Origin: Rhodospirillales bacterium
Lineage (GTDB): Bacteria; Pseudomonadota; Alphaproteobacteria; TMED109
Assembly: GCA_009839325.1 (NCBI GenBank)
Contig: VXPW01000077.1
Span: 1-64,000 of the forward strand
Reading direction: 5' to 3'
DNA length: 64,000 bases
The notes under the pieces are model-generated. The model saw only the letters and a program-made list of their open reading frames with translations. It was not told where the DNA came from and did not search any database. The position numbers and the translations under genes are program-made. Positions 1 through 64,000 of this stretch are shown here, one piece after another; within the stretch, counting starts at the first letter, position 1; each line of letters begins with the position of its first letter.

Positions 1-242
1 GGATGCGCGAGCAGATGATCCACCCCGGTGCCGATCGTCTGGACAAACCGGAGGTTTGGCAGGTCCACCCACATGGCGGGCGGCGCGTGCCACACGAATG
101 CGGCCTCGATATCGGCCGGATCGTCGATCTCATCCGGCCACGCCTGCAGCCGCACGGGCGGGGTGAGGGTGCGGCAGAGGTCCCGCCAGGGTTCCACCGG
201 GTCGTCAATGCTGAAATAGGCGACGCGGATCGGGCCGGTCAT
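1..242 (-). CDS. GhrA-like D-2-hydroxyacid dehydrogenase, N-terminal part (cut by window edge)
   Basis: Only the first 80 codons are inside the window. The translation begins MTGPIRVAYFSIDDP and contains LRFVQTIGTGVDHLL, which resembles the start of the catalytic domain of glyoxylate/hydroxypyruvate reductase A-type enzymes (NAD(P)H-dependent reduction of 2-oxoacids). The Rossmann domain and the catalytic Arg/Glu/His lie beyond position 1. The ATG overlaps the stop of the upstream yejF gene in an ATGA arrangement, so it is probably the last gene of the yej operon. The family call rests on the N-terminal segment only. Confidence 0.7.
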   Translation of the reverse strand, partial: MTGPIRVAYFSIDDPVEPWRDLCRTLTPPVRLQAWPDEIDDPADIEAAFVWHAPPAMWVDLPNLRFVQTIGTGVDHLLAH

Positions 243-1852
243 GTGGCGATTTCCTCGGGGGGCGCGAGCTGTGCTGCGCGCAGCAGCCGTCGCGTGTATT
301 GCGTGGTGGGATGGCGAAACACGTGTTCGGCAGGCCCTCGCTCAATCGCGAGTCCCGCGCGCATGACGAGGAGTTCGTCCGCCATCGCGCGCACCACGCG
401 CAGGTCGTGACTGATGAAGAGATACGCGAGGCGATGGCGTGCCTGAAGCGCGTTGAGGAGGCTTACGATCTGGGCCTGAACCGAAAGATCGAGCGCTGAG
501 GTGGGCTCGTCCAGCACCAGTACCCGTGGCGTGAGGGCGAGCGCCCGAGCGATCGAGATGCGCTGGCGCTGCCCGCCGGAGAATTCGTGCGGATACCGGT
601 CCATCACGCCGGCAGGGAGGCCGACTTCGGCCAATGCCGAGGCGACCCGTTGGCGTGCCTCGTCGGCCGTCTCCACGATCCGATTGAGGAACAATCCCTC
701 GGCCACGATGCCAAACACCGAGAGGCGCGGTGAGAGGGCGCCGTACGGATCCTGGAACACGAATTGCATGCGCGAGCGAAGGGGGCGTAGCTCAGCCCAT
801 CCAAGCTCATCGATTGCCTTCCCATCGAAGCGGATCGAGCCTTCACTGGAAATCAGACGGAGGATTGCCTGGCCGAGCGTTGTCTTGCCGCAGCCCGATT
901 CACCGACCACCCCCAAGGTGCGGCCCGGCGTCAGCGACAGGTCGATCCCGTCGACGGCTTTCACGTGCCCGACGGTGCGGCGCAGGATGCCTTTGCGGAT
1001 GGGGTAGTGGACCCGCAGTTCGCGCACCTCCAGCAGCGGCTCGGAAGTGATGCCATCCGCCGGCGGCGTGGGCCGGACTCCCGGCTGGTTGGCAAGCAGG
1101 CTTTGCGTGTAGGCGTGCTGCGGCCGGTGGAAGATGTCCTCTGTGGTCCCTGTTTCAACGATGCGCCCGGCCTGCATCACGGCGGTTCGGCGGGCGACGG
1201 AGCGGACGATCGTGAGATCATGGGTGATCAGCAGGAGACCCATGCCGGTTTCGTGCTGCAGTTCCGCGATGAGAGCGAGAATCTCTTCCTGCACCGTCAC
1301 GTCGAGGGCGCTCGTCGGTTCGTCGGCAATCAGGAGTTTCGGCCGGTTGGCCAGGGCGCTGGCGATCATGACGCGCTGTCGCTGCCCGCCGGAAAGCTGG
1401 TGCGGGTAGGCGTCCAGGCGTGCGTCGGCCTGCCCGAGGCCTACCCGCTCGAGAAGCCCCCGAGCCTGCTCCCGAGCGGCCTCACGCGACAGCCGCTGGT
1501 GCAGCATGAGAGGTTCCGATACCTGCCGCACGATCGTGTGGAGCGGATTGAGCGAGGTCATCGGTTCCTGGAAGATCATCGAGATGTCGTTGCCGCGGAT
1601 GCGGCGCAGCGTCTCTTCCGGGGCACCCAGCAGTTCCGCATCCTCAAGGCGGATCGATCCGCGCGGATGGCTGGCGCGCGGGTACGGCAGGAGCCCTAGA
1701 ACCGACAAGGCCGTAACGGACTTCCCGGAACCGGATTCGCCGACCAGCGCCAGCGTTTCGCCCGGGGCCAGCGACAGGCTCACGTCGTGGACCGCGTCCA
1801 CCGGTCCGTCTTCGGTCGTGAACCTGACGGCAAGATCCTGGATACGGAGCAT
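239..1852 (-). CDS. yejF: YejF, duplicated ATP-binding subunit of peptide ABC importer
   Basis: 537-residue protein with two tandem ABC ATPase domains, as in the microcin C/oligopeptide importer YejABEF. The first domain has Walker A GESGSGKS (residues 38-45), signature LSGGQRQR and Walker B LLIADEP. The second has GESGCGKTT, FSGGQRQR and VLVLDEP. Each domain is followed by the oligopeptide-family C-terminal segment. It energises transport through YejB and YejE at the inner membrane. It lies 19 nt after yejE and its stop overlaps the start of the GhrA-like gene. All motifs are intact and the length is normal for YejF. Confidence 0.93.
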   Translation of the reverse strand: MLRIQDLAVRFTTEDGPVDAVHDVSLSLAPGETLALVGESGSGKSVTALSVLGLLPYPRASHPRGSIRLEDAELLGAPEETLRRIRGNDISMIFQEPMTSLNPLHTIVRQVSEPLMLHQRLSREAAREQARGLLERVGLGQADARLDAYPHQLSGGQRQRVMIASALANRPKLLIADEPTSALDVTVQEEILALIAELQHETGMGLLLITHDLTIVRSVARRTAVMQAGRIVETGTTEDIFHRPQHAYTQSLLANQPGVRPTPPADGITSEPLLEVRELRVHYPIRKGILRRTVGHVKAVDGIDLSLTPGRTLGVVGESGCGKTTLGQAILRLISSEGSIRFDGKAIDELGWAELRPLRSRMQFVFQDPYGALSPRLSVFGIVAEGLFLNRIVETADEARQRVASALAEVGLPAGVMDRYPHEFSGGQRQRISIARALALTPRVLVLDEPTSALDLSVQAQIVSLLNALQARHRLAYLFISHDLRVVRAMADELLVMRAGLAIERGPAEHVFRHPTTQYTRRLLRAAQLAPPEEIAT

Positions 1853-1871
1853 CAGCCTGCCGTTCCCGGCA

Positions 1872-2930
1872 TCACCGGAACACCTTCCTGGGGTCGAAAG
1901 CGTCGCGCACCGCCTCGCCGATGAAGACCAGCAGGGACAAGAGCACCGCCAGTGCGAGGAACCCGGTGAAACCGAGCCACGGCGCCTGGAGATTGTTCTT
2001 GCCCTGATTCAGGAGTTCGCCGATCGACGGCGACCCCGGCGGCAGACCGAACCCGAGGAAGTCCAGTGACGTCAGGATGGTCACGGAACCCGCCAGGGTG
2101 AACGGCAGGAATGTCAGCGTGGAGACCATGGCGTTGGGCAGTACGTGCCGGGTCATGATGCGGGCGTTACTCATCCCGAGTGCCCTCGCCGCCTTCACGT
2201 ACTCGAAGTTGCGTGCGCGCAGGACCTCCGCGCGGACGACGCCGACCAATCCCATCCAGCTGAAGAGCAGCAGGAGGAAAAGAAGCAGCCAAAAGGTGGG
2301 TGTGACGATGCTGGCCAGGATGATCAGGAGATACAGTACCGGGAGGCCGCTCCAGATCTCGATCAGTCGCTGGCCAAGCAGGTCGGTGAGGCCGCCGAAA
2401 TACCCCTGCACCAGACCGGCGGCGATCCCGATGGAAGATGACAGGGCCGTAAGGACGACACCGAACAGAATTGAAATGCGCAGGCCGTAGATCAGGCGGG
2501 CAAACACGTCACGGGCCTGATCGTCGGTGCCGAGCCAGTTGTCCGGCGATGGCGGGGAAGGGGCTGGCTGCCCGAGGTCCAGGGCAACGGTCCGGTAGCT
2601 GAACGGGATGAGAGGCCAGATGGTCCAGCCGTCCGCGCGGATGAGATCGCGTACGTACGGGTCACGGTAATCCGCCGTGGTCGCGAAATCGCCGCCGAAC
2701 GCGGTCTCCGGGTAGTCCTTCAGGACCGGGACGTAGTAGTCGCCCTGGAAGTGCACCAGCAGGGGTCGATCGTTGGCGATGAATTCGGCCGGGAGGGTGG
2801 CCAGCAGCAGCACGGCCATGATCCACGTGGAGACATAGCCCCGGCGATTCCGCCGGAAGTTGGCCCAGCGGCGGCCCGCCAGCCCGCGCCCGGAACCGGG
2901 CTCTGAACCGATGCCGGCCGTTTCAGACAT
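1872..2930 (-). CDS. yejE: YejE, inner-membrane permease of peptide ABC importer
   Basis: 352-residue integral membrane permease. An N-terminal transmembrane segment is followed by a periplasmic region, then the binding-protein-dependent transport domain with the EAA-like loop around EYVKAARALGMSN and RHVLPNAM. It pairs with YejB to form the channel of the Yej peptide importer. The start overlaps the end of yejB by 8 nt. The ending DAFDPRKVFR is typical of YejE/OppC-type subunits. Confidence 0.93.
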   Translation of the reverse strand: MSETAGIGSEPGSGRGLAGRRWANFRRNRRGYVSTWIMAVLLLATLPAEFIANDRPLLVHFQGDYYVPVLKDYPETAFGGDFATTADYRDPYVRDLIRADGWTIWPLIPFSYRTVALDLGQPAPSPPSPDNWLGTDDQARDVFARLIYGLRISILFGVVLTALSSSIGIAAGLVQGYFGGLTDLLGQRLIEIWSGLPVLYLLIILASIVTPTFWLLLFLLLLFSWMGLVGVVRAEVLRARNFEYVKAARALGMSNARIMTRHVLPNAMVSTLTFLPFTLAGSVTILTSLDFLGFGLPPGSPSIGELLNQGKNNLQAPWLGFTGFLALAVLLSLLVFIGEAVRDAFDPRKVFR

Positions 2931-4020
2931 TGCGGTGCTCGAAGTCGATCCGCGGATCGACCACCGTCATCGTGAAGTCGCCGATGATGTTCATGATGAG
3001 GCCGAGCAGCGTGAAGAAGTACAGGGTCGCGAACATCACCGGGTAGTCGCGATTGATCGCCGCCTCAAATCCCAGCAGGCCAAGGCCGTCCAGCGAGAAG
3101 ATCACCTCGGTCAACAGCGCTCCGGTAAACAGGATTCCGATGAAGGCGGCAGGAAAGCCGGCGATCACGATCAGCATCGCGTTCCTGAAGACGTGGCCGT
3201 AGAGCACGCGTCGCTGGTGAAGCCCCTTGGCGCGGGCCGTGAGGACGTACTGCTGGTTGATCTGGTCGAGGAAGGAATTCTTGGTGAGCATGACCAGGCC
3301 GGCGAAACCGCCGATGACCATCGACAGAACCGGCAGGACCATGTGCCACAGGTAATCGAGGGTCCGTGCTCCCCATCCCAGTTCCCGCCAGTCGGGAGAG
3401 GTGATTCCCTGGAGCGGAAACCAGTCGAAGTACCGGCCGCCGGCGAACAGGATGATCAGCAGGATGGCAAACAGGAAACCGGGAATCGCGTTGCCGACCA
3501 CCACGACCCCGCTGGTCCACACATCGAACGGGGAACCGTCCCGGACCGCCTTTGCCACGCCGAGCGGGATGGAGATGAGGTAGACAAGGAGCGTGGTCCA
3601 GAGACCGAGCGAAATCGATACAGGCAGCTTGTCGAGGACCAGGTCGACAACCCTGCGGTCGCTGAAGAAGCTCTCGCCGAAGTCGAAGACGAGATACCGT
3701 CCCATCATGTCGAAGAACCGCACGTGAGCCGGCTTGTCGAAGCCGTACATGCGCTCGATCCGCGCGATCAGTTCCGGGTCGAGTCCCTGCGCCCCCCGGT
3801 AGGGGGTTGCCGTATCGCGGCTGGCCGCCGTCGGATCCAGTTGCTCACGGCCGCCCCCGGCGAACCGTTCCGTGGCGTCCCCCCCGATGCCCTGAATCTG
3901 GGCGATCATGCTCTCGACCGGGCCGCCCGGCGCGAACTGAATGATGACGAAGTTGACCACCATGATCCCGAACAGCGTTGGGACCATGAGCACCAAACGC
4001 CGAATGAGGTAGGTGATCAT
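2923..4020 (-). CDS. yejB: YejB, inner-membrane permease of peptide ABC importer
   Basis: 365-residue permease beginning MITYLIRRLVLMVPTLFG, the first transmembrane segment typical of DppB/OppB/YejB proteins. The transport domain contains the EAA-like loop QYVLTARAKGLHQRRVLYGHVFRNAM (positions split by the loop helix) and the ending TMTVVDPRIDF. It forms a heterodimer with YejE. It starts 6 nt after the yejA stop codon, so it is in the same operon. Nothing appears truncated. Confidence 0.93.
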   Translation of the reverse strand: MITYLIRRLVLMVPTLFGIMVVNFVIIQFAPGGPVESMIAQIQGIGGDATERFAGGGREQLDPTAASRDTATPYRGAQGLDPELIARIERMYGFDKPAHVRFFDMMGRYLVFDFGESFFSDRRVVDLVLDKLPVSISLGLWTTLLVYLISIPLGVAKAVRDGSPFDVWTSGVVVVGNAIPGFLFAILLIILFAGGRYFDWFPLQGITSPDWRELGWGARTLDYLWHMVLPVLSMVIGGFAGLVMLTKNSFLDQINQQYVLTARAKGLHQRRVLYGHVFRNAMLIVIAGFPAAFIGILFTGALLTEVIFSLDGLGLLGFEAAINRDYPVMFATLYFFTLLGLIMNIIGDFTMTVVDPRIDFEHRNV

Positions 4021-4026
4021 CGGCGG

Positions 4027-5859
4027 CTAGTCAGCGGGCATGCCGTCTCGTGACGCGCGGCCGGGGTCGTACCACCAGGTGGAGGGAAAACCCAGGCCGT
4101 AACGGGGCGTGATTTCGGGGATCCCGAAGCGGTCCCAGTACACCAGCCGGAACTTCGAGATGTGCCAGTGGGGGACCACGTAGTGGCTGTGCAGCAGCAC
4201 ACGGTCCATGGCCCGGGTCGCCGCAATCTGGGCGTCACGGTCCGGCGCCCGGATGATGGCTTCCACGAGCTGGTCGACGATCGGATCGGCGATGCCCGGG
4301 TAGTTGCCGCTCCCGGGCGTGTCGGCCGCGGCCGACGTCCAGAAGTCCCGCTGCTCGTTGCCCGGCGAGAACGACTGGCCCCGCGCCATCACCATCATGT
4401 CGTAGTCGAATTCCCGTAGCCGGTTCTCGTACTGTGCCCGGTCGACGATTCGGATGGAAGCGCGGATGCCCAGGCGCTCGAGGTTGTTGACGAACGGCGA
4501 GGTGATGCGTTCGAACGCCGGCGAACCCAGGAGAATCTCGAAGTTGACAGGCTCGCCGTCAGGATCCACGAGGGTCTGTCCTTCCACCCTGTATCCGGCC
4601 TCGCTAAGCAATTTCTGGGCGATCCGGAGGTTCGCACGATTGTTGCCCGATCCGTCCGTGGAGGGTGCGCGATAGGCGGGCCCGAACACCTCGGCCGGCA
4701 GGGCGGCGCGATGGGGTTCGAGGAGTGCGGTTTCGGCCGGGGAAGGCACGCCGCGTGACGCCAGTTCGGAATTCGAGAAGTAGCTCTCCGTCCTGTCGTA
4801 CTGTCCGTAGAAGAGCGTCTGGTTCGTCCATTCGAAGTCGAAAGCGAAGGCAAGCGCCCGTCGAATCATCGGATTCTGGAATACTTTTCGCCGAACGTTG
4901 AACACGTAGCCCTGCATGCCGGTTGGCAGCTCGTGGTCGACGGTACGCCGGATCAGCAGGCCTTCCCTGACCGCGTCGGTGTCGTATGCGGTCGCCCATT
5001 CCTTGGCGATGTTCTCGGCCCGGAAATCGTACTCGCCCGCCTTCAGGGCTTCGATCATGACGTTGGCGTCGCGATAGTAGTCGTACCGGATGCGATCGAA
5101 ATTGTGACGGCCCGCGTTCACCGGCAATTCCTTCCCCCAATAATCCGGCACGCGCTCGTATTCGATCGACCGCCCCGGATCGACCGCGGCAAACCGGTAC
5201 GGCCCGCTGCCCAGCGGTGGATCGAGCGTGGTTGCGGTGAAATCGCGTTCCTCCCAGTAGTGCCTCGGGAGGACATCGAATTCACCGACAATCAGGGCGA
5301 GTTCCCGGTTGACCCCGGGAGAAAACGTAAACCTTACCTTTCGCGGTCCGGTGGCTTCGACGTTGGTCACGTCCTCGTAGTACTTGGCGTAGAACGGATG
5401 CCCGTCGGTCATCAGGGTATTGAACGTCCACACGACGTCGGCCGGCGTGATCGGCACGCCGTCGTGCCAGCGGGCCTCTTTCCGCAGCGTGTATTCGACC
5501 CAGCCGTTGTCCGGTCCGACCGTGATGACTTCGGCCAGCAAACCGTACTGGGTGAAAGGCTCATCCTCGGTTCCGTAGGTAAGGCTGTCGTAGATCAACG
5601 CGGCGCCGGCGCCGGTGATTCCCTTCAGCGTGAAGGGATTGAGCGTGTCGAATGTCCGGTCTGCTGAAAGTCGGACGGTTCCTCCCTTGGGAGCGTCAGG
5701 GTTGGCGTACTCGAAATGCGTGAATGCGGCGTCGTACTTGGGTTCACCGAAGAGGGACAGCGCGTGCGTGGTGACGGCGTCGTCGGCCCGGGCGGCGAAC
5801 GACCCGAGGAGCAGGCAGGTCAGTGCGCCGAGGCACAGGCGGGGCAGGGTGGAGCGCAT
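4027..5859 (-). CDS. yejA: YejA, periplasmic peptide-binding protein
   Basis: 610-residue extracytoplasmic solute-binding protein of family 5. A signal peptide (basic start, hydrophobic core CLGALTCLLLGS, predicted cleavage near FAARA at about residue 25) precedes the mature protein. The KGGTVRLSADRTFDTLNPF segment and the DxWGK region are typical of the YejA branch. It delivers oligopeptides (microcin C-like in enterobacteria) to YejBE. It lies 12 nt downstream of a cytochrome c gene and 6 nt upstream of yejB. The actual substrate here is unknown. Confidence 0.92.
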   Translation of the reverse strand: MRSTLPRLCLGALTCLLLGSFAARADDAVTTHALSLFGEPKYDAAFTHFEYANPDAPKGGTVRLSADRTFDTLNPFTLKGITGAGAALIYDSLTYGTEDEPFTQYGLLAEVITVGPDNGWVEYTLRKEARWHDGVPITPADVVWTFNTLMTDGHPFYAKYYEDVTNVEATGPRKVRFTFSPGVNRELALIVGEFDVLPRHYWEERDFTATTLDPPLGSGPYRFAAVDPGRSIEYERVPDYWGKELPVNAGRHNFDRIRYDYYRDANVMIEALKAGEYDFRAENIAKEWATAYDTDAVREGLLIRRTVDHELPTGMQGYVFNVRRKVFQNPMIRRALAFAFDFEWTNQTLFYGQYDRTESYFSNSELASRGVPSPAETALLEPHRAALPAEVFGPAYRAPSTDGSGNNRANLRIAQKLLSEAGYRVEGQTLVDPDGEPVNFEILLGSPAFERITSPFVNNLERLGIRASIRIVDRAQYENRLREFDYDMMVMARGQSFSPGNEQRDFWTSAAADTPGSGNYPGIADPIVDQLVEAIIRAPDRDAQIAATRAMDRVLLHSHYVVPHWHISKFRLVYWDRFGIPEITPRYGLGFPSTWWYDPGRASRDGMPAD

Positions 5860-5871
5860 GGACGGGGATCA

Positions 5872-6417
5872 TCAAGGGGTCGGAAGCGGGGCCGGCGTGT
5901 CGGCTTGGAGCCGTAGCCATGCGATGATAGCGGCGCGCGCGTCGGGGTCCCGGACACCGGCAAAGGCCATGCTGGTGCCGGGTACGTACGCCTGGGGGCC
6001 CGCGAGGAACGCATCCAAGTCATCGTAGCTCCACGAGCCGCCCTGGGCGGCCATGCCCAGGGAGTACAAGAAGTCCTCGCTTGCGGCCTTCGGCCGGTTG
6101 ACCAGGCCGTACAGGTTGGGCCCGACCCGGTGGGGCTCCCCGGAACCAAAAGTGTGGCAGGCCGAGCACTTCCTGGCCTCGCGTTCGCCCTTGGCGGGAT
6201 CGGAGGCTGCCAGTCGGGCGGCGATCGGGACAGTTTGCGGTGTCGCCGGCGCATCGGCGGATGCGGCCGGGCCATCTTCGGATGCGGGCACGGCGAGGAG
6301 GATTTCGGGTACGTGTGGCTCCGGATAGACAAGATTGCTGATGGTGACGGCAACGCCGGCGGTGAGACACGCAGCGAGCAGCGCCCCGGCAATCTTGTTG
6401 AGTTCAAATAGAGACAC
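5872..6417 (-). CDS. Membrane-anchored class I cytochrome c (CycM-like)
   Basis: 181-residue protein with an N-terminal uncleaved-looking hydrophobic segment (about residues 8-30), an Ala/Pro-rich linker, and a C-terminal cytochrome c domain. The haem-binding motif is CSACH (C84, C87, H88) and the likely distal ligand is M150 in PGTSMAF. GPNLYGLVNRP is the usual mitochondrial-type cytochrome c segment. It would shuttle electrons at the periplasmic face of the inner membrane, for example between bc1 complex and oxidases. It sits between gpmI and yejA on the same strand; a functional link to peptide import is not implied. Confidence 0.88.
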   Translation of the reverse strand: MSLFELNKIAGALLAACLTAGVAVTISNLVYPEPHVPEILLAVPASEDGPAASADAPATPQTVPIAARLAASDPAKGEREARKCSACHTFGSGEPHRVGPNLYGLVNRPKAASEDFLYSLGMAAQGGSWSYDDLDAFLAGPQAYVPGTSMAFAGVRDPDARAAIIAWLRLQADTPAPLPTP

Positions 6418-6527
6418 GAAGGCCCTCCGAAGCGGAAGATAGGGGCGAAGAGGCGGTCCTCAGGTCATCGGCCGGACCCATATCCGTGCCTCGCGGGTTG
6501 ATGGCTGCGCAGAACCGCCTGCGGGAA

Positions 6528-8081
6528 TTAGCCGGAGGTGACCCGCAGGTCAACCAGCGGGGTGCCGCGCATCGAGGACGGAATGTCGACCCCGAGCAAA
6601 CGCAACGCGGTAGGCGCGAGGTCGGCCAAGGTGCCATCCGGCAATCTTGGGCCCGGCCCGGCGCCGTCGTGCAGCAGCACTGGCACGGGATTGGTGGTGT
6701 GGGACGTCTGCGGTGACGACGGCGTGCCCATCTGCTCGGCATTCCCGTGATCTGCTGTCAGCAGGAGTCTGCCGGCGGTACCGGCTAGCGCGGTCGCGAC
6801 CCGCCCAAGCTGCTCGTCCACCGCTTCGACCGCGGCGACGGCCGCCGCGAAGTCGCCCGTATGTCCCACCATGTCGGCGTTCGCGTAGTTCACCACTGCG
6901 ATGTCGAAGCGGTGTTCTTCAATCGCCCGAACGAGTTGCGTCGTGACCTGAGCGGCAGACATCTCGGGTTGCGCGTCGTAGGTGGCCACCTTCGGCGAGT
7001 CGATGAGGATCCGCGCCTCGCGTTCGAACGGCTCCTCCCGTCCGCCGTTGAGGAAGTACGTGACGTGCGCGTACTTCTCCGTCTCGGCAATGCGTAGCTG
7101 GCGCAGACCGGCCCGTGCGACGGTTTCGCCAAGAGTGTCTTCGGGGGTCATGGCCGGAAACAGCGGTTGGGCAAGCCGTTCCAGATGGCTGGAGCACGGT
7201 GTCAGGGTAGCGCACGAGGCATACCGGAAGTGCTCAACCGGGAAGGCATCGAACTCGGGATCGATCAGGGCCGCCATGAGCTGCCGGACCCGGTCGGCAC
7301 GGAAATTCGCCAGCAGCAGCGAATCGCCGTCCCGTATGCCGTCGTACCCCGCGATGATCGCCGGCTCGACGAATTCATCGCCGATCTGTTCTTTGGTGGC
7401 CGCGTCGAGCGTGGCCTCGGCCGCGGGATGGGGGTGCCCGATCCCGCGGGCAATGGCCTGCCAGGCACGTTCTGTCCGGTCCCAGCGATGGTCCCGGTCC
7501 ATCGCCCAGTAGCGGCCGGCTACGGTGGCGATCGCGGTCCTGGGGACCCCCCGGACCAACTGCCGGAATGTCCGGAGATGTTCGGGAGCACTGCGGGGCG
7601 GCACGTCCCGGCCGTCGAGAAATGCATGCAGGCGGACGCATACGCCGCAGCTCGCGATGATCTCGCACAGGGCGGCGATGTGGGTCTGATGAGAGTGCAC
7701 ACCGCCGGGGGAAAGCAGACCCAGAACGTGGCATGCGCCTCCTGACCGGAGGGTCGCGTCCACCAGGCTGGTGAGCAGTGGATGGCTGGCCAGCGTCCCG
7801 TCCGCGAGCGCCGCGTCGATCCTTGGCAAATCCTGCAGGATTGTTCGACCGGCACCGATCGACATGTGGCCGACTTCCGAGTTCCCCATTTGTCCCGGGG
7901 GGAGGCCGACCGCCGGTCCGGAAGCCTGGAGCAACCCGTTTCGACCCTGCGCAGACAGGCGGTCGAGCACGGGGGTGCGGGATTGCCGGATGGCATTGCC
8001 CTTCAGCGAGGTTCGATGCCCCCAACCGTCCAGAATGCAGAGAACCAGCGGAGCCGGCCTCTGGCCAGCATCAGGAAACAA
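6528..8081 (-). CDS. gpmI: 2,3-bisphosphoglycerate-independent phosphoglycerate mutase
   Basis: 517-residue GpmI that interconverts 3- and 2-phosphoglycerate in glycolysis using two divalent metal ions. Asp18 (LDGWG) is a metal ligand and Ser68 in MGNSEVGHM is the phosphoserine nucleophile. The DGRDVPPRSA loop and the C-terminal metal motif TADHGNAEQM are present. It starts 3 nt after the rsfS stop. The lower glycolytic enzymes tpiA and eno are also in this window at 43-48 kb. Length and motifs are standard. Confidence 0.96.
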   Translation of the reverse strand: MFPDAGQRPAPLVLCILDGWGHRTSLKGNAIRQSRTPVLDRLSAQGRNGLLQASGPAVGLPPGQMGNSEVGHMSIGAGRTILQDLPRIDAALADGTLASHPLLTSLVDATLRSGGACHVLGLLSPGGVHSHQTHIAALCEIIASCGVCVRLHAFLDGRDVPPRSAPEHLRTFRQLVRGVPRTAIATVAGRYWAMDRDHRWDRTERAWQAIARGIGHPHPAAEATLDAATKEQIGDEFVEPAIIAGYDGIRDGDSLLLANFRADRVRQLMAALIDPEFDAFPVEHFRYASCATLTPCSSHLERLAQPLFPAMTPEDTLGETVARAGLRQLRIAETEKYAHVTYFLNGGREEPFEREARILIDSPKVATYDAQPEMSAAQVTTQLVRAIEEHRFDIAVVNYANADMVGHTGDFAAAVAAVEAVDEQLGRVATALAGTAGRLLLTADHGNAEQMGTPSSPQTSHTTNPVPVLLHDGAGPGPRLPDGTLADLAPTALRLLGVDIPSSMRGTPLVDLRVTSG

Positions 8082-8084
8082 TGA

Positions 8085-8465
8085 TCAGGCGCCGGTTCCG
8101 GTGTCGGCGGGTAGCGCGCTCCACATCTTCTCCAGGTTGTAAAAGAGTCTCGTTTCCTCTCGGAAAAGGTGGACGATCACATCGCCCACGTCGACCAGTA
8201 CCCAGTCAGCCTGACGCTCGCCTTCGATCGCCAGGCGGGGTGCGCCGGAGTGTTTCAGGGCCAGCGACAGCCGTTCGGCAAGGGCCCCAACATGACGGGT
8301 GGAACGACCACTTGCAATGATCATGCAATCGGCGATGGACGACTTGCCGGTCAGGTCGATGCTCACGATGTCTTCGGCCGAACCGTCCCGAAGCGTCTCG
8401 GTGATGAGGTCTTGCAGCTCAACGCCTCCCGGATGCGAAGCGGGTGAGGGTGCAGGTTGATTCAT
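8085..8465 (-). CDS. rsfS: Ribosome silencing factor RsfS
   Basis: 126-residue RsfS/Iojap protein that binds ribosomal protein L14 on the large subunit and blocks subunit joining in starvation. The conserved segments GKSSIADCMIIASG, HVGALAER and GDVIVHLF near the C-terminus are present. The chosen ATG at 8465 overlaps the nadD stop codon (ATGA). A longer reading is possible in frame but adds only nadD-overlapping sequence. Many alphaproteobacteria carry rlmH next; here gpmI follows directly. Confidence 0.93.
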   Translation of the reverse strand: MNQPAPSPASHPGGVELQDLITETLRDGSAEDIVSIDLTGKSSIADCMIIASGRSTRHVGALAERLSLALKHSGAPRLAIEGERQADWVLVDVGDVIVHLFREETRLFYNLEKMWSALPADTGTGA

Positions 8466-9085
8466 GGATGATCGGGCGGCACGGAAGGTTGGCGCTGCGC
8501 CCGGAGCGCAGTACCGGAGGCGGGATGCCTCGGCCCCTCGAGATATGTCCATACGGGAGGGCGACGTGATGCCAGCGTGACGCTCAACGCGGACCGCACC
8601 CGAGCCATTCGATATCGTCTGAACGCCATGCTCGTCAAAGCAGGACGAGCATATGGCGGGCGCGCAAGCACTGCAATGCCCGTCGTCCGAAAGATGCGGC
8701 GCCAGTGCTCCCAAAGATGAATCGAAGGGGGAAGATCTCCCCCCATGAGCCATACCAGGCGGGTGCCGGGAAGGCGCCTGCGCAACCGGGCCAGCGTGGC
8801 GTGGGTGCGGATGGTACCCAGTCTGTCTTCGAGATCGCTGACGAGAATCCGTGGATGGTCGGCGACTTCCTGGGCGGTCTTCACGCGTTCGGCGAATGGC
8901 CGCATGCCCTCAGAGCCCTTGAGCGGGTTCTGCGGGGAAATCAGCCACCACACCTCGTCGAGCGCCAATCGCGCAAGGGCCTGCGTGCTGATCCAGCGAT
9001 GGCCGGCGTGCGCCGGGTTGAAGGAACCGCCGAGGAGCCCAATGCGTTGGCCGCGCCTGCGGGCGAGTGAGACGGTCCTGTTCAG
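8462..9085 (-). CDS. nadD: Nicotinate-nucleotide adenylyltransferase, probable CTG start
   Basis: NadD adenylates nicotinate mononucleotide in NAD synthesis. The frame contains the nucleotidyltransferase motif [14 protein letters not shown] near its N-terminus, [14 protein letters not shown] and a C-terminal ASGTALR, the equivalent of the ISSTxxR motif. No in-frame ATG, GTG or TTG lies before the GGSFNP motif and after the proA stop. A CTG at 9085 overlapping the proA TGA, or an ATT further in, is the only visible start. The first in-frame TTG is at about 8968 and would remove the active site. The 5' coordinate is therefore uncertain; the identity is not. Confidence 0.85.
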
Positions 9086-10380
9086 GGACGCACCCCGCCT
9101 TGGCCTCGGACCACGTACTTGAAGGTGGTGAGCTGTTCCAATCCCACCGGGCCACGGGCATGGAGACGACCCGTCGAAATGCCGATCTCGGCCCCCATGC
9201 CGAACTCACCGCCGTCGGCGAACTGGGTCGAGGCATTGTGAAGGACGATTGCACTGTCCACTTCCTGCAGGAAGCGCTCGGCCGCTCCCTGGTCGGCGGT
9301 GACGATCGCGTCGGTATGGTCGGACCCGTGGCGGCGGATGTGCTCGATTGCCGCCTCGAGATCGTCGACCACGCGGACCGAGACGACGGCGTCGAGATAC
9401 TCGGTATCCCAGTCGGCAGCGTCGGCTGGCACGACGCGGGAATCCAACCGCTGGACTTCAGTGTCCCCGCGCACTTCGCAGCCGCTGTCCAACAGCCGGC
9501 CGACGACCTGAGCGAGCGTTGCACCGGAAGCGTCGCGGTGGCAAAGCACCGTTTCGGTCGCTCCGCACACCGAGGTGCGCCGCATCTTGCCGTTGTGAAC
9601 GATGTCCGCAGCCATCACGGGGTCTGCCGCGCGATCGATGTAGGTGTGGCACAGACCTTCCAGGTGGGCGAGGACAGGCACGCGGCTTTCTCGCTGCACC
9701 CGTTCGATCAACGAGGGCCCGCCCCGCGGCACCACCACGTCGATCCATTGCGATTCGGTAATGAGAAGGCCAGCAGCTGCCCGATCCGTCGTCGGCACCA
9801 TCTGGACGGCTGCCGGGTCGATCCCGCCGTTTCGCAGACCCACGCCAAGCGCCTCCACAAGCGCGCTGCTGGAATGGAAGCTCTCCGATCCACCCCGCAG
9901 GATGACGGCGTTCCCCGACTTCAGACAGAGTGCTCCCGCGTCAGCGGTCACGTTCGGACGTGACTCATAGATGATGCCGATGACGCCGAGCGGCACGCGC
10001 ACGCGCGCGATATCCAGTCCGTTCGCCTCGTTGAACCAGCGGGCTGCCTCGCTTCCCACCGGATCCGGAAGGGCCGCCACTTGCTCCAGGCTGACCGCGA
10101 TCCCTTCGACCCGGTCGTCGTCGAGGCGGAGCCGGTCGACCAAGGCGTCCGTGAGCCCGGATGCTTCTTCGACATCCCGGGCGTTGGCAGCGAGAATGTG
10201 TTCTCGGCGTTGGCGGATGGCGCCCGCTGCTGCCCTGAGGGCATCATTCTTGGCCTCGGTCGAGGTACGGGCGAGGGCTCCGGCAGCGGTACGGGCCGCT
10301 GCGGCCAGCTCGGCCATCGTCGTGCGTACCGTGTCCTCTCCGACGGGCGCTGCGCGAACCGGTGCAACCTTTCGATTCAT
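9082..10380 (-). CDS. proA: Glutamate-5-semialdehyde dehydrogenase (gamma-glutamyl phosphate reductase)
   Basis: 432-residue ProA, second enzyme of proline synthesis: it reduces gamma-glutamyl phosphate to glutamate semialdehyde with NADPH. The aldehyde-dehydrogenase superfamily fold shows [17 protein letters not shown], the ILRGGSES segment and the catalytic Cys in [11 protein letters not shown]. The ATG at 10380 gives the expected N-terminus and lies 2 nt after the proB stop. The 3' end abuts nadD. Confidence 0.95.
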
Positions 10381-10382
10381 GC

Positions 10383-12694
<2,312 letters not shown>

Positions 12695-12755
12695 CTACTG
12701 ATTGGAGGGTTGGGGGCGCAACCGCGCGCTGCGACACGGAAATCGAAGATAGTCC

Positions 12756-12774
12756 GACGCTGTTCAGCAGCGTC
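12756..12774 (-). terminator. Hairpin between rpmA and obgE
   Basis: A perfect 7-bp stem (GACGCTG / CAGCGTC) with a 5-nt loop lies 25 nt downstream of the rpmA stop. There is no clear U-tract on the minus strand after it, so it may be an attenuator or mRNA processing site between the ribosomal protein genes and obgE rather than a strong terminator. The remaining part of the 267-nt gap (12533-12799) shows no credible gene; the acetyltransferase gene found here in some relatives is absent. Confidence 0.35.
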
Positions 12775-12799
12775 AGCAGTAGTGTCGCGCGAGTGTTCC

Positions 12800-13060
12800 T
12801 CAGGCGCTGCCGGCGTCGACCGAGACGTACGATCGACCGCCGCTTTTCGTGCGAAACACGACCTGTCCGTCGGACAGGGCGAACAGCGTGTGGTCCTTGC
12901 CGATGCCGACGCCTGCACCAGGGTGGAATCTGGTCCCGCGCTGGCGAACGATGATGTTCCCGGCACGGACGCGTTCGCCACCGTATTTCTTCACTCCGAG
13001 TCTGCGTCCGGCAGAATCCCGGCCGTTGCGTGAGGATCCGCCTGCTTTCTTGTGGGCCAT
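12800..13060 (-). CDS. rpmA: 50S ribosomal protein L27
   Basis: 86-residue L27. The N-terminus [16 protein letters not shown] is the standard flexible tail reaching the peptidyl transferase centre. It has no N-terminal extension of the kind cleaved in Firmicutes. It lies 12 nt after rplU in the usual L21-L27 pair. Confidence 0.97.
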
Positions 13061-13072
13061 GCTGTGCGCTCC

Positions 13073-13498
13073 CTACTCTGAACTGTCGACAGACGCGTCG
13101 CCGGCCGCGGATGCGACGTCCTCGGACGCGGGTGCAGTGGCGGCGGAATCGCCTTCCGGCTTGGCCGCTTCCCCGTGATTTTGCACATTCATGTTGATAT
13201 CGGTGATGCGGACTACCGTCAAGCGCTGCCGATGTCCATTGCGCTTGCGGTGGTGCTTGCGGCGCTTCTTCTTGAACACAATCACCCGCGGTGAGCGCAT
13301 CTGCTCTGCCACGGTTCCGGTAACGCTGGCGTGTTCCAGCAGCGGAGTGCCAACTATCGAGCGTTCGCCGTCTGACACCATCAGAACTTCATCGAACGTG
13401 ACCGTTGCACCCGCATCGTCTACGAGGCGGTCCACGGTGACCACGTCTCCCGGGGCAACTCTGTACTGTTTTCCGCCTGTACGAATGACCGCGTGCAT
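13073..13498 (-). CDS. rplU: 50S ribosomal protein L21 with acidic C-terminal tail
   Basis: 141-residue L21 starting [14 protein letters not shown], with the RNA-binding segment [20 protein letters not shown]. The core family is about 103 residues long. An extra 35-40 residue Ala/Glu/Asp-rich tail (ending DASVDSSE) follows, as is seen in some alphaproteobacterial L21 proteins. The ATG at 13498 is chosen because it gives the conserved N-terminus; upstream sequence in frame does not resemble L21. Confidence 0.96.
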
Positions 13499-13583
13499 GG
13501 CCAGCAATCCAAACCATCGAGACTGACAGGAGCGATCAGCGAAATCAGCCTGAGCCATAACGGGCGATTCGCTGGACGGATGC

Positions 13584-13611
13584 AGTATCCACCATTTGTT
13601 CTGGACGTCAA
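13584..13611 (-). promoter_or_regulatory. Candidate promoter of rplU-rpmA
   Basis: On the minus strand TTGACG (13611-13606) is followed after 16 nt by GATACT (13589-13584), five and four matches respectively to the sigma-70 consensus. This would place the transcript start about 80 nt before rplU. It is the best match I saw in the 251-nt gap 13499-13749, which holds no gene. Confidence 0.4.
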
Positions 13612-13749
13612 ACCAGCGCTCAGGGCGGCGTCCCACCGGTCGACAGAAGGCCGGCCCATGCTCCGTGTGACCTCGCTCACAGCCGGCTCCGCACTTGGGC
13701 CTCTGAATGGTGAAGGCGTCGCCGAATCAGCCTGTCCGGACCGGCTGCT

Positions 13750-14157
13750 TCATTCGCGGACCCAATAGGGGGGCTGGATTGTGCAGGCTGTTCGAGCATG
13801 CAGGGTGGTGACACCGAACCGAGCCCGTGCGCGCAGCACGACCCAAAGCTTGCCTTCCGGCGGGCGCAGGATCGCTTCTCCGGTGCCGAGCACCTGCTGT
13901 TCTTCCGAATACAGCACGCAACGCACCAGGCCGGGATTGCTTGCGGCATCGGGAATTCGTACCACGACTTCCACGATGTTGGTGCATGCAAGCTTGCCGT
14001 TGTGCTGAAATCGGTTGCAAAGCGGCGGAGTCACCTCCACCGGTTCCACCGGCCGCGTCTCCACGGCGCCGGCTTCAGGAGCCAGGCCCGCGAACATGAC
14101 CGCCAGGATCCCGCCGATGCCCCGTAGGCGGGTTCGCGAGTGGATCAGATTGGCCAT
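13750..14157 (-). CDS. Secreted protein of unknown function
   Basis: 135 residues from the ATG at 14157. The N-terminus (SRTRLRGIGGILAVMFAGLAPEAGA) looks like a signal peptide, with cleavage near residue 29. The mature part has four cysteines (C45-type LCNRF, ACTNI, VRCVLY, ACTIQ) that could form two disulfides in the periplasm. I recognise no family. It is followed by rplU on the same strand after 251 nt and faces away from the SDR gene at 14246. Confidence 0.6.
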   Translation of the reverse strand: MANLIHSRTRLRGIGGILAVMFAGLAPEAGAVETRPVEPVEVTPPLCNRFQHNGKLACTNIVEVVVRIPDAASNPGLVRCVLYSEEQQVLGTGEAILRPPEGKLWVVLRARARFGVTTLHARTACTIQPPYWVRE

Positions 14158-14245
14158 TTCCCCGTGGAGCATAATCCGTTGCGGGTGAGTTGGTCTCGCG
14201 GAGACCCTTGCCAGGCGGTTTTGCACTTCGTGGCCCGGAGGCAGA

Positions 14246-14989
14246 ATGATGAGTCGAGCTGATGTTCGGGAAGTGATCCTGGTGGTAGGTGCAGGCGACG
14301 CCACCGGCGGAGCGGTGGCGACCCGCTTTGCCCGTGGCGGCTACACGGCCGTCGTGACCCGGCGGAAACTGGATCGGCTGACCGGTCTGGTGGAGCGGCT
14401 GCGCTCGGAGGATCTGGCCGTTCATCCCTTCGCGCTCGACCCACGCATCGAAGACGAGGTCGTCACGTTGTTCGCAGATGTCGAGCGCGACATCGGACCG
14501 CTCGCGGTAGTGGTGTTCAATATCGGGCCCAACGTTCAGTACCCGATCGTCGAGACAACCAGCCGCGTCTATCGAAAGATCTGGGAACTGGCCACGTACG
14601 CGGGGTTTCTGACCGGCCGCGAAGCCGCGCGCCACATGGCCCCTCGCCGGTCGGGAAGCATCTTCTTTACCGGAGCGACTGCCTCCTTGCGCGGCGGCAG
14701 TGGCTTTGCGGCATTTGCTGGTGCCAAGTTTGCATTGCGGGCGCTGGCGCAATCCATGGCACGGGAACTCGGTCCGCAGGGAATCCACGTGGCGCATGCA
14801 GTGATCGATGGGCCCATCGACACGGCATTCATTCGCGAGCACCGCCGGGACCTGCTCGAGACCCGTCCATTGAAGCCCAACGTGCTGGACCCGAAGGACA
14901 TTGCAGAGGCCTACTGGTCAGTGCATAAGCAGCCCCGGAGCGCGTGGAGTTTCGAGTTCGACCTGCGACCCTGGGCCGAGCCTTGGTAG
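14246..14989 (+). CDS. SDR-family protein lacking catalytic Ser and Tyr
   Basis: 247-residue Rossmann protein of the short-chain dehydrogenase/reductase superfamily. The dinucleotide-binding glycine motif is GAGDATGG (residues 15-22). The canonical YxxxK is FAGAK, so Phe157 replaces the catalytic Tyr while Lys161 is kept, and the Ser position 13 residues earlier is Ala144. HVAHAVIDGPIDT is typical of a known SDR subgroup that shares this Phe. The reaction is therefore unclear; reduction by an unusual mechanism or a non-redox role are both possible. A GGAGG Shine-Dalgarno stands before ATG 14246. It heads a plus-strand cluster with a hydratase and a dehalogenase. Confidence 0.85.
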   Translation: MMSRADVREVILVVGAGDATGGAVATRFARGGYTAVVTRRKLDRLTGLVERLRSEDLAVHPFALDPRIEDEVVTLFADVERDIGPLAVVVFNIGPNVQYPIVETTSRVYRKIWELATYAGFLTGREAARHMAPRRSGSIFFTGATASLRGGSGFAAFAGAKFALRALAQSMARELGPQGIHVAHAVIDGPIDTAFIREHRRDLLETRPLKPNVLDPKDIAEAYWSVHKQPRSAWSFEFDLRPWAEPW

Positions 14990-15047
14990 GTTGGTGCGCA
15001 TCCACCCCGCTGTCGCTTCATGTTCATTCACAAGAGGAATCAGGAAT

Positions 15048-15845
15048 ATGGGAGCCCGTAAAGTCTTGTATGAGAGAGAGGGTGCGGTTGGCCGCATCAT
15101 GCTGAACCGGCCTGACGAGGCAAACGCTCTGGATCTCGATACCACGAAGGAGTTGTACGACGCGGCCGTAGCGGCGGCGGGCGACCCGCAGGTGAGGGTG
15201 GTGCTGTTGGAGGCTCGGGGCCCCATGTTCTGCGCCGGCGGTGACCTCAAGCACTTCGTCAGTTTCCATGAACAGCGCTCTGAGCTTGGCACGGAGATTC
15301 TCCGGATGACCACCTATCTCCATGGCGCGATTTCCCACTTTAACCGCATGGCAGCGCCGGTCGTCTGCAAGATTCAGGGAACCGCCGCGGGCGGCGGACT
15401 GTCGCTGGCGATGAGTTGCGACCTGGTGTTCGCAGCCCGCTCGGTGAAGTTCTCCTTGGCGTATACCGCTGCCGGACTGTCTCCCGACGGAAGCTCAACG
15501 TACTTCCTGCCTCGGCTCGTGGGGCTTCGACGGGCGCGCGAGCTCATGTTGACGAATCGTCGCTTTACGGCTGAAGAGGCACTGGCGATGAACATGATCG
15601 ACCGGGTCTGCGACAACGACCAGCTCGATGCAGAGGTGGCTCGGCAGGTTGAGCACCTGGCGGCCGGTCCCACCGAGGCGTACGGAGCTGTCAAGCGTCT
15701 CTTGCTGGTTTCGGCCGGCGGGACGCTGGAAAGCCAGATGGATGCGGAATCGCGCGAGATTTCCCGGGCGGTCCAGAGTCCTGACGGCATCGAGGGCGTC
15801 TCGGCATTTGCCGAAAAGCGGTCGCCCGCGTTTGTCGGAGGCTGA
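15048..15845 (+). CDS. Enoyl-CoA hydratase/isomerase family protein
   Basis: 265-residue crotonase-fold protein. The oxyanion-hole segments are FCAGGDLKHF and GTAAGGGLSLAMSCD. YTAAGLSPDGSSTYFLPRLVG is the usual active-site region; the first catalytic Glu of classical hydratases is not obvious there (residues GLSPDG), so isomerase or hydrolase activity is also possible. Start ATG 15048 follows AAGAGGAATCAGG; a longer in-frame reading begins inside the SDR gene and is unlikely. It precedes the dehalogenase by 7 nt and so is likely co-translated. Confidence 0.88.
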   Translation: MGARKVLYEREGAVGRIMLNRPDEANALDLDTTKELYDAAVAAAGDPQVRVVLLEARGPMFCAGGDLKHFVSFHEQRSELGTEILRMTTYLHGAISHFNRMAAPVVCKIQGTAAGGGLSLAMSCDLVFAARSVKFSLAYTAAGLSPDGSSTYFLPRLVGLRRARELMLTNRRFTAEEALAMNMIDRVCDNDQLDAEVARQVEHLAAGPTEAYGAVKRLLLVSAGGTLESQMDAESREISRAVQSPDGIEGVSAFAEKRSPAFVGG

Positions 15846-15852
15846 CGGGTCC

Positions 15853-16746
15853 ATGGCTGCTGCGAACGAGATTGCCAGCAAGGAACTGCCCAAGAAGCGC
15901 ATCAAGGTTGCGGGTCTGGAGCTGGCGTACGTCGACGAAGGAAGCGGAGATCCGGTCCTGTTCCTGCACGGGAACCCTACGTCTGCCTATCTTTGGAGAA
16001 ACATCATCCCGCACCTGTCAGATCGGGCACGGTGCCTGGCGCCGGATCTGGTCGGGATGGGGGATTCGGATCCACTGCCGGAGACCGGGCCCGGAACCTA
16101 CCGGTTTCGCGATCATCGCAAGTACGTGGACGGCTTCATCGAGGCGTTGGGTATCGGTGATCGCCTCACGCTCGTGGTGCACGACTGGGGCTCGGCGCTC
16201 GGCTTTCACTGGGCGGCCCGGCACCCCGGAGCCGTTCGCGGCATCGCCTACATGGAGGCAATCGTCCGTACCGTGGACTGGAACGAGTGGCCCGAAGCTT
16301 CGCGGGGAATCTTTCAGGGCTTCCGTTCGCCGAAGGGGGAAGAGCTCATTCTGGACCGCAACATGTTTGTCGAGCGTGTGTTGCCCGGTTCAGTGCTGAG
16401 AAAGATGTCCGACGCGGAAATGGAGGTATACCGCCGACCCTTCGTGCAGCCAGGCGAGTCACGCCGTCCGACGCTCACCTGGCCGCGCGAGATTCCGGTT
16501 GGCGGCACACCCACCGACGTCTGCGCAATCGTTGAGGAGTACGCAGGCTGGCTGCCGGAAACGGATTTCCCGAAGCTCTTCGTGAACGCGGAACCCGGCG
16601 CCATTCTGGTGGGGCCCCAACGCGAGTTCTGCCGGACATGGAGGAACCAGACGGAAGTGACGGTCAAGGGCAGTCATTTCATCCAGGAGGATTCCCCCCA
16701 CGAGATCGGCCATGCGCTGCAGGACTGGTTTGACACGCTCCCGTAG
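15853..16746 (+). CDS. Haloalkane dehalogenase, LinB-like (HLD-II subfamily)
   Basis: 297-residue alpha/beta hydrolase that would cleave carbon-halogen bonds of haloalkanes to give alcohol and halide. By alignment to LinB from memory, the catalytic residues are nucleophile Asp111 (VVHDWGSALGF), acid Glu135 (AYMEAI) and base His275 (KGSHFIQEDSP). The halide-stabilising pair is Asn41 (HGNPTS) and Trp112. The pattern of Glu acid plus Asn/Trp halide ligands marks subfamily HLD-II. Long stretches resemble LinB outside the active site as well. ATG 15853 gives the length expected. It lies 7 nt after the enoyl-CoA hydratase gene. Natural substrate unknown. Confidence 0.9.
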   Translation: MAAANEIASKELPKKRIKVAGLELAYVDEGSGDPVLFLHGNPTSAYLWRNIIPHLSDRARCLAPDLVGMGDSDPLPETGPGTYRFRDHRKYVDGFIEALGIGDRLTLVVHDWGSALGFHWAARHPGAVRGIAYMEAIVRTVDWNEWPEASRGIFQGFRSPKGEELILDRNMFVERVLPGSVLRKMSDAEMEVYRRPFVQPGESRRPTLTWPREIPVGGTPTDVCAIVEEYAGWLPETDFPKLFVNAEPGAILVGPQREFCRTWRNQTEVTVKGSHFIQEDSPHEIGHALQDWFDTLP

Positions 16747-17128
16747 GTTGCCGGCATCTCGGCAGCCGCGCGAAATCCGGCCAAGCGGCAGACGGCGTCA
16801 CTTGGTCGGTGCCGCGCTGGGGGCCGTTCTCATGACCGCCCCGGGTTTGGCGACTGCGGTGGAAACTGCCGCGCACGGGGCACACCTTGCCTGGTGTGCG
16901 GGGGTGTCCGAAGTCGCGTCGGAGGCCAGCGACTCAGCGGCTGCGTCGACATTGATGTCGGCATTGCGCATGCGGATCGGCGAACTGCAGCTCGACGCGA
17001 GCCTCGTGGATCCCGCGGTTGAAAAGGGCAAGCGGGCGGCGCGGGCTTACGCTGCAGCCGGCGACGAATCGCGCCTGCGCGACGCACTTGCCGGCTGTCG
17101 AATCTCGTTGGCTACCGGTGGCCGCTAG
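16712..17128 (+). CDS. Small putative exported protein
   Basis: Up to 138 residues; the true start may be ATG 16712 (overlapping the dehalogenase by 35 nt) or an in-frame TTG at 16730 or 16748. A basic stretch GRRRH then a hydrophobic core LVGAALGAVLMTAPGLATA suggests a Sec or possibly Tat signal peptide. The remaining Ala-rich helical part has two cysteines (LAWCAG and LAGCRI). No family recognised. It ends facing the cytochrome c'-like gene across a hairpin. Confidence 0.45.
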   Translation: MRCRTGLTRSRRLPASRQPREIRPSGRRRHLVGAALGAVLMTAPGLATAVETAAHGAHLAWCAGVSEVASEASDSAAASTLMSALRMRIGELQLDASLVDPAVEKGKRAARAYAAAGDESRLRDALAGCRISLATGGR

Positions 17129-17142
17129 GCAGCCCTTCGCAC

Positions 17143-17169
17143 GCGGCGATCACAGTCTGCGATCGTCGC
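17143..17169. terminator. Hairpin between convergent genes
   Basis: GCGGCGATC (17143-17151) pairs with GATCGTCGC (17161-17169), 9 bp with one G-T pair and a 9-nt loop. It fills most of the 57-nt gap between a plus-strand and a minus-strand gene that converge here, so it probably stops transcription from either side. No T-tract is visible. Confidence 0.45.
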
Positions 17170-17185
17170 TGTCCGGCGGTGCCAA

Positions 17186-17797
17186 TCAGAACGTGAGCCC
17201 TCGGCAGGCGGCGTAATTGCCGGTCCATCCGTTGCCTTCCACCTTGAGATCGCCGTGGGTAACCCGCCGGAAGATCGAGTGGCAGCGGCCGCATGTGCGG
17301 CTCAGCTGACAAACGGAGCGCTGTGCTGCCGGGCCGTCGTCACTGGACAAGGCCTCGACCAGCGAGACGGAGGCGTTGATCGTGTCGTCAAAGTACCGCT
17401 GAAATACTCCCGGTAGTACCCAGATGACCGGTTCCGCTCGGGTTGCCCCGTGCCATCCGCGGTTGGTAATGGACGGCCAGAGAGTCCGCACATGATCCAG
17501 GAGGTCGGCAATGTCGCGGGCATCGGTGGAAGGCTCAGTCCCGTGGACCAATGCATAAACTTCCGTGGGCGACATCTGTTCTGGTTGAACGATGATCTGT
17601 TCCCCAGTCGCACTGACGTCTGCCCGCGATTCCGTGATCAGTGCGGACAGCCGATCGAGGCGTTGCCACATCGCCGCCATCGACTCGCGGCGAAGATCGA
17701 TGGTTTCGCTTCCAGACGCGGCGGTTTGGGCCGTCGCAGTTTCCGGGACCGTTGCGGCAAGTACCAGCGCGAGCGCAAAGAGGCATAGGTAACGCAT
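17186..17797 (-). CDS. Periplasmic cytochrome c'-like protein
   Basis: 203 residues with a signal peptide (MRYLCLFALALVLAATVPETATA) and one covalent haem motif CGRCH (C169, C172, H173) close to the C-terminus, inside TCGRCHSIFRR. That position and the SIFR ending match class II cytochromes c (c' / c556), which form four-helix bundles. It differs in having about 25 residues after the haem site with another Cys (AACRG). Function not assignable; class II members bind NO or transfer electrons. Confidence 0.7.
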   Translation of the reverse strand: MRYLCLFALALVLAATVPETATAQTAASGSETIDLRRESMAAMWQRLDRLSALITESRADVSATGEQIIVQPEQMSPTEVYALVHGTEPSTDARDIADLLDHVRTLWPSITNRGWHGATRAEPVIWVLPGVFQRYFDDTINASVSLVEALSSDDGPAAQRSVCQLSRTCGRCHSIFRRVTHGDLKVEGNGWTGNYAACRGLTF

Positions 17798-17884
17798 CGA
17801 TTGGTTCCCTGAACAGGTTTGTCACAAGCTCGTCGGCTTCTGGCCGGGCTCAAGTTGGGAAGATGTGCTGATCGGGAGGTCGAG

Positions 17885-18655
17885 TCAACGCGGCACTCGG
17901 TATCCCGGGCCGGAGCTCCCGGTCGAGACAGAGGCGAACAGTCTTTGGTCAGGCGGTCCGGGCGCGAACTTCCAGGCAGGGCGGGTGCCGGGATCGGCCG
18001 GAATGGCGAGCATGGTACTGGAAACCGTCCCGAAACCGCGGTGATCAACAGGGATCACCATCCCCGTATCGGTCGCACCGCCGGGAACCGGTGTCTGTCC
18101 AAGCAGCTGGGCCCATTCCTGCCAGCGATCCCTGTCCGGGTCCGGCGCTGCAGCGCGCTCGAATAACGGTCGGTAAGTGCCGATCCGCGCGTGTGACATT
18201 GCGTTCAGTTCACCGTTGGCGAGCAGCGAGAGACCGGTCGGAAACCGATGTTGGGTCAGGGTGCCTTGGGCCCGGATCCAAATGGCGGTGTCCCGATCCG
18301 CGATAACGAGGTTGAACGGCTTCCATTGCCCTGCATCCAGCTGCATGACGGCCGCCGCTGCGTCGATCGCCGAATCATGATCGAGTGCCAGCAAGGGAAG
18401 GTCGCCGCGCGTTCGATACCCGGGTGTGAGCGGATCCGGGACAGGGCGATTGAGGAGCATCGCCATGACGTTGGCGTCGTTCATGGCAAGCCAGGTTCCG
18501 TTCCTCTCCAGGTCGACGCCGCCGAACACGGCAGGTCGGGCTGGCCAGTGGCGGCCCGGCGGCTTCCATGCCCGCGAGACCAGTTCATCGCGATTAGTCC
18601 CGATGATCACGGGCCAGCGGTGATCGGGGCGCAAGAGCAGGGCGAGCGTGCACAT
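17885..18655 (-). CDS. NRDE/TANGO2-family protein
   Basis: 256 residues starting MCTLALLL, with GTNRDELVSRAW giving the NRDE signature and FGGVDLERNGTWLAMND typical of the family. The Cys at position 2 is the conserved N-terminal residue and suggests an Ntn-hydrolase-like fold. The ATG at 18655 is preferred to one 9 nt upstream because family members start MCT. Biochemical role uncertain; TANGO2 homologues have been linked to haem or acyl-CoA handling. Confidence 0.85.
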   Translation of the reverse strand: MCTLALLLRPDHRWPVIIGTNRDELVSRAWKPPGRHWPARPAVFGGVDLERNGTWLAMNDANVMAMLLNRPVPDPLTPGYRTRGDLPLLALDHDSAIDAAAAVMQLDAGQWKPFNLVIADRDTAIWIRAQGTLTQHRFPTGLSLLANGELNAMSHARIGTYRPLFERAAAPDPDRDRWQEWAQLLGQTPVPGGATDTGMVIPVDHRGFGTVSSTMLAIPADPGTRPAWKFAPGPPDQRLFASVSTGSSGPGYRVPR

Positions 18656-18847
18656 AGTGGCCAAACCTGGACGGGATTCCCCGGAATCGTACCCAATGAG
18701 GTCCCGAGGATCACGCGACCGGTCCGGTGACGCCGGGTTGGGGAGCCGCTGCGGACAATCTCGCGCAAATCCTGGAAACCTGCGCCTGTCTTTCTGGGCA
18801 ACCGCACGACCGGCCGTTACACTTCGGGCATCTTGGAGGAGATGCCG

Positions 18848-19267
18848 ATGTCTAATGTCCGACTAGTCCAGAAGCTGGCGCACGCTACCCCGGAAACTGC
18901 TCCGAGCGTGCAGGGCCGGCGCGATTTCTTCACCTACCGGGATTTGGGGGTGACGGAAGCCAGTCTCGGGAAGCTGCGGGCCCAGACCATGACAGCGATC
19001 CGTGGCATGACGGAACCAACCGGCTGGCACTACCATGATTGCGAAGGTCAGTTCATCTACGCGTTGAAGGGATGGGTGGAACTGGAGTTTGAAACCGGAG
19101 ATGTGATTCGGCTCGAGGAAGGCGAATCACTGTTCATCCCTGGCGGGATGCGGCACAACGAGATCGGCACATCGGATGACCTGAAGATCTTGGAGCTGTC
19201 GATTCCGGCGAAAATGGAGACGGTTGCCTGCGATCCACCTACGACGGCGTCTTCGCCTGGGCGGTAG
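18848..19267 (+). CDS. Cupin-domain protein
   Basis: 139 residues with a single cupin barrel. The metal-binding motif 1 is GWHYHDCEGQFIYALKG and motif 2 is FIPGGMRHNE. GGAGGAG ends 6 nt before ATG 18848, so this start is preferred over ATG 18842, which is too close. Cupins of this size include dioxygenase-like and sugar-binding regulators; no specific substrate can be read from the sequence. Confidence 0.8.
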   Translation: MSNVRLVQKLAHATPETAPSVQGRRDFFTYRDLGVTEASLGKLRAQTMTAIRGMTEPTGWHYHDCEGQFIYALKGWVELEFETGDVIRLEEGESLFIPGGMRHNEIGTSDDLKILELSIPAKMETVACDPPTTASSPGR

Positions 19268-19557
19268 CCGCTCAGCTCTGCCGCAGCGAACCGGGAGCGG
19301 TATCTCAGGAGCACAGTATTTCTAGCGCGGTGTCGGCATTGTGGCGTGATCATCGCGGTGCCTGGGCGACGTCCGCAGTGCGATGACATCGTGACCATTG
19401 CGCCGTACATTCGGCCGTGCTGATAGGCCCATCCGCTGATTTGTTGCGGTATTGGGGAGAAAGGACTTAGCCTTGCATTACAGGATGTTGTTACGAGTAC
19501 TTCAGAAACGAAAGAATCCGCGATTACACCTTGGAATCCTGGTGGGAGGAGGAAATC

Positions 19558-19878
19558 ATGACTACGTTCGATGATCGCAAGGACGAAGCCGAGAAGAAGT
19601 ACGTGCATGACCAGCAGCTGCAGTTTCGGGCGGTCGCGCGGCGAAACAAGCTGCTGGGAATTTGGGCTGCCGAAGTCATGGGGCGTCCCGAAGCGGAGCG
19701 GGCGAGCTATGCGCAGGAGGTGGTAGAGGCCGACTTCGATGAGCCTGGCGACGCTGACGTGGTTCGGAAGCTGCAGGCCGATTTTGAGGCAGCCGGCATG
19801 CACAAGAGTGAGAGCGAAATTCGCGCCGAGATGGACCGCCTGCTGGATCAGGCGAAATCCGAGATCATGTCGGAATGA
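19558..19878 (+). CDS. DUF1476 protein, probable F1-ATPase inhibitor zeta subunit
   Basis: 106-residue, highly charged helical protein beginning MTTFDDRKDEAEKKYVHD. This family in alphaproteobacteria includes the zeta subunit that inhibits ATP hydrolysis by the F1Fo-ATP synthase. GGGAGGAGG just upstream of ATG 19558 is a strong ribosome binding site. The last 14 nt overlap the 3' end of purB on the other strand. The 290-nt gap before it (19268-19557) shows no other gene. Confidence 0.88.
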   Translation: MTTFDDRKDEAEKKYVHDQQLQFRAVARRNKLLGIWAAEVMGRPEAERASYAQEVVEADFDEPGDADVVRKLQADFEAAGMHKSESEIRAEMDRLLDQAKSEIMSE

Positions 19879-21175
19879 CGGTGGCCCCGAACACACGTTC
19901 GAACACGATGTCGACATTGCGCACGTGCCGGGCATCGTCAAAGGCTGCGGCCAATGCTTCCGGCGCGAGATAGGCGGTCACGTCGGGATCGCCGCTGAGC
20001 AGATCCCGGAAACTTCCTTCCTCGCTCCAAGCCCGCATCGCATTGCGCTGGACGATGCGATAGGCGACCTCCCGCGCAGCTCCCGCCTCGGCAAGCGCGA
20101 GCAGGACCGCCTGGCTTGCATGCAGGCCGCCCAGCTGGCCGAGGTTTGCTCGCATGTTTTCGGGGTACAGTACCAAGTTCTTGATAACATTGGTTAAGCG
20201 GGCCAGGGCGAAATCAAGCGTGATCGTGGCGTCAGGGGCGATCATGCGCTCGACCGAGGAATGCGAAATATCGCGCTCGTGCCACAAGGCTACGTTCTCC
20301 AGCGCGGGAAACGCCATCGAGCGGACGAGGCGGGCCAACCCGGTAAGGTTTTCCGACAGCACGGGGTTTCGTTTGTGCGGCATTGCCGAGCTCCCTTTCT
20401 GCCCCTCGGAAAATGCCTCCTCCACCTCCCGCACCTCGGTCCGCTGCAGATGCCGGATCTCAGTCGCAACCCGCTCAACCGAACTCGCGACGACGGCAAG
20501 CGTTGCGAAGAACATGGCATGTCGGTCGCGCGGCACGACTTGTGTCGACACGGGTTCGGGTACGAGCCCTAGCTGATTGGCGACATGTGCCTCAACTTCC
20601 GGGGAGATCGAGGCATACGTACCGACGGCACCAGACATCTTGCATGTCGCGATAGCTTCCCGGGCCGAGCGCAGTCGGTCACGGTTCCGATCGAACTCCG
20701 CGTAGGCCTGAGCAAACTTGAGACCCATGGTGGTCGGTTCGGCGTGGATACCGTGTGAGCGGCCGATGCAGACCATGTCCTTGGCTTCGTGCGCCCGAGC
20801 GCGAAGGGCGATCAGGAGTTCGTCCAGGTCCTTCAACAGAAAATCGGCAGCTCGGGTCAGCTGCACGGCAAAGCACGTGTCGAGAACGTCCGACGATGTC
20901 ATGCCGTGATGCACGAAGCGCGATTCTTCACCAACCTGCTCGGCCAAGCTGGTCAGGAACGCAACGACGTCGTGGCGAACCTCCTGCTCGATGGCGTCGA
21001 TGCGCGGGATATCGACGCGTCCATGCTGTCGCAACTTTTCGGCCACACCGCGGGGGATGGTGCCCAGCTGTTCCTGCTTTTCGCAGGCTAGGGCCTCGAT
21101 CTCGAGCCAGATCGAGAACTTTGTTTCCGGCTCCCAGAGGCGGGCCAACTCGGCGCGGGCGTAGCGGGGAATCAT
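19865..21175 (-). CDS. purB: Adenylosuccinate lyase
   Basis: 436-residue PurB of the fumarase/aspartase superfamily. It removes fumarate from SAICAR and from adenylosuccinate in purine synthesis. The superfamily signature is SSAMPHKRNPVLSENL; MTSSDVLDTCFA and GRSHGIHAEP are the other active-site segments. Complete and of normal length. Its 3' end overlaps the convergent DUF1476 gene. Confidence 0.96.
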   Translation of the reverse strand: MIPRYARAELARLWEPETKFSIWLEIEALACEKQEQLGTIPRGVAEKLRQHGRVDIPRIDAIEQEVRHDVVAFLTSLAEQVGEESRFVHHGMTSSDVLDTCFAVQLTRAADFLLKDLDELLIALRARAHEAKDMVCIGRSHGIHAEPTTMGLKFAQAYAEFDRNRDRLRSAREAIATCKMSGAVGTYASISPEVEAHVANQLGLVPEPVSTQVVPRDRHAMFFATLAVVASSVERVATEIRHLQRTEVREVEEAFSEGQKGSSAMPHKRNPVLSENLTGLARLVRSMAFPALENVALWHERDISHSSVERMIAPDATITLDFALARLTNVIKNLVLYPENMRANLGQLGGLHASQAVLLALAEAGAAREVAYRIVQRNAMRAWSEEGSFRDLLSGDPDVTAYLAPEALAAAFDDARHVRNVDIVFERVFGATVIPT

Positions 21176-21314
21176 CGCGAAGCGTCTCGAAGAATGAAGG
21201 TTACGGGACTCGCGAGCGTGGCTCGCACGAACACCAGTCTAACGGGATCAGGTCAGGCGAATGCTGTCGATTCGAGCAGAGGTGCATGTTCCTCGTGGAC
21301 GGCGCGCGCGGAAT

Positions 21315-22886
21315 CTATGCCGCCGCCACGCCGCTGACCGGGGAATACGGATGCACAGCGCCGACACACTCCCCGTCGAGCGTGATCACCGCGCCGGATG
21401 GATTGGCGTACATGGAAGGAAACGAAGCTGGTCCCCAGGGAGTCGATGGGGCAACCGCGCTGATTTCCGCGGCGACACCGCTGTCGAGACGCCCATCGTG
21501 AACCAGCGTGTCGATGTCGCTCGCGTCGAGCCTTGGATGGGCAAGGGCGGTTTCCAGGTCCATGCCGAAGTCGTTCGTGAAGGATGCGAGCTGAAACACC
21601 GCCGGCATGATCTTGCGCCCACCCGAAGCGCCGTATCCGAACCATGGCGAGCCATTTCGCGTCGCCACCATGGGACACATGTTGGACAGCGGACGTTGAC
21701 CGGGGGCAAGCGAGTTGGGCCTGCCCGGCCGCGGGTCGAACCAGTTGATCCCGTTGTTCATCAGGATCCCGCTGCCCGGCAGCACCATTCGCGAACCGAA
21801 CGGAGATAGCAGGGTAGTGGTCAGCATGACGAGATTGCCGTCGGTGTCCGCCGTAGAGACGTGGGTTGTGCAGCTCTGGCTACCGTCGTCACCGGCATGT
21901 CCCAGGCTTTCGAGCCTGCCTCGGTAGGCATCGACCAGCGTTTTGGCGTAAGCCCGGTAGGCAACGGCGTCCGGTTCGCGCGAATCAAAGCCCGGAAGTT
22001 GCGATAGGGCCTCCGCAAACGTCGGCCCGGCCGTCAGACCACGAGGTAGATGGTAGACCGCGTCCCCGCGTGCCAGTTGGAGCGGTGCAGTGAGGCGGGC
22101 GGAATACGCTGCAAGGTCCGCCTCCGAAAGGTATCCGCCCGCTGCTTGCACGTCGGTTGCCACCGACCGGGCCAGGGTTCCTTCATAGAGACTCCGAGGG
22201 CCCTCGTCGGCCAGCACCCGCAATGATCGCGCCAGCCCCTGCATCGGAAGAAATGAGGTTGCCGTTTCCGGGAGCATCGACGGCGGGAAACCGCCGGGCA
22301 GCCAGACGCGTTCGGAAGCCGGATAGCCGGCCAGCAAACCGGCTTCTGCAGCGACCTGAAGGGTTGTCCACCAGGTCACACGGTGCCCGCGTTCCGCGAG
22401 CTGGATGGCAGGGTCAACGAGTTCCGACCACGGCTTGCGGCCGAATGCCGTGGCTGCCAGCCCATAGCCTGCGACCGCACCCGGGACAGCAATCGATTTG
22501 GGACCGTGAATGTTGGCGTCGTCCTTTACCTGCGGCCATCCGAACATCTCAGCCCCCTGAGAGCCGGTCAGCGGGAAGTCAGCAGGATCAAGCTGGCCGG
22601 GGGCAACCATGCCGAAGTCGACGACCTTCACTTCTTGCTCCGAAGCGATGTAGGCAACCATGAAGCCGCCGCCGCCCAACCCGCTCATCCACGGCTCCGT
22701 CACGGACAGGGCGAGCGCGGTTGCGATGGCCGCATCCACTGCATTTCCGCCGCTTTCGAACATGTCCGCGCCGATGCCCGCCGCTTCGATTTCCTGTGCG
22801 ACCACGACTCCCTTCCGGCCGCGCTTAGCAGGCTTCGTGATGGTCCAGTTCTCAAACGGGACTGGCGACTGCAGCGTGGCGTTCAT
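21315..22886 (-). CDS. ggt: Gamma-glutamyltransferase family protein
   Basis: 523-residue Ntn hydrolase. Thr340 in SCTTHVSTADTDGN is the expected autoprocessing site and nucleophile, splitting the protein into a large and a small subunit. GGNAVDAAIATALALSVTEP and GLGGGGFM are typical of the family. No signal peptide is evident, so a cytoplasmic enzyme or a related acylase is possible. GGGAGGAAG stands before ATG 22886. It is the only gene between purB and the ThDP enzyme on this strand. The activity could be glutathione cleavage or another gamma-glutamyl amide. Confidence 0.88.
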   Translation of the reverse strand: MNATLQSPVPFENWTITKPAKRGRKGVVVAQEIEAAGIGADMFESGGNAVDAAIATALALSVTEPWMSGLGGGGFMVAYIASEQEVKVVDFGMVAPGQLDPADFPLTGSQGAEMFGWPQVKDDANIHGPKSIAVPGAVAGYGLAATAFGRKPWSELVDPAIQLAERGHRVTWWTTLQVAAEAGLLAGYPASERVWLPGGFPPSMLPETATSFLPMQGLARSLRVLADEGPRSLYEGTLARSVATDVQAAGGYLSEADLAAYSARLTAPLQLARGDAVYHLPRGLTAGPTFAEALSQLPGFDSREPDAVAYRAYAKTLVDAYRGRLESLGHAGDDGSQSCTTHVSTADTDGNLVMLTTTLLSPFGSRMVLPGSGILMNNGINWFDPRPGRPNSLAPGQRPLSNMCPMVATRNGSPWFGYGASGGRKIMPAVFQLASFTNDFGMDLETALAHPRLDASDIDTLVHDGRLDSGVAAEISAVAPSTPWGPASFPSMYANPSGAVITLDGECVGAVHPYSPVSGVAAA

Positions 22887-23047
22887 CGGGACTTCCTCCC
22901 AAATTGACGTTGGGCCTCGGATTGGCTGCGCTTCGAGCCCACCGGGGACCGGCGATGCATGTTTCGTGGCCCCAACTCACCACCGAAAGATATGCATATG
23001 AATGCACGCGTTCCTGACGTCCAGCGAGACGGCCGTCGCCCCGCTGA

Positions 23048-24760
23048 TCATGTCCCGATGGCCGCACTCTGATTCTGGATGTGGTGATTCAGGATTTGGT
23101 CGTTCTCAGAGTAATCGACCGGGCAATCGATCAGGTGTACTCCCGGGCTGGAAAGGCATGTCGCGAGCAGGGGTGCGAGTTGCCCGGCGCTCTCGACGCA
23201 ATGTCCGGCGGCTCCGTAACTCTCCGCATAAGCGCGAAAATCAGGATTTCCGTACTCGAGGCCCCAGTCCGAGAAACCCATGTTCGCCTGCTTCCAGCGG
23301 ATCATTCCGTAGGCACCGTCATTGAGGATCAGACAGGTCAGGTTCATTTTCAGACGAACCGCGGTCTCGATTTCCTGCGAGTTCATCATGAACCCGCCAT
23401 CGCCGCAAACGGCCATCACCTTGCGGTCGGGATGGACGAGGTGGGCGGCCATCGCTGACGGCAGCCCTGCCCCCATGGTCGCCAGGGCATTGTCGAGGAG
23501 TACGGTGTTCGGGCCGCGAGCACGGTAGTTGCGGGCGAACCAAATCTTGTACACCCCGTTGTCGAGACACACGATCCCATCATCGGGCATGACGCTTCGG
23601 ACGTCTCGTACCAGGCGTTGCGGGTAGATCGGGAACCTGCCGTCGTCCTCGCCTTCGGCCATGCTGGCATCGTGATGAACCTTGATGGCACGCATGCGAT
23701 CGAAGTCCCAGGACGTTTCTTCAAGTTCCAGCAGCCGGCTGATTCGCCAAATGGAATTGGCAATGTCACCCACGACTTCGATTTGCGGGAAATAGACAGG
23801 ATCCACCTCGGCGGACCGGAAGTTCACATGGATGACGGCGGTGCCTCTGGCCACGCGAACCGGGTCGACGTCCGACTGGTGTGGCCGCTCCTCGGGCGCC
23901 TCACCGCGATGCATGAAGAAGGGAGGTTTTTCGATCACGTCGTGGCCGACGTTGATCACCACGTCCGCGCTCTCGATCGCGCGATGCACGAAATCGCCTG
24001 CGGACAGCGCCGCACAGCCCATGAACAGAGGGTGAGCTTCGTCGATGACCCCCTTTCCGAGCTGCGTTGTGGCAAAGGGAATCCGAAACCGTTCCACCAT
24101 CTCGGTCAGCATGCGGCTGGTCAGTTTCCGGTTTCCTCCCGCGCCGATCACAATGATCGGAGACTTGGCGTTGGCAATCCGCTCCACGGCCGCCCGCACC
24201 GCCTTCTCTTCCGCGATCGGCCGACGCACATAGGACGCGGCGACCGGTCGCTCCAGGGTAGGTTCTCCGGCGACGTCCTCAGGCAGTTCAAGATGGACTG
24301 CGCCGGGCTTTTCCTCCTCTGCCTGTCGCAGGGCTTCACGCACACGGGTGGGAATGTTGTCGGCGGAAACGATCTGATGTGCGTACTTCGTGATCGGCCT
24401 CATCATCTCGACCACGTCGAGGATCTGAAACTGGCCTTGCTTCGAGCGTTTCACCGGCTTCTGGCCGGTGATCATCATCATGGGCATGCCGCCGAGGGTC
24501 GCGTACGCGGCGGCAGTGGTGAAATTCGTCGCACCCGGCCCCAGTGTTGAGAGACAGATTCCGGCCTTGCCAGTAAAGCGGCCATAAGTGGCCGCCATGA
24601 AGCCGGCTGCCTGTTCATGGCGTGTCAGCACCAGTCTGATCTTGCTGGATCGGGTCAAGGAGTCCAGGAAGTCCAGATTCTCTTCGCCCGGTATGCCGAA
24701 GATCGTGTTGACACCCTCGGCTTCCAACGCGCTGACCAGCAGATCCGATGCCTTGCCCAT
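23048..24760 (-). CDS. Acetolactate synthase-like ThDP-dependent enzyme
   Basis: 570 residues with the three domains of ThDP enzymes. Glu49 in LTRHEQAAGFMA activates the cofactor, and CGDGGFMMN starts the ThDP/Mg-binding motif, with NDGAYGMIRWKQ at its end. It resembles single-subunit catabolic acetolactate synthase (AlsS) more than the IlvB/IlvN pair; no regulatory subunit gene is adjacent. A longer in-frame reading exists but ATG 24760 has the ribosome binding site CAGGAGA and gives the standard N-terminus. Other pyruvate- or oxoacid-using members are possible. Confidence 0.85.
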   Translation of the reverse strand: MGKASDLLVSALEAEGVNTIFGIPGEENLDFLDSLTRSSKIRLVLTRHEQAAGFMAATYGRFTGKAGICLSTLGPGATNFTTAAAYATLGGMPMMMITGQKPVKRSKQGQFQILDVVEMMRPITKYAHQIVSADNIPTRVREALRQAEEEKPGAVHLELPEDVAGEPTLERPVAASYVRRPIAEEKAVRAAVERIANAKSPIIVIGAGGNRKLTSRMLTEMVERFRIPFATTQLGKGVIDEAHPLFMGCAALSAGDFVHRAIESADVVINVGHDVIEKPPFFMHRGEAPEERPHQSDVDPVRVARGTAVIHVNFRSAEVDPVYFPQIEVVGDIANSIWRISRLLELEETSWDFDRMRAIKVHHDASMAEGEDDGRFPIYPQRLVRDVRSVMPDDGIVCLDNGVYKIWFARNYRARGPNTVLLDNALATMGAGLPSAMAAHLVHPDRKVMAVCGDGGFMMNSQEIETAVRLKMNLTCLILNDGAYGMIRWKQANMGFSDWGLEYGNPDFRAYAESYGAAGHCVESAGQLAPLLATCLSSPGVHLIDCPVDYSENDQILNHHIQNQSAAIGT

Positions 24761-24771
24761 GATGATTCTCC

Positions 24772-24787
24772 TGTACCGGTTGGTACA
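24772..24787. promoter_or_regulatory. Dyad TGTACC-N4-GGTACA before the ThDP enzyme gene
   Basis: A perfect inverted repeat of two 6-nt arms with 4-nt spacer ends about 11 nt before the ATG of the acetolactate synthase-like gene, directly next to its Shine-Dalgarno. It could be an operator for a dimeric repressor or an mRNA hairpin affecting translation. The rest of the 401-nt divergent gap (24761-25161) to pdxH holds no gene; one TTGACA near 25091 lacks a matching -10. Confidence 0.4.
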
Positions 24788-25161
24788 TGGTTCTAGCGGT
24801 GAGACCGGCGGGAGCCTAGTGTCCGAAACAGCCGTCGGTTGCAACGGGTGGGCTCTTGTCAGGAAACACGGCAGATTCGTCGTTTGCGGCTGGCGCGGCC
24901 TCTTTCGGCGCCGAAAACTTCTCGCGGCCAGCCGGCTGACGACGTGGGCACGTGTGTTAGCCGACGAGGCGGCGGAGCAGACCGGGGGGTTTACGCCAGC
25001 TACGGTGTCGTCGACCGGCGAACCTGCCAGTGCCTTCGCAGACTCGGTGCGTGGAGTTGACGGCTTGATCCACCGGGTGCGGGACCGCAATTTGACATTT
25101 GTTTGGGACCGTGCTCCCGGGCCGCAACCACCTACGCGCCGATTCGCGCACCGGGGAACAG

Positions 25162-25773
25162 ATGGAAGATAGCCCGATTACACCATTGCCAGCGGTCGAT
25201 GACCCGATTGAGCTGCTGCAAACCTGGCGTGCCGACGCCGCCAGAGAAGAGACACAGGATCCGACGGCCGCGTGCCTCGCAACCGTGGGAGAGAACGGGG
25301 CGCCGGCAGCGCGAATGGTGCTGGTCAAGGCAATCGATGCCAGTGGCCTGGTGTTCTACACGAACACCGAAAGCCGGAAAGGAAGGGAGCTCAAGGGCAA
25401 CCCGAAAGCCGCGCTGGTCATGCACTGGCCGGTGCTGGGCCGACAAGTGAGAGTCGAAGGCATGGCAGTGCTCGTGAGCGATGAAGAAGCAGATCGCTAT
25501 TTTGCGTCCCGACCTCGTGGGAGTCAGATCAGCGCGTGGGCAAGTGCGCAATCGAGCGTGCTGCCTGGTGGACTGGAAGAATTGAGCCAGCAGTTCGAAG
25601 ACACCTTGGAGCAATTCTCAGGCAGGCCAGTGGACCGTCCCCCCCATTGGACGGGCTATCGCATCACAGTGGATCGGATTGAGTTCTGGCGCCACCGTGA
25701 CGATCGTCTGCACGAACGCTTGCGGTTCGTACGCACCAGGAATGGGTGGCAGCACGACCGGCTGGCACCCTAG
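25162..25773 (+). CDS. pdxH: Pyridoxamine 5'-phosphate oxidase
   Basis: 203-residue FMN enzyme making pyridoxal 5'-phosphate. It has NGAPAARMVLVKAIDASGLVFYTN (FMN binding), SRKGRELKGNP, RQVRVEG, and the C-terminal substrate segment ending WQHDRLAP, which matches the family's RLxP ending. The start at ATG 25162 gives the usual length; a longer reading adds 21 residues without similarity. Confidence 0.95.
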   Translation: MEDSPITPLPAVDDPIELLQTWRADAAREETQDPTAACLATVGENGAPAARMVLVKAIDASGLVFYTNTESRKGRELKGNPKAALVMHWPVLGRQVRVEGMAVLVSDEEADRYFASRPRGSQISAWASAQSSVLPGGLEELSQQFEDTLEQFSGRPVDRPPHWTGYRITVDRIEFWRHRDDRLHERLRFVRTRNGWQHDRLAP

Positions 25774-25957
25774 GCAGCGATAGCTGCATGCCGGCGGGCG
25801 AAGAACGGGCTCACGTGCGGGAGTGCGGGAAGCGCCTGGAGTGCCGCGTCGCGCACGTGTGCCACATGATCCGTTCCATCGTGTCGGGACGGCTCCTGGC
25901 CCACGGGCAGATCACATTTTCGGTCGGAGCAGTCGCGGGGCACCGGGGAGTGCACAC

Positions 25958-26638
25958 TCACTGGCGGCTCCCGGTTGCAAGCGGGGGTGGCCGCCTACCT
26001 TCGGTCCGGGCCCGCTCGAGCCAAGCCAGGCCCTCGTCGTAGCAGCCCTTGAGGAGCTCGGAGCGATCGGCTCCGGTTCCCCCGTACTTTGGGATGTACA
26101 GCTTGAATTGCTCGATGTAGCGACGGGCGGCGGCCAGGACTTCGTCGCCTCGGGCGGTGTGGGAGAGCTCATGGGCGCTCCAACAGTCCACCAGAAGCTC
26201 GTCGCCCGACTGCAGAGCGATATGGCCATATTCGTGCAGGAAGAAGAACTTTGAAGCGCTCGGGTAGCGGCGTTCGATGGCCACGACGCGTTGCAGGCAG
26301 TAGTAGATCCGGCCTTGGGCTTCGGCGATTGCGATCCCGCCGCCAGTCCGGGCGCAATTGGGGATCAGGCGAGCTTCTGGAACGGCAATGCGCCCACCTG
26401 AATCATCGTCGTCCGCGAGAGCTTCTTCCGGGCCGCGTACCAGTACTGCTGTGAGCACCAGGAGGATCACCGCGGCCAGACGGAGACTGCGCTCCGCGAG
26501 CGCCTCGACGCCGGGGCGGGAACTTCGTGCAGGCGTCCGTGCGAGCGCAGCATTCGATTGACCGGCAAGCGCGACCCGCGTTATCCGGGGACCAACAGCG
26601 GACAATCGTGGCTGGATGGCTGGTAATGATGGGTTCAT
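25958..26638 (-). CDS. Putative exported zinc metalloprotease-like protein (HEYGH)
   Basis: 226 residues from ATG 26638 (true start uncertain). A hydrophobic segment at residues 51-66 followed by ALADDDD looks like a signal peptide or anchor. The core has HEYGH at 135-139, then ELLVDCWSAHE at 147-157. HExxH followed by an acidic-DC(W/F) motif resembles the arrangement in YpfJ-type neutral zinc metallopeptidases, although the overall length is short. Four cysteines in the mature part suggest disulfides. I cannot name a family. Confidence 0.65.
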   Translation of the reverse strand: MNPSLPAIQPRLSAVGPRITRVALAGQSNAALARTPARSSRPGVEALAERSLRLAAVILLVLTAVLVRGPEEALADDDDSGGRIAVPEARLIPNCARTGGGIAIAEAQGRIYYCLQRVVAIERRYPSASKFFFLHEYGHIALQSGDELLVDCWSAHELSHTARGDEVLAAARRYIEQFKLYIPKYGGTGADRSELLKGCYDEGLAWLERARTEGRRPPPLATGSRQ

Positions 26639-26744
26639 TCGATCTGCCGTCCGGTGTCTCCTGCCCAATGCAACTGTTCCCTGTGCGCTCGCGCAATTTC
26701 TGCGGTATTGGGTACCGCCGCCCGGGTGACCGGTCGGGGATCGG

Positions 26745-27200
26745 TCATGCCGGGTAATGAACGGCGATCCCTTCCACGATGCAGGCGGGCCGGTCTGCCC
26801 CGTCGATTTCCACGGTGGATCGATTCTCCACCTTGACTCCGCCCTTGAAGTCTTCCACACGCAGGATTTCCAGGCGGCTTCGAATCTTGTCGCCCGGTCG
26901 AACCGGTGTCAGAAATCGCAGGCGATTGGCGCCGTAGTTGATGGTGCGGGCGATTCCCTCGACCTTGAGGATCTCTGACGTGAAGGAACTGATCAGCGAT
27001 AGCGTCAGGAAGCCATGCGCGATCGTCGTTCCGAACGGACCTGATGCGGCACGCTCGGCATCGACATGAATCCATTGGTAGTCAGCGGTTGCGTCGGCAA
27101 ATCGGTCGATGCGGTCCTGGTCCATTTCCAGCCACTGGCTGGTTCCAATCTCTTTCCCTGCGAAGCGGGGTAAATCTGCAAGCGCAATAACAGTCGGCAT
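26745..27200 (-). CDS. MaoC-family (R)-enoyl-CoA hydratase
   Basis: 151-residue hot-dog fold protein. FADATADYQWIHVDAERA and GPFGTTIAHGFLTLSL form the hydratase-2 motif with its Asp/His pair. Such single-domain enzymes hydrate trans-2-enoyl-CoA to (R)-3-hydroxyacyl-CoA, often feeding polyhydroxyalkanoate synthesis or acting in beta-oxidation. ATG 27200 gives the standard start; the in-frame extension upstream is not conserved-looking. Confidence 0.9.
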   Translation of the reverse strand: MPTVIALADLPRFAGKEIGTSQWLEMDQDRIDRFADATADYQWIHVDAERAASGPFGTTIAHGFLTLSLISSFTSEILKVEGIARTINYGANRLRFLTPVRPGDKIRSRLEILRVEDFKGGVKVENRSTVEIDGADRPACIVEGIAVHYPA

Positions 27201-27550
27201 CGTGGCTTTGCTCCGAAGCATGATTGGCAGCGACGTAAGGCTGGTTGATTCGGCTCCGTGTCGCGGCTCCGAACGGACCGCCGTGACGCGGACTTGGGTC
27301 CGCCTCCCGTCGTTCGCGAATCCTAGCAGGACCCTTGTCATGGCGGCGGGCCGTATCCGATACGACGAGCGAAGATTAGGGTGGCTTGGGTGCGAACGAT
27401 ATCGACTGCCTCTGTCGGCCCGATCCGATTTCGAAGCAGGTGAAATGGCACGGCTGGTGCCTGATTCAGCCTCTTGTTTCCGTCCCGGAGGCTGGGGCGC
27501 GCCTTTCCCTGTCGAGCGGGTATAGTGCTGCTGCAGCAGGAGCTTGGCGC
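27201..27550. other. Divergent intergenic region without a gene
   Basis: This 350-nt gap separates the MaoC gene (minus) from msrB (plus) and must hold both promoters. A TATAGT at about 27520-27525 is a possible -10 for msrB, with no convincing -35. CAGGAG stands 8 nt before the msrB ATG. No open frame in it looks like a protein. Confidence 0.4.
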
Positions 27551-27982
27551 ATGGACCACGACTGGAAGGACGCAGCTGATCGGGATGCGTACTGGCGCGA
27601 TCGGTTGTCGCCCCAGACGTACGCCATTACCCGCGAGGCCGCGACCGAGCGCGCTTTCAGCGGACGTTATTGCGATGAGAAGCGCCAGGGCACCTATGTT
27701 TGCGTTTGTTGCGGAACTTCATTGTTCACCTCAGATGCGAAGTTTGACTCCGGTACGGGATGGCCGAGCTTCACGGGACCTCTTGCCGCGACTTGTGTGA
27801 CGGAACGCACGGACACGAGCTTCGGAATGATTCGGACGGAAGTGCTGTGCCAGGTATGTGACGCACACCTCGGCCACGTCTTTCCTGATGGCCCTCCGCC
27901 TACCGGACAGCGTTACTGCTTGAATTCCGCCGCACTGGTACTGCACCCCTCTGACGGATCGCCACCTGATCAGCCGAGCTGA
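27551..27982 (+). CDS. msrB: Peptide methionine (R)-S-oxide reductase
   Basis: 143-residue MsrB. The catalytic Cys is C123 in RYCLNSAAL. Two CxxC pairs (C51/C54 and C100/C103) bind the structural zinc. GTGWPSF and HLGHVF are the conserved substrate-site segments. No signal peptide, so it repairs oxidised methionine in the cytoplasm. It is followed by two carbohydrate-type genes on the same strand. Confidence 0.95.
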
Positions 27983-28006
27983 TTCAGCAGGCCTGCCCAC
28001 AAAGAG

Positions 28007-28996
28007 TTGCCGTTGGCGTTGAGTGACACGCGGGTTCGCGTGGGTGTCGTGGGGACCGGCCGTTGGGGCCTGAACCTGGCGCGAAACTTTCACGGGATCG
28101 GATGCCTGGCGGGATTGTGTGATTCGGCTTCGGAAGCACTTCGTACAGCCGTGCGCGCGTGCCCGTCGGTGCCCGGCCATGACAACGCGAACGACCTCAT
28201 CAGTTCCGGGAACGTAGATGCTGTTGCTATCGCGACGCCGGCCGGCACCCATCACGACATTGCAGCGTCGGCTCTGGCTGCGGGCCTGCACGTGTTCGTC
28301 GAAAAGCCGATGACCACCGACCTTGCCGCCGCGAAGGCGCTGGTGGCCGATGCGCGATGTTCAGGATTGCAGTTAGTGACAGGACACCTGCTGCATTATC
28401 ACCCGGCGTTTCAATCGTTGCTGTCGCTGGTACGCAGCGACCGTCTCGGGGCGCTGCACAGCATCGTGACCAGCAGGCTTATCCCAGGGCCAGCAGTTCC
28501 GCGGGAACACGTCCTATGGGAGTTCGCTCCACATGATGTCGCGATGATCCTCGCATGCGCCGGCGCGCTGCCATCATCGGTTCGCTGCTCTGGCCACGGT
28601 CCCCACTCGGACGGCTCGTCCGCCGCGCAATGCTCAATCGAGCTTCGTTTCAGGACCGGTCTCAGGACTCAGACGACCGTTTCCTGGCGTAGCGATTCGA
28701 AAGTGCAGCGCTTCGAGGTGCACGGCGAAACCGGTTCGGCGGTATTTGACGACGTGGCGCCCGCGGAAGCGAAGCTAAAGCTCACCCCTGCCGGTCAGCC
28801 CCCGTGCGCGATACGCTTTCCCGAACAGGAGCCCCTGGCTGCCGAATGCGCGGCTTTCGTCGAAGCTGTCGAGACCGGTGTGGCTCCACTGAGCGGAGCA
28901 TCCGAGGGACTACGCGTCATGACCGTGCTGGATGCCTGTTTCCGCTCGCTTAACGAGAAACGGACGGTGCTGCTGCAGACGCCGGAGAACGGATGA
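28007..28996 (+). CDS. Gfo/Idh/MocA-family oxidoreductase
   Basis: About 329 residues. N-terminal Rossmann domain VGVVGTGRWGLNLARNF and the EKPMTTD motif typical of the family. It probably oxidises a sugar, often a nucleotide-activated one, with NAD(P). Start is a TTG at 28007, 28013 or 28019; AAAGAG at 28001-28006 fits 28013 best. Its stop overlaps the ATG of the following aminotransferase (ATGA). This pairing recalls WlbA/WlbC-type 3-oxo then 3-amino sugar synthesis. Confidence 0.85.
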   Translation: MPLALSDTRVRVGVVGTGRWGLNLARNFHGIGCLAGLCDSASEALRTAVRACPSVPGHDNANDLISSGNVDAVAIATPAGTHHDIAASALAAGLHVFVEKPMTTDLAAAKALVADARCSGLQLVTGHLLHYHPAFQSLLSLVRSDRLGALHSIVTSRLIPGPAVPREHVLWEFAPHDVAMILACAGALPSSVRCSGHGPHSDGSSAAQCSIELRFRTGLRTQTTVSWRSDSKVQRFEVHGETGSAVFDDVAPAEAKLKLTPAGQPPCAIRFPEQEPLAAECAAFVEAVETGVAPLSGASEGLRVMTVLDACFRSLNEKRTVLLQTPENG

Positions 28997-30159
28997 TGGG
29001 CCGCTCTTCGCCGCAACCCGCTGTAAGTCTACTTGACCCCGTAGGGCAGTACGAGCGATTGCGGCCGGAGATCGATGCGCGCATCGCGACGGTCTTGGGG
29101 CATGGCCGTTTCGTCAACGGGCCCGAGGTTGCGGAACTGGAGACCGCGCTCGCGGCCCGGTCAGGCGCAAAGCATGTCGTGGCAGTTGCCAATGGCACGG
29201 ACGCGTTGAACATCGCGTTGCGCGCGGAACGAATCGGTCCTGGCGATGCGGTATTCGTCCCGGCGTTCAGTTTCGTGGCGACTGGCGGCGCCGTTGCACT
29301 GAATGGCGCGACCCCGATCTTTGTCGACATTAATCCTCGGACGTTCGTGATGGATCCGGCGGTGCTGGCCGACACGATCCGCCACGTGCGCTCGGCAGGG
29401 AATCTCGTCCCTCGCGCCGTAATGCCGGTTGACCTCTTTGGGTTGCCGGCTGACTACGGGCGGCTGGAACCGCTGTGCCGGGAGGAGGGGCTGTTTCTGC
29501 TGGTCGATGGCGCCCAAAGTTTTGGCGCCAGCCAGCAGGGCCGCAGGGTCGGAGCGTTTGGGGACGCCACCATCACGAGTTTCTTTCCCAGCAAGCCGCT
29601 GGGTGCATGGGGCGACGGTGGCGCCATGTTCACCGACGACAGGGAACGCATGGAGCGGTGGCGAGTCGTGTGCGCGCACGGAACTTCCGGGGACCCTTAC
29701 GACGCCCAGCGGATCGGCACCAATTCCCGTCTTGACACGCTGCAGGCTGCGGTGCTGCTGGCCAAACTTCCCGGCTACCAGGAAGAAATTGCACGGCGAA
29801 ACGCGATCGCCGATGCCTATACGGAGGCGTTGTGTGACCTGGCGGAGACTCCCGTCGTCCCCGATGGCAACGTCAGCGTCTGGGCCCAGTATTCCCTGCT
29901 GGTAGATCGCCGGGATGCCATCCGGGCAGCGCTCGCCGAACGCGGGATCCCGACGCGCGTGTACTACCCGCGAACCCTGCCTGCCCAGGCGGCATTTCGT
30001 GGCTCCGCCGGACTGGGTCTTCCCTGTCCGGTGGCTGAAGACATCACGACCCGTGTCGTCAATCTTCCCATGCACTCGGAGCTCGACGATTCAATGGTGG
30101 CGCGAGTCGTCACTGCGCTTCGTGATGTCCTCCGGCACGGGCCGGGCACACAGCGCTAG
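28993..30159 (+). CDS. DegT/DnrJ/EryC1/StrS-family sugar aminotransferase
   Basis: 388-residue PLP-dependent aminotransferase. The Schiff-base Lys is in SFFPSKPLGAWGDGG and the cofactor-stacking Asp in LLVDGAQSFGA. NGTDALNIALRA is the phosphate-binding region. It would aminate a keto-sugar nucleotide, most plausibly the product of the adjacent Gfo/Idh enzyme, for surface polysaccharide. The last 4 nt overlap the convergent gene at 30156. Confidence 0.92.
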   Translation: MMGRSSPQPAVSLLDPVGQYERLRPEIDARIATVLGHGRFVNGPEVAELETALAARSGAKHVVAVANGTDALNIALRAERIGPGDAVFVPAFSFVATGGAVALNGATPIFVDINPRTFVMDPAVLADTIRHVRSAGNLVPRAVMPVDLFGLPADYGRLEPLCREEGLFLLVDGAQSFGASQQGRRVGAFGDATITSFFPSKPLGAWGDGGAMFTDDRERMERWRVVCAHGTSGDPYDAQRIGTNSRLDTLQAAVLLAKLPGYQEEIARRNAIADAYTEALCDLAETPVVPDGNVSVWAQYSLLVDRRDAIRAALAERGIPTRVYYPRTLPAQAAFRGSAGLGLPCPVAEDITTRVVNLPMHSELDDSMVARVVTALRDVLRHGPGTQR

Positions 30160-30626
30160 CGAAGGAGAGGATCCGTGACCTGACGCATGACGGCCGAATC
30201 GCCAACCTTGAGCTCAATTTGGTCGGTGCAACCTCCTTCGCAACCGAATGCGGCCACGCGAACGCAGTACTCTCCTGCATCGTCAGAAGTGTGCAGGAAC
30301 AGCGGAAAGTTGAACTTGAGTTCCGACTCTTCTCCGGAAAACTCCGCTGGTTCCTCGATGAATCGCCGCGGAGGGTTTCCGCATTCGGCGGCATCAATCG
30401 CAATCGAGAACGAGAACGCGTTCTCGGTGGCGGGAGCCAGACGTTGCAGCAGCAGGGCAACGTTATAGACACCTAGGTCGGACGCTTCTTCTCCACCGCT
30501 CTGTATCCGAAGCTCGCAGACAGGATCCCCCGCCGCATCCGCACTGCAGTCCACTTCCTGGGCTAGCGCCGATGACGCGGCCAGCAGCGTGATGAGCAGC
30601 GCCGCGCCTCGGGTGCCGAGAATCAC
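30156..30626 (-). CDS. Secreted Cys-rich protein of unknown function
   Basis: 156 residues from a GTG at 30626 that overlaps the stop of the Ldh-family gene (GTGA). The signal peptide is ILGTRGAALLITLLAASSALAQ. The mature protein has six cysteines (VDCSAD, PVCELR, AECGNP, EYCVRV, FGCEGGCTD), suggesting disulfide bonds in the periplasm. No family recognised. The tight overlap suggests co-expression with the dehydrogenase. Confidence 0.6.
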   Translation of the reverse strand: MILGTRGAALLITLLAASSALAQEVDCSADAAGDPVCELRIQSGGEEASDLGVYNVALLLQRLAPATENAFSFSIAIDAAECGNPPRRFIEEPAEFSGEESELKFNFPLFLHTSDDAGEYCVRVAAFGCEGGCTDQIELKVGDSAVMRQVTDPLLR

Positions 30627-31717
30627 GATGCGATGGCTTCCGAAACGAGCGCAGGTGCGCGTACGCCGTAGTTGTCGCCCGCGGAGCAAATGGATTCCCA
30701 CGTCGTGTCGGTCAGCGGAATCCCGTTGGCCAGCCGATCGGCACGGGACCGGTTCTCAGGCTCTCCCGGGATCATGACACGATCCGTTCCATCAAGCGGC
30801 CGCGCAGTCCGGAAGAAAGCGAGATAACGCTCCATCTCTGCGGCGAATTCGTTTTCGGAACCAAGCAGGTCCGGACGGAAGTAGAAGGACAGCATGCCGT
30901 TGGCAAGATTGGATTGCTCGGGAGTAGCGCAGCCAGAGCCGGTGAGCGCGCCAGCTAGTACTTCGCAGAGGAACGCCAGACCCGATCCCTTGTGCTCGCC
31001 CATGGCGCGGATGGCACCTCCGCCGCCGCGCATGTCGTTGGGATTTGCCGCGGTCCCGACACCGTAAATGAGCTCAGGGTTGGTCGAGAACTCTCCGTCC
31101 GCGGAGATCAGGGCGCCGTCCGGCAATGGTTTGCCGCCCTGATGAGCCACCAAGACCTTGCCTTCCGCCACCACGGAGGTCGCGAAGTCCAGGATGAGCG
31201 GCTCCTCGCCGGGGATGGGAACGCCGGCTGCGAAGGGATTGGTCGAGAATCTGCGATCAGGTGACCCGTAGGGCGCGACCAGCAGGCCAAGGCCGGACGT
31301 GTTGACAAAATGAAGCGAGGCGATTCCCGCGTCGGCCGCCCGCTCCGGCCAGTCGCCGATACGCCCCAGGTGTCCCGAATTCCGGATTGCCACGATGGAA
31401 AGACCGTGTTCTTCGGCCTTGGCAATTCCAATGTCGGCGCAAAACGGTCCGATCGACTGCCCGAAACCGAAACAGCCGTCCACGACGGCATGCGTGGGAC
31501 CTTCGCTCACCACGTTGGGTTGCACACCCGCCTTGACCGACCCGATTTCCATCCAGGAGAGGTACCGCGGAACCCGAATCACCCCGTGACTGTCATGCCC
31601 CGCCAGATTGGCTCGGACGAGATAGAACGCGATCCGGTCGGACTCATCGTCGGGACAACCTGCGCCTTTGAAGATCTCGGCAACATAAGTTTCAAGCAAT
31701 GGGGCAGGGATACGCAT
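30623..31717 (-). CDS. Ldh-family (malate/L-sulfolactate/ureidoglycolate-type) dehydrogenase
   Basis: 364-residue NAD(P)-dependent oxidoreductase of the type 2 malate/lactate dehydrogenase family, unrelated to Rossmann-fold LDH. DSHGVIRVPRYL near residue 45 contains the catalytic His, and SGHLGRIGDW and MGEHKGSGLAFLCEVLAG are typical. Substrate within the family cannot be decided here. Next upstream is a 719-nt gap. Confidence 0.9.
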   Translation of the reverse strand: MRIPAPLLETYVAEIFKGAGCPDDESDRIAFYLVRANLAGHDSHGVIRVPRYLSWMEIGSVKAGVQPNVVSEGPTHAVVDGCFGFGQSIGPFCADIGIAKAEEHGLSIVAIRNSGHLGRIGDWPERAADAGIASLHFVNTSGLGLLVAPYGSPDRRFSTNPFAAGVPIPGEEPLILDFATSVVAEGKVLVAHQGGKPLPDGALISADGEFSTNPELIYGVGTAANPNDMRGGGGAIRAMGEHKGSGLAFLCEVLAGALTGSGCATPEQSNLANGMLSFYFRPDLLGSENEFAAEMERYLAFFRTARPLDGTDRVMIPGEPENRSRADRLANGIPLTDTTWESICSAGDNYGVRAPALVSEAIAS

Positions 31718-32436
31718 GTTGAAAAGCTCCTGGCGAGGTCATGAGTGCGGCCGGCAGGGTAGCGACTTCCGGGGGGTTCAGCGACGCAGGTCCTCGGGCC
31801 GCTAGCAACCACGGGTGCGGATTGAGCACCTTTCGGAGCGGTGCATTTCAGCTACAGGATAGTCTGCAACGGATCAGCTGTGGAACTCGAGCGGGCCGCC
31901 ATCAAGCCAACCGGTACAGCAATGCCAAACTGACGCCGTTGCAGCAGTTCGTAAGGCGTAGGGCGTACGGTCGACGATGCATGTCGGGCCTGTGGAACGA
32001 GCTGCCAGACACAGCGACCGACGGAAGTACGGTTCATCGCGGTACGTTGCGCGGAGCATGATGCGGCGCTTGCTGGATCTGAAGAGAATTCGGCGAAACA
32101 GTCCGCGGCATGAAATCGGGCAAGCACTGAGCAAGCTTCAGCAGGGCTCACGAGTTGGTTGCGCAGGTCCCGTGAAGAACTTGTGCCCCGGCCGCGATGG
32201 CAGCAGGTTCCTCCCCGAAGGGGGAGACAGGTTGATCGGAACGGGATTGGGTCGCCTCGCAACCGAGACCCGCGGGAGGATGGCGTTGAGCCAGCCAGGA
32301 TTTCGCCGCCGTGCATTCGTCGGGCATTTGGCACGCTCCCGGCGGGACGCGGCTCTAATCTTGCGGTCAGCAGTCTTCCCCAATACCTATTGGAACGTCT
32401 GCAACACGATTCAGGCACGGGCCGGAAAGGACTGCC
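31718..32436. other. 719-nt region with no recognisable gene
   Basis: This is the largest gap in the window and lies between a minus- and a plus-strand gene. Open frames on both strands are Arg/Ser/Cys-rich with no recognisable motif, as expected for random high-GC sequence. It must carry the promoters of both flanking genes. A decayed gene or an untranslated RNA cannot be excluded. Confidence 0.5.
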
Positions 32437-33198
32437 ATGAGACTCCAGGACAAAGTCGCGATCGTCACCGGAGGTGCCAGTGGGTTCGGAGAAGGCATCG
32501 CGCACCGCTTTGCGGAGGAAGGGGCGCGCGTGGTGGTCGCTGACATTAACGGCGATGGGGCCGAGCAGGTTGCCCAGGCAATCCGAGGTTCCGGCGGCGG
32601 TGCCATCGCATGCGGTGCCGACGTAGCAAGCGATGCTGATACCAACCGCATGATTGGAGCTGCCATCGATGCGTTCGGGCAGCTCGACATCCTAGTTCAG
32701 AACGCCGCCATCGGGATGAGGCCCACGCCGCTCGTTGAGGTGGACGAGGAGTTTTTTGACCAGCTTTTCCGAGTCAACGTGAAGAGTTGCTTCCTGGGCG
32801 CGAAGCACGCCGTGCCGGTCCTGCGCCGGCAGGGACGCGGCGGCGTGATCTTGAATACAGTGTCGACGGCGGCGCTGGCGCCACGGCCGGGTCTCGCCCC
32901 GTACAATTCGACGAAGGGGGCCCTGCTGACGCTGAGCCGCACGCTGGCGCTTGAGCTCGCGCCGGAGAACATTCGGGTGAACGGGATTTGTCCAGTCGCC
33001 GGAGAAACCGCGATGCTGCCAGAATTCCTCGGCGACGGAGACCCCGACGAGGCACGAGCGCGGTTCCGCGCCACGGTACCCATGGGACGGCTCTCGACAC
33101 CGTCGGATGTGGCGAACGCGGCGCTGTTCCTCGCTTCGGACGAGGCAGAGTTCCTGACCGGAGTGATGCTGGAGGTGGACGGCGGTCGCTGTATCTGA
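32437..33198 (+). CDS. Short-chain dehydrogenase/reductase (classical, active-site complete)
   Basis: 253 residues. TGGASGFGEGIA is the NAD(P)-binding motif, QNAAIG stands for the NNAG segment, and the catalytic Ser and YNSTK are intact with the normal 13-residue spacing. VRVNGICP is typical. The ending LEVDGGRCI matches 3-oxoacyl-ACP reductase/glucose dehydrogenase-like SDRs. ADIN after strand 2 suggests preference for NAD. Substrate unknown. It converges on gltX with an 11-nt gap. Confidence 0.9.
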   Translation: MRLQDKVAIVTGGASGFGEGIAHRFAEEGARVVVADINGDGAEQVAQAIRGSGGGAIACGADVASDADTNRMIGAAIDAFGQLDILVQNAAIGMRPTPLVEVDEEFFDQLFRVNVKSCFLGAKHAVPVLRRQGRGGVILNTVSTAALAPRPGLAPYNSTKGALLTLSRTLALELAPENIRVNGICPVAGETAMLPEFLGDGDPDEARARFRATVPMGRLSTPSDVANAALFLASDEAEFLTGVMLEVDGGRCI

Positions 33199-33209
33199 TC
33201 TGACGCGCC

Positions 33210-34607
33210 TCAGTCGGCGACGTCGCCGATCCGGCCCAGCGTCTCGGCGCGGCCCAAGACGTCCATAACCGAGAAGATGGGCGGGGAAGTCGTGGCCCCT
33301 GTCAGCGCCGCCCGGAGAGGCTGGGCAACTTTGCCCAGCTTCGTGTCGGTACGCGTGGCGTACTCGCGAATCCGGGTCTCGAGGTTGGCGTTCGACCAGT
33401 CGTCAGTCGCAGCAAGGACCTCGGACACGTCCCGCAGGAGCGCTCGCGCGGCCGGATCAAGCTGGCGTTCGGCTTTCGGGTCGAGCGCAAGGGGGCGGGG
33501 GAGTACATAGAACCGGCCAACTGTGGCCAGCTCGTCAAGGGTGCGGGCGCGTGCCTTCAGGTCATGCATGCCGCGGGTCAGGCGCGCGATGTGCTCCGGG
33601 CCGGCCGGTACGCCGTCCGTGACTAGGCGTGACGCGATGATCGCCGCCAACTCGGCATCAGCAGTTTCACGGAGATAGATGGCATTTAGATAGTCGAGTT
33701 TCCTGAGATCGAAACGGGCGGGGCTCTGCCCGACTCCCTCGAGGTCAAACCATCGGACCGCGTCCGATGTGCCGATGACCTCCTCATCGCCGTGGGCCCA
33801 TCCTAGCCGCAGGAGGTAGTTCCTGAGCGCTGCGGGGAGGTATCCGGCCTGTTGGTAGTGTTCAATTCCGAGCGCACCATGCCGTTTGCTGAGCTTCCTG
33901 CCGTCATCGCCGAGAATCAGGGGGATGTGCGCGAAGGCGGGCCGCGACCAGCTGAGCAGGTCGTAGAGCTGGCACTGACGAAAGCTGTTGGTGAAATGAT
34001 CGTCGCCTCGGATGACGTGTGTGACTCCCATGTCGTAGTCGTCGACCACCACAGACAGCATGTAGGTCGGCGTGCCATCGGCACGCAGAATCACAAAGTC
34101 GTCGATTTCCTTGTTCTCGACGGTCACGCCGCCCTGGACGCTATCCGCGATGGCAGTCCTCCCGGCGGTGGGCGTCCGGATGCGAACCGTGGGCTCGATC
34201 CCAGGGGGCGCATCAGCGGGATCTCGGTCGCGCCATCGGCCGTCGTACCACATCGAGCGCTTTTCGGCGGTCGCCTGCTCACGCATGGCAGCAAGTTCTT
34301 CCGGAGTGCAGTAGCAGCGATAGGCATCGCCGTTGCGGAGGAGTGTCTCGGCGACCTCACGATGGCGATCAGATCGCTTTGACTGGAAGACGGCCTCGCC
34401 GTCCCAATCGAGTTCCAGCCAGGAGAGTCCATCGAGAATCGCCTGCGTTGCCTCCGGAGTCGACCGGACCCGGTCAGTGTCTTCAACCCGGAGGAGAAAC
34501 TTGCCCTTTCGACCCCGGGCGTACAGCCAGTTGAACAGTGCCGTCCTCGCACCACCGATGTGCAGGAACCCGGTCGGCGACGGGGCAAAGCGGGTCACTA
34601 CGGTCAT
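33210..34607 (-). CDS. gltX: Glutamyl-tRNA synthetase
   Basis: 465-residue class I aminoacyl-tRNA synthetase. The HIGH-type motif is [15 protein letters not shown] and the KMSKS-type motif is KLSKRHG. The first residues [13 protein letters not shown] fix the start at ATG 34607. It follows lexA on the same strand after 106 nt; in several alphaproteobacteria comEC lies between them, but not here. Confidence 0.96.
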
Positions 34608-34713
34608 GGTGAAGGCCTCGGAACGGACGACGGGTGACGCGCGCAAATGGCCGGCGGTCATCGCCGGCAGGCGGCACGCGGTTGGCGCCTCCCGTCAAGC
34701 GGGAAGCAAAGCC

Positions 34714-35367
34714 TCAGTAGATGGCGGTGCGGTACAGCCCCTTCATGATGCCCTGAATCTGAAGCTGACTCGGGTGCACCACGATCGGCTCAAGGTCCTT
34801 GTTCTCTGGCAGCAATTGGATGGAATCGGCCTGAGGCCGGAACCGTTTCAGCGTTGCTTCGCGGCCATCGATGAACGCGACAACAATCTGCCCGGATTCG
34901 GCTGTCTGCTGACGGCGAAAAATCCCCATGTCACCATCCAGGATTCCGGCATCAATCATGGAGTCCCCCTGGATCTTGAGCGCGAAGTGTTCGCCGCTCC
35001 CGGTGCCCAGGTTCATCGTCGGCGGAACCTTGATGAAGGACTCGTGCTGGATGGCCTCGATCGGGGTGCCGGCCGCGATTGTTCCGTAGAATGGGAGATC
35101 GATCAGGGCTCCCCACTGCCCCGGACTGCTGCTGTCCACCGTCGCAGCGGCTTCTTCAGGCTTTCGAACCACGCGGATTGCGCGGGCCCGGTTGGGCAGC
35201 CGTTCGACAAATCCGCGCTCCACGAGCGAAGTCAAGTGCCGGTGGATCCCCGACTTCGATTTGAGCCCGAGAGCATTTTTCATATCCTCGAATGAGGGCG
35301 AGATTCCGGTCTCCTCGATCCGTTTGTTCAGATAGACGAGGAGTTCGTGCTGTTTGCGAGTGAGCAT
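34714..35367 (-). CDS. lexA: LexA repressor
   Basis: 217-residue SOS repressor. The N-terminal winged helix (SPSFEDMKNALGLKSKSGIH) binds operators; the C-terminal S24 peptidase domain cleaves the Ala99-Gly100 bond when stimulated by RecA. Ser136 (GDSM) and Lys174 (EATLKRF) form the catalytic dyad. Its own promoter and a GAAC direct repeat lie in the 117-nt gap after moeA, so autoregulation is likely. Confidence 0.96.
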   Translation of the reverse strand: MLTRKQHELLVYLNKRIEETGISPSFEDMKNALGLKSKSGIHRHLTSLVERGFVERLPNRARAIRVVRKPEEAAATVDSSSPGQWGALIDLPFYGTIAAGTPIEAIQHESFIKVPPTMNLGTGSGEHFALKIQGDSMIDAGILDGDMGIFRRQQTAESGQIVVAFIDGREATLKRFRPQADSIQLLPENKDLEPIVVHPSQLQIQGIMKGLYRTAIY

Positions 35368-35404
35368 GCGGTGAACCCAAAACGGCGGCGGACCATGCCT
35401 CTAT

Positions 35405-35433
35405 GTTCTACTTTGTTCGCAACAAGAAGTCAA
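35405..35433 (-). promoter_or_regulatory. lexA promoter with SOS-type operator
   Basis: On the minus strand TTGACT (35433-35428), a 17-nt spacer and TAGAAC (35410-35405) form a good sigma-70-like promoter. Two GAAC words (35418-35415 and 35408-35405) separated by 6 nt overlap the spacer and -10 box. The alphaproteobacterial LexA consensus is GTTC-N7-GTTC, so this copy is one base shorter. An inverted pair TTGTT/AACAA (35414-35426) overlaps it. Confidence 0.6.
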
Positions 35434-35484
35434 TGTGAGCACTTTGCGTCCTCTCCCGCGATCACCAGGTTGGATGTGCACCGA

Positions 35485-36702
35485 TCATGTGCTCCCGGCC
35501 GCAGCGGGAAAGGGCAGCGTGGTGACATGCGTGCCGGCACGGGCAGCGGGAGCGTGCGGAGGGCGAATGACCAGGCAGCCGGCTCGGGCCAGCAGTGAAA
35601 GCACGGAACTGTCCTGAAGCTCGAAGGGATGGACCGTGATCGAGCCGCTGTCATCCCGTCTGGTGGTCGCCCGGAGATAGTCTTCCCGCACGTCGTTCGC
35701 GGGCAGATCGCGGCCTAGTTCCGCCTGCACTAGGCGCGGGCCCGGGTCGAGCCCCAGCATCGTCCGCAACGCCGGCAGAAGGAACACGAGGCCGCACACG
35801 TAGGTGGATACCGGATTGCCGGGAAATCCCAGGACAGGTGGGCCCTCCGGAAGTGTCCCGAACAAGAGAGGTTTACCGGGACGCATGGCGATCTTCCAGA
35901 AATGTCGATTCAGGCCGGCCGATTGGAGGGCCTGGCCAACCAGGTCGTAGGCGCCGACCGACACGCCGCCGGTCGTCACCAGCAGGTCAAACGAACGCAC
36001 CCCGTCAATTGCCGCGCGAAGCGCCGCCGGGTCGTCGGGAACAAGCGACAGATCGACCGCATCGCCACCAACGGCCCGTATCATGGATTCCAGCGCAAAC
36101 GTATTCGACGAGACGATCTGTCCCGACCTTCGTGCTTCACCCGGCAGGACGATTTCGTCACCCGTGGCGAGGAGGGCCACCCGCGGGCGGCGCCGGACAC
36201 TCAGCCAGGGCCAATCGGCGGCAGCCGACAGACCGACGTCGCGGGCCGTGAGCAGACTCCCTGCCGTCACCAGCGGATCACCCTCCCTGAAATCGATGCC
36301 CCGACCACGGACATGTTTTCCGCATGCGACTCCGTTCAGGACACGGATTGCACCGCTCTGCACAGGTTCCGTGTTTTCTTGGATGACAACGCTGTCGGTC
36401 CCATCGGGAAGCGGGGCGCCGGTGAAGATGCGCACCGTCTCGCCGGTTTCGACGGATCCGTCAAACGGGCGTCCGGCAGGGGCTTCGCCGATGACGACCA
36501 GATCGCAAGGAGTCGCCTGCACGTCTGCCGAGCGTACGGCGTAGCCGTCCATCGCGGAAACCGCTGACGGCGGCTGGTCGGTGCGTGCCGTCACATCGGT
36601 GGCGAGCACCCGGCCCAGCGCATTCGTCAACGCAACCCGCTCGGTGGCTACCAGCGGCATGGCTTCAAGAATTCGTTGCCGGGCGTCCGCGACGGAAATC
36701 AT
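35485..36702 (-). CDS. moeA: Molybdopterin molybdenumtransferase MoeA (first copy)
   Basis: 405-residue MoeA, which inserts molybdate into adenylated molybdopterin. Conserved segments: [38 protein letters not shown] and [10 protein letters not shown]. The ATG overlaps the moaC stop (ATGA). It belongs to the trp-moa block; a divergent second copy is at 52629. Confidence 0.95.
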
Positions 36703-37178
36703 GATGCGCGGAACGTTCCCGACTTGCCGCCGGCCTTGTGGAGCAACCGGACGGTGTCAATTCGCATCGCACGGTCCACCGACTTGCACATGTCGTACAC
36801 GGTGAGGGCGGCCACGCTCGCCGCCGTCAGCGCTTCCATCTCCACGCCGGTCTTGGCGGAGGTGGCGCACGTCGCCCGGATCTCCACTGCCTCCTCCGCG
36901 GGTTGGCAGCTCAGTTCCACGGCAACGGAATCGAGTGGCAACGGGTGGCACAGGGGGATCAGTTCGTGGGTGCGCTTGGCCGCCATAATTCCGGCCACCC
37001 GCGCGACGCCAAGCACGTCGCCTTTCTGGTGGCCGCCGTCCAGGATCATCTGCAGCGTGGATGGCGACATCGTGACGCGTGCGGCCGCTGTGGCCGTCCG
37101 GCGGGTGACCGCCTTCTCGCCGACGTCCACCATGCGTGCGCGGCCGGATTCGTCCAGATGGGTAAACCGTTCGTTCAC
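36699..37178 (-). CDS. moaC: Cyclic pyranopterin monophosphate synthase
   Basis: 159-residue MoaC, which with MoaA makes the first pterin intermediate of molybdenum cofactor. [29 protein letters not shown] and the ending [17 protein letters not shown] are diagnostic. Start is a GTG at 37178 overlapping the trpC stop (GTGA). moaA is not in the window. Confidence 0.96.
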
Positions 37179-37981
37179 GCTGCGTCCGCCGTGCGGGCCA
37201 GTAGGGCGCGGACGCCTTCCGTGACGTCCGGACTGCGCATCAGGGTTTCGCCGATCAGGAAGCGCCGCACACCGCAATTGGCCAGGCGGTGGAGATCATC
37301 CGGCCCGCCGAGGCCACTCTCCGCCACAAGGTCAGTTCCAGCCGGCGCCAGCGCCGCTAGGCGTTCCGTAGTCGCCAGATCGACCTCGAACGTGTGAAGG
37401 TTCCGGTTATTGATTCCGATCAGGTCCGCCCTCAGCGCACCGGCGCGCTCGAGTTCGTGCTCGTCGTGAACCTCGACCAGGACGTCCATCCCGAGCGCCT
37501 TTGCATCGCGCGCCAACGTCGATGCCAGCGAGTCATCGAGTGCGGCAAGAATCAAGAGCACGCAGTCCGCTCCGAGGGAGCGGGATTCCAGAATTTGATA
37601 CGGGTCGAGCATGAAATCCTTGCGGAGCACCGGGACGGGAGCGGCGGCACGCGCGGCCATGAGATGCGCGTCCGAACCCTCAAAGAACGGTTCGTCCGTC
37701 AATACCGAGATACAGGCTGCCCCCCCGTCGTGCAAAGCGCCGGCCAGCACTGCCGGATCGAAATCGTCTCGCAAGCGCCCCTTGGAGGGGCTAGTCCGCT
37801 TGATTTCTGCGATCAGACCGTATGCGCCACGGGCGATCGACTGCCGCAACGCGGACACAAACCCGCGCGCGGGCCCCTGCGCGGCCGCCCGTCGCTCCAA
37901 CTCGATCTCCGGCACTGCTTGGCGTTGCGCCGACACGCGCTCGCGCTTGGCCATGAGGATCGAACGGAGTCGGTCGTTCAT
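37175..37981 (-). CDS. trpC: Indole-3-glycerol phosphate synthase
   Basis: 268-residue TIM-barrel enzyme of tryptophan synthesis. [32 protein letters not shown] and [10 protein letters not shown] are the conserved active-site segments. ATG 37981 overlaps the trpD stop (ATGA). It is not fused to trpF. Confidence 0.96.
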
Positions 37982-39006
37982 TGCTGTTCCTGCGTACATT
38001 CGACTAGCCGATCCAACGCCGTGCCGGCGGCGCCAGTGTCGATCGAACGGGCGGCCTGCGCAGCCCCTTCTTCCAGGTCATCGGCCCGCTGCGCCACGAT
38101 CAGTGCAGCAGCGGCGTTGAGTACGACGATGTCGCGATACGGGCCGCGCTTCCCATCGAGCAAATTCCGAATGGACGCGGCGTTGGCGGCGGCGTCGCCG
38201 CCGACCAGTTCGGCAGGAGCCGCTCTTGAAAGGCCCGCATCCTCGGGGGTCACCGTGAACGTGCGGACCTGGCCCCCCTTGAGCTCGGCCACTTGGGTTG
38301 CGCCGGTGGTGGTCAGTTCATCCATGCCATCGGTGCCATGGACGATCCATGCATGCTCCGACTCCAGCTCATGGAGCACCCTGGCGAGCGGCTCCAGCCA
38401 CCGGTCGGCAAACACACCGATGACCTGGCGGCGCACGCCCGCGGGATTGGCGAGCGGCCCGAGCAGGTTGAAGACCGTGCGCAAACCGAGGTCGGCCCGG
38501 ACTGGTCCAACGTGCCGCATGGCCGGATGGTAGACCGTGGCCAGGAGAAATCCGACGCCGGCCACGCGCATTGCCTGCTCCACGGCTGCGACGGAGGCGG
38601 CGACATTGACCCCAAGCGCATTCAACACGTCCGAGGACCCGGACTTGGAAGAGACTGCCCGGTTGCCGTGCTTCGCGACCGGCACGCCGCACCCGGCGAC
38701 CACCAGGGCCGTCGCCGTCGAGACATTTACTGTGCCCAGTCCGTCACCGCCGGTGCCACAGGTATCGACCGCTCCTGCCGGGGCACGGACGCGCGTGGCC
38801 TTCGCGCGCATGGCCTGGGCGGCGCCCGCGATCTCCTCGACCTGTTCCGTTCGAACGCGCAGGGCCATCAGGAACGCGGCGGTCTGGGCCTGGCTGGCCT
38901 GTCCTTCCATCAGGAGTGAGAACGCGTGTTGCGACTGGTTTCGGGTGAGCGTCCGACCATCCGCGACCGTCGCAAGAATTTCGCGAAATGCGGGCCCGTC
39001 ACTCAC
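37978..39006 (-). CDS. trpD: Anthranilate phosphoribosyltransferase
   Basis: 342-residue TrpD. The PRPP-binding motif is DTCGTGGDG, followed by [30 protein letters not shown] and [10 protein letters not shown]. The start is a GTG at 39006 that overlaps the trpG stop (GTGA). Upstream in-frame sequence overlaps trpG and is not TrpD-like. Confidence 0.96.
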
Positions 39007-39587
39007 ACCGAACGCTCCATCCCGGTCGCATCGAGAAAATTCCTCAGCAACGCGTGACCCTGCTCCGACGCGATGCTCTCCGGATGAAACTGGACACCGA
39101 AGAGTGCGTGCCGGACATGCTGGATCCCCATGATGACGCCATCGCGGGTTTCCGCCGTGATTCGCAGGCAATCCGGCATGGAGCCCCGCTCGAGGATCAG
39201 CGAATGGTACCGCGCAGCCGTGAACGGGGAGGGGAGACCGCGAAAGATGGCGCTGCCGTCATGTTGAATCGGACTGGTCTTGCCGTGCATCACCGTTCGG
39301 GCACGAACCACCCGACCGCCAAAAGCCTGTCCGATCGACTGGTGGCCCAGACAGACTCCGAGAACCGGCGTTCGTCCGGCGGCGGCGCGCACCAGCTCGA
39401 GACAGATTCCCGCCTGGTCGGGGGTGCACGGCCCCGGCGACAGTACGATTCCGGCCGGCTTGCGGGCGAGCACATCGTCGACCGACAAAGTGTCGTTCCG
39501 ATGGACCTCGACAGACGCCCCCAGCTCTTCCAGGTAATGCCAGAGGTTCCAGGTGAAGCTGTCGTAATTGTCGATCAGGACATACAT
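39003..39587 (-). CDS. trpG: Anthranilate synthase glutaminase subunit
   Basis: 194-residue class I glutamine amidotransferase. The nucleophilic Cys is in [16 protein letters not shown] and the His/Glu pair in FGVQFHPES. It supplies ammonia to TrpE. It lies 28 nt after trpE and is a separate gene rather than a trpE fusion. Confidence 0.96.
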
Positions 39588-39615
39588 CGATGAACTCCGG
39601 CGCCGGGCGCCGGGC

Positions 39616-41124
39616 CTAGCCCTGGCCGCCGGCGAACCGAACTGCCTCTTCGGCAGCCTGAAACAGCGCCCGTGCCTTGTTGACCGTCTCCTGGTACTCG
39701 GCCTCTGGATCGCTGTCCGCCACGATCCCTGCTCCGGCCTGAACGTACATCGTGCCGTCCTTCACCACCGCGGTGCGGAGCGCGATACATGAATCCATGG
39801 ATCCGTTTACGGAGAAGTAACCAACGCAACCGGCATAGATGCCTCGGCGTTCCGATTCGAGTTCGTCGATGATCTCCAGCGCGCGCACCTTCGGTGCACC
39901 GCTGACTGTCCCGGCCGGAAAACCCGCCATCAGGGCGTCGATGCCGTCGTGCCTGGGATCGAGATCGCCCTCGACGTTGGAGACGATGTGCATCACGTGG
40001 CTGTAACGCTCGACGATGTTTTGCTCGGTCACGCGGACGGAGCCGGGCACACTGACCCGGCCCACGTCATTGCGACCTAGGTCCAGCAGCATGAGGTGCT
40101 CGGCGCACTCCTTCGGATCGGCAAGGAGCTCGCGCTCGTAGGCCAGGTCGCGGGCCCGGTCTGCCCCGCGGGGTCGGGTCCCCGCGATGGGCCTGACCGT
40201 GACCGTCCCGTCTCGCGCGCGCACCAGGATTTCCGGGCTGGATCCGACGACTGCAACGCCGTCCAGGTTCAGGTAGAACAGAAACGGGGATGGATTGAGG
40301 CGGCGCAGGGCGCGGTAGAGCGCGAACGGCGGCAGCCGGAATGATGCGGCGAAGCGCTGGGCGAGGACAACCTGAAAGATGTCGCCGTCCAGGATGTACT
40401 CCCGTGCCCGCGTCACCATGGCCCGGTAATGCTCCGGCGTCATGTTCGAGACGGGGGAGGGAGCCGAGAGCTGGTCTGTGGCCGGCTCGGGTTCGGGCTC
40501 AAGCGGGGTCCCGAGGGCCGCAACCGCGCCTTCCAGCCGGCGTTCGGCCCCGGCGAACGCGGCGTCCGCCGTCACGGTATCGTCGGGATAAACGGGCGTC
40601 GTCACCGTGACCGTGTCGGACACCGCATCGAAGATGGCCATGACGGTGGGCCGAATCAGTAGGCTGTCCGGCAGCCCGAGGGCAGCGGGGCGGTCGGTCG
40701 GCAGCCTTTCGATGAGACGCACCGTGTCAAAGCCCATGAATCCGACGAGGCCGGCAGCCATGGGAGGCAGGTCGACCGGGAGGTCGATGCGCGACTCGGA
40801 CAGCAGCTTGCGGAGCGACCCGAGCGGTTCCAGCGGCTCGAGCTCGAAAGCGTCCGGATCCAGATGTGCCTGCCGGTTGATCTCGGCCCGATTCCCGCTG
40901 CATCGCCAGATCACATCGGGGGCGAATCCGATGATTGAGTACCGGCCGCGCGTGTCGCCGCCCTCGACCGACTCGAGCAGGAAGCTGTTGGGGCGCTGAC
41001 GTGCCAGCTTCAGCATCGCCGACACCGGGGTTTCCAGATCGGCGATCAGCGTGCGCCAGACGATCTGGGGGGTACCCGAATCGTACGTTTGCCGGAACGC
41101 GCCGCGCGCGGGCTGAACCGGCAT
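39616..41124 (-). CDS. trpE: Anthranilate synthase component I
   Basis: 502-residue chorismate-utilising enzyme. [20 protein letters not shown] carries the LLES tryptophan-feedback motif. The catalytic domain has [30 protein letters not shown] and [14 protein letters not shown]. It follows ppiD after 14 nt, so the trp genes probably share the ppiD promoter; I see no leader peptide or attenuator. Confidence 0.96.
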
Positions 41125-41138
41125 GCCTAGCGCCCCGC

Positions 41139-43034
41139 CTAGAATGATGTGCCGGTGTTGTCGGTGAGGACCCGATCCAGCACGGTTTGATTGATGCTCA
41201 CCTGATGGGCGCTCCAGAGCGACGCGATGAATGACAGCACGACATCGTTCCCGAGCGACGCCCCGAGGGCGGCGCGGCTCGAGTCCAGGTCCTCGCTGGT
41301 TGGCTCCGGCGCGCCCATGATCTGGTCGAGCGTGACAACGGCGTAGCCGCCCCCGAACTCTTCGGCGCTGCTGGTGGCCCCCATCGTGAGCTCGAATGCG
41401 ATCCGCCGGGCGACGTCCGGGAAATCGGCCGCCGCGCCTTCCCCGCTGCGCGTAAACGCCTCGGAAGTGTGCAGCACGCCCCCATGCACCGTAGCCAGCG
41501 TGGACAGGCTGGCAGTGCCGGACGCTGCGGCGGCGTACGCCTCGGCCCGCCGGCGCGCGTCGGCCAGGCGGGCTTCCTCCGCAAGGTCCTCGAGGATGTC
41601 TTCACGGGCCTCGTCCAGCGTCATGGCGCGGGCCGGCACGTCCCGGTCGACCCGGACTGCAACCATGCGACCGTCGTCGAGTTCCTCCAGATCGGACGTC
41701 GCATCGGCGACGACGTTGAAGCCCAATGTCACGAGCGCCCTGCCGGGAGCGTCCGGATGCGCGGAGCCGGTGCTGTCCCGGCTCTGCGCGTCAATATCGG
41801 TGACGGACAGTACCGAGGCGCCGCTCGCCCTGGCTGCATCCTCGAGCGATGCGTTGCCGGCACGTTCGTCGTAGAACACTTCAGCGCGCTCGTGCAGCAA
41901 GTCGAATGCCCGTTCGAGCTGCAGCGTGTCCGTGAGGGTCTCGCGGATGTCATCCAGTGACGGGGCGCGGGCTTCCTGGATGTCAGCGACCTCGAAGACC
42001 CGCCAGCCGAAGGCGGTCTCCGAGGGGCCGTGCAGTGTGTCGGCGCCGGCCGAAAAGACGGCTTCCGCATAACCGGCATCGAGCTCGTCGCGCGTCACCG
42101 AACCGAGGTCGATGACCTGGTCGCCCAGCGTCTCCTCGACCGCGGCGGCCAGGCCGACGCCCTCCCGGGCCCGCGCCAGGACGCGTTCCGCGTCTTCCCT
42201 GGTGTCGGCCAGGTACTGGCGGACGTGGCGTCGCTCGGTTTCAAAGTATTCGTCGCTACGTTGGTCGAAGGCCTCCAGCAGGTCTTCTTCCGTGATCCGG
42301 ACGGCGCCCTTCAAGGCGTCGGGATCCAGCACCGCGAACGTGAAGTCACGCCGGCGCGGGGTCTGATAGCGATCCGCCTGCTCCTCGTGTCGGGTCCGCA
42401 CTGCCTCGTCCGCGGCGGGTTCCGGCGGATCGGCATCGGCGGCCAAGAAGACCGCGGCCCGGGCGCTGCGCTTTTCCCGGTCCAGCGCGTGGAAGGTCTT
42501 CAGCCAGCGGTCCGGCGGGTGCGCTCCGAACGACACGGCATCGAGCAGCAGCTCGCTTGTCCGCATCTCTCCGAGCAGGGCAAGAAACTCTTCCTGCTGG
42601 AGGCCCTGGGCGCGCGCGGCATAGTTGAACAGGTTGCGATCGAACTGGCCGAGACTGTTTCGAAACATCTCCTGATCTTGCAGCCAGCTGCCGAGATCAT
42701 TCTGGCCGGCCGTCAGCCCGCGTTCCGACACTTCGACCTGGATCAGTATGCGTCTTGCCATGTCGTTCAGCACCTGCTCCGGCAGTCCGAGCTGTCGGAT
42801 CAAGTCCTCGTCGACGGTACCGCCCAGGGACCGTCGGAGTTCAGACAGCCGCTGGTTGTACTGATTGAAAAAAGTCGACGCGTGGATATCCCGGTCGCCG
42901 ACTTCGGCGACGACGGGGTCCTGGTAGCCACTGAAGATGTCGCCGACTCCCCATAGCCCGAAGCTCGCCGCCAGCAACAGCAGGAACCCCTTCGCGACCC
43001 AAGACCCGGCGTGGCGGCGCAGCGCCTGCAGCAT
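41139..43034 (-). CDS. ppiD: PpiD/SurA-type periplasmic folding factor
   Basis: 631 residues. An N-terminal membrane anchor (WVAKGFLLLLAASFGLWGVG) places the rest in the periplasm. A SurA_N-like helical domain is followed by a parvulin-like PPIase region near residues 230-360 and a second chaperone-like region. It assists folding of exported proteins near the Sec translocon. ATG 43034 was chosen for the short basic start before the anchor. Divergent from tpiA by 67 nt. Confidence 0.9.
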   Translation of the reverse strand: MLQALRRHAGSWVAKGFLLLLAASFGLWGVGDIFSGYQDPVVAEVGDRDIHASTFFNQYNQRLSELRRSLGGTVDEDLIRQLGLPEQVLNDMARRILIQVEVSERGLTAGQNDLGSWLQDQEMFRNSLGQFDRNLFNYAARAQGLQQEEFLALLGEMRTSELLLDAVSFGAHPPDRWLKTFHALDREKRSARAAVFLAADADPPEPAADEAVRTRHEEQADRYQTPRRRDFTFAVLDPDALKGAVRITEEDLLEAFDQRSDEYFETERRHVRQYLADTREDAERVLARAREGVGLAAAVEETLGDQVIDLGSVTRDELDAGYAEAVFSAGADTLHGPSETAFGWRVFEVADIQEARAPSLDDIRETLTDTLQLERAFDLLHERAEVFYDERAGNASLEDAARASGASVLSVTDIDAQSRDSTGSAHPDAPGRALVTLGFNVVADATSDLEELDDGRMVAVRVDRDVPARAMTLDEAREDILEDLAEEARLADARRRAEAYAAAASGTASLSTLATVHGGVLHTSEAFTRSGEGAAADFPDVARRIAFELTMGATSSAEEFGGGYAVVTLDQIMGAPEPTSEDLDSSRAALGASLGNDVVLSFIASLWSAHQVSINQTVLDRVLTDNTGTSF

Positions 43035-43101
43035 GATGGACTCTCTCGACGGAAAAGCAGTGACGGCGAGACTATAGTGGAGCACAGCGCCCCGGCCACC
43101 C

Positions 43102-43914
43102 GTGCCGCTGTCGGTTTCCCAAGAGAACTTCGCATTGTCCGCATCGTCCTGCCTGGTGGTCGGCAATTGGAAGATGCACGGCACGCGGGCTGAAGCGGCC
43201 GCGCTAGTGAGCGGCCTGAAGCAGTTGGCCGGCCGCCGCCGACAGGACGTCCCCTGGGCGGAGATCGTGCTGTGCCCGCCCCACACATTGCTCGATCTGG
43301 TGGGCCGGGAGATCATGCAGACCCCGTTTCAGCTGGGGGCGCAGGACTGCTCGGGTGCACCGCCGGGTCCCCGTACCGGCGAGGTGGCTGCAGCGATGCT
43401 TGGCGACGCTGGCTGCACGTTCGTGCTGCTGGGACATTCGGAGCGGCGAGCCCATCTCCACGAGAGCAACGGGGAGGTGCGGGCGAAAGTCGTGGCGGCG
43501 ACGGCCGCGGGTCTGACGCCGATCGTCTGCGTCGGCGAGAGCGCCGCCGCCCGCACGAACGGACAGGCGGAAACGCAGGTCACTGCCCAAATCCTTGCAT
43601 CGCTGCCACCTGGTCTCGATTGCTCGGCCGCGGTGGTGGCCTACGAGCCGGTATGGTCGATCGGTACGGGCAACGTGCCCAGGCAAGTCGAAATCGAAAC
43701 CATGCATGCGACGATTCGCGAAGCCCTTGAGCAAACGTACGGTCCGGGCCCGTGGCGAATTCTGTACGGCGGCTCGGTGCAGGCCACCAACGCCGGCCGG
43801 ATCGGGAGGGGAATCGGTGTCGATGGGCTGCTCGTCGGCGGCGCATCCTTGCAACCCGGGGAATTCTGGGGCATATGCGAGGCAGTCTCCCCGACCCGGA
43901 CCGTCCTGCCATGA
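43102..43914 (+). CDS. tpiA: Triosephosphate isomerase
   Basis: 270-residue TIM. Lys24 in VVGNWKMHG, His112 in LLGHSERR and Glu182 in VAYEPVWSIGTG form the active site. The start is a GTG at 43102. The reading is about 15 residues longer at the N-terminus than usual, so an internal start is possible. A TATAGT at 43073-43078 may be its -10 box. The stop overlaps secG. Confidence 0.95.
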   Translation: MPLSVSQENFALSASSCLVVGNWKMHGTRAEAAALVSGLKQLAGRRRQDVPWAEIVLCPPHTLLDLVGREIMQTPFQLGAQDCSGAPPGPRTGEVAAAMLGDAGCTFVLLGHSERRAHLHESNGEVRAKVVAATAAGLTPIVCVGESAAARTNGQAETQVTAQILASLPPGLDCSAAVVAYEPVWSIGTGNVPRQVEIETMHATIREALEQTYGPGPWRILYGGSVQATNAGRIGRGIGVDGLLVGGASLQPGEFWGICEAVSPTRTVLP

Positions 43915-44258
43915 CTGCTTTCCTGCTCGTCGTTCACGTGTGCGTAGCCGCGGCCTTGGTCGGCACCATCCTGCTGCAACGGAGCGATGGCGGGGCATTG
44001 GGCGGCATCGGAGGCGGATCCGACCCGTTCGGCGGGGTCATGAGCAGCCGTGGCTCGGCCAACCTGCTCACCCGGACGACGGCTGTGCTGGCCGTTGCAT
44101 TCATGGGGATCAGCCTGTTCCTGGCGGTGCTGGCAAGCATTCCCGACGACGAGCTGCTTCCGCTGGTACCAGTGACCGACGAGGCGCTGCCCACCGGGAT
44201 CCTGGAGCCCGTGACCGACGACGTGGATTCCGAACCGGCGCCGCCGACGGGAGACTGA
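43911..44258 (+). CDS. secG: SecG, preprotein translocase subunit
   Basis: 115 residues with two transmembrane helices (about 3-22 and 55-76) linked by the typical LLQRSDGGALGGIGGG loop. An acidic, Pro-rich tail follows. It assists SecYE in protein export. The ATG overlaps the tpiA stop (ATGA), a common alphaproteobacterial neighbour pair. Confidence 0.93.
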   Translation: MTAFLLVVHVCVAAALVGTILLQRSDGGALGGIGGGSDPFGGVMSSRGSANLLTRTTAVLAVAFMGISLFLAVLASIPDDELLPLVPVTDEALPTGILEPVTDDVDSEPAPPTGD

Positions 44259-44315
44259 CAGCCTTCGGGGCGCCGGCATGTTCGCACCGGACCGTTTGAG
44301 CCCAGGCTCTCAGTG

Positions 44316-45968
44316 ATGTCCAGCGCCAGCCCGCGGTACTTGTTCATCACGGGCGGCGTCGTTTCGTCCCTTGGTAAGGGGCTTTCCGCAGCCGCCCTGG
44401 GGGCCCTGCTGCAGGCCCATGGTTATCGGGTCCGCTTGCGAAAGCTGGACCCTTACCTGAACGTCGATGCTGGGACGATGAGCCCCTACCAGCACGGCGA
44501 GGTCTACGTCACCGACGACGGGGCCGAAACCGACCTGGATCTCGGGCACTACGAACGGTTCACGGGCGTCGAGGCGCGCCAGAGCGACAACGTGACCTCG
44601 GGACGTGTCTACGAGCGGGTGCTGGCCCGGGAACGACGCGGCGACTACCTGGGCGGGACCGTCCAGGTCATCCCCCACGTGACCGACACGATCAAGGAAT
44701 TCATCGGGGCGGACACGGAGGATGAGGATTTCGTGCTGGTGGAGATTGGAGGCACGGTCGGTGACATCGAAGGGCTGCCGTTCCTTGAGGCCATTCGCCA
44801 GTTCGGTAACGAGGTGGGCCGGTCCCGGGTGCTCTACCTGCACCTGACGCTGGTGCCGTACCTGGAGGCCGTCGGCGAGCAGAAGACCAAGCCGACCCAG
44901 CATTCGGTGAAGGAACTTCGCGGGATCGGGATTCAGCCGGACCTGCTGTTATGCCGATGTGACCGCCCCATTCCGGAATCAGAACGGGCAAAACTTGCCC
45001 TGTTCTGCAATGTGGATCCCGGGTCCGTGGTACCGGCGATCGACGCTGACACGGTGTACGAAGTTCCCGCGATCTATCGTCGGGAAGGTCTTGATACGAA
45101 AGTGCTGGACTATTTCGGACTGCCTGGCAAGCCGGCTCCGGATCTTGATCGTTGGCACCGCGTGGTCGAATCCATCCGCCTGCCCGCGGGCGAGGTCAAC
45201 ATCGCGATGGTCGGCAAGTACACAGGGTTGCAGGACGCCTACAAGTCGCTTATCGAGGCGCTCGTGCACAGCGGCGTGGCCCACCAGGTCGGTGTTCGGG
45301 TGCAATGGCTGGATGCGGAACTCCTGGAACAGGATGATCCGGCGGGAGAGGCGATTGCGACGCTGCAGCAGGCACACGGCATCCTGGTGCCGGGCGGCTT
45401 CGGCGATCGCGGGATCACCGGAAAGATGCGCGCGATCGAGTTCGCCCGTACCCGGAAGGTGCCGTACCTCGGCATCTGCCTCGGGCTGCAGCTTGCAGTC
45501 GTCGAGGTTGCGCGAACGCTTGCCGGCATCCGTGAGGCGGGGTCGACCGAATTCGGTACCTGTGCGGACCCGATCGTGGGGCTTATGACCGAATGGATTC
45601 ATGCGGGTACCGTGGAGACCCGCAGCCCCGGCGACAATTTGGGCGGCACCATGCGTCTTGGAGGTTATGACTGCGTGATTGATCCAGGTACCCGGGCGTC
45701 GGAAATTTACGGCTTGCGTCGGGTTCGGGAGCGACACCGGCATCGTTACGAGGTCAACCCGGCGTATGAGGATCGGTTGCGCGAGGCAGGCCTCCGATTC
45801 TCGGGCAAGTCGCCGGACGGCGCATTGTTCGAGATTGCCGAACTCAGCGGCCATCCCTGGTTTTTCGGCGTGCAGTTCCATCCGGAATTGCGGTCGCGTC
45901 CGTTTGCGCCGCATCCGCTGTTCACGTCTTTCATCGAGGCCGCCATCCGGCAGGAACGGCTGATTTGA
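44316..45968 (+). CDS. pyrG: CTP synthase
   Basis: 550-residue PyrG: the N-terminal synthetase domain begins [16 protein letters not shown] and has [20 protein letters not shown]. The C-terminal glutaminase domain has [11 protein letters not shown] (nucleophile Cys) and FGVQFHPEL. It makes CTP from UTP, ATP and glutamine. GTG 44313 just before ATG 44316 is an alternative start. Confidence 0.97.
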
Positions 45969-46798
45969 TGCCGTCTGAACAGGTCATGGTCGGTGACGTG
46001 GCCATCGGGAACCGGCAGCCGCTGACGCTGATCGCCGGGCCGTGCGCGATGGAAAGTCGGGACCACGCGCTCGAGACCTGCGCTGCCCTGCAGGAGATGA
46101 CCCGCAAGGCGGGCGTGGGTTTCGTCTACAAGACCTCGTTCGACAAGGCGAATCGAACCAGCGCCGCCAGCCCGCGCGGACTGGGAATGGCGCCGGCCCT
46201 TGACGTGTTCGCGGAGCTTCGCGAACGGCTACAGGCGGCCGTGGTCACTGACGTTCATGAGCGGGGGCAATGCGCACCGGTGGCCGAGCACGTCGACCTG
46301 CTGCAGATTCCGGCGTTCCTGTGCCGTCAGACGGACCTGTTGCAAGCGGCCGCCGTGACGGGCAAACCGGTGATGGTGAAGAAAGGGCAGTTCCTGGCGC
46401 CGTGGGACATGCAGAACGTGGTCGACAAGCTGCGCCAGGCGGGCAACGCCCAGGTGCTGGTTTGCGAACGAGGCACCTCATTCGGGTACAACCGCCTGGT
46501 GAATGACATGCGCGCGCTGCCGGTGCTTCGGCAAACCGGCTGTCCGGTGGTGTTCGATGCCACGCACTCGGTTCAGGAACCGGGCGGCGAGGGGACGCGG
46601 TCCGGCGGACGCCGCGAGTTTGTTCCGGTCCTGGCGCGGGCAGCCTGTGCCATTGGAGTCGCGGCCGTGTTCATGGAAACGCATCCTGACCCCGACCGCG
46701 CTCCCAGCGACGGTCCCAACATGCTGCCGTTGTCGGACTTGCCGGTACTGCTCGGCACGCTGGTGGCATTCGATCGTCTGGCGAAGGAGTGCGGATGA
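45968..46798 (+). CDS. kdsA: KDO-8-phosphate synthase, metal-dependent type
   Basis: 276-residue KdsA condensing arabinose-5-phosphate with PEP for lipopolysaccharide inner core. IAGPCAMES has Cys26 where metal-independent enzymes such as that of E. coli have Asn, so this copy should need a divalent metal. FDKANRTS, DVHE and DATHSVQEPG are conserved. The ATG overlaps the pyrG stop (TGATG). Confidence 0.95.
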   Translation: MPSEQVMVGDVAIGNRQPLTLIAGPCAMESRDHALETCAALQEMTRKAGVGFVYKTSFDKANRTSAASPRGLGMAPALDVFAELRERLQAAVVTDVHERGQCAPVAEHVDLLQIPAFLCRQTDLLQAAAVTGKPVMVKKGQFLAPWDMQNVVDKLRQAGNAQVLVCERGTSFGYNRLVNDMRALPVLRQTGCPVVFDATHSVQEPGGEGTRSGGRREFVPVLARAACAIGVAAVFMETHPDPDRAPSDGPNMLPLSDLPVLLGTLVAFDRLAKECG

Positions 46799-48087
46799 TG
46801 ACGGCAACGGTCCTGCGCTCACTACGCGCCCGCGAGATACTGGACAGCCGCGGCCATCCGACGATCGCGGTGGAGGTCACGCTCGGTGCAGGGACACGGG
46901 CGCTGGCTGCCGTACCAGCGGGGGCGTCCACCGGGGCGCACGAGGCGCATGAACGGCGCGACGGCGATCAGGAGCGGTATCACGGCCGCGGCGTCCGCCA
47001 GGCCGTACAAGCCGTCGAAGGCGAAATTCAGGACGCGGTCATCGGCTTGGACGCGATGGACCAGCGCGTCGTCGACGATGCGCTCAATGAGCTCGACGGA
47101 ACGTCGGACAAGTCCCGTCTCGGTGCGAACGCGCTACTCGGTGTGAGCCTGGCGACAGCCCGGGCGGCCGCTCAGTGCCAGGGCATCCCGCTCTACCGTC
47201 ATCTCGGCGGGCTCACCGCCCGGATCCTGCCGGCTCCGTTCATGAATCTGCTCAACGGCGGCGCCCACGCGCGCAACCGGCTGGACGTGCAGGAGTTCAT
47301 GATCGTTCCGTCCGGTGCGTCGACATTCGGCGAGGCGCTGCGTTGGGGAGCCGAGATCTTCCATGTGCTAGCGGACCTGCTGGCTGAGGCGGGACACGGT
47401 ATCGGACTGGGGGACGAGGGGGGGTTCGCGCCGCCGCTCGACAGCACCGAAGACGCCATCGAGTTCCTGCTGCGGGCCACCGAGCGTGCGGGCTATCAAC
47501 CTGGTGAGCAGGTCGGAATTGCCTTGGATGCGGCGGCCGGCGAGCTGCTGGATAACGGCCGGTACCGGCTGAAGGGAGAAGATCTCGCACTGGAAGCCGG
47601 GGGTCTGGCGGCGTACTGGACCGCCCTGGTTGATCGCTACCCGATCGTGTCGATCGAGGATCCGTTTGGCGACGATGACTGGAATGCGTGGCAGGCTTTT
47701 GCTGCCACCGAGGGGAACCGGCTGCAGATCGTCGGGGATGATCTGTTCGTGACGAACGTCGACCGGCTGGACAGAGGTATTCGGGACAGGGCTGCGAACG
47801 CCCTGCTGGCAAAGCCGAACCAGGTAGGAACCTTGAGTGAGACGTTGGACGCGATCCGGACCGCGGCGGCGGCGGGCCTCAGCGTGATCGTGTCGCACCG
47901 GTCAGGTGAGACCGAGGACACGACGATCGCGGACCTGGCCGTTGGCACCGGAAGTGGGCAAATCAAGACCGGTTCGCTGGCGCGCGGCGAACGGACAGCG
48001 AAGTACAATCGCCTCCTGGCGATCGAGGACGAACTCGGGTCCGGAGCCCAGTACGCGGGCTGGCAAGCACTGCGGCGAGGACGCTAG
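46795..48087 (+). CDS. eno: Enolase, somewhat divergent
   Basis: 430-residue enolase converting 2-phosphoglycerate to PEP. EILDSRGHPT, PAGASTG, Glu167 (QEFM), Glu208 (GDEGGFAPP), Lys in LAKPNQVGT and SHRSGETEDT are present. The segment normally read GGxHADN is GGAHARN here (Arg160 for Asp). ATG 46795 or ATG 46798 may be used; both overlap the kdsA stop. Confidence 0.95.
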   Translation: MMTATVLRSLRAREILDSRGHPTIAVEVTLGAGTRALAAVPAGASTGAHEAHERRDGDQERYHGRGVRQAVQAVEGEIQDAVIGLDAMDQRVVDDALNELDGTSDKSRLGANALLGVSLATARAAAQCQGIPLYRHLGGLTARILPAPFMNLLNGGAHARNRLDVQEFMIVPSGASTFGEALRWGAEIFHVLADLLAEAGHGIGLGDEGGFAPPLDSTEDAIEFLLRATERAGYQPGEQVGIALDAAAGELLDNGRYRLKGEDLALEAGGLAAYWTALVDRYPIVSIEDPFGDDDWNAWQAFAATEGNRLQIVGDDLFVTNVDRLDRGIRDRAANALLAKPNQVGTLSETLDAIRTAAAAGLSVIVSHRSGETEDTTIADLAVGTGSGQIKTGSLARGERTAKYNRLLAIEDELGSGAQYAGWQALRRGR

Positions 48088-48096
48088 ATAGTGGGG

Positions 48097-48540
48097 ATGA
48101 GCGTTTCGAGCACGCTCCCCGTTGGGAGTTCGCGCTGGCAGGTGTTCCGCTTGGCCTGCCGCAACACCGCGGGTTGCCTTTTCGGCTGCGCGCTGGGCGA
48201 CTTGGGAACCATCTGGGTATGCCAGCTGCTGGCCGTTCCCTGGCCCGTCTGGTTGATCATGAGCCTCGCCATGGTCAATGGAATCATCACCAGTTTCGCA
48301 ATTGAGACCGTGATGCTCGCGCGGATCATGCGGTTACGCGAGGCGATGCGGACCGCCTTCGGGATGTCACTGCTGTCGATGCTCGGAATGGAAGTGGCCA
48401 TGAACGCCGTGGACATTCTGCTGACGGGAGGGGCGCGGCTGACATGGTGGGTGATCCCGCCGATGCTGGCGGCCGGGTTCCTGGTGCCGCTTCCTTACAA
48501 CTACTGGCGCTTGCGGGTTCTGGGGAAATCCTGTCACTGA
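48097..48540 (+). CDS. DUF4396 membrane protein
   Basis: About 147 residues with three to four hydrophobic helices. ACRNTAGCLFGCALGD and MLGMEVAMNAVDILLTGG are recognisable from the DUF4396 family. It may sense or carry a metal, given the Cys residues, but no function is known. ATG 48097 is preferred; a GTG at 48091 is in frame. It overlaps the 3' end of the TorD-like gene by 7 nt. Confidence 0.75.
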   Translation: MSVSSTLPVGSSRWQVFRLACRNTAGCLFGCALGDLGTIWVCQLLAVPWPVWLIMSLAMVNGIITSFAIETVMLARIMRLREAMRTAFGMSLLSMLGMEVAMNAVDILLTGGARLTWWVIPPMLAAGFLVPLPYNYWRLRVLGKSCH

Positions 48541-49181
48541 GGTCCGTGGTGTCGGACCATTGGCGAAACCTGCTCGAACGCGCGCTGTTCCGTTTCAAGA
48601 AACGCAGTGCCGGCTGATCCAACGGCCCGATAGAACACGGCATCCGGATGGACAGCGAGGTCGCTGAACAGGGACGGTATCCAGGTCCAAATGTGTTGAT
48701 CGAAGAAATCCTTTTGTGATGGCAGGGGGGCGGGCGATCCGAAGGTGCCCGCAATCAGCCCGGCCATTGCTTCGAGGATGGCGGCAGCGTGATCTTCCGG
48801 GTCCCCGGTGGAGCGTGTCGCGCGGACCCCGAGGTCCTGGAACGTGCGCCGGAGTTCAGCCAGCGGCTTCTCGTACATAAACCCGGTGAGGTAGTACGAC
48901 TGGTACGGATTGATCCCGGCCTCACCCAAGCCCAGAAAGAGATCTTCGTATTCGTGGCGAATGGCCTCCTCGGTCATCTGGCGGGCGCACGCACCCAGTT
49001 CGTTGAGCGAGCCAAGCAGCGACAGGTCGGCGTCGCCCTGCAGGGCGGCGGTCGCGGCCAGCAAGTCCGGCGCCGGCGGCGCATGGAGGAGCCCGGAGAA
49101 CAGCAGGTAGCACTGGGACCGGGAGCGGTCCTCGGCGTCCAGGAGGGGCGCGGTGTCGTCGCTGGCCGATTCCGAGCTCAA
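48534..49181 (-). CDS. TorD-family chaperone
   Basis: 215-residue all-helical protein of the TorD/DmsD/NarJ superfamily, which bind signal peptides of molybdoenzymes during cofactor insertion. EYEDLFLGLGEAGINPYQSYYLTG is the family's conserved core, with DHAAAILEAMAGLIAG and FFDQHIWTWIP. It overlaps DUF3306 by 4 nt. Partner enzyme is probably a formate dehydrogenase from the cluster content. Confidence 0.88.
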   Translation of the reverse strand: MSSESASDDTAPLLDAEDRSRSQCYLLFSGLLHAPPAPDLLAATAALQGDADLSLLGSLNELGACARQMTEEAIRHEYEDLFLGLGEAGINPYQSYYLTGFMYEKPLAELRRTFQDLGVRATRSTGDPEDHAAAILEAMAGLIAGTFGSPAPLPSQKDFFDQHIWTWIPSLFSDLAVHPDAVFYRAVGSAGTAFLETEQRAFEQVSPMVRHHGPQ

Positions 49182-49702
49182 GCCGGTTTCTCCGGGACCT
49201 CGGGATCGTCCGCATCCACGGCCGCAGCCTCGGACTCGGGCGTGGCCGATCCTGCCCCGGAATCCGCCGGCAGGTCTGCCGCCTGGGTTTCGGGGTCATC
49301 GCGTGCCGCGATCGGGTCACGGGCGTACTTCCGGCCCGCCCGAACTGCGTCGGCGATCGCCTCCGCGCCGCTTCTGTGGAGAGAGGCAAAGTCGTCGTCG
49401 TAGTCGTTCAGCCCGTCCAGGTTGGCGAGGACAGGGTCGCTCTGCCACAGCCGTCGAAGTGCCAGGCGTCGTAGCGCAGGTGCAACGGAGCGTTCCAGGA
49501 AGGGGCGATAGTCCGCCTCCGGTCCCAGCTCTTCCACATCAGGCAAGTCGGCTGGCTTCGCGAGATCAGTATCTTCCTGATCTCTGCCTGTCGGCGGCGA
49601 AGCGGCTTGATCGGCTGTGGTTTCATCGGACGAGGCAGCAGTCGGTTCTGACCGTCGAGCGTCCACCGCCCGCTTGGACCATCGGCTGAAGAAGTTCCTC
49701 AT
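49178..49702 (-). CDS. DUF3306 protein
   Basis: 174 residues beginning FFSRWSKR, followed by a low-complexity acidic stretch and a central LRRLALRRLWQSDPVLANLDGLNDYDDDF, the DUF3306 core. Ends in an acidic Ala/Pro-rich tail. Family members are found beside formate dehydrogenase genes; the molecular role is unknown. It overlaps its neighbours on both sides by 4 nt. Confidence 0.8.
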   Translation of the reverse strand: MRNFFSRWSKRAVDARRSEPTAASSDETTADQAASPPTGRDQEDTDLAKPADLPDVEELGPEADYRPFLERSVAPALRRLALRRLWQSDPVLANLDGLNDYDDDFASLHRSGAEAIADAVRAGRKYARDPIAARDDPETQAADLPADSGAGSATPESEAAAVDADDPEVPEKPA

Positions 49703-50151
49703 CGCTGAGACCGGGGCGGTCGGGCAAAGGATTCCGGCGACGACCTGGGCCCCCGCTTGCGTTTCCGAAACGGCTCGTCGACGTGATGGCGGCGCACGAA
49801 CGCCGTGACCCAGGCCGCGACCGAGGTCGGCATGGGAACGGCGTCGACGTGCGAATCGGCGTCATCCGCATAATCCTGTGCCTCGAATGGGCAGACGGTC
49901 GCCAGGAAAGGCTCGGAGGCGGTGCCGTCAGGACCGGGCCGAAGAACCACGTAGACAGCGCGATCGGCAGCGAGATTTGTTCTGTATCCTTCTGTCTCCT
50001 TGCGGTGAAGTTGCAGCACGAGCTGCGGCGAGTCGGAAACCGCGGGGTCGCCTTCGGGCACGACTGCCACCGCTTGCCAGACGGTGGAGGCCCATCGACC
50101 CGAACCTTCACTGCGCTCAAGCGTGATTCGCACCGGCAGCCGGGTTCGCAT
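49699..50151 (-). CDS. DUF3305 protein
   Basis: 150 residues from ATG 50151. PVRITLERSEGSGRWASTVWQAVAVVP and VYVVLRPGPDG are typical of DUF3305. It is always seen near DUF3306 and formate dehydrogenase maturation genes; function unknown. The upstream in-frame extension is low-complexity and was left out. Confidence 0.78.
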   Translation of the reverse strand: MRTRLPVRITLERSEGSGRWASTVWQAVAVVPEGDPAVSDSPQLVLQLHRKETEGYRTNLAADRAVYVVLRPGPDGTASEPFLATVCPFEAQDYADDADSHVDAVPMPTSVAAWVTAFVRRHHVDEPFRKRKRGPRSSPESFARPPRSQR

Positions 50152-50411
50152 CTTGCCTCTCCTCGCTGTCCACTGAGGAATCCGAATACTACGCGACTGC
50201 CAGAAGCCGATGTGGTACCGCCCCAAGGATTCGAATCGCCGGTGTTCTGTCGACGGTGCAGGCGAGCCGCTCGGCTGTGGGTACCGATCGCCTCGGGACT
50301 GCCGGGCCATTCCAGTTTTCCTGTCTGAAGGCGTGGGAGGACGGCTCATCGACACCTCATGCAATGTACTGACGCTAAGCTGTACGGGTGTCGTTTCCGC
50401 CTGCCTGAGAG

Positions 50412-52133
50412 GTGCCGGCTGCAGTGACAACGAATCGCTCACCACTCGACGCCGCGTCGGCGGCGTGGACGAAGGAGCCCGTGCCGCCTGGACGCGCGCT
50501 CCACGTGCACGGGGCCGGAAGGGTGCTGATCGTCGGGACGTGGGCGCACGCGGTGCCGGCCGCCCGAGAGTTGGCTGACGGCAATGCGGTGACGATCTTG
50601 TCCGCCGACGGCCCGGGCGACCGCATCGACGATCCGGTGGAGGCGTCCGTTCGTGTCGTGGTGGGCAGGCCAGAGCGGGTGGCCGGGCACGTGGGCGCCT
50701 GGATCGTGACGCTGCGAGACAGCGACGAACAGCTCGAGGCGGATGCGGTCCTCGATCTCACGCGCGGACCGCCTCCGCTCCAGGCCCACGAGCTCCGACG
50801 CGGGTACGTGCGTTGCGATCCGCGGAGCCCGCGGGCCCTGCAGGTCGGCTTGCAAGCGGTCGCCGAGTGCCGTGGCGACCTTGAGTACCCGCTATTCGTT
50901 GACGTTCGCAGCGAGTACTGCGCCCACTCGCGCAGCCAGATCCTGGGTTGCACCCGCTGCCTTGACCTCTGCCCACCCGGGGCGATTGCACCCGCGGGCG
51001 ACCACGTGGCGCTGGACCCGCTGGTTTGCGCCGGCTGCGGTTTGTGCGTCGGTGCGTGCCCGACGGGAGCACTTCGCTACGACCTTCCGGCCGAAGACGC
51101 ATCCTTGCGACGACTGCGCGCCGCGTTGCGGGCGTGGCACGAGCATTCCGGACACGCTCCGATCCTGCTCCTGCACGGTGACGAATTTGGCGCCGACCTG
51201 ATCGAAGCGGCGCGGGAACAGGCCGGCCATGATCTTTCCTGCCTGCTGCCGCTCTCATTGGGTGTTGTTTCGCAAGCGGGCGCCGAATTGATGACGATGG
51301 CCCTGGCCTGGGGAGCTTCACATGTCGTGTGCCTCAGTAACCCGGCCCGTCCGGATACGCTCCGTCCCATTGACGATCAAATGGCAGTGGTGAACGCCAT
51401 TACTGAGGCTCTCGGGTTCGGGGCCCGCGCGGTCCATTCCGCCACGGCCGATCCGGACGCCCTGCTCGCGCTCCTGCAATCCCTCGAAAGCGGAACGGAC
51501 TGGCCGGCGGCCGAATTCCTGGCACTCGGCGAACGACGTGCCGGCGCACTGCAGGCTGTCCGTCACCTGCATGCGCACGCCAAGGTGGCTGCCGATCCGA
51601 TCATCTTGCCCAAGGGCGCGGCCTTTGGCGCCGTCGAGGTTGATCCGGACGCTTGCACCCTGTGCCTGGCTTGCGTCGGCGCTTGCCCAACCGGCGCGCT
51701 GCAGGATGATCCCGACACTCCCCGATTGGGCTTTCAGGAAGATGCATGCGTCCAGTGCGGCGTGTGTCGCGCGACCTGCCCGGAGGACGCCATTACCCTG
51801 CAGCCAAGACTGCGGCCGGGCCTTGGTCCCGGCGCCGGGCGCACGCTGCACGAAGAACAGCCATTTGCCTGCGTGTCCTGCGGAAAGCCGTTCGGCGTCC
51901 GTCGGTCCATCGAACGGACCCTGGAAAGACTCGCCGGCCATCCCATGCTGGCGATGGATGCCCGCCTGGAGCAGCGTGTGAAGATGTGTGCGGATTGCCG
52001 GGTCATCGACCAGTTCCGCGAACCTCTCGCCACCGGCGAGAAGGCCCGCCCAAGGGTCCGTACAACCGACGACTACCGATCCGGTTCGGGCGAGAAGCCT
52101 GGAGGCAAGGGCTTTGGCGGGGGGCGAAAATGA
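50412..52133 (+). CDS. Poly-ferredoxin (four [4Fe-4S] motifs), formate dehydrogenase cluster type
   Basis: 573 residues. Four Cys sets are seen: C170/180/183/187, C206/209/212/216, C415/418/421/425 and C446/449/452/456. The first differs from the CxxCxxCxxxCP pattern. Two further CxxC pairs at 487/490 and 526/529 could bind zinc or another cluster. The middle part (about 240-350) resembles a HdrD/VhuD-like domain. It is probably an electron carrier or scaffold for a molybdoenzyme. Start GTG 50412 or 50424. The stop overlaps mobB. Confidence 0.83.
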   Translation: MPAAVTTNRSPLDAASAAWTKEPVPPGRALHVHGAGRVLIVGTWAHAVPAARELADGNAVTILSADGPGDRIDDPVEASVRVVVGRPERVAGHVGAWIVTLRDSDEQLEADAVLDLTRGPPPLQAHELRRGYVRCDPRSPRALQVGLQAVAECRGDLEYPLFVDVRSEYCAHSRSQILGCTRCLDLCPPGAIAPAGDHVALDPLVCAGCGLCVGACPTGALRYDLPAEDASLRRLRAALRAWHEHSGHAPILLLHGDEFGADLIEAAREQAGHDLSCLLPLSLGVVSQAGAELMTMALAWGASHVVCLSNPARPDTLRPIDDQMAVVNAITEALGFGARAVHSATADPDALLALLQSLESGTDWPAAEFLALGERRAGALQAVRHLHAHAKVAADPIILPKGAAFGAVEVDPDACTLCLACVGACPTGALQDDPDTPRLGFQEDACVQCGVCRATCPEDAITLQPRLRPGLGPGAGRTLHEEQPFACVSCGKPFGVRRSIERTLERLAGHPMLAMDARLEQRVKMCADCRVIDQFREPLATGEKARPRVRTTDDYRSGSGEKPGGKGFGGGRK

Positions 52134-52639
52134 TCCCCAGGATCGGAATCGTTGGGTGGCAGGGAAGCGGCAAGACGTCGCTGATCGCCCGCCTGATCCC
52201 CGAATTCAACCGGCGCGGCCACACGGTTTCGACTTTGAAGCACGCACACGCGAGCTTTGAAATTGACCGGCCGGGGAAGGACAGTTTCGTTCACCGCGAG
52301 GCTGGCGCCCGCGAGGTGCTGGTCGCGTCGGGACAGCGCTGGGCGCTGATCCACGAGGAACGCAATGTTGACCGCACCCCAGAGCGTTTGATCGCCCGCA
52401 TGGAGGCGGTCGACGTCCTGCTGATCGAAGGCTGGAAGGGCGGGGCCCACAAGAAGATCGAAGTGCATCGCCCGGCCCTGAGACGCCCGCTCCTTGTGGC
52501 CGATGACCCGATGATCATCGCCATCGCATCCGATGCCCCGGTGTCGGAGTGCGATCGGCGAATCCTCCCGCTGAACGACGAGACCGCCATCGTTGACTTC
52601 ATTCTCGTCGAACTCGGCATTTCGAACCGTGCAGCTTAA
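52130..52639 (+). CDS. mobB: Molybdopterin-guanine dinucleotide biosynthesis protein B
   Basis: 169-residue P-loop GTPase. GIVGWQGSGKTSL is the Walker A and LLIEGWKGG the Walker B region, with TLKHAHASFEIDRPGKDS between. It aids conversion of Mo-molybdopterin to the bis-MGD cofactor used by formate dehydrogenases. The ATG overlaps the poly-ferredoxin stop (ATGA). Confidence 0.93.
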   Translation: MIPRIGIVGWQGSGKTSLIARLIPEFNRRGHTVSTLKHAHASFEIDRPGKDSFVHREAGAREVLVASGQRWALIHEERNVDRTPERLIARMEAVDVLLIEGWKGGAHKKIEVHRPALRRPLLVADDPMIIAIASDAPVSECDRRILPLNDETAIVDFILVELGISNRAA

Positions 52640-53879
52640 GGACGACTGTTTCGCCTTTGGCGGCGGCCTGGTTCCGCTCGCGGAAGCCCATGCCGAGCTG
52701 GGCCGTCGACTCGAGCCATTGACCTTGCCGGTCGACGTACCGGTCGGATCGTCCTCTGGACGAACTCTCGCGGAAGACATCGCCAGCGACCGTGACGTAC
52801 CGCCGCACGCAAACACGGCCGTCGACGGTTACGCGTTCCGGTTCTCGGACTTGGCAGAGAAAGGTGAAGGGTGGCTGAACCTGATTGGTAGCGCAGGCGC
52901 GGGACATCCCTGGGCCGGTGACCTGCCTGACGGGAGCACCGTGAGGGTCCTCACCGGCGCTGTGCTGCCGTCGGATACGGACACGGTCGTGATGGAGGAA
53001 GATGCGGAACTCCGCGGCCAACGCGTGTACGTACCTGCTGGGCTGAGACAGGGAGCGAATGCACGCTCTGCTGGTGAAGACCTGCAGGTGGGGGCAACCG
53101 TGCTGCGGGCAGGTCAGCGAATCGGGCCCGCTGAAACCGGAATCCTTGCGGCACTCGGACGCACTTCGGTCAAGGTGCGGAGCCGGCTGCGCATCGGAGT
53201 CCTCTCAACCGGAGACGAGCTCGCCGACCCTGGCCGCGCCCTTGAAACGGGACAGATCTACGACTCCAACCGGGCCATGCTTTGCGCGCTCGTTCGCGCT
53301 ACTGGCGCCGACGTCAGCGATCTCGGCATCGTGGCCGATCGTGCCGAGGATGTGCAACAAGAATTCGCGCAGGCGGCAAGTTTCCATGATCTGCTGATCG
53401 TTTCCGGAGGCATGTCGGAAAGCGAGGAGGATCATGTACGGCGAACGCTGAACGATGCCGGTTCCCTCTACTTCTGGCGCCTCGCGGTCAAGCCAGGACG
53501 CCCGGTCGGCCTGGGCCAGTTTGCCGAGACTCCGGTCGTCGGCTTGCCGGGCAATCCGGTAGCGGCCTTCGTGATGTTTCTGGTGATTGCCCGGCCGGTC
53601 ATCGCCCGGTTGGCCGGGGAGAATTGGAAGTTTCCGTCGGGAGTGCCAGCCGAGTGTGGGTTCACGTACAAGAAAAAAACCGGTCGTCGCGAGTTTCTGC
53701 GGGTCCGCCGCCGTTCCGCGGAGCACCCTGAGGTGCTTGAACTGTTTCCGCGCTCCGGCGCCGGCATCCTCTCCTCGGTGGCTTGGGCTGATGGACTCGC
53801 GGTGTTGCTGGAGAACGTCAGCGAAGTGCGACCCGGTCAGCCGGTGAGCTGGCTGCCGTTTCACGGGCTGCTGGATTGA
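52629..53879 (+). CDS. moeA: Molybdopterin molybdenumtransferase MoeA (second copy)
   Basis: 416 residues from GTG 52629, overlapping mobB by 11 nt. The MoeA motifs TAVDGYAFR, LTGAVLPSDTD, LSTGDEL and VKPGRPVGLG are kept, so it should be active. SGGMSESEEDHV replaces the GGVSVGxxD seen in the first copy, with a Ser for the Gly. Its position suggests a role tied to the maturation island. Confidence 0.9.
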   Translation: MQLKDDCFAFGGGLVPLAEAHAELGRRLEPLTLPVDVPVGSSSGRTLAEDIASDRDVPPHANTAVDGYAFRFSDLAEKGEGWLNLIGSAGAGHPWAGDLPDGSTVRVLTGAVLPSDTDTVVMEEDAELRGQRVYVPAGLRQGANARSAGEDLQVGATVLRAGQRIGPAETGILAALGRTSVKVRSRLRIGVLSTGDELADPGRALETGQIYDSNRAMLCALVRATGADVSDLGIVADRAEDVQQEFAQAASFHDLLIVSGGMSESEEDHVRRTLNDAGSLYFWRLAVKPGRPVGLGQFAETPVVGLPGNPVAAFVMFLVIARPVIARLAGENWKFPSGVPAECGFTYKKKTGRREFLRVRRRSAEHPEVLELFPRSGAGILSSVAWADGLAVLLENVSEVRPGQPVSWLPFHGLLD

Positions 53880-54063
53880 TCGCGCGGCGGTCCGGCGCCG
53901 ACACTGAGAGGCCTGACCCGACGGCAACCGACAGGTGCTAGGCGCCCTGTCGGGACGGCTTTCGCAAACGCTTCGGGCCGGAGACTTGCCGCGGTGGCGG
54001 CAGGCGGACGGCATGTGCGGTCAAAGTCCACGCCGTGACGGCCTTCGGCGGGGGACGCACGAA

Positions 54064-54101
54064 CCTGCCTCAGGCCGCAGAACGGTGCGGCCTGAGGCAG
54101 G
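54064..54101. terminator. Strong hairpin between convergent genes
   Basis: A perfect 15-bp stem (CCTGCCTCAGGCCGC at 54064-54078 and its complement at 54087-54101) with an 8-nt loop lies between the ends of moeA and the SnoaL-like gene. It can act from both strands. No run of T follows on either side. The remainder of the 229-nt gap holds nothing else. Confidence 0.7.
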
Positions 54102-54108
54102 CCGGCCG

Positions 54109-54585
54109 CTAGAGGATGGGGCCGTCCACCACAGCTGCCGCGCGTTTCTGAAGCGAGCGTGCGATCCGCTCGGCCGGAAAGCCAAGCTGGGTCATTCCGA
54201 TCCCAACGTCGAAGATTTCCGAATAGTCGGCGATCAAACCCTTCTGAAAGCGGAATCTGCCCATGCCTTCCATGGTCACGCGCGTTCCCTCGGCGCCCGG
54301 AAGCAGGGAATCGTAATGGAAGCGGTACGAGCCGTAGGCGAGGCCCGATCCTTCACAAATATCTTTGTAGACCCATTTGAGATTCTCTGAATGCGCGTGG
54401 AAATGATCGTCGATCATGGCCGCGATCGCTTCACGTCCGCGAAATGCCCCGTAGAATCCGTCGTGATACACGCCATCATCAGTGAAGCATTCCGCCAGCT
54501 TGGCGCCGGGACCCGTACAGGCGGCACGGGTGAACCGCGCAATGAAGCCGGCGAGGTCATCAGGATTGTCACCAGAAAGGGTCAT
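54109..54585 (-). CDS. SnoaL-like (NTF2-fold) protein
   Basis: 158 residues. FTRAACTGPGAKLAECFTDDGVYHDGFYG and FRGREAIAAMIDDHF are the usual start of SnoaL_2-type cone-shaped barrels, with a helix-strand pattern to the end. Such proteins are isomerases, hydrolases or binding proteins. AGAGG is best spaced for ATG 54585; longer starts at 54609 and 54630 are less likely. Confidence 0.78.
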   Translation of the reverse strand: MTLSGDNPDDLAGFIARFTRAACTGPGAKLAECFTDDGVYHDGFYGAFRGREAIAAMIDDHFHAHSENLKWVYKDICEGSGLAYGSYRFHYDSLLPGAEGTRVTMEGMGRFRFQKGLIADYSEIFDVGIGMTQLGFPAERIARSLQKRAAAVVDGPIL

Positions 54586-54740
54586 AGCCATCCTCTGCAA
54601 AGTGTTCATCGGTGCGGTTGACGTAACCATCCGAGCGCGTGATCAGCGGAGCCCACAATAGAGCGAGCGTTGACGGGGGGGGCGGTCGCAGCACCGGCAT
54701 TCGGGTTTCCATCTGAAGGTCAAAGTGGTTGCGACCACCG

Positions 54741-54759
54741 GGTTCATCGGCTATGAACC
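54741..54759. promoter_or_regulatory. Dyad GGTTCAT-N5-ATGAACC before fbpA
   Basis: Two perfect 7-nt arms separated by 5 nt form a 19-nt dyad ending 32 nt before fbpA. An AATAAT five bases further on (54764-54769) could be a -10 box, putting the dyad over the -35 position. The symmetry suits a dimeric regulator of iron uptake, but it does not match the enteric Fur box. Confidence 0.4.
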
Positions 54760-54791
54760 TGCGAATAATTGTTACTTGCAATGGATGCTCA

Positions 54792-55820
54792 ATGCGTTTC
54801 CTGACCCTCGCGCTGACGCTCGGAATTGCCAGTTCCTCGATCCTGGCTGCCACCCCGACAGCGGCCGAGTCGGTCAATCTGTATTCATCGCGCAAGGAGG
54901 CATTGATGCGCCCGCTCCTGGACGCGTTCACGGAAAAAACGGGAGCGGAAGTCAGGATCGTGGCCGCATCCGGTGGGCAGCTTATCCAGCGCATGATCGC
55001 GGAAGGCGAGTATTCGCCGGCCGACGTCCTGCTGACGGTTGACGCCGGCAACCTGTGGCGGGCCGCCGACGCAGGCATGCTGCAATCGGTCGACTCGAAG
55101 TATCTCCTCAGCGTGGTCCCTTCTGACTACCGGGACCCCGGCAATCAGTGGTTCGGATTGAGCTTGCGCGCCCGTGCCGTCGTCTACGCGACAGACCGGG
55201 TGAGTTCCGACAGCATCGCGACGGACCTTGGTGGCTACATCGGTCTTGCGGCTCCGGTGTGGGAGGGAAGGGTGGCCGTACGGTCCAGCGGCAACATCTA
55301 CAACCAGTCCCTGATCGCGGCGGTGATCGCCAATTTCGGGGCCGAGAGAGCGGAGCAATGGGTGCGCGGTGTGGTCGGCAACCTTGCCCGCCCCCCTAGC
55401 GGCGGTGACCGGGACCAGATCCGGGCCGTCGCTGCAGGCGAAGCAGATGTGGCTATCGTCAACAGCTACTACTACGCATTGATGCTCGGTTCGGAAGAAT
55501 CTAATTCCATTGGCAATACAGCGATTTATTTTCCGACCGATGACCAGATGGGCACGCACGTCAATGTCAGCGGCGCTGGCGTCGCCCGGTACGCGCCCCA
55601 TCCCGAGTTGGCACTCGCGTTTATCGAGTTCCTTGCTTCTCCGGAAGCCCAGTCCTTGTATGCCGAGATCAACAACGAGTTCCCGGTCCACCCGGATGTC
55701 CAGCCGAGCGGCGAAGTGGCCAAGTGGGAGAGTTTCACACCCGATGACGTCCCCGTGGTGGAATTCGGCAAGTTGAACGCTGATGCTGTCCGTACTGCTG
55801 ATCGCGCGGGCTGGAAGTAG
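54792..55820 (+). CDS. fbpA: Fe(3+) ABC transporter, periplasmic binding protein
   Basis: 342 residues with a signal peptide ending LAATPTAAES. VNLYSSRKEALMRPLLDAF is the FbpA/FutA start, and the paired Tyr in NSYYYALM are the iron ligands seen in the family. It binds ferric iron in the periplasm. ATG 54792 was chosen because it begins the signal peptide; ATG 54753 is in frame. First gene of fbpABC. Confidence 0.92.
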   Translation: MRFLTLALTLGIASSSILAATPTAAESVNLYSSRKEALMRPLLDAFTEKTGAEVRIVAASGGQLIQRMIAEGEYSPADVLLTVDAGNLWRAADAGMLQSVDSKYLLSVVPSDYRDPGNQWFGLSLRARAVVYATDRVSSDSIATDLGGYIGLAAPVWEGRVAVRSSGNIYNQSLIAAVIANFGAERAEQWVRGVVGNLARPPSGGDRDQIRAVAAGEADVAIVNSYYYALMLGSEESNSIGNTAIYFPTDDQMGTHVNVSGAGVARYAPHPELALAFIEFLASPEAQSLYAEINNEFPVHPDVQPSGEVAKWESFTPDDVPVVEFGKLNADAVRTADRAGWK

Positions 55821-55825
55821 GCACG

Positions 55826-57505
55826 ATGGGCGCCGCCCTAGCCCGCCTGAGCAGCGCCGGGCGCCGCATCCGTACGCTGAACAGCTGGACATGGACGGCG
55901 TCAGTTACGTCACTGCTACTCATCGCGCCTCTTCTGGTGGTGGTGTTCGGCCTCTCGGCGCCAGCCAATGATCTGTGGCCGCACCTCGTTGATACCGTCC
56001 TCGCGGGCTACATAGTCAACACGGTCGGGATCGCCCTAGGGGTTGCGCTCGGGACTGCAATCCTCGGGGTCAGCACGGCCTGGCTGATCGCCATGTGCGA
56101 TTTCCCAGGACGCGCGTTCTTCAGTTGGGCTCTGGTATTGCCGCTTGCCTTGCCGGGCTACATTGCGGCCTTTGTTTACGGCGACCTGCTCGAGTTCGCT
56201 GGGCCCATCCAGACGGCCTTGCGGGATTACTTCGGCTGGGCCAAGGGCGACTACTGGTTTCCCGCCGTACGGTCGCCGCTGGGGGCAGTCGTTGTGCTGT
56301 CCCTCGTGCTCTATCCCTACGTATACCTGCTGGTCCAGACCGCGTTTGCGACCCAATCGGCGACGTTGATCGAAACGGGCCGGTTGCTGGGCCGAGGGCC
56401 GCTACGAATCTTTCGTACCCTCGCGGTGCCGCTGGCCCGTCCCGCCCTGGTCGCCGGATGTGCGCTGGCGGTCATGGAAACGCTGAATGATATCGGCGTC
56501 ATGGAACTGTTTGGCATTGGTACCTTTACCACAGGGATTTACCGGGCTTGGTTCGGGTTCGGAGATATCGGTGCCGCGGCGCGGCTGGCAACCGTCCTGC
56601 TGCTGGTGGTCCTTGCCGTCTTGTGGGCGGAACGAAGGCTGCGCAAGTCGCTCCGCTACCACCCGGAAAACGATCGGAGCCGGCCTGTTATCCGGTACGT
56701 GCTGCGCGGCCGACGCGCGGCAATCGCCACGCTTGGCTGCGGGTTGCCGGTTCTACTCGGCTTTGCCCTGCCCGCCGTGTTTCTCGCTTGGTGGCACGTG
56801 CGCGCTGGCGCGCCCATTGATCCCGCGTTTCCCGCGATCATGCTGAACACGCTGGGCCTGGCGCTTGCCGCTACGGCCCTGACTGTGGCGATTGCGTGGT
56901 TGGTGGTGTTCGGCCTACGCCTTGATCCAGCCTTCGTTCGCCCGTTTGCTCGGACCGCCGGCGCGGGATATGCGGTGCCAGGCGTGGTCGTGGCGGTCGG
57001 CGTATTGGGACTGTGCTCATTGTTCGATCACGCCGTGGACGACGTAAGCCGGATGATATTCGGGGTTGGTACCGGCCTGCTTCTGTCCGGGACCGTGACC
57101 GTCCTGCTGTTTGCTTACGCGGTCCGCTTTCTCGCTGTATCGATGAACGCGCTCGAGAGTTCGTATCACCGAATTCCAAGCACTCTCGACGCGGCCGCAC
57201 GGACCTTGGGTGTGTTCCCTCGTGGCATGTTGGTCCGGGTGCATGTCCCGCTGCTCCGTGGCGGCATCGCCACTGCCGCGGCCCTGGTGTTCGTCGAGGT
57301 GATGAAGGAACTGCCCGCCACGTTGATCTTGCGACCATTTGATTTCAACACTTTAGCGGTGCGAGCGTTCGAAATGGCGCACGAAGAAAGGATGGCGGAC
57401 GCGGCTCTCCCTGCCATTGCGATTGTTGCCGTGGGGCTGGTTCCCCTGATCGTCCTGTCGCGGCGCTTCCTGCAACCAAACGTCGCGGCCGAGACCTCGT
57501 CCTGA
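55826..57505 (+). CDS. fbpB: Fe(3+) ABC transporter, fused permease
   Basis: 559-residue membrane protein with two homologous permease halves of about six helices each. EAA-type loops are LIETGRLLGRGPLRIFRTLAVPL and IPSTLDAAARTLGVFPRGMLVRVHVPL split by the fold. LPATLILRPFDFNTLA is typical of the family. Starts 5 nt after fbpA. Confidence 0.93.
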   Translation: MGAALARLSSAGRRIRTLNSWTWTASVTSLLLIAPLLVVVFGLSAPANDLWPHLVDTVLAGYIVNTVGIALGVALGTAILGVSTAWLIAMCDFPGRAFFSWALVLPLALPGYIAAFVYGDLLEFAGPIQTALRDYFGWAKGDYWFPAVRSPLGAVVVLSLVLYPYVYLLVQTAFATQSATLIETGRLLGRGPLRIFRTLAVPLARPALVAGCALAVMETLNDIGVMELFGIGTFTTGIYRAWFGFGDIGAAARLATVLLLVVLAVLWAERRLRKSLRYHPENDRSRPVIRYVLRGRRAAIATLGCGLPVLLGFALPAVFLAWWHVRAGAPIDPAFPAIMLNTLGLALAATALTVAIAWLVVFGLRLDPAFVRPFARTAGAGYAVPGVVVAVGVLGLCSLFDHAVDDVSRMIFGVGTGLLLSGTVTVLLFAYAVRFLAVSMNALESSYHRIPSTLDAAARTLGVFPRGMLVRVHVPLLRGGIATAAALVFVEVMKELPATLILRPFDFNTLAVRAFEMAHEERMADAALPAIAIVAVGLVPLIVLSRRFLQPNVAAETSS

Positions 57506-57730
57506 CCGGAAGAGGCTGACCGGACCGTTTCCGCCGTCGTATCGGCACTGGTCCTGCCCGTTCCTCTGCTGGCGACCCACCACCTTGGACGGTACGGCGG
57601 GGGTTCATCAGGAAAACCGCCACGACGTTCCAGTCACCCAACGAGCCGAACCGCCCGTGGAAGATGTGCAAGTTTTCGGAGCTTGCGCGCTTTGCCATTG
57701 CTTCTTGGGTCAGATAGATGCGATGGTGAC

Positions 57731-58810
57731 ATGTTCGACAGCGCGGACCCGAGAATGATGGCAGGTGAAGCGAAGCACGGTTTGGAAGTCCGGGGTCTGT
57801 CGGTTCGATCGCAGGCCAGTGGAAAGGCGCTAATCACTGACGTCTTCCTGGATGCCAAGCACGGAGAGGTCCTGTGGATTGTCGGACCATCCGGAGCAGG
57901 CAAGACCACATTGCTGCGAGCCATCGCCGGCATCGAACATATTCACGGTGGCTCCATCGTTGTTGACGGCCGCGTATTGGCCAACAGGTCCATCGAAGTA
58001 CCGCCGGAACAGCGCCGGGTGGGAATGGTGTTCCAGAATGCCGCGCTTTTCCCGCATCTCAGCGCCGCCGACAACGTGGCGTTCGGCCTCAACGGGCGAG
58101 CCCGCCCGGCTCGTGCCACGCGGGCGCAGGAGATGCTGGAGCGCGTAGAACTTGCCGACGTTGCCGAGCGCCTGCCGCACACGTTGTCCGGGGGTGAAGC
58201 ACAAAGGGTTGCGCTTGCAAGGGCTCTCGCGACCGATCCGGACGTGATGTTGCTCGACGAGCCGTTTGCCGGCCTTGACCCGCAACTGCGGACTGACCTG
58301 GCCGCCGCGGTTTGCCGGGTTCTTCGTGATTCCGGGACCGTTGCGGTCCTCGTTGGCCACAATCCGGAAGATGCGATGCGGTTTGCCGACCGCATCAGTG
58401 TGATGCACGACGGGAGGGTCCTGCAGCTTGGCACGCCGGAGGAAATCTACTCACATCCCAACGACGCCTTTTGCGCGGGCATTTTGGGACACGTAAATCG
58501 AATACCGGTGAAGGTGCAGGGTGGGCAGGTGGCCACGCCGTTCGGACCGGTCGGAGCACCGGGATTTTCCGAAGGGAGTGCAGCCGAACTGCTGGTGCGG
58601 GAAGAAGGGTTGCTGCTCGGTAACGGCACTCCCGTGATGGTTCGAAGCGTTCGCAGCCTGGGCGCGCTCGCTGTCGTCGCGATCCAGCCTCGGGATGACA
58701 GCAGGATTCTGCATGCCCGCGTACCGGCGGATTCAGCACCGGCAGAAGGTACCGAGATCCTCGTACGGCTGGATCCCGCGCGGGCGTTCGTGTTTCCAAT
58801 GGACGGCTGA
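57731..58810 (+). CDS. fbpC: Fe(3+) ABC transporter, ATP-binding protein
   Basis: 359 residues from ATG 57731. Walker A GPSGAGKTTLLRAIAG, Q-loop MVFQNAALFPHLSAADN, signature LSGGEAQRVALARAL and Walker B VMLLDEPFAGLDPQ are intact, followed by a regulatory TOBE-like domain. A 225-nt gap from fbpB suggests separate or internal transcription. ATG 57758 is an alternative start. Confidence 0.92.
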   Translation: MFDSADPRMMAGEAKHGLEVRGLSVRSQASGKALITDVFLDAKHGEVLWIVGPSGAGKTTLLRAIAGIEHIHGGSIVVDGRVLANRSIEVPPEQRRVGMVFQNAALFPHLSAADNVAFGLNGRARPARATRAQEMLERVELADVAERLPHTLSGGEAQRVALARALATDPDVMLLDEPFAGLDPQLRTDLAAAVCRVLRDSGTVAVLVGHNPEDAMRFADRISVMHDGRVLQLGTPEEIYSHPNDAFCAGILGHVNRIPVKVQGGQVATPFGPVGAPGFSEGSAAELLVREEGLLLGNGTPVMVRSVRSLGALAVVAIQPRDDSRILHARVPADSAPAEGTEILVRLDPARAFVFPMDG

Positions 58811-58894
58811 TTGTTGCGGAACCGCACATCTTTGCCATACTGAGTATCGCGGGTTGCGTCCCCCAACCATGGCGCAGTCGGAGGTTCTAGGGCC

Positions 58895-59143
58895 ATGGGC
58901 ATTGGCATTTGGCAAGTCATTCTGATCCTTGCGATCGTTCTGATTCTTTTCGGCGCCGGCAAGCTGCCCCGGGTGATGGGCGATCTGGCCAAAGGGATCA
59001 AGAGTTTCCGTTCAGGTATGAAGGAAGAGGTTGCGGCTGACGGCGATGGACCGAAGGAAGTAGCGCACGAAGCAACGGGCGCTGAAGATGCCGCACCTAC
59101 GGCTGCCGCCACCGCGAAAGCCGACGAATCGGCCAAATCGTAA
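58895..59143 (+). CDS. tatA: TatA, twin-arginine translocase subunit
   Basis: 82 residues: a single N-terminal helix (IWQVILILAIVLILF), then GAGKLPRVMGDLAKGIKSFRSGMKEE, the TatA amphipathic helix with its Phe-Gly-type hinge as FGAGKLP. An Ala-rich acidic tail follows. GGAGG stands about 9 nt before the ATG. Confidence 0.95.
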   Translation: MGIGIWQVILILAIVLILFGAGKLPRVMGDLAKGIKSFRSGMKEEVAADGDGPKEVAHEATGAEDAAPTAAATAKADESAKS

Positions 59144-59173
59144 CGGCACGGCCCGGCGTGCACCGAGGCTTTG

Positions 59174-59710
59174 ATGCTGGACATTGGCTGGACGGAAGTC
59201 CTTGTCATCAGTGTGGTGGTGCTCTTTGTCGTCGGGCCGAGGGATATCCCGAAAGTTCTCCGCACCGTGGGGCAGTGGGCAGGAAAGATTCGTGCGCTGG
59301 CCAAGGAGTTCCGTGAATCCGTTGACGATGCGGTCCGCGAGGCCGAACTTGACGAGGTCCGGAAGACGGTGGAATCCGCCCGGAGCGGCTTCCGGGACGA
59401 GATCCGTTCCACGATAGACCCAGGTGGCGAACTCACCCGGTCGCTGCAGGACGTCCGGGTACCATCCGATACGAATGGATCCGCCAATTCGACCGTCGAG
59501 GAAGAGACACCGAAGACGGCCGAGCCCGAGCCGGTCCCGCAGAGCCCGCCCCCGGCACGCCCGCCGACCATGCCGGGCGGGACCCCGCTGGCCCAGCCCG
59601 CCGGGACGGTTGCCCGCACCATGTCGGAGCCTAAGGAAGCCGCTTCGCGCCCAGTAGGGCTCCGTCATGTTCGCGCCGGCGATCCCGAACAGGGCAGCGA
59701 CGAGGCCTAG
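59174..59710 (+). CDS. tatB: TatB, twin-arginine translocase subunit
   Basis: 178 residues starting MLDIGWTEVLVISVVVLFVVGPRDIPKV; the Glu in the membrane helix and the GP hinge identify TatB rather than TatA. A long charged helix and a Pro-rich tail follow. It receives twin-arginine signal peptides together with TatC. Confidence 0.95.
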   Translation: MLDIGWTEVLVISVVVLFVVGPRDIPKVLRTVGQWAGKIRALAKEFRESVDDAVREAELDEVRKTVESARSGFRDEIRSTIDPGGELTRSLQDVRVPSDTNGSANSTVEEETPKTAEPEPVPQSPPPARPPTMPGGTPLAQPAGTVARTMSEPKEAASRPVGLRHVRAGDPEQGSDEA

Positions 59711-59719
59711 TTTCGGGAG

Positions 59720-60610
59720 ATGACGTCGCGAACGGACCGGGATGAAGCGGAGATCGAGGCCTCCAGGGCACCCTTAATCGACCATCTAATCGAATTGCGC
59801 GACCGCCTGAAGTGGGCGGTCGTGGCTTTTTTTGTCTGCTTCGTGGTCGCCTACATCTTCGCCGAAGACATCTACGCATTTTTGGTCAGACCGCTCGCGA
59901 AGATCTACGAGGAGCGCGGCGTCGAGAATCCGCGCATGATTTACACGGCGCTGACTGAGGCTTTCTTCACCTACCTGAAGGTCTCCTTTTACGCCGCTCT
60001 CTTTGTCTCGTTTCCCGTCATTGCGACACAGCTGTACAAATTCGCCGCACCTGGACTGTACCGCACCGAACGTCGTGCATTTCTACCCTTTTTGGTCGCC
60101 ACGCCCGTGCTGTTCGCCTCGGGCGCCACGCTGGTCTATGCCTTCATTTTTCCGCTCGCCTGGTCTTTTTTCCTGTCGTTTCAGACCGCCGGGGTCGATA
60201 CCGGTCTGGCCATCGAGCTTGAGGCCAAGGTCAACGAGTACCTGTCGCTCGTCCTGAAGCTCATGTTCGCCTTCGGCCTGGCGTTCCAACTGCCGGTGGC
60301 CATCACCTTGCTGGCCCGGGCGGGGCTCACGACCGCCGCCGCCCTGCGGAAGCGGCGAAAGTATGCAGTGGTCATCGCGTTTGTCGGCGCTGCCCTCCTG
60401 ACCCCGCCGGACCTGATCAGCCAGGTTGGTCTCGGGATCCCGATCATCGTGCTGTTTGAAATTTCCATCCTGTTGGCCGCCGCTATGGAGCGGCGCTACG
60501 CACGGGAACATGACGATCTCCCGGATGATGGCGACGACGGTGACGACGCGCCGCCCGCTGACGGGACGGACGACGACATTCCTGAAACCGATTATCACAT
60601 GGGCAGATAG
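59720..60610 (+). CDS. tatC: TatC, twin-arginine translocase core
   Basis: 296 residues with six transmembrane helices. SRAPLIDHLIELRDRLKW is the signal-peptide-binding N-terminus, PGLYRTERR follows helix 2 and LLTPPDLISQ is the conserved late loop. An acidic C-terminal tail of about 40 residues is longer than usual. Starts 9 nt after tatB. Confidence 0.96.
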   Translation: MTSRTDRDEAEIEASRAPLIDHLIELRDRLKWAVVAFFVCFVVAYIFAEDIYAFLVRPLAKIYEERGVENPRMIYTALTEAFFTYLKVSFYAALFVSFPVIATQLYKFAAPGLYRTERRAFLPFLVATPVLFASGATLVYAFIFPLAWSFFLSFQTAGVDTGLAIELEAKVNEYLSLVLKLMFAFGLAFQLPVAITLLARAGLTTAAALRKRRKYAVVIAFVGAALLTPPDLISQVGLGIPIIVLFEISILLAAAMERRYAREHDDLPDDGDDGDDAPPADGTDDDIPETDYHMGR

Positions 60611-60621
60611 GCTGACGTTCC

Positions 60622-61902
60622 ATGTTTGCGATGTCGTGGATTCGGGCGAATCCGGAGCAGTTTGACGCGGGCCTGGTGCGGCGCGGGCTTGAACCACAGG
60701 CAGCGGCTGTGCTCCAAGTGGATGCCCGCAGGCGCAAGTGCCTGACCGATCTGCAAGCCGCTCAAACCGAGCGAAACACAACGAGTCGGGACATCGGGGC
60801 GCGCAAGGCTGCTGGCGAGGACGCGGCGGATCTCGTGCGGCAAGTAGGCGATCTCAAGCGCACGATCTCCGACCTCCAGACACGCGCGGACCAGCTGGAC
60901 GCTCAGGTTCAGACCATGTTGTCGGAGCTCCCGAACCTGCCAGCCGCTGACGTCCCGGACGGCCCCGACGAGCGCGCGAATCAGGAACTCTGGCATTGGG
61001 GCGAGCCGCCGACCTTCGCGTTTGAGGCCCGCGACCACGTGACCCTGGGAGAAGCGCTCGGCTTGATGGATTTCCAGCGATCCGCCCGCATGTCCGGGGC
61101 ACGGTTCGTGATTCTGACGGGCGCGCTTGCCCGCCTCGAGCGGGCCCTGACTGCTTTCATGATGGACCTGCAGACCCAGGAACACGGCTACCAGGAAGTC
61201 AGCCCGCCCGCGATGGTACGCGAGGCGGCGCTGTACGGGACGGGCCAGCTCCCCAAGTTCGCGGAAGACCTGTTTCAGACCACCGACGGGTACTGGCTCA
61301 TTCCGACCGCCGAGGTGCCGCTCACGAATCTGGTCGCTGGAGAGATTCAGGACGGCGCAACGCTCCCGCAGCGGTACACCGCTCTCACGCCGTGCTACCG
61401 GGCCGAAGCCGGCGCCGGCGGCCGCGACAATCGCGGCATGATCCGGATGCACCAGTTCAGCAAGGTTGAACTCGTATCGATCACTCGTCCGGAAGATTCG
61501 GACACCGAACTGCAACGCATGACGCGCTGTGCTGAAACCGTGCTGCGGCGACTGGGGCTTGCTTACCGCGTGGTCTTGCTCTCAAGCGGCGACATGGGCT
61601 TCGCTGCTCGCAAGACTCTCGACCTCGAGGTCTGGCTACCCGGTCAGGAGGCGTTCCGGGAAATTTCCAGCTGTTCCAACTGCGGCGACTTTCAGGCCCG
61701 TCGGATGAACGCCCGGTATCGACATCCGGATTCCGGGGATCTGCAGCATGTCCACACGCTGAACGGATCCGGGGTGGCGGCGGGGCGGCTGCTGATCGCC
61801 GTGATGGAGAACTTCCAGGAAGCGGACGGGTCCATCACCGTTCCCGACGTCCTGCGACCCTACCTTGGTCACCTTGAGCGGATTTCCGCTGCTGCAACCT
61901 GA
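60622..61902 (+). CDS. serS: Seryl-tRNA synthetase
   Basis: 426-residue class II synthetase. The N-terminal coiled coil (residues about 30-105) binds the long variable arm of tRNA-Ser. Motif 2 [24 protein letters not shown] and motif 3 [17 protein letters not shown] are intact. It follows tatC by 11 nt. A tRNA-Ser gene lies 1 kb downstream. Confidence 0.97.
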
Positions 61903-61933
61903 CAATCAGACCTTCATCCACAGGAGATCCACG

Positions 61934-62914
61934 ATGGAATACGTGAACTTTGGACGTACGGGTACCAAAGTTTCAAAGCTTTGCCTGGGCATGATGACGT
62001 TCGGCACCCCGGGTTGGCGGGACTACGTGATGGAGGAGGGGCCGAGCCGGCCGATCATCAAGGCGGCAGTCGACGCCGGAATCAATTTCTTCGATACCGC
62101 GGACGTCTACGCGCTGGGTGGCAGTGAGGAAGTGACAGGCCGGGTGTTGGGAAGTCTTCTCCGACGTCACGAGTACGTGCTGGCCACCAAGGTCTTTCAG
62201 CGCATGGGTGACGGTCCGAATGAGCGCGGCCTGTCGCGCAAGCACATCATGGAGAGCATCGACGCCTCGCTCCGTCGACTCGGCACCGACTACGTTGACC
62301 TTTACATCATTCACCGCTGGGACCACGAAACTCCGATCGAGGAAACGATGGAGGCGCTACACGACGTAGTGCGCGCCGGCAAGGCTCTGTATCTCGGCGC
62401 CTCCAGCATGTACGCCTGGCAGTTCATGAAAGCCCAAGCCGTTGCGCGGCAGAATGGTTGGACGCCGTTCGTGTCAATGCAGAATCACTACAACCTGATC
62501 TATCGAGAGGAAGAGCGGGAGATGATCCCGCTGTGCACTGACCAGGGAATTGCGGTCACCCCCTGGAGCCCGCTTGCCAGAGGCTTCCTTGTCGGTAATC
62601 GACACCGCCAGGGCGGCGGCGGCACCGTGCGCGCCAAGACCGATGACATCGCCCAGAGCATGTACTACCGCGACATCGACTTTGCGATTGCCGACCGGGT
62701 TGGAGAAATAGCGGAGCGTCTGGGGGCTTCCCGACCGGAAGTGGCGCTTGGCTGGCTGCTGGCGAAACCAGCCGTCACCGCGCCGATTGTCGGGGTGTCG
62801 AGCCAGGAACAGCTGGACACGCTGTTGAAGGCAGTCGATCGCTCGCTCGACGCGGGCGACATGGAGTATCTGGAAGAACTCTACGAACCGCGCGCCATCG
62901 CCGGTCATTCATGA
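61934..62914 (+). CDS. Aldo/keto reductase
   Basis: 326-residue TIM-barrel oxidoreductase. The catalytic tetrad is visible as Asp and Tyr in FFDTADVYALG, Lys in LATKVF and His in YIIHRWD. SPLARGFL and the NADP-binding LAKPAVTAPIVGVSS are typical of the YajO/AKR-like branch. Substrate unknown. ATG 61934 follows CAGGAGATCC. It takes the place that surE has in some relatives. Confidence 0.92.
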   Translation: MEYVNFGRTGTKVSKLCLGMMTFGTPGWRDYVMEEGPSRPIIKAAVDAGINFFDTADVYALGGSEEVTGRVLGSLLRRHEYVLATKVFQRMGDGPNERGLSRKHIMESIDASLRRLGTDYVDLYIIHRWDHETPIEETMEALHDVVRAGKALYLGASSMYAWQFMKAQAVARQNGWTPFVSMQNHYNLIYREEEREMIPLCTDQGIAVTPWSPLARGFLVGNRHRQGGGGTVRAKTDDIAQSMYYRDIDFAIADRVGEIAERLGASRPEVALGWLLAKPAVTAPIVGVSSQEQLDTLLKAVDRSLDAGDMEYLEELYEPRAIAGHS

Positions 62915-62922
62915 TTCCGGAC

Positions 62923-63012
62923 TGGCGGATGGGGAGGGATTCGAACCCCCGGATTCCTTGCGGAATCGCCGGTTTTCAAGACCGGTGCTTTCGACCACTC
63001 AGCCACCCATCC
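62923..63012 (-). tRNA. tRNA-Ser (UGA)
   Basis: 90 nt including an encoded CCA. The acceptor arms GGATGGG and CCCATCC pair exactly. The D-arm reads GGCTGAGTGGTCGAAAGC and the T-loop GGTTCGAATCC. The anticodon loop CTTGAAA carries TGA at 62976-62978, and a long variable arm marks it as a class II tRNA. It sits 8 nt after the aldo/keto reductase on the opposite strand. Confidence 0.97.
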
Positions 63013-63133
63013 ACTTCGGCCATCGCCTGCGGAGATTACGGCCACAACGCGACGCCTGCCAACCTCCGGCCGTCTGGTGACCCTGCACCGGACGCGGCCT
63101 GAGTACACCAACCGCGAGCCTCGACCAACGACC

Positions 63134-64000
63134 ATGAACAGCAATGAACACGCCATCCCCGTCGGTGACCTGGTTGCCGAATTCCTCGACGCAATCGGAG
63201 TGACCACGGTTTTTGGCGTGGTCTCGATCCACAATATTCCGATGCTGGACGCCATCGGACGCCGAAACGCGATTCGATTCGTGATGGGGCGCGGAGAGGC
63301 CGGAGCCGGACACATGGCCGATGCGTACGCCCGCGTGTCAGGTGAACTGGGTGTGCTGATCACCAGCACTGGTCCCGGGGCCGCCAATGCCACCGGTGCC
63401 CTGGTGGAGGCCGGCTTCGCCGGTACCCCGCTGCTCCACCTGACGGGTCAGACCGCAAGCGGATACCTGGAACGCGCGCAGGGTCCGGTGCATGACGCGC
63501 CGAACCAGCTTGGCATGCTTGAAGCCGTATCAAAGGGGGCGTTTCGGGTGCGGAGTCCGGAGACAGCGTTCGGGACATTGGTAAAGGCCGCCACTCTTGC
63601 TTTGAGCCCGCCGACAGGCCCGGTCAGTGTCGAGATTCCAATCGACATTCAACGAGACGTGATCGCCCGCCCCGGGGGGCTCGATTTTCTGAGCTTGCCG
63701 GTACCGCAACCCAACCCGGGCACCGATGCCGGTCTCGACGCGATCGCGGCCCAGGTGGCCGGTGCCCGTCGTCCATTGCTGTGGACCGGCAACGGGGCCA
63801 AGCACGCCAGAAGCGCCGTGAAACGCTGGACCGACCTCGGTATTCCGCTGGCAACCAGCTGGAACGGACGCGGCGTCGTTCCGGAGCAATGCCCCCTTGT
63901 GCTCGGGCCCTTGGTGACCACCCCTCGAGGACTCGAATTCCTGAAGTCGGTTGACCTGTTGGTGGTGGCCGGGTGCCGGCTGCGCGGACAGGAAACCGTC
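63134..64000 (+). CDS. ThDP-dependent enzyme, acetolactate synthase-like, N-terminal part
   Basis: The first 289 codons are in the window; the gene runs past the edge. It opens MNSNEHAIPVGDLVAEFLDAIG and keeps the cofactor-activating Glu55 in GRGEAGAGHMADAYAR, as well as STGPGAANATGAL. Domain 2 begins near residue 190. The ThDP/Mg motif would be beyond the edge. It is distinct from the gene at 23048 (for example GRGE here against TRHE there), so a different substrate is likely. Confidence 0.85.
   Translation, partial: MNSNEHAIPVGDLVAEFLDAIGVTTVFGVVSIHNIPMLDAIGRRNAIRFVMGRGEAGAGHMADAYARVSGELGVLITSTGPGAANATGALVEAGFAGTPLLHLTGQTASGYLERAQGPVHDAPNQLGMLEAVSKGAFRVRSPETAFGTLVKAATLALSPPTGPVSVEIPIDIQRDVIARPGGLDFLSLPVPQPNPGTDAGLDAIAAQVAGARRPLLWTGNGAKHARSAVKRWTDLGIPLATSWNGRGVVPEQCPLVLGPLVTTPRGLEFLKSVDLLVVAGCRLRGQETV

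Follow-up and report, generated by a model that had tools for sequence, protein, structure and literature searches.

Accessory genes of FDH3-type formate dehydrogenases have been described in clusters with their enzyme. In these clusters the same accessory families that are reported here stand beside an FdhA with a Tat signal, FdhB, and FdhC, and a divergent gene order is usual (PMC4464133). TorD or DmsD was found to be associated with fdhGHI, DUF3305, DUF3306, a fer4 protein, and an fdh-tat protein (Bay et al., 2015; PMC4464133), so that the association of these accessory families with FDH3 is already known. The periplasmic FdhABC of Campylobacter jejuni is encoded together with FdhM, a chaperone of the NarJ/TorD family like the product of the TorD-like gene considered below. 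As reviewed in PMC10609526, FdhM is needed for FdhABC biogenesis, alongside FdhD, and was inferred to hold apo-FdhA and its signal peptide; the passages on FdhM make no mention of DUF3305, DUF3306, or a poly-ferredoxin. Ferredoxin-like proteins are also known as partners of formate dehydrogenase in Escherichia coli, where HydN and YsaA bind the enzyme and affect its activity (PMC6004506), and where one metal, tentatively iron, is bound by a Cys quartet of HycF next to the formate dehydrogenase subunit (PMC9474812).

The locus examined here is an island at positions 48097–53879 of the window, by which we mean the whole stretch analysed, bases 1–64000 of a 96,617-bp contig (C52) in an assembly of 2.73 Mb that is 92% complete. 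Because the window begins at contig base 1, contig numbering is the same as window numbering. An earlier note on this DNA had assigned seven genes to the island, and a profile search bore out all seven in place, each in its family and above the Pfam cut-off:

48097–48540, plus strand, DUF4396 membrane protein (PF14342); a neighbour, outside the system
48534–49181, minus strand, TorD/NarJ-family chaperone (TorD-like, Nitrate_red_del; PF02613, 8.8e-24); sole family member in the genome
49178–49702, minus strand, DUF3306 protein (PF11748, 3.1e-21)
49699–50151, minus strand, DUF3305 protein, conserved part (PF11749, 1.7e-28); single copy in the genome
50412–52133, plus strand, poly-ferredoxin, a four-cluster, HdrA/MvhD/HycF-like iron-sulfur protein of 573 aa
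52130–52639, plus strand, MobB (PF03205, 2.1e-45; TIGR00176 above cut-off)
52593–53879, plus strand, MoeA, second copy (PF03453/PF00994/PF03454)

These genes form a minus-strand arm (DUF3305-DUF3306-TorD) and a plus-strand arm (poly-ferredoxin-MobB-MoeA) that diverge from each other. Neighbours within an arm overlap by 4 bases, as with the poly-ferredoxin stop and MobB start that overlap as ATGA, the exception being MobB and MoeA with 47 bases. The DUF3305 open reading frame can extend to 50445, with conservation beginning at about 50151. The divergent and overlapping layout that had been noted is real, but the two arms hold six genes and exclude DUF4396, which is convergent to TorD, adjoins eno, and overlaps only the TorD end. 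DUF4396 was rejected as a member of the system, since it was not found in the fdh clusters of other genera (37 loci; 80 named loci). MoeA had correctly been called a second copy, since the genome has two MoeA genes and both are inside the window (36.2 and 52.7 kb).

No molybdoenzyme gene had been seen in the 64 kb, and this holds for the two large families that our search covered, PF00384 and PF02738. The six PF00384 molybdopterin oxidoreductase genes of the assembly and all PF02738 matches lie outside 1–64000. Reading the remainder of the contig ruled out an orphan island: a complete FDH3-type operon, fdhX-fdhA-fdhB-fdhC followed by fdhD and mobA, is found at 87,530–95,720. That the enzyme might lie elsewhere was one of two options in the earlier note and is correct, the distance being 34 kb on the same contig, or 23.5 kb beyond the window end. 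The apparent puzzle of accessory genes without an enzyme arose because the window edge cuts off the rest of the contig, and an island with its enzyme on the same contig is ordinary. The operon contains the following:

87,530–87,739, fdhX-like 69-aa Tat-signal protein directly upstream of FdhA, assigned by place and C-terminal motif
87,772–90,594, FdhA, 940 aa, with twin-arginine signal, CxxCxxxC-C motif, and Cys-His pair
90,608–91,198, FDH3 beta subunit, FdhB (NF038355, 344 bits against a cut-off of 240)
91,366–92,460, cytochrome b gamma subunit, FdhC (TIGR01583, 151 bits against a cut-off of 115.85)
94,159–95,085, FdhD-family gene, below curated cut-offs
95,085–95,720, MobA

The fdhX-like protein resembles the fdhX of relatives in position and C-terminal motif, with a score under the family cut-off. 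FdhA has an RRAFL Tat signal, a 4Fe-4S motif (C59/C62/C66/C94), and a C184-H185 pair near the active site, where formate dehydrogenases carry Cys/Sec-His. It did not reach the curated cut-off of either alpha-subunit model for formate dehydrogenase (TIGR01591 and TIGR01553), so its name draws on the motifs together with the beta subunit of FDH3 and the context; these last two are also what point to formate as the likely substrate. A complete fdh operon elsewhere with its own copies of the accessory genes had been named in the earlier note as a finding that would refute its reading. The operon found here has only fdhX, fdhD, and mobA and is without a DUF3305, DUF3306, or TorD gene of its own; the genome's single copies of the DUF3305 and TorD/NarJ families are both in the island. 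Other molybdoenzymes of this genome include an FdsA-like enzyme (NAD-dependent formate dehydrogenase, contig C53), a BisC-like enzyme (C89), and a PhsA/Dms-like complex (C5). These three could make use of TorD and of the genes for the cofactor as well.

We consider it probable (about 0.87) that a single FDH3-type respiratory formate dehydrogenase system is encoded here in two halves, of which the island is the accessory one and the operon 34 kb downstream the other. Among 192 alphaproteobacterial genomes, DUF3305 was present in 29 and the poly-ferredoxin in the same 29. An FDH3 beta subunit above cut-off occurred in 28 of these and in 0 of the 163 genomes without DUF3305 (hypergeometric 8e-33, kinship ignored). 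DUF3305 was ≤6.5 kb from FdhB in 25 of the 28; the three exceptions were both sampled members of the window's genus and one genome in which the two genes fall on separate contigs. The usual order, seen also in Bradyrhizobium, Methylobacterium, and Bosea, has the poly-ferredoxin gene divergent from DUF3305-DUF3306-TorD-fdhX-FdhA-FdhB-FdhC. The poly-ferredoxin was found in many Rhodospirillales and Hyphomicrobiales, including Azospirillum, Bradyrhizobium, Methylobacterium, Bosea, and Nisaea (one genome per species), and most of these loci were surrounded by parts of the same cluster. Both the co-occurrence and the clusters in relatives confirm the expectation that DUF3305, DUF3306, and TorD go with formate dehydrogenase.

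Where the window's genome differs from most relatives is that its accessory genes are not next to fdhABC, a placement that is usual for such systems but does not strictly define them; unrelated genes lie between the two halves. Compared with the published FDH3 clusters (PMC4464133), the break falls between TorD and fdhX, and this was the break point in 6 of 6 genomes of the genus where it was measurable. Each of the seven genomes of the genus has one DUF3305 and one close FdhA, with a spacing between them of approximately 37–50 kb in six and a location on different contigs in one. Genes flanking each half are conserved across the genus where contigs reach. These data indicate that, in this one genus, a known accessory cluster has been moved apart from the enzyme that it normally adjoins.

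The other option in the earlier note, that the set serves a different molybdenum or tungsten protein, was not supported. We regard it as improbable that the island works mainly for the FdsA-like, BisC-like, or PhsA/Dms-like enzyme, all of which are present in the genome, since the set accompanies the FDH3 beta subunit in 28 of 29 genomes, DUF3305 adjoins it in 25 of 28, FDH3 beta above cut-off is missing from every genome without DUF3305, and both halves are kept in 7 of 7 genomes of the genus. What speaks for such an arrangement is the one exception, genome G107 (approximately 98% complete), which has kept most of the set without FDH3 and with an FdsA-like enzyme. DUF3305, DUF3306, FdhD, MobA, and an intact poly-ferredoxin are present in G107; a decayed poly-ferredoxin was ruled out there, its TGA being the regular gene end. 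No FDH3 beta match above cut-off was found, none of its seven PF00384 genes is close to FdhA, and the place of FDH3 is taken by genes that, on reading by eye, look like DNA-repair genes. The closest formate-dehydrogenase-like gene in G107 is 70% identical to the FdsA-like enzyme of the window's genome. The set may be a remnant in G107, or parts of it may serve an NAD-type formate dehydrogenase. It is still less probable, to the point of being very hard to credit, that the two halves are functionally unlinked, with the island a relic and FDH3 maturing without it. The physical split of the halves would fit this, as would the loss of the N-terminal domain of the poly-ferredoxin and an internal deletion in the DUF3305 gene compared with relatives. 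Against it, all the genes are intact and are syntenic in the genus where contigs allow, the closest members share 81–98% identity, and every C-terminal cysteine is retained.

If the island and the operon are two halves of one system, the set most likely assembles FdhA in the cytoplasm ahead of Tat export. Mo-bis-MGD would be made by MoeA, MobA, and MobB and sulfurated by FdhD, going by the roles established for these proteins in relatives. The TorD-like protein, which scored 84.5 bits against PF02613 (cut-off 22.2) and did not reach the TorD and DmsD equivalog cut-offs, would guard apo-FdhA and its signal peptide as proposed for FdhM in C. jejuni. The NCBIfam model NF011058 represents MobA fused to a DUF3305 domain, a fusion that some organisms have. 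The genome's MobA matches the first half of this model and DUF3305 the second half, which places DUF3305 near the MGD step; we suggest that it acts there with DUF3306 alongside. The AF2 model of DUF3305 (pLDDT 90.6) had no convincing match among solved structures (Foldseek best E 0.2), so that the suggested role is based on the MobA fusion model and on context. The poly-ferredoxin probably docks on FdhA or FdhAB via its HycF-like module and gives electrons to these subunits, or takes electrons from them, during maturation, before export.

The poly-ferredoxin had attracted attention because of an irregular first Cys set and two extra CxxC pairs. Both features are real (C170-x9-C180-x2-C183-x3-C187; C487/C490 and C526/C529), but they are not an oddity: they are invariant in all 30 poly-ferredoxins compared, and the pattern is a hallmark of the family. 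Most homologues are about 90–100 residues longer at the N-terminus and have C-x-C...C...C there. The six genus members examined lack this CxC-C-C domain, as does the window protein, and no other or nearby frame in the genus encodes it. The structure was modelled with AlphaFold2 for a full-length relative, that of Pelagibius marinus L163 (691 aa), and not for the shorter window protein (pLDDT 91.2, pTM 0.84). In this model, residues 4–353 match HdrA in the overall fold of its N-terminal half (Foldseek 1e-11 to 1e-12; VIA Z 12–13 over 323–337 residues), residues 357–484 match MvhD (5odh_D, Z 11.6, 128 residues), and residues 517–648 match E. coli HycF (VIA Z 10.6, 25% identity). The sequence profile of the N-terminal domain had no PDB match, and it is structure comparison that backs the kinship with HdrA.

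A profile of the C-terminal part of the L163 protein aligns with residues 34–161 of E. coli HycF, and the cysteine quartet (487/490/526/529 in the numbering of the window protein) falls on HycF C117/C120/C155/C158. HycF (7z0s_F, 7z0t_F) and the C-terminus of the poly-ferredoxin both have a pair of 4Fe-4S motifs and after it CxxC-x(about 35)-CxxC, with a lysine in the poly-ferredoxin at the position of HycF Arg122. HycF is a 180-residue subunit, whereas its counterpart here is the tail of a 573–690-residue protein with no hydrogenase nearby. Similarly, the first two parts of the predicted L163 structure appear to resemble HdrA and MvhD of methanogens (5odc/5odh, 7bkb), but HdrA has about 650 residues, compared with about 350 that match, and the poly-ferredoxin part is fused to the HycF-like tail. 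The flavin motif GxGxxG is absent, the sequence being YGxDExA in relatives and VGTWAHA in the window protein. This loss makes HdrA-like bifurcation unlikely. Scores against curated models were far below the cut-offs, at 56.7 and 39.3 bits for the HdrA models (cut-offs 1100 and 1400) and 54.6 bits for the HycF-type model NF009053 (cut-off 204). A literature search on HdrA, MvhD, HycF, and formate dehydrogenase gave mainly work on methanogens, bifurcation, and other formate dehydrogenases, and no paper on the poly-ferredoxin itself was found.

We tentatively propose that the poly-ferredoxin is a mosaic of HdrA, MvhD, and HycF parts that is dedicated to FDH3 and has had no name so far. Its HycF-type metal site might dock on formate dehydrogenase and allow cytoplasmic electron transfer to or from that enzyme, either to activate it ahead of export or to give the electrons of formate a second outlet outside respiration. 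A rather doubtful alternative is that the protein is not a maturation factor and instead accepts electrons from formate dehydrogenase, or donates them to it, in the cytoplasm, as part of a formate-linked Hdr-like complex that would exist in addition to the respiratory chain. Each of the three module types carries electrons in complexes that include, or are able to include, formate dehydrogenase: chains of the HdrA and MvhD types occur in the Fdh-Hdr complex 7bkb and HycF in the formate hydrogenlyase of E. coli, whose FDH-H can use several ferredoxin-like partners (HydN, YsaA; PMC6004506). This is harder to reconcile with the location of the proteins, since the Tat signal of FdhA and the cytochrome b subunit lead one to expect the mature enzyme on the periplasmic side, whereas the poly-ferredoxin has no evident signal peptide. 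In addition, no HdrB or HdrC gene was seen beside the poly-ferredoxin gene. The acceptor or donor function concerns the poly-ferredoxin only and is compatible with the accessory role in FDH3 maturation that best explains the other genes of the island.

Together, these data show that assigning maturation genes to a molybdoenzyme by gene distance alone can be misleading. The poly-ferredoxin is the one intriguing member of the island, of moderate interest, and the rest of the island is ordinary. Maturation limits the heterologous production of molybdenum and tungsten formate dehydrogenases, so that maturation factors not yet recognised would be useful. Why all 28 sampled FDH3 genomes carry DUF3305 together with a large HdrA/MvhD/HycF-like protein is a question that can be tested.

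The poly-ferredoxin at window positions 50412-52133, like its counterparts in the genus, lacks the N-terminal CxC-C-C domain present in most relatives; the C-terminal cysteines are all retained in this genus. Relative to its counterparts in most relatives, this genome's DUF3305 protein (window 49699-50151) is approximately 20 residues short in the central part of the domain.

Features at other loci:
C52:84249-87004 (L010:4250-7005, locus on the window's contig, outside the window), xanthine-oxidase-family gene pair
C52:92710-93651 (L010:12711-13652), Ion_trans, voltage-gated-type ion channel gene
L008:4652-9071 (locus on C53, same genome), candidate NAD-type formate dehydrogenase
L126, G107:C3:100000-119900 (locus in another alphaproteobacterium), DUF3305/DUF3306/FdhD/MobA/poly-ferredoxin

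On C52, fdhX-fdhA is immediately preceded by the xanthine-oxidase-family pair, a small iron-sulfur subunit and a MoCoBD_1/2 large subunit, and the Ion_trans gene separates fdhC from fdhD. Both positions are conserved in the genus members read. In the C53 candidate, which is separate from the FDH3 enzyme, the gene for a protein that combines NuoE-like and NuoF-like domains precedes that for an FdsA-like alpha subunit.

The alphaproteobacterium G107 has DUF3305, DUF3306, FdhD, MobA, and an intact poly-ferredoxin, yet is without FDH3; at L126 other genes occupy the usual TorD-FdhABC site.
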